NCBI GenBank assembly: GCA_019351955.1
Contig: JABBOE010000021.1
Span: forward strand, 1 to 37,793
Direction of reading: 5' to 3'
Source of the DNA: Pseudomonadota bacterium
GTDB lineage: Bacteria > Pseudomonadota > Gammaproteobacteria > Burkholderiales > Burkholderiaceae_C
Length of the DNA: 37,793 bases
Below, in pieces: positions 1 to 37,793 of this stretch. How positions within the stretch are numbered: the stretch's first letter is position 1; each line of letters starts with the position of its first letter. Both the position numbers and the translations under genes were made by a program. Under the pieces are notes generated by a model that saw only the letters and a program-made list of their open reading frames with translations, was not told the DNA's origin and searched no databases.

Positions 1-813
1 TACCCTGCCCTCTTCTGCGGCGACCTCCTTGAGGACGGCTTTGAGGCGCTCCTCAAATTCACCGCGGTATTTGGCGCCTGCCAACAGCCCTGCCATGTCC
101 AACACCAGAACGCGTTTGTTCTTGAGGGTCTCAGGCACTTCACCACCCACGATGCGCTGCGCCAGACCCTCGACAATGGCTGTCTTGCCCACGCCGGGTT
201 CGCCGATGAGTACCGGGTTGTTCTTCGTTCGCCGCTGCAGGACCTGGATGGTGCGGCGGATCTCATCGTCGCGCCCGATGACGGGGTCAAGCTTGCCCTG
301 GCGAGCACGCTCGGTCAGGTCCAAGGTGTATTTGCTCAATGCCTCGCGCTGCTGCTCGGCATCGGCACTGTCGACACTGTGGCCACCGCGCACTGCCTCG
401 ATAGCGGCTTCCAGGGACTTGCGCGTCATGCCGTGCTCGCGTGCCAGACGACCTGCATCCCCCTTGTCGTCAGCCACAGCGAGCATGAACATCTCGCTCG
501 GAATAAACTGGTCTCCCCGCTTGGTGGCCTCTTTTTCAGTGAGATTGAGCAGATTGTTCAGCTCACGGCTGAGCTGAATGTTGCCCTCGTTGCCCTGAAC
601 TTGCGGAAGGCGTCCGATTGCGGCCTGCGCTGCCGCGGCCAAGCCTTGCACATTGGCGCCAGCGCGGGCCAGCAATGCCTTTGGACCATCTTGCCGCACC
701 ATGGCGGCAAGCAAATGGACAGGCTCAATGTAGGGGTTATCCTGAGCCAACCCCAAAGACTGGGCATCACTCAAGGCTTCCTGGAACTGTGTGGTGAGTT
801 TTTCGAATCGCAT
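1..813 (-). CDS. clpB: ATP-dependent disaggregase ClpB, N-terminal part (cut by window edge)
   Basis: ClpB is a cytosolic hexameric AAA+ chaperone that pulls polypeptides out of aggregates together with DnaK. The 271 codons present encode the Clp N domain (about residues 1-150) and the beginning of the first ATPase domain, with Walker [10 protein letters not shown] near residues 204-212 and the pore-loop sequence [10 protein letters not shown] near 246-255. The frame is still open at base 1, so roughly two thirds of the protein lies outside. The ATG at 811-813 follows a GGAG element and matches the family N-terminus [15 protein letters not shown] sigma-32-type promoter lies just upstream. Confidence 0.97.
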
Positions 814-840
814 GGGGAATGCTCCGGGTTGTGCATAAGG

Positions 841-869
841 AAATGCGGCACGCCACCCCGATTTTCAAG
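841..869 (-). promoter_or_regulatory. Candidate sigma-32 heat-shock promoter of clpB
   Basis: Read on the minus strand, CTTGAAA (863-869) is a perfect match to the sigma-32 -35 consensus. After a 14-base spacer follows CCGCATTT (841-848), which has one mismatch to the CCCCATNT -10 consensus. Transcription would start about 20 bases before the clpB ATG. clpB is a classic heat-shock gene, so position and gene identity support the call. I did not test the site against a weight matrix. Confidence 0.75.
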
Positions 870-933
870 GTCTTAATCTGCCCACGCCTTGATCTGGGTG
901 AAATCGGCGTTGTCCCCGATCGAGCACAATGAT

Positions 934-946
934 CAGTAACATACTG
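934..946. repeat. Short perfect inverted repeat in the clpB/yqjD intergenic region
   Basis: CAGTA and TACTG flank a three-base centre. The site lies in the 231-base region between the divergent clpB and yqjD-type genes, about 100 bases upstream of the latter. It could be a small operator, but no family of regulators is recognisable and five-base arms can arise by chance. Confidence 0.25.
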
Positions 947-1044
947 TATCAGCGAAATGCACTGCGGACTAAGCTTCACTAAAGTGCTAGCAATGCAGCA
1001 TCGCCTTTCTTCGATGAAGGTTCTAACCCCAAGGAGTCTCAAAA

Positions 1045-1368
1045 ATGGCCAAAACCGCAACCAACGCCACGTCGACCGCTACCGATCGGCTCGTGACCGA
1101 GCTTAAGGAGATCGCCTCGGACGCGGAGGAACTCTTGCGCCTGACGGCGGGCCAAGCGGGTGACAAGATTGCCGACGTGCGCACCCGTCTGGGGCAGAGC
1201 CTGTCCAGCGTCAAGGGCCAGCTCGCGCAGTTCGAGGCCGAGATGCTTCAGCGTGGCAAGGAGGTGGCTCGTGCAACCGATGAATACGTGCATGACAACC
1301 CCTGGAAAGCCATCGGCGCCACAGCAGGTGTCGCCTTCCTTTTGGGCCTGCTCATCGGGCGTCGCTGA
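1045..1368 (+). CDS. DUF883 family protein (ElaB/YqjD type)
   Basis: This 107-residue protein has the ElaB/YqjD layout: a soluble amphipathic helical region (about residues 1-80) and a C-terminal glycine-rich hydrophobic segment (about 86-104) ending in GRR. E. coli YqjD of this family is inner-membrane anchored through that segment and binds ribosomes in stationary phase. That role is inferred here only from family. The start is well supported by AAGGAG at 1031-1036, eight bases before the ATG. It leads a plus-strand trio with the yqjE- and yqjK-type genes. Confidence 0.9.
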   Translation: MAKTATNATSTATDRLVTELKEIASDAEELLRLTAGQAGDKIADVRTRLGQSLSSVKGQLAQFEAEMLQRGKEVARATDEYVHDNPWKAIGATAGVAFLLGLLIGRR

Positions 1369-1376
1369 TCCACGCC

Positions 1377-1766
1377 GTGGCAGACCAATCCACACCGAGC
1401 TGGACCGGAGGCTTGCGGTCGCGACTCGACACCCTGCTCGGCGCCGCACAGACGCGGCTGGAGCTGATTACTGTCGAGTTACAGGAAGAGAAACTACGAC
1501 TGGCGCGGCTTCTCTTCATGACCGTATTGACCGCGCTTTTTCTGGGCTTTGCCGCCGTATTCGCTGCGGTATGGATCACGGTGGGCCTGTGGGACAGCCA
1601 TCGTCTCCTCGCCCTTGGACTGAGCACGGCGCTGTTCGTCGTGCTCGGCATCGCGTGCGCCACTGCAGCTGCTCGAACCATGGCCGCGGGCAGCGGTCTG
1701 TTTGCAGCCAGCCTCGCCGAATTGCACCGCGATCGGCAGGCGTTGCGGGCGCGAGATGAGCCCTGA
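1377..1766 (+). CDS. YqjE-type membrane protein (phage holin superfamily III fold)
   Basis: This 129-residue protein has an amphipathic N-terminal part (about 1-45) and two hydrophobic segments near residues 46-70 and 75-100, the pattern of the YqjE / phage_holin_3_6 family. The function of these small inner-membrane proteins is not established. The start is a GTG at 1377, eight bases after the upstream gene. The 3' end overlaps the next gene by 11 bases, which points to translational coupling in a yqjD-yqjE-yqjK-like operon. Confidence 0.85.
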   Translation: MADQSTPSWTGGLRSRLDTLLGAAQTRLELITVELQEEKLRLARLLFMTVLTALFLGFAAVFAAVWITVGLWDSHRLLALGLSTALFVVLGIACATAAARTMAAGSGLFAASLAELHRDRQALRARDEP

Positions 1767-2088
1767 ATTCGTCGCGCTGGCCCTGCGCAAGCAGCGCTTG
1801 CAGATGCATGCGGCCCAACAGCGCGAGGCCTGCCTCCAGGTGCTCAGCGACGTGGAAACAGTCGCCACGCGCGTGGAGTACCTGCAATCGCGCGTGCAAA
1901 TGCTGGGAGAAGCGCTGGGCCGTCACGCCTGGGTTTTGGCGCTGGCGGGTGTGGCCTTGCTTGTCGTGCGGCCCCGCGGCATGGTGCGCTGGTTGCAACG
2001 TGGCTGGCTGGTGTATCTCGCCACGAGACGGGCGCGCAAGGCGTTCGCGGTCGCCCTGGCGGCTGTGCGCAAACGCGCCGCTAGCTGA
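1756..2088 (+). CDS. YqjK-like protein
   Basis: This small basic protein of 110 residues begins MSPEFVALALRKQRL and ends in a lysine- and arginine-rich tail. It has a helical N-terminal half and one hydrophobic segment (about residues 55-70). Sequence character and its place behind yqjD- and yqjE-type genes match the poorly characterised YqjK family. The chosen ATG at 1756 overlaps the end of the yqjE-type gene. A longer frame opening at 1702 lies mostly inside that gene and is not needed. Confidence 0.7.
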   Translation: MSPEFVALALRKQRLQMHAAQQREACLQVLSDVETVATRVEYLQSRVQMLGEALGRHAWVLALAGVALLVVRPRGMVRWLQRGWLVYLATRRARKAFAVALAAVRKRAAS

Positions 2089-2153
2089 AGGCTATTTCCG
2101 CCTTGCGCTTGCTTGATCGCCGGCGCGAGGCGCAGGGCTTTGCGCGTTGAAGG

Positions 2154-2672
2154 TCAATTCCCCCTGGGCGGCGCGGTGTTCGAGGCTTTGATGCCCCAGC
2201 GTGCCAGGGCGGCGTCATCCGCCTCGCGCGCATCCACCCACTGTGTGCCCTGCGCAGTTGTCTCCTTTTTCCAGAATGGTGCCTGGGTCTTGAGGTAGTC
2301 CATGAGGAATGCGCAGGCCTCGAAGGCTGCATGCCGGTGTTCAGAAGCCACTGCGACGAACACGATGGGATCGCCTGGCTGTAACCGCCCGATGCGGTGG
2401 ATCACCGTGGCAGCCTGCAACGGCCAGCGCTCGTGCGCCTCGCGCACCATGCGCAGGATGCTTTGCTCGGTCATGCCCGCGTAGTGCTCCAGCTCCAGGG
2501 CGTGCACAGGCTGCTGGCCCGTCTGGACTGACGCCGCGTTGTGGTCGCGGCATATTCCTTCGAAACTGGCGAGGGCCCCGATATCCGTGCGCCCGGCACG
2601 CATCTTGCGCAGCTCCTCGCAGGTATCGAACACCGCGTGTTGAATACGGATTGTGGGCTCAAAGGCTTGCAT
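2154..2672 (-). CDS. moaE: Molybdopterin synthase catalytic subunit MoaE
   Basis: MoaE is the large subunit of molybdopterin synthase. It transfers sulfur from the MoaD thiocarboxylate to cyclic pyranopterin monophosphate in the cytosol. The 172-residue protein shows the family core, including EGICRDHN near 39-46, EHYAGMTE near 62-69 and the active-site block FLMDYLKTQAPFWKKE near 122-137. K128 and K135/K136 correspond to the catalytic lysines. The C-terminal tail (AAPPRGN-like) is not conserved. It follows moaD by 32 bases and is the last gene of the hom-thrC-mobB-moeA-moaD-moaE run. Confidence 0.97.
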   Translation of the reverse strand: MQAFEPTIRIQHAVFDTCEELRKMRAGRTDIGALASFEGICRDHNAASVQTGQQPVHALELEHYAGMTEQSILRMVREAHERWPLQAATVIHRIGRLQPGDPIVFVAVASEHRHAAFEACAFLMDYLKTQAPFWKKETTAQGTQWVDAREADDAALARWGIKASNTAPPRGN

Positions 2673-2704
2673 GGCGGATACCGTTCGTGTGCTCCGATAG
2701 CGGG

Positions 2705-2962
2705 TCAGCCGCCCGTGACCGGTGGAAAGAAGGCCACTTCACGCCCAGGCACAATCGGCGTATCGGGCTCACCCATCATGTGATCGCAGGCCATGCGCAG
2801 CGGCTTGTCGCCCGCAAGCGCCATCGCGTGCCGCGAACTGCGCTGAGCCAGCCAGACACGGACCTCGCCCAGAGTGCGCAAATGCTCGGGCAATTCGACT
2901 GTTTCGCTGCCCTGGCCGAGGGTTTCGCGCACGCTGGCAAAGTAGCGGATCGTCGTTTGCAT
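2705..2962 (-). CDS. moaD: Molybdopterin synthase sulfur carrier subunit MoaD
   Basis: MoaD is a ubiquitin-fold sulfur carrier whose C-terminal glycine is adenylated, converted to a thiocarboxylate and inserted into MoaE. The 85-residue protein has the expected length and begins MQTTIRYFASVRETLG. It ends in the essential Gly-Gly (VTGG). It starts four bases after the moeA stop and is followed by moaE, so both synthase subunits are made from the same transcript. The MoeB/ThiF-type activating enzyme is not in this window. Confidence 0.97.
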   Translation of the reverse strand: MQTTIRYFASVRETLGQGSETVELPEHLRTLGEVRVWLAQRSSRHAMALAGDKPLRMACDHMMGEPDTPIVPGREVAFFPPVTGG

Positions 2963-2966
2963 GGAT

Positions 2967-4193
2967 TCAGATCAAGAGGCTGGAGAATGGGATAAAGGAT
3001 ACCGTGTCGCCGGCTTGGAAGGCCCGGTCAGGCGGGTTATCCACAAGGCCATCGCCCCACACCGTGGAGGTGAGAACGGCGGAATTTTGATTGGCAAACA
3101 GTTCCACGCGTGCGTCATCCGTCAGCCGGGCGCGGAGAAACTCACGGCGACGATCGGCACGTGGCCAATTGGAGGCACTGGGCAGCTGCAGAACCGTGGG
3201 GGCGAGCCGGGTCGCACCCTGTAGAGCAAGCAAGAATGGCCGCACGAACACGACAAAGGTGACGAAGCTCGACACAGGGTTGCCTGGCAATCCGATAAAG
3301 TGCGCACTTCCGGTGGTTTTGCGTTGCACCGAGCCAAACGCCAGCGGCTTGCCAGGCTTCATGGCAATTTGCCACAGATTGAGCTCGCCGAGCGCTTGCA
3401 CAGCAGGCTTGACATGGTCTTCCCCGCCGACCGAAACCCCGCCCGACGTCAGCACAAGATCATGCTCTTGCGCTGCGCTTTGGATGGCTTCGCAGGTTGC
3501 GTCCAGTCGGTCGGGTACCTGGCCCAAGTCGGTGATCTTGCAGCCCAGGCCTTGCAGAAGAGCCGTCAGCAAAAACCGGTTGCTGTTATAGATCGCGCCT
3601 GGCCGCAGCGGTGTGCCCGGCATGGTGAGCTCGTCACCGGTTGAAAGCAGTGCCACGCGCGGATGGCGCGCCACGCGAAGGTCGCTCACGCCCACGGATG
3701 CTGCCTGGCCCAGATCCTGGGGGCGTAGCCGATGGCCAGTGCGCAAAACGGTGCTTCCACGCTGCACGTCGCAACCCTGTGGGCGCACCCACTCGCCTGG
3801 TGCGGGCACGTGTTGAATCAAAACGTGATCCCCATTGGCCACGCACTGCTCCTGCATTACCACGGCATCGGCACCGTCAGGGATGAGTGCCCCGGTGAAG
3901 ATACGCGCCGCCTCACCAGGTTTGAGCGTCCCGCCCACGTGTCCGGCGGCAATGCGTTGGGTGACCTTCAGACGCGCACCCGGCGTGCCAATATCCGCGC
4001 AGCGGACGGCGTAGCCATCCATCTGTGTGTTGGCGGCAGGCGGTACGTCGATCGGGCTTTGCACCGGCTCAGCCAGAACCCGCCCGAGCGCGTGCATGGT
4101 GGATACTGATTCCTCCGGTACACGGGCAGTGGCAGCCTGCAGGAGCACGCGCAGGACTGCATCCACATCCATCAACTCAACGGGCTTGTTCAT
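2967..4193 (-). CDS. moeA: Molybdopterin molybdenumtransferase MoeA
   Basis: MoeA inserts molybdate into adenylated molybdopterin. The 408-residue protein has the expected length. It shows the N-terminal family block (ANTQMDGYAVR), the MoCF-binding block TSGGVSVGGEDHVK, the MKPGKPLAFG motif and LPGNPVSSF near residue 300. The ATG at 4191-4193 (MNKPVELMDVDAVL) is chosen because upstream codons in this frame run backwards into mobB and encode unrelated sequence. The gene overlaps mobB by 17 bases and lies four bases before moaD. Confidence 0.96.
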   Translation of the reverse strand: MNKPVELMDVDAVLRVLLQAATARVPEESVSTMHALGRVLAEPVQSPIDVPPAANTQMDGYAVRCADIGTPGARLKVTQRIAAGHVGGTLKPGEAARIFTGALIPDGADAVVMQEQCVANGDHVLIQHVPAPGEWVRPQGCDVQRGSTVLRTGHRLRPQDLGQAASVGVSDLRVARHPRVALLSTGDELTMPGTPLRPGAIYNSNRFLLTALLQGLGCKITDLGQVPDRLDATCEAIQSAAQEHDLVLTSGGVSVGGEDHVKPAVQALGELNLWQIAMKPGKPLAFGSVQRKTTGSAHFIGLPGNPVSSFVTFVVFVRPFLLALQGATRLAPTVLQLPSASNWPRADRRREFLRARLTDDARVELFANQNSAVLTSTVWGDGLVDNPPDRAFQAGDTVSFIPFSSLLI

Positions 4194-4731
4194 GAGCAAA
4201 GGCAAAGAGGGACTCGTTGGACAGCAGCCAATCGACCACGGTATCCGGGCGATTGATGTCCAGCAGCGCGGCTGCAGTGGGTACGGGAAGTTGGCTGGGT
4301 TCGTCGGTGGCAATGGCCAGAATCTGGAAATCAGCGGGATAGCGCACCGGTTTGCCGGCAGCCGGGCGCCAGACTTCAATTTTAGGGATCTGCGCGTCCT
4401 TGAACCCTTCGACAAGAACCCAATCCACCGCTTGCAGCATGGGAAGAAGCTCGGACACCGTATGCTCGACCGGCTCGGGGGATTCACGTTGCAAGGCGAC
4501 CAGATGGGAGGACGCCACAAGCACCTCGTGCGCCCCCGCCTTGCGGTGACGCCAGGAATCCTTGCCCGGGTAGTCGATGTCGAACTGGTGATGCGCGTGT
4601 TTGATCACCGAGACCGTCTTCCCTGCAATGCGCAGATGGCCAACGAGCTGCTCCACGAGGGTGGTCTTGCCGCTCCCGGAGTAGCCAGCGAAACCGACCA
4701 CATGCGCCGTGGCCCGCTGCTCCTCAGCCAT
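4177..4731 (-). CDS. mobB: Molybdopterin-guanine dinucleotide biosynthesis protein MobB
   Basis: MobB is a GTP-binding P-loop protein that assists MobA in attaching GMP to molybdopterin, giving the cofactor form used by DMSO-reductase family enzymes. The 184-residue protein starts MAEEQRATAHVVGFAG. It carries the P-loop GYSGSGKTTL about 17 residues in, and EGFKDAQIPKIEVWR, typical of the family, in its middle. It overlaps the end of thrC by 8 bases and the start of moeA by 17. Its presence suggests the organism makes the guanylated cofactor; mobA itself is not in the window. Confidence 0.94.
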   Translation of the reverse strand: MAEEQRATAHVVGFAGYSGSGKTTLVEQLVGHLRIAGKTVSVIKHAHHQFDIDYPGKDSWRHRKAGAHEVLVASSHLVALQRESPEPVEHTVSELLPMLQAVDWVLVEGFKDAQIPKIEVWRPAAGKPVRYPADFQILAIATDEPSQLPVPTAAALLDINRPDTVVDWLLSNESLFAFAHEQAR

Positions 4732-6142
4732 GGCCCATCGTGTGTTCGGCGATGTAGCTCTTGAGCGCTTCCACATCCGGGGGCATCACGACGAAGCGCT
4801 GGGGCCTTTGCTCCAGATCGTGTGTGGCTGGCGGACGCGGCGGCGTCTGGCCGATGGCCTCCTCGATGGTGTCGGAGAACTTGGCCGGTAGCGCGGTTTC
4901 CACCACCAGCATCGGCACGCCGTCTTCCAGATGGTCGCGTGCAACGGCCACACCATCGGCCGTGTGCGGATCAATCATCACGCCGCCGTGATCCCAGACC
5001 GCACGGATCGTTTTCAGCCGCAAGGCGTGGTCGCTGCGTCCGGAAACAATCTCGGCCTTCATGCGCGCATACGCGGGGTCCTGCGACAGGTCGAAGTAGC
5101 CTTGTTCGCCCAGATCCTGGGTGAACAAGGCGCGCGTGCGTGCGGCGTTGCGCCCCAGCAGGTCGAACACATAGCGCTCGAAGTTGGACGCTTTGGAGAT
5201 ATCCATCGACGGGCTGGACGTGTGGTGGGTCTGCGCCGGGCCGCGGGGCCGGTACACGCCCGTGCGGAAGAACTCGTCGAGCACGTTGTTTTCATTCGTC
5301 GCCAGCACCAGCTTGTGAATGGGCAGCCCCATTTGCTTCGCCACATGCGCTGCCAGAATGTTCCCGAAATTTCCCGATGGCACGGCAAAGCTTACGGGTT
5401 CGCCGATACGCTGCACTGTGCGCAGGTAGCCGGCAAAGTAATACACCACCTGTGCGACGACTCGCGCCCAGTTGATCGAGTTGATGGTGCCGATGTGATG
5501 CCGGCGCTTGAAGTCCAGATCGCCCGACACGGCCTTGACCATGTCCTGGCACGTGTCGAACACATCCTGCACGGCAATGTTGTGAATATTGGCGTCGTTC
5601 AGGCTGTACATCTGCGCCGTCTGGAATGCGCTCATCTTGCCAAATGGCGAGAGCATGAAGACCCGGATCCCACGGCGCCCACGCATGGCATATTCGGCAG
5701 CACTGCCGGTGTCGCCCGAGGTCGCGCCCAGAATGTTGAGCTCATGTCCGCTTTGCGCCAATGCGTGTTCGAACAGCCGCCCGAGCAGTTGCATGGCCAT
5801 GTCCTTGAACGCCAGCGTCGGCCCCTCGGATACGCCAAGCAAGCTGATGTGCGTATCAATCGGCTTGATGCGCACGATATCGGCGCTGCCAAACGCCTGT
5901 GCCGTGTACGTCGCATGGACAAGGGCGCGCAGAGTCGCGGCATCCATGGGTTGGGTATAGGGTCTCAGGATCTCGAATGCGAGATCCGCGTAGGGCATGG
6001 CCTGAAGGCGCCGCAGCTCATCGCTGCCCAATCGCGGGTAATGCTCGGGCAGATACAGGCCGCCATCGGGCGCCAGGCCTTCGAGCAGGATGTCATCGAA
6101 GCTGCGTCGAGCGGACTCACCGCGTGTGCTGAGGTAGTGCAT
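4724..6142 (-). CDS. thrC: Threonine synthase
   Basis: ThrC is a PLP enzyme that converts O-phosphohomoserine to threonine and phosphate. The 472-residue length and the start MHYLSTRGESARRSFDDI fit the long ThrC type. The PLP lysine is K113 in the motif PTLAFKDMAMQLL. SGDTGSAAEYA and SGNFGNILAAHVA further on are phosphate- and cofactor-binding segments of the fold. The gene starts in a TGATG one-base overlap with the hom stop codon and overlaps mobB at its other end, so it is translated from a common message with both. Confidence 0.97.
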   Translation of the reverse strand: MHYLSTRGESARRSFDDILLEGLAPDGGLYLPEHYPRLGSDELRRLQAMPYADLAFEILRPYTQPMDAATLRALVHATYTAQAFGSADIVRIKPIDTHISLLGVSEGPTLAFKDMAMQLLGRLFEHALAQSGHELNILGATSGDTGSAAEYAMRGRRGIRVFMLSPFGKMSAFQTAQMYSLNDANIHNIAVQDVFDTCQDMVKAVSGDLDFKRRHHIGTINSINWARVVAQVVYYFAGYLRTVQRIGEPVSFAVPSGNFGNILAAHVAKQMGLPIHKLVLATNENNVLDEFFRTGVYRPRGPAQTHHTSSPSMDISKASNFERYVFDLLGRNAARTRALFTQDLGEQGYFDLSQDPAYARMKAEIVSGRSDHALRLKTIRAVWDHGGVMIDPHTADGVAVARDHLEDGVPMLVVETALPAKFSDTIEEAIGQTPPRPPATHDLEQRPQRFVVMPPDVEALKSYIAEHTMGHG

Positions 6143-7452
6143 CAGCGTAATTCCTCCTTGCGCAGGCGCACGATGGGCGCCAACACACTATCCAGGGCCT
6201 GGATGCGGCTCTGGGCATTGTTCATGCGGGACTCCTCGGTTTCGTGGGTGAGCAAAATCACGTCGGTGTGCTGGTCGTTCTCGCCCGAGGGGCGTTGCAG
6301 CAGCGCATCGATGGACATTTGGTTCTCGGCCAAAATATGGGTGATCTCCGCCAGCACTCCGGCCTCATCGCGGACGTGGATTCGAAGGTAGTAGGCTGTG
6401 CGGATGCTCTCCATCGGCAAAATGGGCGTATCGGCCAAGGCACCGGGCTGAAATGCAAGATGCGGAACGCGGTGCTCCGGGTCTGCAGTGTGGAGGCGTG
6501 TAACATCGACCAGATCGGCAATGACACTCGACGCAGTGGGCTCCGCACCCGCGCCCTTGCCGTAGTACAGCGTGGCGCCTACAGCGTCGCCTTGCACCAC
6601 GACGGCATTCATCGCCCCTTCCACGTTGGCCAGCAAGCGCGTGGCCGGGATCAGCGTGGGGTGCACGCGCAACTCGATGCCGGCAGGCGTGCGGCGTGTG
6701 ATGCCCAGCAACTTGATGCGATAGCCCAGCTGCTCCGCGTAGCGGATGTCGGCGCCCTGCAGCTTGGTGATGCCCTCGATATAAACCTTGTCAAACTGGA
6801 CTGGAACACCGAAGGCAATGGCGCACAGGAGCGTGATCTTGTGCGCAGCGTCGATACCCTCGATATCAAAGGTCGGGTCAGCCTCGGCGTAGCCCAGACG
6901 CTGCGCCTCGCGCAACACTGTGTCGAAATCGAGGCCCTTGCTGCGCATCTCCGATAGGATGAAGTTGGTTGTGCCATTAATGATGCCGGCCACCCATTCG
7001 ATGCGATTCGCAGCCAGGCCCTCGCGCAAGGCCTTGATGATCGGAATGCCACCCGCGACTGCGGCTTCGAACGCGACCATCACGCCATGTTCCTGGGCAG
7101 CGGCAAAGATGGCGTTGCCGTGCAGCGCCAGCAAGGCCTTGTTCGCGGTGACCACATGTTTGCCAGCGGCGATCGCATCGAGCACGAGCTCAAGCGCGGG
7201 CTCGATGCCACCCATGAGTTCCACCACAATGTCGATGTCGGGACGCGTGGCCAAGGCCATGAAGTCTTGCGTAATCGGCAAGCGGTCGCCCACGGCCTTG
7301 CGTGCCTTCTCGGGATCGCGCGCAGCCACGGCCACCACTTCCATGCCGCGTCCGGCGCGACGGCGCAGTTCCTCCTGATTGCGCTCGAGCACCTTGAGGA
7401 CGCCCGAAGCAACCGTGCCAGCGCCCAGCAGGGCGATTCGTATGGGATTCAT
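6142..7452 (-). CDS. hom: Homoserine dehydrogenase
   Basis: This NAD(P)-dependent enzyme reduces aspartate semialdehyde to homoserine, the branch point to threonine and methionine. The 436-residue protein has the Rossmann motif LLGAGTVASGVL near its N-terminus and the catalytic domain with TNFIL and YAEADPTFDIEG. A C-terminal ACT-type region (about 355-430) is usual in allosterically controlled homoserine dehydrogenases, so feedback by threonine is plausible but not shown. It is monofunctional, with no aspartokinase fused. It leads the thrC-mobB-moeA-moaD-moaE run. Confidence 0.97.
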   Translation of the reverse strand: MNPIRIALLGAGTVASGVLKVLERNQEELRRRAGRGMEVVAVAARDPEKARKAVGDRLPITQDFMALATRPDIDIVVELMGGIEPALELVLDAIAAGKHVVTANKALLALHGNAIFAAAQEHGVMVAFEAAVAGGIPIIKALREGLAANRIEWVAGIINGTTNFILSEMRSKGLDFDTVLREAQRLGYAEADPTFDIEGIDAAHKITLLCAIAFGVPVQFDKVYIEGITKLQGADIRYAEQLGYRIKLLGITRRTPAGIELRVHPTLIPATRLLANVEGAMNAVVVQGDAVGATLYYGKGAGAEPTASSVIADLVDVTRLHTADPEHRVPHLAFQPGALADTPILPMESIRTAYYLRIHVRDEAGVLAEITHILAENQMSIDALLQRPSGENDQHTDVILLTHETEESRMNNAQSRIQALDSVLAPIVRLRKEELR

Positions 7453-7469
7453 TCGTCTGAGTGAGTAGG

Positions 7470-7501
7470 AAAAAGACCTGCGGCGTGGAGCGCACGCAGG
7501 T
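7470..7501 (-). terminator. Intrinsic terminator between alaA and hom
   Basis: On the minus strand, ACCTGCG (7495-7501) pairs with CGCAGGT (7476-7482). A further inner GCG/CGC pair closes a CTCCA loop. The stem is followed by C and then TTTTT (7470-7474). It begins three bases after the alaA stop codon and ends 17 bases before the hom ATG. It should end alaA transcripts and leaves little room for a separate hom promoter, so it may act as a partial terminator for read-through into hom. Confidence 0.75.
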
Positions 7502-7503
7502 GG

Positions 7504-8778
7504 TCAAGCTGCCACCAAGACGCGTTTGCGTTGATGGTCGAGAAAGCGGGCGATGCGTCCGATGGCCTCGGTCAAATCGTCAGCATTGGGCAAGAACACC
7601 AGGCGGAAGTGGTCCGGCTGAGGCCAGTTGAAGCCTGTGCCTTGCACAATGAGGACCTTCTCCTCCGCCAGCAAGTCATAGGCGAACTGCTGGTCGTCGG
7701 TGATGGGGTAGAACTTCGGATCCAACCGGGGAAACATGTATAGCGCGGCCTTCGGCTTGACCACGCTCAGGCCGGGAATTTGCGTCAGCAAGTCATAGGC
7801 CAAATCGCGCTGCTTGGTCAAACGTCCATGCGGCGCCACCAGATCCTTGATGCTTTGGTAGCCGCCAAGCGCGGTCTGGATGGCGAGCTGACCGGGCGTG
7901 TTGGCACAAAGGCGCATCGAAGCCAGCATGGACAAACCTTCGATGTAGTCGCCTGCGTGGCGCTTGTGTCCCGAGACCACCATCCACCCCGAGCGATAAC
8001 CGCAAGACCGGTAGTTCTTGGAGAGGCCGTTGAACGTGATGAACAGCACGTCATCCGCTAGCGACGCAATGCTCGTGTGTGTATTGCCGTCATACAGCGT
8101 CTTGTCGTAGATTTCGTCAGCGAAGATGATGAGATCGTGCTGGCGCGCTACCTCCACCAGTTCGAGCAGCAACTCGGGCGGGTAGAGGGCGCCGGTAGGG
8201 TTGTTTGGGTTGATCACCACCAGCGCCTTGGTGTTGGGCGTGATCTTTTTGCGGATGTCGGCGATATCGGGATACCAGTCCGATTGTTCGTCACAGATGT
8301 AGTGCACAGGCCGCCCACCCGAGAGTGAAACAGCCGCGGTGTACAGCGGATAGTCGGGTGCGGGAATCAGCACTTCGTCCCCGTCGTTGAGCAGGGCATT
8401 CATGCTCATGTTGATGAGCTCGGAGGCGCCGTTGCCGATGAACACGTCGTCAATGCTCACGCCCGCGATGCCCTTTTCCTGCGTGTAATGCACGATGGCC
8501 TTGCGCGGCGCAAAGAGGCCTTTGGAGTCGGTGTAGCCGGCGGCCTGCGCCAGATTGCGGATCATGTCTTGCACGATCTCGTCGGGTGGATCGAACCCAA
8601 ACACGGCCAGATTGCCAATGTTGAGTTTGATGATCCGCTGGCCGTCTTCTTCCATCTGCCGCGCTTTATCCAGCACGGGCCCGCGTATGTCATAACAGAC
8701 ATCGGCCAATTTGTTCGATTTCCGAAATTCCCGCACACTTGCCTCCAGTGGCACCATACCCGCAAGACCGCACCGCAT
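7504..8778 (-). CDS. alaA: Alanine/pyridoxal-phosphate aminotransferase, AlaA type
   Basis: This fold-type I PLP aminotransferase closely resembles E. coli AlaA (YfbQ), which makes alanine from pyruvate with glutamate. Conserved blocks include KLADVCYDIRGPVL, PAPDYPLYTAAVSLSGG, NPNNPTGA, FADEIYDK and the PLP lysine K254 in NGLSKNYRSCGYRSGWM. QGTGFNWPQPDHFR near the C-terminus contains the substrate-binding arginine. The ATG at 8778 has AGGTGG nine bases upstream; an ATG at 8757 would remove seven non-conserved residues. Burkholderiales often keep this gene upstream of hom-thrC, where it is sometimes annotated alaC. Confidence 0.9.
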   Translation of the reverse strand: MRCGLAGMVPLEASVREFRKSNKLADVCYDIRGPVLDKARQMEEDGQRIIKLNIGNLAVFGFDPPDEIVQDMIRNLAQAAGYTDSKGLFAPRKAIVHYTQEKGIAGVSIDDVFIGNGASELINMSMNALLNDGDEVLIPAPDYPLYTAAVSLSGGRPVHYICDEQSDWYPDIADIRKKITPNTKALVVINPNNPTGALYPPELLLELVEVARQHDLIIFADEIYDKTLYDGNTHTSIASLADDVLFITFNGLSKNYRSCGYRSGWMVVSGHKRHAGDYIEGLSMLASMRLCANTPGQLAIQTALGGYQSIKDLVAPHGRLTKQRDLAYDLLTQIPGLSVVKPKAALYMFPRLDPKFYPITDDQQFAYDLLAEEKVLIVQGTGFNWPQPDHFRLVFLPNADDLTEAIGRIARFLDHQRKRVLVAA

Positions 8779-8792
8779 CCAAACGCCCCACC

Positions 8793-8820
8793 TGGCGACC
8801 GGAGGAACGAACCCTATAAT
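8793..8820 (+). promoter_or_regulatory. Candidate sigma-70 promoter of the Mth938-domain gene
   Basis: TATAAT (8815-8820) is a perfect -10 hexamer. It lies 16 bases after a weak -35 element, TGGCGA (8793-8798). It is placed about 60 bases before the ATG at 8879, in the region between divergent genes. The -35 is poor, so the exact promoter architecture is uncertain. Confidence 0.45.
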
Positions 8821-8878
8821 TTAGCGCGTTTGTGCATGGCAACCCGCGCAACCGCTATCCAGGCAGACCCCGCCTTCC

Positions 8879-9280
8879 ATGAAGCTGCAACCCGACTCCA
8901 ACCAGGCCCTGTTCACCATCTCTGCGCAGGGGCCCGGTTTCGTGGAAATCAACCGGGTGCGCTACCTCCAAGGGGTCTGTCTGGCATCGGACACGGCACC
9001 GGAGCCCTGGGGCTGCGACGGATTCGCCGCCCTGACCGCGGCCGATTTCGAACGTCTTCTTGCGCTGCAACCCGAAATCGTCATCATCGGCACAGGCCAC
9101 CGTCAACGTTTTCCCCATCCATCGCTGTTGCAGGCGCTCATATCGCAGGGTGTGGGCTTTGAATCGATGAACACCGCTGCCGCGTGTCGCACCTACAACA
9201 TTCTTGCAACGGAAGGCCGGCGGGTGGTCGCGGCCCTGGTTGTTGACCCGCGAGATGCCACCGTCGACGCGGATTTGTAA
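8879..9280 (+). CDS. Mth938-like domain-containing protein (DUF498)
   Basis: This 133-residue protein of the Mth938/AAMDC/NDUFAF3 fold includes the motif PEIVIIGTGHRQRFPHP and the family C-terminal block ESMNTAAACRTYNILATEGRRV. Its biochemical role in bacteria is unknown; mitochondrial NDUFAF3 is a complex I assembly factor and this is only a fold relation. It lies upstream of the peroxiredoxin gene on the same strand, with 133 bases between them, and has its own likely promoter. Confidence 0.9.
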   Translation: MKLQPDSNQALFTISAQGPGFVEINRVRYLQGVCLASDTAPEPWGCDGFAALTAADFERLLALQPEIVIIGTGHRQRFPHPSLLQALISQGVGFESMNTAAACRTYNILATEGRRVVAALVVDPRDATVDADL

Positions 9281-9287
9281 CTTGAGT

Positions 9288-9296
9288 TGCTAAAAT
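9288..9296 (+). promoter_or_regulatory. Candidate extended -10 promoter of the peroxiredoxin gene
   Basis: TGC followed directly by TAAAAT (9291-9296) is an extended -10 element with one mismatch from TATAAT. It lies just after the upstream stop codon and about 118 bases before the peroxiredoxin ATG. I see no good -35 hexamer at the correct distance, which extended -10 promoters can tolerate. Confidence 0.35.
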
Positions 9297-9413
9297 GCTG
9301 GGTGGTGTTTGACGGGTGTCTCGGCAAGCCAGGGCGCCTTGCCCTGTGCGCGACAACACGTGGCCTCCAAGCCAACGGTTGTCCACATGTACGGCCCGCT
9401 ATCAGGAGACTTC

Positions 9414-9878
9414 ATGGCTTTGGTGCTTAATAAGGTTGTTCCGGATTTCGAGGCTACGGCCACGAGCGAAATCAAATTCAGCCCGAAAAATTATCTGGGT
9501 AAAAAACTCATTCTGTACTTCTACCCCAAGGATCTGACCCCGGGATGCACGACAGAAGCCATGCAGTTTCGAGACCTTTACGCGGAGTTTGAGAAGGCGG
9601 GTGCAGTCATTTTCGGTGTGTCCCGGGACAATCTCGTGTCGCACGACCGTTTCCGGGCCCATCTCGAATTGCCCTTCGACCTCATTGCGGATACCGAAGA
9701 AAAGCTTTGCCACATGTTTGGTGTGGTGAAAAACAAGATCATGTACGGTAAGAAGGTCAAGGGGATTGAACGGAGTACGTTCCTGGTCGACTCCGACGGC
9801 GTGTTGCGTCATGAGTGGCGCGGCGTGAAGGTCGCCGGCCATGTGGAAGACGTGCTCGAAGCCGTTCGCACGCTTTGA
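9414..9878 (+). CDS. bcp: Thioredoxin-dependent peroxiredoxin (Bcp/PrxQ family)
   Basis: This 154-residue PrxQ-family enzyme reduces hydrogen and organic peroxides. The peroxidatic cysteine is C45 in the motif YPKDLTPGCTTEA. The resolving cysteine found five residues later in E. coli Bcp is replaced by M50. The only other cysteine is C99 (EEKLCHMFGVV), which may act as resolving residue, or the enzyme may use the 1-Cys route. The start at 9414 has AGGAGA at 9404-9409. An upstream extension of this frame to 9309 is not conserved. Confidence 0.93.
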   Translation: MALVLNKVVPDFEATATSEIKFSPKNYLGKKLILYFYPKDLTPGCTTEAMQFRDLYAEFEKAGAVIFGVSRDNLVSHDRFRAHLELPFDLIADTEEKLCHMFGVVKNKIMYGKKVKGIERSTFLVDSDGVLRHEWRGVKVAGHVEDVLEAVRTL

Positions 9879-9900
9879 ACGCGGCGTGCTCCCGGTCTGG

Positions 9901-9927
9901 CCGTGCTGCGCTTGGCGCGGAGCACGG
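9901..9927 (+). repeat. GC-rich hairpin between bcp and phoH
   Basis: CCGTGCT-GCGC, a TTG loop, GCGC, a GG bulge and AGCACGG form an 11-pair stem 23 bases after the bcp stop. The same right arm (GGAGCACG, 9919-9926) can pair instead with CGTGCTCC at 9885-9892, giving two exclusive folds. No T-run follows, so it is not a standard intrinsic terminator. It might protect the bcp 3' end or help Rho-dependent termination. The rest of the 188-base gap shows nothing clear. Confidence 0.35.
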
Positions 9928-10066
9928 GGGCTTGCCTCGAACCGCGTCTCACCCATGCAGCAGCCGCACTCCAGCCTCGCCCAAGCGGCGAGAGTCGTGC
10001 ATTTGGCATTCCCGATCGCGCTGAAACTCCTGGCCTGCGCCCGGCACCCTCCCCAAGCCTAACCTC

Positions 10067-11758
10067 ATGCCCCTGCCCAAACCTCCTTCCAAGCTTGGCT
10101 CCCTGATGAAGCCCGGCGTGACGCCTGCCGAACCACCGAGTTCGCGCGAGCGGCCACAACAAGCAAGGCGCGCCGCCGCGGTTCCTGCCACGCCCACCGT
10201 CAAGCCTCAGCAGGCTCGCCCGGCGCGAGCAATGGCTGTGTCCCCTGCGCAACCCGATCAAAGGCTCGCTGCTGCATCAGCATCCGAGGCCGCTGTATCC
10301 GTCCCGGCCCAAAAGCCAACGGTGCCGCGCAAATCGGCAAAACGCGCAACCGCCCCGGCACAAGCTGTGGCGAAGCTCTTTGTGCTCGACACGAATGTGC
10401 TGATGCACGACCCGACGTCGCTGTTCCGTTTCGACGAACACGACGTGTATTTGCCGATGATCACGCTCGAGGAGTTGGACGGCCACAAAAAAGGCATGTC
10501 CGAGGTCGCCCGCAATGCACGTCAGGCCAGCCGGGAACTTGACGCGTTGGTCGCCGGGGTCGAGGGGGGGATCGAACTCGGGATTCGGCTCGATCACAGC
10601 GGGCATCGAGAAGCGCGCGGGCGTTTGTTTTTCCAAACCAAGGCGCACGACGTGCGGCTGCCCGAGGCCCTGCCCCAAGGCAAGGCAGACAACCAGATTC
10701 TTGCCGTCCTGCAGGCGCTGACCTCGCTGCATCCGGAGCGACCCGTGGTGTTGGTGTCCAAAGACATCAACATGCGGGTGAAAGCACGCGCGCTGGGTTT
10801 GCACGCGGAGGACTATGCAAACGACAAAACCCTCGATGATGCGGACCTGCTGTACACGGGGCTCTTGCCCCTGCCCGCGGACTTCTGGGAGCAGCAGGCG
10901 CAATCCGTGGAAAGCTGGCAGCAAGGCGGGCAGCCGTTTTACCGCCTGCAGGGCCCGTTGGTGTCGGCCATGCTGGTCAACCAGGCCGTGTATTGGGAGT
11001 CGCCCAGCGCGACGCCTCTGTACGCACGCGTCAAGGAAATTCGGGCATCGACGGCCGTGTTGCAGGTGGTGCGCGATTTCACCCACCCGAAGAACGGGGT
11101 TTGGGGCGTGACGGCGCGCAATCGCGAGCAGAATTTCGCGCTTAACCTGCTGCTGGATCCGGAAGTTGATTTCGTCACCCTGACCGGCCAAGCCGGGACG
11201 GGCAAGACGCTGCTGGCGTTGGCAGCGGGTCTGCACCAGGTGCTGGAAGATCGACGGTACAACGAGATCATCATGACACGGGTGACGGTGCCCGTGGGCG
11301 AGGACATCGGCTATCTTCCGGGCACGGAAGAAGAAAAAATGTCGCCGTGGATGGGCGCTCTGGACGACAACCTGGAGGTTCTCAACCAGTCCGGCGGTGC
11401 TTCGCAGGGCGGCGAATGGGGACGTGCTGCAACGCAGGAACTGATTCGCTCGAAGATCAAGATCAAGAGCCTGAATTTCATGCGGGGGCGCACGTTTCTG
11501 AACAAGTTCGTCATCATCGACGAAGCGCAGAACCTCACACCCAAGCAGATGAAAACCCTGGTCACGCGCGCAGGCCCGGGCACCAAGATTATCTGCATGG
11601 GGAATCTTGCGCAGATCGACACGCCCTACCTCACGGAAGGCAGCTCAGGTCTGACCTATGTGGTCGACCGCTTCAAGGGTTGGAAGCACGCGGGCCACAT
11701 CAGCTTGGCACGCGGGGAGCGCAGCCGCTTGGCTGACTACGCCACGGAGATTCTCTGA
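10067..11758 (+). CDS. PIN domain-containing PhoH family ATPase
   Basis: This 563-residue two-domain protein has the PIN-PhoH (PhoH2/YlaK) layout. PIN-PhoH proteins are described as RNA helicases and ribonucleases. The PIN nuclease domain starts near residue 103 with KLFVLDTNVLMHD and ends around 260. The PhoH ATPase has Walker A TGQAGTGKT near 371-379 and the Walker B-like VIIDEAQN near 482-489. The first 100 residues are rich in Pro, Ala and Arg and probably disordered. The ATG at 10067 lacks a clear Shine-Dalgarno. The gene converges on dnaB. Confidence 0.92.
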   Translation: MPLPKPPSKLGSLMKPGVTPAEPPSSRERPQQARRAAAVPATPTVKPQQARPARAMAVSPAQPDQRLAAASASEAAVSVPAQKPTVPRKSAKRATAPAQAVAKLFVLDTNVLMHDPTSLFRFDEHDVYLPMITLEELDGHKKGMSEVARNARQASRELDALVAGVEGGIELGIRLDHSGHREARGRLFFQTKAHDVRLPEALPQGKADNQILAVLQALTSLHPERPVVLVSKDINMRVKARALGLHAEDYANDKTLDDADLLYTGLLPLPADFWEQQAQSVESWQQGGQPFYRLQGPLVSAMLVNQAVYWESPSATPLYARVKEIRASTAVLQVVRDFTHPKNGVWGVTARNREQNFALNLLLDPEVDFVTLTGQAGTGKTLLALAAGLHQVLEDRRYNEIIMTRVTVPVGEDIGYLPGTEEEKMSPWMGALDDNLEVLNQSGGASQGGEWGRAATQELIRSKIKIKSLNFMRGRTFLNKFVIIDEAQNLTPKQMKTLVTRAGPGTKIICMGNLAQIDTPYLTEGSSGLTYVVDRFKGWKHAGHISLARGERSRLADYATEIL

Positions 11759-11799
11759 TCCGAAGCGGGCTCGCGCGCAACGGCAGCGCCGGGCCCGAT

Positions 11800-13164
11800 T
11801 CAGAACTCGCGCGCCAGATTCTCGAAGCGGGTGAGCTGACGCAGGAACGCCAGATTGACGGTGCCAATGGGCCCGTTACGCTGCTTGCCAATGATGATTT
11901 CCGCCACGCCCTGGTCTTTTGAGTCCTTGTTGTAAACCTCGTCGCGGTAGATGAACAGGATGACGTCGGCGTCCTGTTCGATGGCTCCCGACTCCCGTAG
12001 ATCACTCATCACCGGGCGACGGTCGGTGCGCTTTTCCAAATCCCGATTAAGCTGTGACAGGGCGATGACCGGACACTGCAGTTCCTTGGCCAGCGCTTTG
12101 AGCGAGCGGGAGATTTCAGAGATTTCCGTGGCCCGGTTTTCGCCGTCGCGCGATGAGCTCATGAGCTGAAGGTAATCCACCACGATCAGGCCCAGCTTGC
12201 CACACTGACGCGCCAAACGCCGCGAGCGTGCGCGCACCTCAAGCGGGTTGAGCGCGGGCGATTCGTCAATATGGATTTGCACGTCATCGAGCCGCTCGAT
12301 GGTCTCAGGAAGGCGCGACCATTCATCCTCCGTGAGTTGGCCCGTGCGCAGATGCGACTGATCGATGCGCCCCAGCGACCCCACGATTCGGAGCACGAGC
12401 TGCGAGGCCCCCATTTCCATACTGAATACGGCGACCGGCAGCTGCTCGTTTACCGCCACATGCTCGGCAATGTTGATCGCAAACGACGTCTTGCCCATTG
12501 ATGGGCGCCCTGCAATGATGACCAGATCCCCGGCCTGCATGCCCGCAGTCATGCGGTCAAGGTCGGCAAAGCCGGTGGCCACTCCGGTGATCTCGGAGCC
12601 GCCGTGTTCCGAAAGTTCTTCGACGCGTACGAGCAACTCACCCAGCAGTTGCTTCATGGGTTGAAAGCCTGCCTTCCCGCGCGCGCCATCCTCTGAAATC
12701 GCGAAGATGCGGGACTCGGCCTCGTCCAGGATCTGCTGCACTGCCCTGCCCTGTGGACTCAGGGCACTTTGCGCAATTTCGTCGCTGACCGTCACAAGGT
12801 TGCGCAAGATGGCGCGTTCCCGCACGATCTCGGCGTAGCGCCGGATGTTCGCAGCGCTGGGCACACTCTGGGCCAGCGCGTTCAGATAGACCAGTCCGCC
12901 ACAGGCTTCAGCCTGCCCGTGCAGCTGCAAAGCCTCGAGCACCGTGATAACGTCGGCCGGCTTGGTGCCCTGGATGAGGTCGCTGACCGCCTGATAGATC
13001 AGGCGGTGTTCGTGACGGTAGAAGAAGTTGACATGCAAAATGTCAGCGATGCGATCAAACGCCTGGTTGTCGAGCAGAAGACCGCCGAGCACCGACTGCT
13101 CAGCCTCCGCAGAGTGCGGAGGGGTGCGCAAACCCTCGATTACAGGATCCATCAAAGCAGACAT
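11800..13164 (-). CDS. dnaB: Replicative DNA helicase DnaB
   Basis: DnaB is the hexameric 5'-3' helicase of the replication fork. The 454-residue protein has an N-terminal primase-interacting domain (PHSAEAEQSVLGGLLLD near 16-32) and a RecA-like C-terminal domain. Walker A GRPSMGKTS lies near residue 220, and IVVDYLQLM forms the Walker B region. SQLNRDLEKR and VMSDLRESGAIEQDAD are diagnostic of DnaB. No intein or insertion is visible. It lies downstream of rplI but is separated by a strong terminator. The start has only a weak Shine-Dalgarno; an ATG at 13152 is possible. Confidence 0.97.
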   Translation of the reverse strand: MSALMDPVIEGLRTPPHSAEAEQSVLGGLLLDNQAFDRIADILHVNFFYRHEHRLIYQAVSDLIQGTKPADVITVLEALQLHGQAEACGGLVYLNALAQSVPSAANIRRYAEIVRERAILRNLVTVSDEIAQSALSPQGRAVQQILDEAESRIFAISEDGARGKAGFQPMKQLLGELLVRVEELSEHGGSEITGVATGFADLDRMTAGMQAGDLVIIAGRPSMGKTSFAINIAEHVAVNEQLPVAVFSMEMGASQLVLRIVGSLGRIDQSHLRTGQLTEDEWSRLPETIERLDDVQIHIDESPALNPLEVRARSRRLARQCGKLGLIVVDYLQLMSSSRDGENRATEISEISRSLKALAKELQCPVIALSQLNRDLEKRTDRRPVMSDLRESGAIEQDADVILFIYRDEVYNKDSKDQGVAEIIIGKQRNGPIGTVNLAFLRQLTRFENLAREF

Positions 13165-13203
13165 GACAATGAGCTTAGCAGCGAGACCATGTTGGCGAAA
13201 ACG

Positions 13204-13217
13204 GGCAACGAGTTGCC
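13204..13217. repeat. Perfect inverted repeat upstream of dnaB
   Basis: GGCAAC and GTTGCC flank a two-base centre (GA on the plus strand). The site lies about 40 bases upstream of the dnaB ATG, between it and the rplI terminator. It is in the correct place for an operator or a leader hairpin of dnaB. I do not recognise the site and no clear promoter hexamers accompany it. Confidence 0.3.
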
Positions 13218-13223
13218 GAGATG

Positions 13224-13249
13224 AAAAAGCCGCGCATGAGCGCGGCTTT
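13224..13249 (-). terminator. Intrinsic terminator of the rpsF-priB-rpsR-rplI operon
   Basis: On the minus strand, GCCGCGC, a TCAT loop and GCGCGGC (13229-13246) are followed by TTTTT (13224-13228) and preceded by AAA. This is a textbook Rho-independent terminator about 20 bases after the rplI stop codon. It isolates the ribosomal operon from dnaB, which must have its own promoter in the remaining 60 bases or rely on read-through. Confidence 0.88.
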
Positions 13250-13270
13250 CGTCATAGAGTCTGACCGCGG

Positions 13271-13723
13271 TCAGACGTGCTCACCGAGCACGGACACAGT
13301 GATGGGCACCGTCACGTCTGTGGTCAGCGCTACGTCCACGTTGTGGTCGCCCACAGTCTTGAGCGGGCCTGTGGGCATGCGCACAGCGGACTTGGGCACG
13401 TCGAAGCCGAGTTTAACCAATGCTTGAGCGATGTCATGGTTGGTGACCGAACCAAACAGGCGGCCATCAACACCAGCCTTTTGCACGAGTTGCACGGTCA
13501 GGCCCTCCATTTTCAAGGCCATGGCTTGCGCGGCTGCGAGCTTTTCCGCGGCCAGTTTCTCGAGTTCGGCACGCTTGAGTTCGAATTCACGCATGGCCTG
13601 AGCCGTGGCGGTGCGCGCCTTGCGGTGAGGGATCAGGTAGTTGCGGCCGTAACCGTCCTTGACCTTGACCACATCCCCGAGATTGCCAAGGTTGGCCACT
13701 TTTTCGAGCAGAATGACTTGCAT
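13271..13723 (-). CDS. rplI: 50S ribosomal protein L9
   Basis: L9 binds 23S rRNA at the base of the L1 stalk and helps keep the reading frame. The 150-residue protein has the N-terminal RNA-binding block [17 protein letters not shown] followed by GYGRNYLIP, a long connecting helix rich in Ala, Glu and Lys, and the C-terminal domain with [18 protein letters not shown] precedes the ATG at good distance. It is the last gene of the rpsF operon, 17 bases after rpsR. Confidence 0.98.
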
Positions 13724-13740
13724 GAGATGTCCTTTGCTAT

Positions 13741-14022
13741 TCAGCTCTTGTGCTGGTCGGAGAACGGCATGAGCGCCAGGAAGCGGGCACGCTTGATGGC
13801 CGTATTGAGCTGACGCTGGAAGATTGCGCGCGTTCCGGTCAGGCGGGCTGGAATGATCTTGGCATTCTCAGCCAGGAATTCACGCAGGGTGTCCAGATCC
13901 TTGTAGTCAATCTGTTTGACCCCAGCCACGGTAAAGCGGCAGAAGCGCTTGCGCTTGAACAGCGAAGACTGCTGGTTGCGCTTGGGTTTGTTCTTACGAT
14001 CGGTTTTCTTGAAATAGGCCAT
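13741..14022 (-). CDS. rpsR: 30S ribosomal protein S18
   Basis: S18 forms a heterodimer with S6 on the platform of the 30S subunit. The 93-residue protein begins [10 protein letters not shown], has the conserved core [20 protein letters not shown], and contains ITARLTGT-type sequence ([11 protein letters not shown]). GAGGAG lies at 14030-14035, eight bases before the ATG. The preceding priB frame runs 29 bases past this start, so the Shine-Dalgarno and the first codons of rpsR are translated in two frames. Confidence 0.98.
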
Positions 14023-14317
14023 GTTCAGGCTCCTCAATCCATTCGGTAATGTTCAGCTTGAGTGTTCGAGATCCGCGGCGGCTGGGCATCAAAAACCCGG
14101 AGATCCTCAGCATTTGGCCAGCTTGCACGTGCTGGAGTTGGCGCGCCAATTCAGCATAGGCCACACACTGCAGGTCCAGGTCGATGTGCTGCGCGTGGCT
14201 GCCGATGTGCTGGGTGGACGCGTGGTTGACACGTAGATCCAGCGCCTCAACTCCGGCCGGCGTAAAACGCAGACCCCCACGCTCAACAACCGCCGCGACA
14301 ATCTCGATGCGGTTAAT
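13994..14317 (-). CDS. priB: Primosomal replication protein N (PriB), apparent ATT start
   Basis: PriB is a single-stranded DNA-binding OB-fold protein that takes part in restart of stalled forks with PriA. The frame between rpsF and rpsR encodes 107 residues that match betaproteobacterial Pri[24 protein letters not shown], given here in parts as INRIEIVA and [13 protein letters not shown], then HASTQ and MLRISGFL. No ATG, GTG or TTG occurs in this frame before codon 53, which is too late. An ATT at 14317 replaces the usual ATG of the Met-Asn-Arg start and has AGGTGG (14325-14330) seven bases upstream. A CTG at 14323 with GGAG at 14332-14335 is the alternative. The ATT lies two bases after the rpsF stop, so coupling is likely. 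Confidence 0.88.
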
Positions 14318-14319
14318 GC

Positions 14320-14682
14320 TCAGGCCACCTGCTCCGGCTGTGCCTTGCGGGCCTCTTCGCGCTCCACCGATCGCATCATCACGGAGGGCTCAGTCTCGGC
14401 CTTGTCCATCTTGACGATCAGGTGCCGCAAGACGGCATCGCTGAACTTGAAGCCATGCTCCAACTCCTGCAGCACATCTTGATTGGCCTCGATGTTGAGA
14501 CACAGGTAGTGCGCCTTGGCCAGTTTCTGAATCTGGTAAGCCATCTGGCGGCGACCCCAGTCTTCGAAGCGGTGCACCACGCCACCCTTGCTGGTGACGA
14601 CGCTCTTGTACCGTTCGACCATTGCTGGAACCTGCTCGCTCTGGTCCGGGTGAATGATGAGAATAATTTCATAATGACGCAT
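14320..14682 (-). CDS. rpsF: 30S ribosomal protein S6
   Basis: S6 pairs with S18 on the 30S platform. The 120-residue protein shows the S6 fold with [17 protein letters not shown] at the start, [15 protein letters not shown] and HYLCLNIEA. The C-terminal tail beyond residue 100 is charged and variable, as usual. GGAG lies five to nine bases before the ATG. It leads the rpsF-priB-rpsR-rplI operon and has a candidate promoter and a leader hairpin upstream. Confidence 0.98.
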
Positions 14683-14724
14683 GGAGACTCCTTATGACCC
14701 ACATGGGGCTTCTTTGCGGATAAA

Positions 14725-14753
14725 GCCACCCGGGGCGTCAAACCCGGTGTGGC
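14725..14753 (-). promoter_or_regulatory. Leader hairpin of the rpsF operon, possible S6:S18 control element
   Basis: On the minus strand, GCCAC-A-CCGGG pairs with CCCGG-GTGGC around the loop TTTGACGC. This gives a ten-pair stem with one bulged A. It lies in the probable 5' leader, about 43 bases before the rpsF ATG. The rpsF leaders of many bacteria carry a hairpin bound by the S6:S18 dimer, so an autoregulatory role is plausible. I have not matched it to the published motif. Its right side is followed only by TTTA, so it is a poor terminator for ppsA. Confidence 0.4.
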
Positions 14754-14767
14754 AAAGAAAACGTTCG

Positions 14768-14773
14768 ATTATA
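14768..14773 (-). promoter_or_regulatory. Candidate -10 element of the rpsF operon promoter
   Basis: TATAAT on the minus strand lies about 86 bases before the rpsF ATG and just after the ppsA stop codon. The matching -35 region would fall inside the ppsA 3' end and is weak. Position between ppsA and a ribosomal operon that needs its own strong promoter supports the call. Confidence 0.45.
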
Positions 14774-14778
14774 GACGA

Positions 14779-17175
14779 CTACGCTGCATGGTTGGCCAGA
14801 GCCTGCCAAGTTGCCACCACCGTGTCCGGGTTGAGCGAAATGGACGCAATGCCCTGCTCCATCAGCCAACGCGCCAGATCGGGGTGATCCGAAGGCCCCT
14901 GGCCGCAGATTCCCACATACTTGCCTTGGGCACGGCAGGTGCTGATTGCCTGCTTGATCAGGGCCAGCACCGCGGGATCGCGCTCGTCGAAGGCTTCAGC
15001 AACCAATCCCGAATCGCGGTCCAAGCCGAGGGTGAGCTGGGTCAGGTCGTTGGAGCCAATGGAGAATCCGTCGAAAAATTCCAGGAAATCCGAGGCCAGC
15101 ACCGCGTTGGACGGAACTTCGCACATCATGATGAGGCGAAGGCCGCTTTCCCCGCGCTTGAGCCCGTTGCGCCCCAATAGCTCAACCACCCCACGAGCCT
15201 CGGACACGGTTCGTACGAAGGGCACCATGATTTCCACGTTGGTCAGGCCCATGTCCTCGCGCACGCGTTTGAGCGCCACGCACTCCATCTCGAAGCTCTG
15301 GGCAAAGTCCCGCGAGACGTAGCGCGAGGCACCGCGGAAGCCCAACATGGGGTTTTCCTCGTCGGGCTCATACCGTGAACCGCCGATGAGCTTCTTGTAC
15401 TCGTTGGACTTGAAGTCTGACAGGCGCACGATCACCGGTTTGGGATAGAACGCCGCGGCAATCGTGGCGATCCCTTCCGTCAGCTTATCGATATAAAAGG
15501 CGCGCGGACTTGCATGACCCCGTGCAACGCTTTCCACGGCCTTCTTTAAATCGGGGTCGACGTTCGGATACTCGAGCACCGCGCGCGGATGGATGGCGAT
15601 GTTGTTGTTGATGATGAATTCCAAGCGGGCCAAGCCCACTCCGGCATTCGGAATCTGGGAAAAATCAAACGCCAGCTGCGGATTCCCGACGTTCATCATG
15701 ATCTTGACCGGGATTTCCGGCATCTCGCCCCGTTTGATCTCGGTAACCGAGGTCTCCAGCAGGCCCTCGTAGACAATCCCGGTGTCGCCCTCGGCACACG
15801 ATACGGTGACCAGCATGCCGTCCTTGAGCAATTCCGTGGCGTTTCCACAACCCACCACAGCGGGGATACCGAGTTCGCGCGCGATGATGGCGGCGTGGCA
15901 GGTGCGCCCTCCCCGGTTGGTGACGATCGCAGCAGCCTTTTTCATCACCGGCTCCCAGTTTGGGTCGGTCATGTCGGTGACCAGGATGTCGCCGGCTTGC
16001 ACTTGGTCCATCTCCGACACGGATTGCACCAGGCGCACCGGGCCGGCTCCGATCTTCTGGCCGATGGCGCGCCCGCTCACGAGCGCGGCGCTCTTTTGCA
16101 TCAGCGTGTAGCGTTGCTCGACACGCCCGTGGGCGCGCGACTTCACAGTCTCGGGCCTGGCTTGCAGGATGTAGATTTTTCCGTCCTTGCCATCCTTGCC
16201 CCATTCGATGTCCATGGGGCGGCCATAGTGCTGCTCGATCGTCAGCGCAAATCGCGCCAACTCCGTGGCCTCGGCATCGCTCAGGCTGTAGCGGTTGCGC
16301 AGTTCCACCGGTGTGTCGACGGTCTGCACGAGATGAGGTGACCCCGGTGGAGCGAACTCCATGCGCAGCAGCTTGGAGCCGAGGTTGCGACGGATCACGG
16401 CAGCCTTGCCCGCACGCAATGTGGGCTTGAATACGTAGAACTCATCCGGGTTGACGGCGCCTTGCACCACGGTTTCACCCAGGCCATACGACGACGTGAT
16501 GAACACCACATCATTAAAGCCCGACTCGGTGTCCATCGTAAACATGACGCCGGCGGCGCCCAGGTCACTGCGCACCATGCGCTGGATTCCCGCCGAGAGG
16601 GCCACCTGATGATGATCAAAACCCTGGTGCACCCGATACGAGATGGCGCGGTCGTTGAACATGGAGGCGAACACATGGCGCACTTTGTCGAGCACGGACT
16701 CGATGCCGGTCACGTTCAGGAACGTCTCCTGTTGCCCGGCAAAGGACGCCTCCGGAAGATCCTCGGCTGTGGCCGAAGAGCGCACCGCAAAACTTGCATC
16801 GGGCTGCGCGGCCGAAAGTTGCGCGAAGTGCTCACAAATGGCGGCCTCCAACTGCGCCGGCAGCGGTGTGTCGAGCATCCACTGTCGGATCGCCGCACCG
16901 GTTGTTGCCAGAGCGCGAACATCATCGACGTTCAGCGCATCCAGCGTCTGAGCGATGCGGGCGTCGAGTCCGCCCTGCTGCAAGAACTGGCGAAACGCGT
17001 AGGCGGTGGTCGCAAAGCCTCCCGGAACGCGCACCTCGCTGGCGGTGAGTTGACTGATCATCTCGCCGAGGGAGGCATTCTTGCCGCCAACCACCTCGAC
17101 GTCATGCATTCTCAACTGCTCGAACGGTACCACCCAGGCAGTGGCGTGCTTCGGCGTTTGGTTTTGATTTGACAT
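14779..17175 (-). CDS. ppsA: Phosphoenolpyruvate synthase
   Basis: PpsA converts pyruvate and ATP to phosphoenolpyruvate, AMP and phosphate for gluconeogenesis. The 798-residue protein has the ATP-grasp nucleotide domain ([11 protein letters not shown], then [18 protein letters not shown]), the phosphohistidine domain with [15 protein letters not shown] (His near 423), and the PEP-binding barrel with the catalytic cysteine in [10 protein letters not shown] near 755. The ATG at 17175 has GAGGG six bases upstream, which is preferred over a TTG two codons earlier. Its divergent neighbour ppsR encodes the kinase/phosphorylase that controls it. Confidence 0.98.
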
Positions 17176-17192
17176 GAACAACCCTCAATAGA

Positions 17193-17221
17193 ATGAAAGA
17201 AATCTGGGGACATCCTGTCAA
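17193..17221 (-). promoter_or_regulatory. Candidate sigma-70 promoter of ppsA
   Basis: On the minus strand, a perfect TTGACA (17216-17221) is followed after 17 bases by TTTCAT (17193-17198), which matches four of six -10 positions. It would start transcription only a few bases before the GAGGG of ppsA, giving a very short leader. The remaining divergent region up to ppsR (to 17371) shows no promoter I can define. Confidence 0.45.
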
Positions 17222-17371
17222 GGCGGGACAAACACCGAGGCTGCATGCGTTGTTGATATGGTTCTAATGCAGACATCATGTTGTTTGTCCGTGCGCGTCG
17301 AAGCGAAACCTCTGCAGGCGAGTCGATACCGAAGATTCTAGGCCCTGGCTCCCTTTTTAATGCGATGCGAC

Positions 17372-18190
17372 ATGCCTAACCGATCCGTGTTTTTTGTCTC
17401 CGATGGAACCGGCATCACCGCCGAAACGTTTGGCAATTCCATCCTTGCCCAGTTTGACGCCCAGCCCCACCGCATCCGCCTGCCCTTCGTTGACACAGTC
17501 CAGAAGGCACTCCAGGCCGTGGAACGTATCGACCAGGCCGCGCGCAATGAGGGGCGCCCGCCAGTTGTGTTCATCACGCTCGTGAATGCCGATGTGTCGC
17601 AAGTCATCCGCGGTTGCAACGGTCTGGTCATGGACATGTTCACGACATTCGTGGAACCGTTGGAAATCGCCTTCGGGATCAAATCCAACCATCGCATTGG
17701 TCAATTTTCCGATGCAACCAAGAGCGCGCGCTACAACAGCCGCATGGATGCAATCAACTTTGCACTGATGCATGACGATGGCCAGTCCTCGCGAAACCTG
17801 GCGCTGGCTGACGTCATCTTGGTCGGTGTGTCGCGCAGTGGCAAGACTCCCACGTCGCTCTACCTTGCGATGCAGCATGGCGTGCGCGCGGCAAACTATC
17901 CGCTGATTCCCGAGGATTTCGCACGCATGTGCCTGCCCTCTGCGCTTGTTGCCCATCGCAGCAAGTTGTTCGGTTTGAGCATTGCACCCGAGCGCCTGAG
18001 TGAAATTCGCCGCGAGCGCAAGCGCGGCAGCGTGTATGCATCGTTGGCCAATTGCATCGAAGAAGTGACTGAGGCGGAACGACTGATGCGACGCGAGGGC
18101 ATACGCTGGCTGTCCTCCACCCACAAGTCCATTGAGGAAATCGCCACTACCATCCTCCAACTCATCCGCCCGGATCGGTTGGAGTACTGA
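17372..18190 (+). CDS. ppsR: PEP synthase regulatory protein PpsR (bifunctional kinase/pyrophosphorylase)
   Basis: PpsR (DUF299) inactivates PEP synthase by ADP-dependent phosphorylation of a threonine next to the catalytic histidine, and reverses this with phosphate. The 272-residue protein starts MPNRSVFFVSDGTGITAET, a family signature. It has the P-loop-like GVSRSGKTPTSLYLA near 150-164 and KLFGLSIAPERL further on. The start at 17372 fits the family; an ATG at 17360 would add four residues. Neither has a clear Shine-Dalgarno. It is divergent from its target ppsA. Confidence 0.96.
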   Translation: MPNRSVFFVSDGTGITAETFGNSILAQFDAQPHRIRLPFVDTVQKALQAVERIDQAARNEGRPPVVFITLVNADVSQVIRGCNGLVMDMFTTFVEPLEIAFGIKSNHRIGQFSDATKSARYNSRMDAINFALMHDDGQSSRNLALADVILVGVSRSGKTPTSLYLAMQHGVRAANYPLIPEDFARMCLPSALVAHRSKLFGLSIAPERLSEIRRERKRGSVYASLANCIEEVTEAERLMRREGIRWLSSTHKSIEEIATTILQLIRPDRLEY

Positions 18191-18237
18191 GCATTTCCTA
18201 CGCGAGGCACAAGCCCGTACCCTGACACCCCAAGACC

Positions 18238-19323
18238 ATGCCCTCCATGTCCTACGAAGGCAAGAAGAACGACCATTTGCTGGGTTTTGCATCCACGCAG
18301 CAGGTCCGATCTGAGCAAGAACAGGCGTTGCCCGTCAACCCATTGCGGCACCATAACCCCTATGGGGTGATCATGGTAGACGCTGCGGCCGACATCTCCA
18401 GCGCCATGGCCCAACACCCACGCATGCGTGTGCTGCCGCTGACCATCCAGTTGCAGGGACGCACAATCCTGGACAAGGGCTTGCATGAAAAGCGCGGGGA
18501 GCTGCGCGAGCTCAGCCGTGAGCACTTGCGCGCCGGCCAGATCGTGCCGCCCAGTGTCGAAGGGCTGGAATACCGCTTGTATCCGAACATCGCCCTCAAC
18601 GCCGACTGGCTGATCTATATGGGCTCGATGCGAGCGCTCAGCAACCCAGCTGATGCACTCCAGACCTTGCTGCTGCAGCATCGCGAAGAGATTCGCGAGC
18701 TCCGGCGCAGTCGTGGTCTTCCGGCCGACCTGCAGGTGCTCTGTCTCGATGGCGGCTCGATGCTGGCGGGTCCGGCTCTGCAGGCCCGCGTGCTTGTGAA
18801 AAAACTCGATGCCGGAGAACCGGCCGCAGAAGTGGCGCATGCCGCCACACAACTCTCAGTCATGACGCGTCAGTGGCTCATCCCGCGCCATCCCGGCGAC
18901 CTGGCGACCGCGCTGTCCAAACTGTCCAATCCGGCTCTGGAACCTTGGGTGCAAGCGGCTTCGCTGGGGCTTAATCAGCTGCTGAACCCCTACCCTGTCC
19001 TGGTCAGTGATGCCAATGGATTGTTCTGCGGCTTCCGCACGAAGCGCTGGCGTAGCGCGGTGGCCGAGGTGTTCTCAATCGCCGAACAGGCCATCCTGGA
19101 CGGCGGCGTTCAGAGCACACACCTACAAATCAGCTACGACGGAAGTATTCGTGAGCTGCAGGCATGGCCTGAATTTGCCCGGTTGCGTGAGCGGGCCGAC
19201 AGCATGCAGGTGCGCCTTCACGTCACCCACATGAGTTTGGCCGGGCGCATCTGGGCCTCCACGGGCTCCATCAGTCTCGCTTTGCTGCAACCTTCGATTC
19301 GCGAGGGTCAGGCGCCTGTGTGA
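18238..19323 (+). CDS. DegV family protein (likely fatty acid-binding)
   Basis: The 361-residue protein has the DegV layout after a 40-residue variable N-terminus: an opening strand YGVIMVDAAADIS, RVLPLTIQLQG, the serine-containing PPSVEGL, a central LQVLCLDGGSMLAGP, and a C-terminal HMSLAGRIWASTGSISLAL that resembles the usual closing glycine motif. DegV proteins bind fatty acids; in Firmicutes they supply a fatty acid kinase. The sequence is divergent, so function is uncertain. It starts 47 bases after ppsR and may share its transcript. An ATG at 18247 is an alternative start. Confidence 0.7.
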   Translation: MPSMSYEGKKNDHLLGFASTQQVRSEQEQALPVNPLRHHNPYGVIMVDAAADISSAMAQHPRMRVLPLTIQLQGRTILDKGLHEKRGELRELSREHLRAGQIVPPSVEGLEYRLYPNIALNADWLIYMGSMRALSNPADALQTLLLQHREEIRELRRSRGLPADLQVLCLDGGSMLAGPALQARVLVKKLDAGEPAAEVAHAATQLSVMTRQWLIPRHPGDLATALSKLSNPALEPWVQAASLGLNQLLNPYPVLVSDANGLFCGFRTKRWRSAVAEVFSIAEQAILDGGVQSTHLQISYDGSIRELQAWPEFARLRERADSMQVRLHVTHMSLAGRIWASTGSISLALLQPSIREGQAPV

Positions 19324-19389
19324 ATGGGGGCAAACACGGCGCTCGGCTGCACGCAAGGGAGGGACGGGGCTTGTTGCGGGGCCACACGT

Positions 19390-20172
19390 TCACTTCCCGT
19401 TGCCCTGACGCTGGCGCACACCTTCGAATAGGCATATGGCCGCAGCGGATGCCACGTTGAGCGATTCCACCGTGCTGGCCTGGGGAATGCGTACCGCCGC
19501 AGACGCTTTGGCCATCAGGTGCTCGGAAATGCCCTGTCCCTCATTGCCAAATACCCAGGTGACGGGCTTCTTCAGCTGCAGGTCATAGAGCCCCATGTCC
19601 GCCATGGCCGCCGTGGCATAGATGGGACGGGGTACGATTGCAGCAACCTGCTCCCACGGCGCGTCCTCGAAGATGGGCACGTAAAAGTGCGCGCCCATCC
19701 CCGCGCGCAGCACCTTGGGGGTCCAGGCCCCTGCGGTGCCGCGCAGGAGATACACCGCTCCACAGTCGGCCGCTGCTGCGGTGCGCAGGATGGTTCCCAC
19801 GTTGCCTGCATCCTGGATGCGATCGAGCACCACGGCCGATCCGGGTTTGGGTTTGACGCCCTTGGGCTTGGCGATCAGCATGCCCACTTGTGGGCCGTTT
19901 TCCAGGGTGGAAATCCAGCTGAAAAGGGCGCGGTGCAGGATGACCGCATTGGTGCTTCCGACGCGCTCGACCAAGGCGGCGACCTCGGGTAAAAGCAAAC
20001 CGTCATCCGTCGTGACGAGCGTGTCGGCCTGGTGCCCGCTGTCGAGTGCGGCCTGGACCAGATGGACGCCTTCGAGCCAGACCTGCCCCAGGCGTTTGAC
20101 CGCTCCAGGGTCACTGCCGAGCACGCGCAGCGTTTTAACCAGAGGATTTTCGGCGGAGATGATGCGTTTCAC
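19390..20172 (-). CDS. TrmH/SpoU family RNA 2'-O-ribose methyltransferase
   Basis: This 260-residue SPOUT enzyme has an N-terminal RNA-binding region (about 1-90) and a C-terminal knotted S-adenosylmethionine domain. Signatures are [29 protein letters not shown] near 207-216 and [19 protein letters not shown]. The exact rRNA or tRNA target cannot be told from sequence. The start is a GTG at 20172 that overlaps the rnhB stop as GTGA, with AAAGG five bases upstream. A longer frame into rnhB encodes nothing conserved. It is the last gene of the large rpsB-to-lpxB block. Confidence 0.92.
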
Positions 20173-20801
20173 AGATGCCTTTGCTCGGAATGGATGGGGT
20201 GGTCGAGAAGTCGTCGAATTGGGGCAAAGCTGCGCCGGTGCTCCGCACAAGGTCCATGCTTCTGCAAAGCCTGCCAATGCTGCATTGTGCCGTAGCCGAA
20301 GTGCCGCTCAAACCCGTAAACAGGGTGGAATGCCGCAAGATCCTGCATCAGACGATCGCGCCAGACTTTGGCCACGATCGACGCGGCGCTGATGGCTGGC
20401 TGTGTGGCATCGCCGCGCACGATGGCTCGGCAAGGCATGGACAGGTCCGGCACCTGATTGCCGTCCACCAGCACGCGCGCGGGGGTCAGACTCAGGCCTG
20501 CAATGGCGCGCTGCATGGCCAGCAATGTGGCTTGCAGGATGTTGATGCGGTCAATTTCGGCAGCACTGGCCTGTCCGATGCTTACAGCAAGGGCTTGTTC
20601 TCGGATCAGCCCGTCGAGCACCACCCGGCGCTTGGGGGACAAAGTCTTCGAATCGGCCAACCCCGCGAGCGGTCGCTGGGGATCCAGGATGACCGCAGCG
20701 GCCACCACGGGACCTGCCCAAGTTCCCCGCCCCACTTCGTCGCAGCCCGCAATCGGCAACAGCAACGTCTGCCCATCGGCCCATGCACCAGAACTTTGCA
20801 T
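20169..20801 (-). CDS. rnhB: Ribonuclease HII
   Basis: RNase HII cuts RNA in RNA-DNA hybrids and starts removal of misincorporated ribonucleotides. The 210-residue protein has the catalytic motif [19 protein letters not shown] near the N-terminus, [12 protein letters not shown], the aspartate in VLVDGNQ, and [14 protein letters not shown]. It starts three bases after the lpxB stop and overlaps the methyltransferase start by four bases. The lpxA-lpxB-rnhB order is widely conserved in proteobacteria. Confidence 0.97.
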
Positions 20802-20804
20802 GCC

Positions 20805-21956
20805 TCAATCCGCCAGATTGGCGCTCTCCAGGATAGCCTGCGCGGCAAGGCTTGCCGTCGGCCGCCGCAAAGCAGCGTGCAGCTCTGCGAAGCGCATGCG
20901 CAAGCGCGCCAGCCTTGGCGCGTCGTTCAGCAAGGCATCTGCTGCATCAGCCAGCGCCCGAGGTGTGCACTCGTGCTGCAAGAGCTCAGGAACCAGAAAG
21001 CTGCGTGCAAGAATGTTCGGAAGGCCGACCCACGGCAGGTAGCCTTTGTTTTTCATCAAGTGCCACGACAACGCCGGAAGCCGGTAGCCAATCACCATCG
21101 GGCGTTTGAACAGGGCGCATTCCAAGGTGGCGGTGCCGCTGGCAACCAGTGCCAAATCACAGGCTGCCATGGCGCGATGCGATTGCCCCGATAGCCATTG
21201 CACCTCAAGACCGGGGTGGGCCGCGCACTGGCGCCGCAGCACAGGCTCCAGTCCTGGCTGCGCCACCGGAAGCAGCACACGCGCTCCATGCCTTTGCTGC
21301 AGGAGGGCGGCAGCGCCAAAAAAGCTTGGGCCGATTTGCCGAACCTCGCCCGCGCGACTTCCAGGCAGCATGGCAATGACTGGGGACGTCGCCGGGATGC
21401 TCAGCGTCTTGCGGGCGGCGACCTGATCAACCTGCTCCGGAATCAACTCAGCCAGTGGGTGGCCAATGTACGTGGCGCGCACCCTTGTGCCGGCATACAG
21501 CTCAGGCTCAAAGGGGAACACGCACAGCAGATGGTCAACAGCTTGCACAATGCCCTGCAGTCGCTCGCGTCGCCATGCCCAAATCGACGGGCTGACCAAG
21601 TGCACGGTGGGAATGCCTGCGGCGCGCAACCGGCGCTCCAGACCGAGATTGAAGTCGGGGGCATCGACCCCGACAAATACCGAGGGGCGTTGCCGCAGCA
21701 AGCGCAGCCGTAGTTGTCTGCGCATCCATAACAGCTCTGGCAATCGAGGCAACACTGCGGCGAAACCGTTGACTGCCAGCCGCTCTTCCGGCCACCAGGC
21801 CGTGAATCCCTGCTCGCGCATGCGCGCACCACCGATGCCCATGCATGGGACATCGGGCCGCACCCGCCTCAGGGCGGCCACGACCGTGGATGCAAGCAGG
21901 TCGCCCGACGCTTCGCCGGCGACCATGGCGATGCTGCCCGCTGTCATGGGCTGCAT
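20805..21956 (-). CDS. lpxB: Lipid-A-disaccharide synthase
   Basis: LpxB is a peripheral inner-membrane glycosyltransferase that joins UDP-2,3-diacylglucosamine and lipid X in lipid A synthesis. The 383-residue protein (family about 380) has AMVAGEASGDLLAS near the N-terminus, GIGGARMREQGF, VGVDAPDFNLGLE, SPSIWAWRRERLQ and the sugar-nucleotide site LPGSRAGEVRQ. It lies three bases after lpxA. The ATG at 21956 is used; an ATG three codons later is also possible. Confidence 0.97.
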   Translation of the reverse strand: MQPMTAGSIAMVAGEASGDLLASTVVAALRRVRPDVPCMGIGGARMREQGFTAWWPEERLAVNGFAAVLPRLPELLWMRRQLRLRLLRQRPSVFVGVDAPDFNLGLERRLRAAGIPTVHLVSPSIWAWRRERLQGIVQAVDHLLCVFPFEPELYAGTRVRATYIGHPLAELIPEQVDQVAARKTLSIPATSPVIAMLPGSRAGEVRQIGPSFFGAAALLQQRHGARVLLPVAQPGLEPVLRRQCAAHPGLEVQWLSGQSHRAMAACDLALVASGTATLECALFKRPMVIGYRLPALSWHLMKNKGYLPWVGLPNILARSFLVPELLQHECTPRALADAADALLNDAPRLARLRMRFAELHAALRRPTASLAAQAILESANLAD

Positions 21957-21959
21957 GTA

Positions 21960-22751
21960 TTAGGGTCGCACGATGCCGCGCGCGCTGCCGGCAATGAAAG
22001 TCAGCAGGAGAGACAAGTCGTCGCGACTGCCAGCATGCTCGGACTGCATGGCTGCAAGTGCGTTCGTGGCGTCCTTCAGCGTGAGCCCTTGCCGGTACAA
22101 CTTGCGATAAGCGTCACGCAAAACGCCGATGCGCTCCGCGTTAAAGCCGCGTCGGCCAAGCCCCTCTGCATTGATGCCGTGGGGCTTGGCAGGGTTGCCC
22201 GCAAGAAGCACATAGGGCGGGATATCCTGTGTCACCACGGAACTGATGCCAGTCATCACGTGCGCGCCGATGTGCACAAACTGGTGCACGCCGGTGTATC
22301 CACCGAGGACGGTCCAATCACCGACGTGCACATGGCCGGCCAGTTGCGCGCTGTTGGCCAACACCGTGTGGTTACCGACTTGGCAGTCGTGCGCGAGGTG
22401 CACATAAGCCATGATCCAGTTGTCGTTGCCCAAGCGGGTCACCCCACCGTCCTGCGCAGTGCCCAGGTTCAACGTGCAATATTCGCGAATGGTGTTGCGA
22501 TCCCCAATGTGCAACTCGGTGGGCTCGCCCGCATATTTTTTGTCTTGCGGGATCCCGCCCAGCGATGAGAATGCGTGAATCTGATTGTCGCGCCCAATGC
22601 GGGTGCGACCCTGGATGCTGACGTGCGATCCGATACGCGTGCCGGCGCCAATCTGCACATCGGGCCCAATGACACAAAAGGGACCGATGCTGGCATCCGA
22701 GGCGATTTGCGCTTTCGGGTCGACGAGGGCTGTGGGGTGAATCGTGCTCAA
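21960..22751 (-). CDS. lpxA: UDP-N-acetylglucosamine acyltransferase LpxA, TTG start
   Basis: LpxA starts lipid A synthesis by moving a 3-hydroxyacyl chain from ACP to UDP-GlcNAc. The protein of 263 residues shows the left-handed beta-helix of hexapeptide repeats, the catalytic His region YVHLAHDCQVGN, and the C-terminal acyl-carrier binding helices. The family start lines up with TTG AGC ACG ATT at 22751, preceded by GGGG five bases upstream. The only in-frame ATGs lie 63-69 bases upstream inside fabZ. The TTG is therefore preferred. Confidence 0.95.
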   Translation of the reverse strand: MSTIHPTALVDPKAQIASDASIGPFCVIGPDVQIGAGTRIGSHVSIQGRTRIGRDNQIHAFSSLGGIPQDKKYAGEPTELHIGDRNTIREYCTLNLGTAQDGGVTRLGNDNWIMAYVHLAHDCQVGNHTVLANSAQLAGHVHVGDWTVLGGYTGVHQFVHIGAHVMTGISSVVTQDIPPYVLLAGNPAKPHGINAEGLGRRGFNAERIGVLRDAYRKLYRQGLTLKDATNALAAMQSEHAGSRDDLSLLLTFIAGSARGIVRP

Positions 22752-22761
22752 GGCAACCCCG

Positions 22762-23208
22762 TCAGTCAATGACGCGCTCCGTGCACATGAGCTCGGCCTC
22801 GGCGACCATCTCATCGCCAACCCGGGCCACAGCGTTAAATTTGTAGATGTTGCGCATCTGGCGCACCAGCTCCACCTCGAGCGTCAGCTGGTCACCGGGT
22901 TCCACCGGGCGTTTGAACCGGGCGCCGTCGATGCCCACGAGGTAATAGACCGAGTTGTCGTCGGCTTGGACGTCCAGCGTGCCAAATGCGAGAATGCCCG
23001 CGGCCTGTGCAAGTGCCTCCAGGATCAGCACCCCAGGCATGATCGGCTTCTGCGGAAAGTGACCCGTGAAATAGGGTTCATTGAACGACACGTTCTTGTA
23101 GGCCCGGATGCTCTTGCCCTTTTCGAACTCCACGACCCGATCCACCAGCAGGAATGGGTAACGGTGGGGCAGAAGCTTCTGGATCTGGTTGATGTCAAAA
23201 ACGGTCAT
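22762..23208 (-). CDS. fabZ: 3-hydroxyacyl-ACP dehydratase FabZ
   Basis: FabZ dehydrates 3-hydroxyacyl-ACP in fatty acid elongation and competes with LpxA and LpxD for 3-hydroxymyristoyl-ACP. The 148-residue hot-dog-fold protein has [13 protein letters not shown] near residues 12-24. Catalytic His50 and Glu64 lie in [20 protein letters not shown]. Its ATG overlaps the lpxD stop as ATGA, so it is translationally coupled with lpxD; lpxA starts 10 bases after its stop. Confidence 0.97.
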
Positions 23209-24290
23209 GGCTTGCTTTTAGGGGGAAGTTTGGGAGCGTTCAGCATGTTTTCAAGCTGGCGTACGCGGTGACGCAGCTGAGCCAAGTGCCGGAGACTGGC
23301 GGCATTTTCTGTCCAGTTTTCGTGGCTATCGAGCGGGAAGGCACCTGTGTAATGCCCGGGCTGGCGAATCGATCGGGAGACGAGCGACATGCCGCCCACC
23401 ACCACGTGATCGGCTATGTCCAGATGCCCGGCGATGCCCACACCGCCCCCGATGAAACAGTATGAACCGATGCTGGCGCTGCCTGAGATACCCACGCATC
23501 CAGCCACTGCGGTATGCGCACCGATCTGCACGTTATGGGCCACTTGAACCAAGTTGTCGATCTTCACGCCATCGCCAATGCGCGTATCGTCCAAGGCGCC
23601 CCGATCAACGGTGGTGTTGGCACCGATTTCCACATCATCGCCGATCACCACCCTGCCCGTTTGCGGAATCTTCACCCCAGCGCCTTGCTCGTCACGCGCA
23701 AAGCCAAAGCCGTCAGCGCCGATCACCGCGCCCGAATGGACGATACAACGCGACCCCAGTGTGCAATCGTGCAAAACGACGCAGCGTGGATGCAGGCGGG
23801 TCGCCGCGCCAATGACGGCGTCTTGGCCGACGAAGCATCCGGCTCCCACCCTGGCGCCCTCGCCAATGACTGCCCCGCGCTCAATCACCGCACACGCCTC
23901 GATACTGGCGGATGGAGCCACCAAGGACTGGGGATGCACGACGGCGGCGGGATGCACGCCCGGCGCGGGAGGCCCTTCCTGCAAAGCGGCAAACCATTGT
24001 GCAAGACGCGCGTAGTAAAGATAAGGATCTGCGGTGACGATGGCCGCGGGAAACGCGCTGGCCTGGTCTTCAAGGCCTGTGGGGACGATGACGCAATCCG
24101 CCTTGCTTTGCCGCAGCAGATGCGCATTGCCGGGCTGGCTTAAAAAAGCGACGTCGCCGGGTCCAGCCTTATTCAGTGACGCGACGCGTGCAACGGTGAT
24201 GTTGCCATTTCCCAGAAGCGCACCGCCCAGCTTGTGGGCAATATCACTGACCCGCAGGCCCTGTCTCGCGCCCGAGGGGAGATCGTTCAT
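23205..24290 (-). CDS. lpxD: UDP-3-O-acylglucosamine N-acyltransferase
   Basis: LpxD adds the second 3-hydroxyacyl chain in lipid A synthesis. The 361-residue protein has the uridine-binding N-terminal domain (about 1-110), a beta-helix of hexapeptide repeats, and the catalytic histidine in [12 protein letters not shown]-terminal helix residues [17 protein letters not shown] follow. It starts two bases after the skp stop and overlaps fabZ by four bases. Confidence 0.97.
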
Positions 24291-24292
24291 GG

Positions 24293-24862
24293 TTATTTGC
24301 TGGCGGACGCATCCAGCGCTTTGAGGACTTTGTCGGTGATGTCGATGCGCGGATTGACGTAAACGGCATCCTGGAAAATGATGTCGTAATTCCCCTGTTC
24401 TGCAATTTCCTTGACCACCTTGTTGGCCTTGTCCAGAACGATCGCGAGCGCTGCATTGCGCTTCGCATTGAGGTCCTCGCCGAATTCACGCTGCTTGCGC
24501 TGGAAATCGCGGTTCATCTCCGCCAACTGCTGTTGGGTGTTGATGCGCTCCGTATCCGACATCACAGGCCCGTCCTTTTCCAGCTTCTGATTGAGCCCCT
24601 TGATCTTTGCGGCCATGTCCTGAAGATCCTTGTCGCGCTTGGCAAACTCACTTTCGAGTTTTTGCTGTGCATTCTTAGCCAGCGTGGAATCTTTCAGGAT
24701 GCGCTCGGTATTGATGAACCCGATCCTGGTGGTGGTTCCTGCCGCGGCTGACGCCTTGGCGCCGGCAACCTGGGCAAACGCAGGTGTGGCAGGCGCCACA
24801 AGGGCCGCCGCGCAACAGCCCGCAATAACGGATTGGCGAATCAAGCGTGTCATCGACTTCAT
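24293..24862 (-). CDS. skp: OmpH/Skp family periplasmic chaperone
   Basis: Skp is a trimeric periplasmic chaperone that holds unfolded outer-membrane proteins on the way to the BAM complex. The 189-residue protein begins with a signal peptide ([10 protein letters not shown], a hydrophobic stretch, then APATPAFAQ, cleavage probably near residue 31). The mature part starts with [13 protein letters not shown] and contains the long coiled-coil tentacle region with lysine- and glutamate-rich heptads. The ATG at 24862 gives a proper signal peptide; a longer upstream frame overlaps bamA. Confidence 0.93.
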
Positions 24863-24873
24863 GGTGTGAGAGA

Positions 24874-27159
24874 TCAGAATGCAGTGCCGACAGTGAATTG
24901 GAACGATTGCAGCTTGTCGCTGGGCTGCGAACGTATGGGCTTGGCGATGCTGAATTTCAACGGTCCGATGGGTGAAATCCACGATACCGCGATACCCACC
25001 GCCGCGCGCATATCCTTCAGGCTGACCTTCTGGTTTTCACCCCAGACGTAGCCACTGTCGAGAAACGTGGACATGCGCAGGCTCTTGTCCGCGCCCGTGC
25101 CAGGGAAGGGAAACTGGTATTCAAAATCGGCAACAAGCAGTTTTGCACCGCCGAGCGCATTGCCCTGCGCGTCCAGCGGACCGAGTGAGCTTTGCTGAAA
25201 ACCGCGCACGGTGCCGATGCCGCCAGCGTAGAGGTTCTTAAAAATCGGAAGCGGTTGGCCGTTCAAGCCATGGGCATAGCCGATCAGCCCGTTGAACGCC
25301 AGATTGGTCTGGCGCGACACCGGCAGGAATTGCTCGTATTGGTACGTGGTGCGGATGTAGCGCAAGGTGCTGAACGGGCTGTACTCCGCGTTCAGGCGCT
25401 GATAGCGACCGTCTGTAGGCACCAATGCGCTGTTACGGCTGTCACGTTGCCAACCCAATGTCAGCGGAATGCCCGATGAGGTCTTACCAAACTGGTTCAC
25501 ATACGAGATGTAGGAGGCCGGAGCGCCTGGCGCCAGATCCAGCGTGTATTGCTCGAAACCGGCTCCGAAATACACCCGATCGAGTTCGGTGAAGGGCACG
25601 CCGAACTGGATGTTGAAACCCGGGGTTTTGATCGTGTAGTTGTTTCCCTGGCTGGAGTACGGCCGGATGGTGCGGTAATAGGCGTTGACCGTGCGGCTGA
25701 TCCCGTCTTCCGTGAAATAGGGGTTGGTGCTGGAAACCGCCAAAGTGCGGTAGTAGCTTGACGTGTTGAAGTCGACACTCAGGTTGTTGCCGCTTCCGAA
25801 AATATTGTCCTGGCTTACGGACGCGTTGAACGAAAGGCGATTGGCGCTTGAAAATCCAACTCCCAAGCCCAGCATGCCGGTTGGTTTTTCGGTGACCTTC
25901 ATGTCCAAATCAACCTGATCGCTGGTGCCGGGGACCTCGCGGGTACCCAATTGGACATCCTTGAAATACCCGAGGCGATCGACCCGATCGCGTGACAACT
26001 TGATGCGGTCCACGTCGTACCAGGCGTCCTCGAACTGACGGAACTCGCGCCGAATCACTTCATCGCGGGTCCGGGTGTTGCCGGAAATGTCGATGCGGCG
26101 CACGTAGATACGCCGCCCTGGATCCGCGTCAATGGTGAAGAACACCTCATGGGTTTGCCGGTTGATGTCTGGCTTGGGTTGGACGCGGGCAAAGGCATAG
26201 CCGTAGATCCCAAATTTGTCGACGATGGCTTTCACGCTTTCGTTGAGAACCTTCGCACTGTAGGTGTCGCCCGGCTCGAGCTTGACCAATGGACGGAATT
26301 CGTCAGTCAAGCCCAGATAGTTGCCCTCGAGCTTGAAGCCCGACACCGTATATTTCGGCCCTTCGTAAATGTTGACCGTGATGAACATGCTGTCCTTGTC
26401 CGGCGACAGTGCCACCTGGGTGGACTCGATTCGAAAGTCGAGATAGCCACGGTCCAGGTAGTACGAGCGCAGGGTTTCCAAGTCTGCATTGAGCTTGGCG
26501 CGCGAGTACTGGTCAGACTTGGTGTACCAGGTGAACCACCCTGGCGTGGACAGCGAGAACAGGTCGCGCAGCCTGCCTTCGCTGTACACCTTGTTGCCAA
26601 CAATGCGAATGGAGCGAATCTTGGCAATGGAGCCTTCGGTCACATTGAACAGCACGTTGACGCGATTGCGTTCGATCGGAGTGACCGTGGTGGTGACCTC
26701 GGCAGCGTAGTAGCCCTTGGCAAGGTACTGCTGCTTGAGTTCCTGCACCGCACGGTCCATCAGGGCCTGATCGTAGGGCCGGGCTTCGCCCAGTCCGACC
26801 TGATTGAGGGCATCAATCAGTGTCTTTTTGGGGAACTCCTTGGTGCCGGTGAAATCGACACTGGCGATCACCGGGCGCTCCTCGACCACGACGGTGACCA
26901 CGTCTGCCGAAGTGCGGATGCTCACGTTTTTGAACAACCCAGTGGCGAACAACGCACGAATCGCTGCCGCCCCGTTTTCCGGCGTGTAGGTATCCCCCAC
27001 GCGGAACGGCAAATAGCTGAAGACGGTGCCTGGTTCGGTCCGTTGCAGGCCATCGACGCGGATGTCCTTGATGACGAATGAGTCGGCGGCGTAGACCTGG
27101 GCGCAGGCCACGGCCAGCACGGCCATGGCAGTACCCTGCAATGCGTGACGGAACCTCAA
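24874..27159 (-). CDS. bamA: Outer membrane protein assembly factor BamA, TTG start
   Basis: BamA is the central pore of the BAM complex that inserts beta-barrel proteins. The 761-residue protein has a signal peptide (cleavage near VYA-AD, residues 22-25), five POTRA domains (about 25-425) beginning FVIKDIRVDGLQRTEPGTV, and a 16-strand barrel with the conserved VRGF loop motif (TVRGFQQSSLGP). It ends in the terminal Phe signature (QFTVGTAF). In this frame the region back to the rseP stop contains no ATG or GTG. A TTG at 27159 with GAGG five bases before it gives the full signal peptide. Confidence 0.96.
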   Translation of the reverse strand: MRFRHALQGTAMAVLAVACAQVYAADSFVIKDIRVDGLQRTEPGTVFSYLPFRVGDTYTPENGAAAIRALFATGLFKNVSIRTSADVVTVVVEERPVIASVDFTGTKEFPKKTLIDALNQVGLGEARPYDQALMDRAVQELKQQYLAKGYYAAEVTTTVTPIERNRVNVLFNVTEGSIAKIRSIRIVGNKVYSEGRLRDLFSLSTPGWFTWYTKSDQYSRAKLNADLETLRSYYLDRGYLDFRIESTQVALSPDKDSMFITVNIYEGPKYTVSGFKLEGNYLGLTDEFRPLVKLEPGDTYSAKVLNESVKAIVDKFGIYGYAFARVQPKPDINRQTHEVFFTIDADPGRRIYVRRIDISGNTRTRDEVIRREFRQFEDAWYDVDRIKLSRDRVDRLGYFKDVQLGTREVPGTSDQVDLDMKVTEKPTGMLGLGVGFSSANRLSFNASVSQDNIFGSGNNLSVDFNTSSYYRTLAVSSTNPYFTEDGISRTVNAYYRTIRPYSSQGNNYTIKTPGFNIQFGVPFTELDRVYFGAGFEQYTLDLAPGAPASYISYVNQFGKTSSGIPLTLGWQRDSRNSALVPTDGRYQRLNAEYSPFSTLRYIRTTYQYEQFLPVSRQTNLAFNGLIGYAHGLNGQPLPIFKNLYAGGIGTVRGFQQSSLGPLDAQGNALGGAKLLVADFEYQFPFPGTGADKSLRMSTFLDSGYVWGENQKVSLKDMRAAVGIAVSWISPIGPLKFSIAKPIRSQPSDKLQSFQFTVGTAF

Positions 27160-27189
27160 ATTAACCTCGAGAGCGATCGGTGGATGGGA

Positions 27190-28548
27190 TCAATGCAAGG
27201 GCCCGATCAACCGGGCGAAGTCGTTGTACAGCGCAATGGCCATCATCAGTGCAATGACAGCGAGACCGCCTTGTTGCAGTCTTTCCTGCAAGCGCTGGGG
27301 AATACTGCGATGGGTGACGCCTTCAATCGCATAATACAAGAGATGCCCCCCGTCCAAGACGGGCACGGGCAGAAGGTTGAGGACCCCTAGGCTGACGCTG
27401 AGTATCGCCAGAAAGCTGACGTAAGGCAGCCACCCCATCTCGGCGCTGCGCCCCGCGTAGTCGGCGATCGTCACCGGACCACTCAGGTTGTTCAGCGACG
27501 CCTGGCCAATCACAATCTTGCCCAGCGTCTTGAGCGTCAGCGCGCTGAGCTGCCACGTCCGGGCAAATCCCTCGGCCACCGCACCCGCGGGCCCACGCTT
27601 GACCACCACGCTCGGGATGTCTCCACCCAACAGCGCGCCAATGCGCCAGACATCACCGGCGCCGTTTGCCGCATGCTGACGCTGCGGATGCACGATCAGC
27701 GCGACATCCCCCTCACCGCGCCGGACCAGTACGCGCAACGGTTGGCCCCCGCTGGCGGCAATCGCCTGCAGCAAGGCGTCGGACCCACTTATGGGTCTGC
27801 CATTGACTTCCATTACCAGATCACCGGCGCGCATGCCCGCCTTGGCGGCGGGATCCCCGGGCAGCACTTGCCGAATCAAAGCAGGCGGACTTTGCAAGCG
27901 CAAGCCCTGGTGGGCAAGAAAGTGGGGTCGGCCAGCGGCGTCTTGCATGCCGGAAAATTGCAGGGTCGCGCTCGACAGCGCCCCCGTTGCCGAGCGGAGC
28001 TGGAGTCGCACGGCACGGCCGTCCAGGGCAGCCGTGAGCAGCTGCAACTGAAGATCGGCCCACGATTGCACGGGCTCACCGCTGCCGCCCGTGCTCGTCG
28101 CAAGCACATGATCGCCGGCACGCACTCCAGCCATGGCGGCGGGGCTGCCCGGCGCAGGTGCGCCGAGAATCGCCACCGGCTGCCGTACTCCGACCAGCGC
28201 AACCACCGCGAACAGCAGGACCGCCAGCAACAGATTGGCCAACGGGCCCGCGGCCACAATGGCAGCGCGCTTGGGCAATGACTGGCGGTTAAAGGCGCGG
28301 GGACGTTCAGGTTCGGCCACTTCACCTTCGCGCTCATCAAGCATGCGCACGAACCCCCCGAGCGGCACGGCAGCGATCACGAATTCGGTGCGATCTTTGC
28401 CCCGTGTCCACTTGACGAGCGGCCTGCCGAATCCAATCGAAAAGCGCAGGACTTTCACACCGGCGGCTACAGCGGCGCGGTAGTGACCATACTCATGGAT
28501 GGTGATAAGCAGGCCCAGTGCGAAGACAAATGCGAGCACAGTGATCAT
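27190..28548 (-). CDS. rseP: RIP metalloprotease RseP (site-2 protease)
   Basis: RseP is an inner-membrane zinc protease that cuts the anti-sigma factor RseA to release sigma-E during envelope stress. The 452-residue protein has HEYGH (residues 18-22) in the first membrane helix, two PDZ regions (about 115-190 and 205-290), and the second active-site motif VPVLDGGHLLYY near the C-terminus. The ATG at 28548 is preceded by GAGGAG. It stands directly upstream of bamA, a typical sigma-E-linked context. Confidence 0.96.
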   Translation of the reverse strand: MITVLAFVFALGLLITIHEYGHYRAAVAAGVKVLRFSIGFGRPLVKWTRGKDRTEFVIAAVPLGGFVRMLDEREGEVAEPERPRAFNRQSLPKRAAIVAAGPLANLLLAVLLFAVVALVGVRQPVAILGAPAPGSPAAMAGVRAGDHVLATSTGGSGEPVQSWADLQLQLLTAALDGRAVRLQLRSATGALSSATLQFSGMQDAAGRPHFLAHQGLRLQSPPALIRQVLPGDPAAKAGMRAGDLVMEVNGRPISGSDALLQAIAASGGQPLRVLVRRGEGDVALIVHPQRQHAANGAGDVWRIGALLGGDIPSVVVKRGPAGAVAEGFARTWQLSALTLKTLGKIVIGQASLNNLSGPVTIADYAGRSAEMGWLPYVSFLAILSVSLGVLNLLPVPVLDGGHLLYYAIEGVTHRSIPQRLQERLQQGGLAVIALMMAIALYNDFARLIGPLH

Positions 28549-28605
28549 GGAAAAACTCCTCTCGGGGCGCAACGACCGCCGACATCAGCGTGCATTGTGC
28601 CCCGA

Positions 28606-29781
28606 TCAATGCTTGAGCGCGCCAACCAGAGCCATGGCCCGCGTGCGTGCACGCCGGTCTGCCTCGAGGATGTCGTCGAGATTGTGTATTGCATCGACGT
28701 TGACTGCATCGAGCGTTGCCGCGTTCACGTGGTGAATATCGGTAAAGCGCATGCGGCCCTGCAAGAAGGCACCGACTGCCACTTCGTTGGCAGCGTTCAA
28801 CACGGCGCAAGCCCCCATTGGCATCGACAGGGCTTGGTAGGCGAGTTCAAGCCCCGGGAAGCGCACGGGATCGGGCTGTTCGAAATCCAGCCGCCCCACC
28901 CGGGCCAGATCCAGCCACGATACGCCCGATGCGATGCGCTGCGGATACGACAGGCCGTAGGCAATGGGTGTGCGCATGTCTGGCACCCCCATCTGCGCAA
29001 CCACCGAACCGTCGTGATAGCAGACCATCGAGTGCACAATGCTTTGCGGATGGATGAGCACGCGGATCTGCTGCGGTCGCAGTCCGAACAGATGGTGGGC
29101 CTCGATAACCTCCAGCGCCTTGTTCATCATCGTGGCTGAGTCCACCGAGATCTTGCGTCCCATACTCCAGTTTGGATGGGCGCACGCCTCATCCGGAGTG
29201 ACTTCAGGCAACCTCGCAGGGTCTGCCTGACGGAAGGGGCCGCCGGAGGCCGTGAGTGTGATTTCCCGCACGCTGTCGGCCCATTGCGCACAGTCATCTG
29301 GAAGACTCTGGAGGATGGCGCTGTGCTCGCTGTCAATGGGAATGAGCTTTCCGCCGCCCTCGCGCATGGCCTGCATGAACAGCTCGCCCGCCACCACGAG
29401 AGACTCCTTGTTTGCCAGCAAAACACGCTTGCCCGCGCGCGCGGCAGCCAAGCCGGATGGCAGCCCCGCGGCGCCCACGATGGAGGCCATGACGATGTCG
29501 GTTTCAGGTGCCGCGGCAATGGCAACCTGGGATGCCTCACCCGGCAACACTTCGGTGGCGCTACCGTGCGTGCGCAGGGCCGAGTGCAGCCGGTGCGCCG
29601 CAGCCGCATCGCTCAGCACTGCATAACGCGGCTTGAAGCGCAGACACTGTGCCAGCAGGATGTCGTCGCGCTGATACGCGCCAAGCGCGAAGACTTCAAA
29701 CTGCTGGGGGTGTAAGGACAGCACCTCCAGCGTGCTGGAGCCGATGGAACCGGTGGAACCCAGGATGGTGACGCGTTTCAT
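28606..29781 (-). CDS. dxr: 1-deoxy-D-xylulose 5-phosphate reductoisomerase
   Basis: Dxr catalyses the first committed step of the MEP isoprenoid pathway, with NADPH and a divalent metal. The 391-residue protein has the nucleotide-binding [15 protein letters not shown] at the start, [35 protein letters not shown] and [15 protein letters not shown], all family hallmarks. It overlaps cdsA by four bases (ATGA). Its product feeds uppS, encoded upstream in the same block. Confidence 0.97.
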
Positions 29782-30611
29782 GCAATCAAAAGGAGGGCGA
29801 TGGGCAGCAGAGGCAACAAGGCATCGATACGGTCAAGCACCCCACCATGACCAGGAAGCAGTCCGCTGCTGTCCTTCACGCCAGCGTGACGCTTGAGCAG
29901 CGACTCGAATAAGTCGCCCATCACGGTCAAGGCAAGCAAGGCCAGGGCGCAAACCAGCAAGATTGGCAGACCCCAGTGATGACCGATACGCGAGAACAAC
30001 GAGTCCGACAGTGCAGGCCAAAGGGTACAGACCAAGGCGTAAACCACGATAGCCGCCGCGGCAGACCACACTCCGGCCCAGGTCTTTCCGGGGCTGATGT
30101 GCGGGGCCAATTTCGCGCCGCCAAAAGCGCGCCCGCCAAAATAGGCGGCCACGTCGGCAACCCAAGCCACGAGCAAAATCGAAAGCAGGAAACCCGCTCC
30201 GAGGTGGCGTGCCCGCATTAAGGCGAGCCAAGCGGCGAACATCACTACGAAGCCGAGCGCGGTCAAGACGGGGGGTGCTGACAGAGCGCGTGGCAACGCC
30301 GCCCTTGGAAGGCTAGAGGCCAGCAGCGCAGCCCAGGCGAATGCCGCGAGCGTCAGCGCCCCTGTTAGCAGGCGCGATGGCACGGAGGTGATGGAAGCGC
30401 CAAACAGCAGCGCTGCGGCTGCCAACAGCCACAAGGCGGCCCATAGCAGGCAAGCAAGGGGTTTGTGCCCAGCCAAGCGGGCCCACTCCCACATGGCAGC
30501 ACAGGCGAACAGGCCCGCCACGGCCGCAAAGACCGCTGCTGGTGCCAGAAATAGCGTAGGAAGCAGAACCGCCAGAAGAATCAGCGCGGTAATGACGCGT
30601 GTGCGCAGCAT
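29778..30611 (-). CDS. cdsA: Phosphatidate cytidylyltransferase
   Basis: CdsA makes CDP-diacylglycerol, the precursor of all phospholipids, in the inner membrane. The 277-residue protein is strongly hydrophobic, with about eight predicted membrane segments. It has the signature [21 protein letters not shown] near the C-terminus, split here as [12 protein letters not shown] and [26 protein letters not shown] is another conserved cytosolic loop. It lies 27 bases after uppS and overlaps dxr. Confidence 0.96.
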
Positions 30612-30638
30612 GAACGATGGATGGCGCCGCCCGCCTCT

Positions 30639-31397
30639 TCAGGCCACGCGCAGCCCCGTGGCTTGCGCCTCGGGCTGCGGCGGTACTGAGCCGAAACGCC
30701 GTTCGCGCTGGGCGTAGTCGGCAATGGCCAGAGCAAGCGCCTTTTCGTCGAAATCCGGCCACAGTGCGTCGGTGAAATAGAGCTCCGTGTAGGCAATTTG
30801 CCAAAGCAGAAAATTGCTGATCCGCCGCTCACCACCAGTGCGAATCAACAGATCGGGAGCTGGCATGTCGGCCAGGCAAAGGTGCTGCGCCAAGGTTTGC
30901 TCTGTGATGGGGGCGCCACTTGCCTGCAGCGCCCGCATGGCCTGCACAATGTCCCACCGGCCACCATAGTTCAGCGCAACGTTGAGCACCAGCGTCGTAT
31001 TGGCGGCAGTGAGATCCTGCGCCTGCTGCATGAGTTCGCGCATGGGAGGCTCGAACGCATCGCGGTCACCCACGAAACGCAGCCGCACGCCTTGTGCAGC
31101 CAACTCCCCGGTTTCACGCCGCAGAGCCTGCACGAACAGGTCCATCAGCGCGCGCACCTCGTCGGCAGGCCGGTTCCAGTTTTCCGACGAAAAGGCAAAG
31201 ACCGTGAGGTAAGGCACGCCTTGAGCAATGCAGCCTTGCACCGTGCTTTTCAGCGCGTCGACTCCATATTTATGCCCGGCCGTACGCGGAAGCAGCCGGC
31301 GAGTCGCCCAGCGGCCATTCCCATCCATTACCACTGCGATGTGGCGCAGCCCGGCCGGAGCCAGCTCACGTTTGGTCACTGCTCGTTTTGACGCCAC
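30639..31397 (-). CDS. uppS: Undecaprenyl pyrophosphate synthase, GTG start
   Basis: UppS condenses farnesyl diphosphate with eight isopentenyl diphosphates to give the C55 lipid carrier for cell wall and O-antigen. The 252-residue protein has [13 protein letters not shown] with catalytic Asp25, [20 protein letters not shown], and [19 protein letters not shown]. The GTG at 31397 gives the usual family length; it follows AGGAGG by only four bases, closer than ideal. A farther ATG at 31466 would add a non-conserved extension. Confidence 0.95.
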
Positions 31398-31479
31398 TAT
31401 CCCTCCTTGGTCACACGTTCGGGTCGCGCGCCATGCCGCACCAACCCGTGTTGCGCCTGCACGCATCGTGAACCATCAA

Positions 31480-31502
31480 CTGACAAGCCACAGGCTTGTC
31501 AG
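31480..31502 (-). repeat. Perfect hairpin overlapping the frr stop codon
   Basis: On the minus strand CTGACAAGCC and GGCTTGTCAG are perfectly complementary around a TGT loop. The first arm includes the frr TGA stop. The following bases are TTGATGGTTC, so the T-run is weak. The hairpin lies about 80 bases before the uppS start. It may attenuate transcription from the translation genes into the lipid genes, or protect the 3' end of the upstream message. Confidence 0.5.
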
Positions 31503-32059
31503 ACCGCCATGATTTCGACTTCCTTCTGGCTGACATGTTTGTCGATCTCCACGATGAAGCGATCGGTCATCTTTTGAATGTCGTCTTGCGCGCGACGCTC
31601 ATCATCGTCGGATGCCTCCTTTGCTTTGACCAGATCCTTAAGCTGCTGGTTCGCATCCCGTCGCAAATTACGCACGGCAACCTTGGCGCCCTCACCTTCG
31701 TGTTTGATCAGTTTGACCAAATCGCGCCTGCGCTCCTCGGTCAGCGCAGGCATGGGCACGCGGATAAGGTCACCCTGGCTTTGGGGGTTGAGCCCCAGAT
31801 CCGATTCGCGAATGGCCTTTTCCACCGCCTGGGCCATTTTCTTCTCCCAAGGCTGCACGCTAATGGTGCGAGCATCGAGCAAATTGACGTTGGCCACCTG
31901 ATTGATGGGCATCATGGTGCCGTAATAGTCCACCATCACGTGATCCAGAAGTCCCGTGTGCGCGCGACCGGTACGGACCTTTGTCAGGTCCGCGCGCAGG
32001 GCTTCCATGGATTTGAGCATCTTTTGCTCACAGGATTTTTTGATCTCGGCAATCGACAT
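31499..32059 (-). CDS. frr: Ribosome recycling factor
   Basis: RRF splits post-termination ribosomes together with EF-G. The 186-residue protein has the expected size and a three-helix bundle sequence with [37 protein letters not shown], and [18 protein letters not shown]. It follows pyrH by 26 bases. Its stop codon is part of a perfect hairpin. Confidence 0.98.
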
Positions 32060-32085
32060 GATCGTTCGGGACTCCGGGCTAAAAT

Positions 32086-32796
32086 TTACAGGTGCACGAG
32101 GGTGCCTTCAGGCTCGCCTTGCACGACACGCAGCAAAGCGCCAGGTTTGAAAATGCTGAACACGCGAATGGGCAAGCCCTGGTCGCGGCACAGCGCGAAA
32201 GCCGTCGCATCCATCACCTGCAGGCGCTTGACGATGGCCTCGTCAAACGTGATGCTCGGATAACGCGTGGCCTCCGGGTTGCGGGCGGGATCGGCGGAGT
32301 AAATGCCATCCACCTTCGTGGCCTTTAGCATAACCTCGGCGCCGATTTCCGCTGCGCGCAGCGCAGCGGCGGTATCGGTGGTGAAGAACGGGTTACCCGT
32401 TCCGCCAGCGAAAATTACAAGCTTGCCCTCTTCCAGATATTGCAGTGCCTTGGGGCGTACATAGGATTCAACCACCTGGTCGATACTGATGGCGGACATC
32501 ACGCGCGCGACCAGCCCGGCATGCCGCATGGCGTCGGCCAAAGCCAAGGCATTCATGACCGTGGCCAGCATGCCCATGTAATCGGCTGTGGCGCGGTCCA
32601 TGCCGACCGCGCCCCCGGCCACGCCTCTGAATATATTGCCGCCGCCGATAACGATGGCGACTTGCACCCCGCTGTGCACGACCTGGGCGATGTCCTCCAC
32701 CATCTTCACGATGGTGGCGCGGTTGATGCCATAGGCATCATCGCCCATCAGAGCTTCACCCGAGAGTTTGAGTAAAACCCGCTTATAGCCGCTCAT
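32086..32796 (-). CDS. pyrH: Uridylate kinase
   Basis: PyrH phosphorylates UMP to UDP and is allosterically controlled by GTP and UTP. The 236-residue hexameric-type protein has [17 protein letters not shown] at the start, [31 protein letters not shown] in parts, and [17 protein letters not shown]. The ATG at 32796 (MSGYKRV) is chosen; the longer upstream frame reads through the intergenic region into tsf. It lies 46 bases after tsf. Confidence 0.97.
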
Positions 32797-32842
32797 GCGT
32801 GGTGCCCCGCCTGTGTTGGTGAGTTGAATCGGATGAAGCAGC

Positions 32843-33751
32843 TCAGTTCGCGCGGGCCGCCGCCATTTGCGCGGCCACTTCGTCGGCGAAATTCTCCGAC
32901 TTTTTCTCAATGCCCTCACCGACGACGTACAGCGTGAAGCCGCTAACCGTGGTATTCGCCGCCTTGAGCATCTGCTCAACCGTCTGCTTGTCGTTCTTCA
33001 CGAATGCCTGGTTGAACAACGAGACCTCCTTGAGGTACTTCTGTACGGCACCCTCGACGCGCTTGGCCACGATTTCGGGAGGCTGGGTCGGCTTGCCCTC
33101 GGCGCGGGCCTTCTCGGCATCTTCGGCTGCCTTCTGTGCAGCAATGGATCGCTCCGTCTCGATCAGTGCCGCGGGCACGTCGGCCGACGACAGTGCAACG
33201 GGCTTCATCGCGGCGACGTGCATGGCTACGTCCTTGGCTGCGACGTCGTCCCCGGTGAACTCCACCACGACGCCAATGCGCGTGCCGTGCAGATAGCTTG
33301 CAAGCTTCGACGCGCCTTCGAAGCGCTTGAAGCGTCGAATGGACATGTTTTCGCCGATCTTGCCGATGAGCACGGCGCGACGCGCCTCGACGGTCGTGCC
33401 ATCCATGTCCAGCGCCGACAATGCCGTGACGTCGGCGGGGTTGCGCTGCGCCACCAGTTGCGCCAGTGCTTTGCCAAAGGCAAGGAAATCGTCGTTCTTG
33501 GCGACAAAGTCGGTCTCGCAGTTAATCTCGACCATGGCGCCAGTGGTGCCATGGATGTCGATAGCGATGATGCCTTCGGCGGTGATGCGGGAGGCCGCCT
33601 TGCTCGCCTTGCTGCCCAACTTGACGCGCAAAAGTTCCTCGGCGCGTGCCATATCGCCCTCCGCCTCGGTCAGCGCCTTTTTGCATTCCATCATGGGCGC
33701 GTCGGTCTTCGCGCGTAGTTCAGCGACCATGGATGCGGTGATTGCCGCCAT
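32843..33751 (-). CDS. tsf: Translation elongation factor Ts
   Basis: EF-Ts exchanges GDP for GTP on EF-Tu. The 302-residue protein has the N-terminal UBA-like module ([19 protein letters not shown]), and the exchange motif [14 protein letters not shown] near residues 79-92, where Asp and Phe disturb the EF-Tu magnesium site. GGAGAG precedes the ATG by six bases. It is separated from rpsB by 73 bases that carry an attenuator-like hairpin. Confidence 0.98.
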
Positions 33752-33772
33752 ATTGCTCTCCTGGATTGAAGA

Positions 33773-33794
33773 AGGGGGCTGTGAACAGCCCCCT
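33773..33794 (-). terminator. Attenuator-like hairpin between rpsB and tsf
   Basis: On the minus strand AGGGGGCTG, a TTCA loop and CAGCCCCCT form a nine-pair GC-rich stem followed by TCTTC. It lies between the rpsB stop codon and the tsf start. A weak or partial terminator at this place would lower tsf relative to rpsB. The T-tract is short and interrupted, so full termination is unlikely. Confidence 0.6.
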
Positions 33795-33824
33795 CGGTAT
33801 GTCAGAAAAAAAGCTGGGATCTAC

Positions 33825-34583
33825 TTAGGCGGCGTGCGTCTCATCTTGCACTTCGACAAATTCGCCGGATTCCTCGGCGGGCGTCTGCACGACCTCGTGC
33901 AACGCATCGTTCTTGCCTTCGAGGATGGCGTCCGCCATATCGCGGCAGTACAGCGTCACGGCCTTGCCCGAGTCATCATTGCCCGGGATCACGTGATCAA
34001 TGCCGATGGGCGAGTGGTTGGTATCGACCACGCCGATGATCGGAATGCCCAGCATGTGCGCCTCGGCAACGGCGATCTTGTGGTAGCCAACGTCGATGAT
34101 GAACAACGCGTCGGGCAAGGCTGCCATGTCCTGAATGCCGCCAATGGACTTCTCCAACTTGTCCAGTTCGCGCTGGAACATGAGCTGTTCCTTCTTGGTC
34201 ATGTGCTCCAGCGCACCTTCGGCGGCCTGCGCCTGCATGTCCTTGAGTTTTTTGATGGACCCCTTGACGGTCTTGAAATTCGTCAACATGCCGCCGAGCC
34301 AGCGCTCATTGACATAAGGCATGCCGCAGCGGTCGGCTTCGGCCTGGACGATTTCTCCCGCCTGGCGCTTGGTTCCGACAAACAGGACGGTGCCGCGACG
34401 TGCTGCCATCTGGCGGGCATACTTGCATGCATCCTGAAACATTGGCAACGTCTTTTCGAGATTGACAATGTGAATCTTGTTGCGATGGCCGAAAATATAC
34501 GGTGCCATCTTGGGGTTCCAGAAACGGGTTTGGTGACCGAAGTGCACCCCCGCTTCGAGCATTTCGCGCATTGAGACTGACAT
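33825..34583 (-). CDS. rpsB: 30S ribosomal protein S2
   Basis: S2 binds between head and body of the 30S subunit and is needed for S1 attachment. The 252-residue protein starts [19 protein letters not shown] and has [28 protein letters not shown] and [13 protein letters not shown], all conserved. A long upstream frame to 34787 is leader sequence. It leads the rpsB-tsf-pyrH-frr block, and its 5' leader is about 170 bases long. Confidence 0.98.
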
Positions 34584-34763
34584 GGTTCGTCCTAGGTTGG
34601 GTCTGAAATCTGGCCAGAACCCTCGGGAGCCGGTCAAGTACGCGCAGGCGCGCACATCGAACCGTTGGCTCCTTCGAGCACCTGGTAAGGCCAGTTTGCG
34701 ATTGTTTCCACCTTGCGGATCGCCCTCGGGCGCCCCGCAGTAAAGCGAAACCCGCTCATTATA
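34584..34763 (-). promoter_or_regulatory. rpsB promoter -10 and long leader
   Basis: TATAAT on the minus strand at 34758-34763 would start transcription about 170 bases before the rpsB ATG; its -35 is weak. The untranslated leader contains several short stems, such as GCTC-GAAG-GAGC. Long rpsB leaders are sites of S2 autoregulation in other proteobacteria. I infer the same possibility here from length and position only. The DUF3422 gene is divergent and its promoter must lie in the same 287-base region. Confidence 0.4.
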
Positions 34764-34870
34764 TCGAGAGCGTGCCGCGCGTCCCATACGCGCCCCGTTC
34801 CCCGTCGCTGGCCGCGCCCCGCTATGCTTTCGGGCCAGATCCTGGTTCCGAACCTCAAGCCCACTCAGCC

Positions 34871-36154
34871 ATGCACGAATACGCGCTGCGCCAGCAGTTG
34901 CACAACGAAATCCACGCGCGGCCCTATGAGCGCCTGCTCACGCCCCTGCAAATCAGTCACATGGCCTTCTTGGCCGATGCACAGCAACAGGCGCAGGCAC
35001 ATGCGCATCTTTGCAAGCTTCTGAGCGACCAACAGTTGCCGCTGCCCTCGGAGGATAGCGGCTTCTACGTCGCGGACATTGGCGCCGTTCGCCTGCGCTG
35101 GGAGCGGCATGGCGAATTCACGTCCTACACGTTCATGCGCCAGGGTCTGCCCGAGGCTGTGCCGTCGTGGTTCGACCACTGCGCCTGCTCGGCAATCTCG
35201 ACCGCATGGCGCCAGAGCATTCCGGGCGACCTCCTCAGTGCCAACCACATCGCGTTGTTGCCGGATCATACCGAGCCGCATTGGCCGCAACTGGAGCTCG
35301 ATGCAGCGTTGGACGCGGAGGCGCTGGTGGCGTCCGAGGTGGCTGATGGCCAGGCGCGGGTGTACACAGATTTACGCATCCACGCCGACGGTTTTGCGCG
35401 GTTCGTCGTCCTCAGCCGCGCCATGTCGCCCCGGCGGCGGGGGCGGTTGACACAGCGTCTGCTCGAGATCGAGACTTACCGCATGTTGTCGTTGCTCGCG
35501 CTGCCAGCAGCCCGGGAGATGACCCCGCTGCTGGCCCAGTACGAAGTGGAGTTAGCGCAGGTCATGGATGCGATTCACGCCAGTCAGTCCGAGCGCGACC
35601 GCCCGACGCTCGATCGGCTTTCTCAACTTGCCTCCATCGTGGAGAGCCGCTACGCCCAACACCATGCGCGATTTACTGCATCGAGCGCATATTACGACCT
35701 TGTGAATCGCCGGATCGCCGATCTGCACGAGCAGCAGTTTGGCGGGCTGCAGACGATCGGACAGTTCATGGATCGACGCCTGGCCCCTGCGATGCAGACG
35801 TGCGCGCACGCCGTCCGACGCATGCAAGGCTTGTCTGAACGCATCTCGCGCTGCAGCAATCTCCTGCGTACACGCGTCGAAGTTCAGGTGCAGCAGCAAA
35901 ACCGCGAATTGCTGGCGTCCATGAATCGGCGCCAATACCTGCAATTGCGTTTGCAACAAACGGTCGAGGGGCTGTCAGTTGCCGCCATCACGTATTACGC
36001 CTCGTCACTGGTCGGCCACATGTTCGAGGCTGCGCATGGGTGGTTGCAAATCGATGCCGGCATTGCCCAAGGCTGGTCAATACCGCTGATCGCCTTGGGC
36101 GTTTGGCTGGGCCTGCGGCGAGCCCATCAGCGATTGGCAAAGCTCGATCGCTGA
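34871..36154 (+). CDS. DUF3422 family membrane protein
   Basis: The 427-residue protein matches the length of the proteobacterial DUF3422 family. It begins [20 protein letters not shown], with the conserved NEIHARP block. The middle is mostly helical (about 215-370), rich in Gln, Arg and Glu, and could form a coiled coil. The C-terminus has two hydrophobic segments (about 372-390 and 398-418), so it is probably a membrane-anchored protein with its bulk in the cytosol. The function is unknown. The start at 34871 fits the family; a longer frame upstream is not conserved. Confidence 0.87.
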
Positions 36155-36181
36155 ACGCCCTGTCGTGGCGCGCCGGTCGGT

Positions 36182-37793
36182 TCAAGTCAGGCTGCGCGAA
36201 CCATGGTGCGCTGCCTTGTCGAGATCTTGGACCGCGCCGCTGATGCATGCCTGGGATTGCATCGGCAGGATCTGCTCGCTCTTGAGCAATCGCTCGAATG
36301 CGCGCCGTGTCAGAGAATGCGCCTGCCCGCCGACGCGGCTCGTAAACATGAACAGCAACCCCTGCGGGCTTCGCCAAGTCAATTGCGCTGACGTCCACTG
36401 GCCCTGCAGATTCCAGAACACCCAGTCGCTTTCATGCAGCGTGTCGATGAATGCCTGCGGGTCGTCCTTGGCGCGCGATTGCGGCGGGGCATGCACTGCC
36501 CCCACCGAGCCTGAAGGGGTGTGGCCCGATGCCAAAAAATCCTCGGGCGGACGCAGCGCGTCGGGCCCGCCCGGATTCGTCTGATTGTCGTTCGGGGCGG
36601 GAACGTCTTCAAGCGCGCTGACGACCTCTGGCGCCGGCACGTGGCCCATCGGAGGCGGCAGATCCAGAGGCTGAAGTGATGACGCACCGCCCGCACCGCG
36701 AATGGCTTGCGCGTGGGCACGCATCAGGTTTGAGAAGAAGGAAGCGCACTGTGCCTGCGGCCACTCGATCATCGACAGTCCGCCTTGCAGCTGTCGAACG
36801 AGGCCCGGAAGCTGCTCCAGCAACGCCTTGCGCTCGGCGTCAGATGTCTTCGCTTGCACGCTTTCTAGCAAATCGTGGCCGCACTGCCGGTAGGCGCGCG
36901 TTACTGGCCCATCTTCGCCGTCGCAAAGGGTCGACTCAACGAGAACCGCAGTCCAAGGCCCACGCATGAAATCCACCAGATACGGGTACGTCCCGATGTT
37001 CGAGCTGGCGCAAGGTCTCGCGCCCCAGCGCGTCGCGCAGAGTGCCGCACGCTGGGTCAATTCCTGCGCAATGTCGGCGGCTTTCGGGCTGGTCGCCCGG
37101 TCTTGGGCGACCCATTCGTGCAAGCGTTCAAGCGCTTGCGCGTAGACGTCTTCGCTTTCACGATTGGCGTGAACGATGATGGCCACCTGAGCATTCAGGC
37201 AGTCGAGGAAGCCCCTGGCTGCAACCTCATCGGCGGTTGTGTAGTCGGCGCTGACGCTCGCGATCCGATTCATGAGGCGACGCGCGGCATGCTCGGGTGA
37301 GCTGAGCACGCCGGCATCCAAAAGCGCAAGCCGCAGCACAGGCACTTGCAGGCGTCCCAACGCGATGCGCACCTGCGTGTGCAGCCGCGGATCGGCCAGC
37401 GTATGGTCAAACATCAAGGCCACCGCGTCGATGATCAGGCGGTCTAGAAGTCCGCTGGTTGCATCCTGCAATTCCTGGCGATGGGCCTGGATGATGTTGA
37501 TCGGCGGTGCATTCGCGCCGCGCTCTGCGGCGCTAGGCGCGAAGGCTTCGCCCGCATCCTGGCGGCTGGATTGAGTCAGCCGATCGAGGACAGCACGCAG
37601 CGAAGTCGTTTGGCCGGTTTGAGCGGCCGCTGGCGGGAGGGCTGAAACTGACCCGGGCGGCGACGCCGGGCTGGCCGACCCCTGCTGTTTGTCCAGTATT
37701 GCGCCTTGCACCGGCTGCTGCGCAGCGCCGGCGCGCCCCGCGGTGTCGACGGCCGCCGGGCCTGGAGGATTGCCACGCAGGCTAGATCGGAAG
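36182..37793 (-). CDS. DUF1631 family protein (5' end cut by contig end)
   Basis: About 533 residues of a DUF1631 protein are present. Conserved-looking blocks are DAVALMFDHTLADPRL, IALGRLQVPVLRLALLD, AARRLMNRIAS, and YLVDFMRGPWTAVLVE. A Pro- and Asp-rich linker follows. The C-terminal part WTSAQLTWRSPQGLLFMFTS ends with a LTRRAFERLLKSEQILPM-like block. The frame is open through the window edge, so the GTG at 37711 is not a reliable start and the N-terminus is missing. The last ten bases are probably adapter. The function is unknown. It converges on the DUF3422 gene. Confidence 0.85.
   Translation of the reverse strand, partial: FRSSLRGNPPGPAAVDTAGRAGAAQQPVQGAILDKQQGSASPASPPGSVSALPPAAAQTGQTTSLRAVLDRLTQSSRQDAGEAFAPSAAERGANAPPINIIQAHRQELQDATSGLLDRLIIDAVALMFDHTLADPRLHTQVRIALGRLQVPVLRLALLDAGVLSSPEHAARRLMNRIASVSADYTTADEVAARGFLDCLNAQVAIIVHANRESEDVYAQALERLHEWVAQDRATSPKAADIAQELTQRAALCATRWGARPCASSNIGTYPYLVDFMRGPWTAVLVESTLCDGEDGPVTRAYRQCGHDLLESVQAKTSDAERKALLEQLPGLVRQLQGGLSMIEWPQAQCASFFSNLMRAHAQAIRGAGGASSLQPLDLPPPMGHVPAPEVVSALEDVPAPNDNQTNPGGPDALRPPEDFLASGHTPSGSVGAVHAPPQSRAKDDPQAFIDTLHESDWVFWNLQGQWTSAQLTWRSPQGLLFMFTSRVGGQAHSLTRRAFERLLKSEQILPMQSQACISGAVQDLDKAAHHGSRSLT
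37784..37793 (+). other. Probable Illumina adapter remnant at contig end
   Basis: The final ten bases, AGATCGGAAG, are identical to the first ten bases of the Illumina TruSeq adapter. A chance ten-base match exactly at the end is unlikely. It suggests that the window ends at an untrimmed contig end and that these bases and the codons they form are not genomic. Confidence 0.85.

Follow-up and report, generated by a model that had tools for sequence, protein, structure and literature searches.

Analyzing a window of 37,793 nucleotides (the whole stretch of DNA considered here) from a Thiomonas-type bacterium, we found that priB, the gene for the replication restart protein PriB, lacks a normal start codon, and we consider it probable (at roughly 0.78) that a weak CUG start coupled to the termination of rpsF translation keeps PriB scarce. 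A preliminary description of this DNA had placed the start at an ATT; the absence of a normal start codon was confirmed, while the start itself most likely moves two codons upstream, to a CTG that overlaps the rpsF stop. The sharing of this CTG by relatives suggests a built-in means of limiting PriB output from an operon with high expression. Initiation at the CUG, re-initiation, the low yield, and the purpose of that yield are the parts of this account that we infer.

The priB locus and its product

The minus strand of the window carries rpsF, priB, rpsR, and rplI, in that order, with the following features:

14320..14682, minus strand: rpsF (S6), from its open reading frame and a profile match; its stop TGA (14322-14320) overlaps the CTG of priB
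13994..14323, minus strand: priB, 109 codons plus stop counted from the CTG, with profile and structure matches
14321..14323, minus strand: CTG, the likeliest priB start, present in 26/26 priB-bearing genomes of the genus and 11/11 of the sister genus
14332..14335, minus strand: GGAG, Shine-Dalgarno-like, inside rpsF and 8 bases before the CTG, in 37/37 genomes of the two genera
14315..14317, minus strand: ATT, read as internal codon 3 (Ile); ATT 3, ATC 18, GTC 1, and AGC 4 among 26 genomes
14162..14164, minus strand: GTG, the earliest standard start codon of the priB frame, which would yield a 56-residue remnant
13741..14022, minus strand: rpsR (S18), with an ATG start inside the end of priB (29-base overlap)
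13271..13723, minus strand: rplI, downstream of rpsR

Read along the minus strand, the start region runs GGAG CAGGTGGC CTG AGC ATT AAC CGC, and an AGGTGG lies 7 bases upstream of the ATT; these details, including the 8 bases between GGAG and CTG, agree with the preliminary description. The stop-to-stop frame of priB spans 13994-14389, lies in the -1 frame relative to rpsF, stays open for 22 codons upstream of the CTG, and holds no ATG, GTG, or TTG until the GTG at 14164. The statement that no such codon precedes codon 53 thus stood in substance, with the number off by one, as this GTG is codon 54 counted from the CTG and codon 52 counted from the ATT. Gene callers limited to ATG, GTG, and TTG would, as had been anticipated, truncate the gene to the 56-residue remnant, and priB may be truncated or missed by such callers throughout these genomes. 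If priB is read from the CTG, this codon and the next base (CTGA) form a four-base overlap with rpsF, which is the -4 stop-start overlap of termination-reinitiation pairs. The gene occupies the position between rpsF and rpsR.

That this frame encodes a full PriB, as previously claimed, was borne out by a match of its product to Pfam PF22657 (E 1.7e-23, 83 bits against a cut-off of 27) and to the solved PriB structures 3klw and 3fhw from residue 4 (Asn) on (5.3e-13 for PDB 3klw). The product missed the curated cut-off of NCBIfam TIGR04418 (64.7 bits versus 72); since that model is named PriB_gamma, the sub-cut-off score lowers only this filing. Upon comparing codons 2-53 of the window with those of 14 genomes of the genus, we obtained dN/dS values of 0.06-0.28 in 12 of the 14 comparisons; the other two were a close pair with few changes (0.67) and a saturated pair that yielded no value. 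Purifying selection on these codons was much like that on codons 54-92, and, judged by this conservation, the N-terminal half of priB is a real protein. We detected priB in 26 of 28 genomes of the genus, the two misses being 92 and 84 percent complete (6 percent contamination). At its 3' end, the gene is shorter in six genomes of the genus owing to an earlier stop, with 99 residues in five and 107 in one. Separately, a metagenome bin labeled Lentisphaerota gave a 50-residue PriB-like match that a PriB profile did not confirm.

CTG and ATT as candidate starts in related genomes

The ATT favored by the preliminary description proved poorly conserved among the 26 priB-bearing genomes of the genus. 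It recurs in only three (the window, G026, and G003), while 18 carry ATC, one GTC, and four AGC, and because the codon varies in this way, ATT is not a conserved start. None of the 26 has ATG, GTG, or TTG at this position, and two genomes besides the window share the same ATT, so the codon is not a lone base error; with 26 genomes in agreement, an assembly error at the start site was ruled out. The CTG two codons upstream, which had been named as the rival start, emerged as the better one, as it is found in all 26. It recurs in the sister genus, where 11 of 13 genomes carry priB and all 11 have CTGA in frame over the rpsF stop, with one, five, or nine codons separating the CTG from the core Asn. 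No ATG, GTG, or TTG lies between the rpsF stop and the PriB core in any of these 11 genomes, two of which (G254 and G426) have a second in-frame CTG closer to the core. In 6 of the 26 genomes of the window's genus, an in-frame TGA lies 12-14 codons upstream of the CTG, again with no ATG, GTG, or TTG between. The suspicion that priB has a rare start codon was thus well founded: there is no ATG, GTG, or TTG able to start the conserved protein, and a non-NTG alternative at ATT is not conserved while the CTG is kept in 37/37 genomes. In a tree built from RpsF and PriB, both genera form one clade of 37 (support 0.98), and the 37 genomes are therefore not independent evidence.

The surroundings of the CTG were similarly constant. 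GGAG stands 8 bases before it in 37/37 genomes of the two genera versus 21/192 others, and the AGGTGG before the ATT is limited to 4 of the 26 genomes of the genus, namely those with GTG as the penultimate rpsF codon. Across rpsF of the 37 genomes, the third base never varies in 15 of 110 degenerate codon columns, among them the two that make the GGAG and the one that makes the CTG. The next-to-last rpsF codon takes ten forms, and the wobble bases that make GGAG stay G even though one amino acid there varies among P, T, S, A, and Q. Against the CUG reading, GAG and GCC may partly reflect codon preference, given that 15 of 110 columns are invariant anyway. By itself, the C of CTGA says little, because rpsF ends in NNC-TGA in 93 of 114 TGA-ending genomes outside the two genera. 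CTGA occurs in the priB frame in 35 genomes outside them; 33 of these 35 have a standard start downstream, and the frame is open from the CTG in 26. The case for CTG is a combined one: no standard start is present, relatives have lost the ATT codon, the GGAG is kept, and the in-frame CTGA stays constant despite changes in length. The same layout with TTGA was found in five other genomes (two of family f10 and one each of f42, f49, and genus g25 of family f1), of which the f42 genome G571 has the identical geometry, TTG AGT CGT AAC.

Several other readings of the locus can be weighed against these data. A start at ATT (14317-14315), similar to that of infC and with AGGTGG as the ribosome site, would fit the family start Met-Asn-Arg and has the motif at 7 bases; ATT or ATC occupies the codon in 21 of 26 genomes of the genus, and a further genus, g61, appears to start priB at ATT or ATC. 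Yet the codon is GTC or AGC in 5 of the 26 and AGC in one of the 11 sister-genus genomes, AGGTGG tracks a GTG codon in rpsF that only four genomes share, and a change from ATT to ATC is also expected of an internal Ile codon, which makes this start unlikely. The rpsF stop is a few bases away from either codon, and species with ATT or ATC might use the two together to produce PriB forms two residues apart; we regard such dual use as quite improbable, as the evidence against ATT applies to it equally and nothing conserved demands two starts.

The chances are slimmer again that only the 56-residue remnant is made from the GTG at 14164 or that the gene is dying. The remnant is what a caller restricted to ATG, GTG, and TTG would report. 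Against it stand the purifying selection on codons 2-53 and the presence of the gene in 26 of 28 genomes, with both misses in incomplete assemblies; in addition, those who re-examined a 55-residue PriB from Klebsiella attributed it to a misassigned start of this kind (PMC3169591). We therefore rejected this reading. PriB might also arise fused to S6, if ribosomes shifted by -1 ahead of the rpsF stop; the relative frame of priB and its 22 open codons upstream of the CTG would permit this. However, the stop lacks a slippery sequence, and within the genus GCC can be preceded by GTG, GTT, GTC, GCA, GCT, CCG, or ACA. We discarded the fusion, which has hardly any probability left.

A probable weak start coupled to rpsF

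In the CTG reading, priB would be translated from 14323-14321. Ribosomes that end rpsF at its TGA would stand on the overlapping CTGA, aided by the GGAG 8 bases upstream, and a fraction of them would re-initiate at the CUG with fMet, giving Met-Ser-Ile-Asn-Arg and onward. The first-position mismatch of CUG would make this initiation weak, so that PriB, needed in small amounts, would reach a small fraction of the S6 and S18 output of the shared mRNA and would follow rpsF translation in proportion. Judged by gene order, S6, S18, and L9 are encoded on the PriB mRNA. The overlap of CTGA with the rpsF stop accords with the earlier suggestion of coupling to rpsF, and -4 overlaps, described as the arrangement most often found in serial gene pairs, have been linked to coupling (PMC10666635). 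A point against the CUG reading is that CUG complexes are reported as less stable than those of AUG, GUG, and UUG in E. coli (PMC11497404). For ATT, a test of all 64 codons gave about 0.3 percent of the ATG level (PMC10666635, citing Hecht 2017). Initiation factor IF3 discriminates against codons such as ATT and CUG (PMC5472188), and a control of priB by IF3 from its CUG is plausible. PriB dose can matter in E. coli, where a recG mutant is partly relieved when PriB is lost or reduced (PMC3533792).

We found no sign that RNA structure marks the site: the fold of 81 bases around the priB start (-27.7 kcal/mol) was no better than that of shuffled sequences (z -0.17), the same held for the folds at the starts of rpsF and rpsR (-11.5 and -9.8 kcal/mol), and a search for known leader RNAs across the whole window gave no Rfam family at gathering score. 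A PriB copy number in print was not found in the open-licence literature searched, passages of PMC12122000 included.

The arrangement resembles several known systems in part. Starts of infC are ATT in E. coli and ATC in Streptomyces, with autoregulation by IF3 (PMC5472188). In the window's own genome, the one considered for this gene, infC begins with ATC GCT ACT directly behind an in-frame stop, and its conserved part is preceded by no standard start; the lineage thereby uses a non-standard start elsewhere. Like infC, priB would combine a conserved gene with a rare non-NTG start that is in principle open to IF3 discrimination; unlike infC, its codon is CTG, it does not encode IF3, and it shows no evident feedback. 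Another likeness is to sigR of Streptomyces, whose GTC start is repressed by IF3 and conserved in 32 of 34 members of the genus (PMC5472188): priB would share with it a genus-wide rare start, one operon product kept below its neighbor, and misannotation by gene callers. The sigR case was shown by experiment, whereas that of priB comes from sequence, and the sigR passages of that paper mention no stop-start overlap. With ATGA and GTGA pairs (PMC10666635), priB would share the four bases common to stop and start, from which coupled translation is expected; it departs from them by its CTG, as in the available text of that paper the -4 overlap is either ATGA or GTGA, and neither CTG nor CUG is named. 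The gene order equals that of the E. coli rpsF-priB-rpsR-rplI operon (PMC4647458, PMC5318159), which is cited as an example of low-efficiency open reading frames among efficient ones, in a passage that does not state which frame is the low one (PMC5318159). In E. coli, by contrast, priB has an ATG start and no overlap with rpsF, and we infer that poor start codons in Betaproteobacteria may do what other features do there.

Well-characterized non-NTG starts in bacteria are few (PMC5472188). Among the matches listed from the open-licence literature (for most searches a part of all matching papers, with subscription journals mostly outside the search), we found neither a CTG nor an ATT start of priB, nor any description of a CTG start through two genera with ATT or ATC in a third and its contrast with the operon neighbors. 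If the CTG reading is true, a CTG kept in two genera beside neighbors with ATG, together with the different poor codons of other lineages, would offer a natural experiment on what a cell gains from a bad start codon. It would also permit testing whether the translation machinery tunes replication restart.

priB starts in other genera and families

We surveyed 229 genomes from 47 families in which rpsF and the priB start lie on the same stretch, a set purposely enriched for the window's genus, its sister genus, and g61, for which a chosen part of the listed matches was fetched, with mostly one or two genomes taken from each genus or family; starts were called by position, not by experiment. An in-frame ATG, GTG, or TTG between the rpsF stop (less 12 bases) and the PriB core was present in 181 genomes and missing in 48, comprising 26 of the window's genus, 11 of the sister genus, five of g61, two of f43, and one each of f12, f15, f20, and f39. 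Order-wide, the most upstream standard start within 7 codons of the core was GTG in 46 of 89 loci, TTG in 22, and ATG in 7; 14 had none, although 8 of these have a standard start further upstream. In family f1, represented by 141 genomes of 88 genera, the closest standard start within 6 codons was, by genus majority, GTG in 50, ATG in 21, TTG in 7, and none in 10. The operon neighbors, counted on a largely overlapping set of loci, start with ATG in 167/169 (rpsF), 78/78 (rpsR), and 112/113 (rplI) cases. For 69 representative genomes, AUG, GUG, and UUG shares of 82, 14, and 4 percent are given in PMC11497404, citing earlier work. Genomes with no PriB match numbered 2 of 28 in the genus, 2 of 13 in the sister genus, 2 of 60 in one set, 9 of 397 in the family, and 11 of 150 in the order. 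As a separate observation, genus g84 gave no PriB match in 6/6 genomes (G110, G202, G272, G329, G378, and G418) that are 99-100 percent complete, which would mean that PriB is lost or strongly diverged there.

In g61, all five genomes have an in-frame stop ahead of the core, at a distance of 24 bases in four of them and of 54 bases in G320. Among ATG, GTG, TTG, CTG, ATT, ATC, and ATA, the only codon after that stop is the ATT of ATT GCT AAT CAG (four genomes) or the ATC of ATC GCC AAT CAG (one), and the PriB proteins are intact. A Shine-Dalgarno scan gave no match before these codons. In the RpsF and PriB tree, g61 groups with other genera and not with the Thiomonas clade, at a node that carries no support value. 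Its priB genes seem to start at ATT or ATC, independently of the window. Seven further stretches stand outside the count of 229. In g144, CTG occupies the family start before Asn-Arg in 4/4 sampled genomes, with GGAGG six bases upstream in two; G486 has the rpsF stop in frame without any ATG, GTG, or TTG after it, and G522 has an in-frame GTG and TTG just upstream of the CTG. A single f20 genome, G529, has an in-frame TAA two codons upstream that leaves only CTG.

More tentatively, we suggest that in Betaproteobacteria selection for poor start codons might hold priB output low. The Thiomonas clade, g61, g144, and g201 or g192 would then be at least four lineages that passed independently from GTG or TTG to CTG or ATT/ATC, putting replication restart under the control of initiation fidelity (IF3 and the supply of fMet-tRNA) and of rpsF translation; on the present data we hold this to be possible but rather doubtful. 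Genome G029 has GAGGAG 7 bases before a GTC in the priB frame, its nearest standard start being an upstream TTG with no Shine-Dalgarno match, and a GTC start of its priB is possible.
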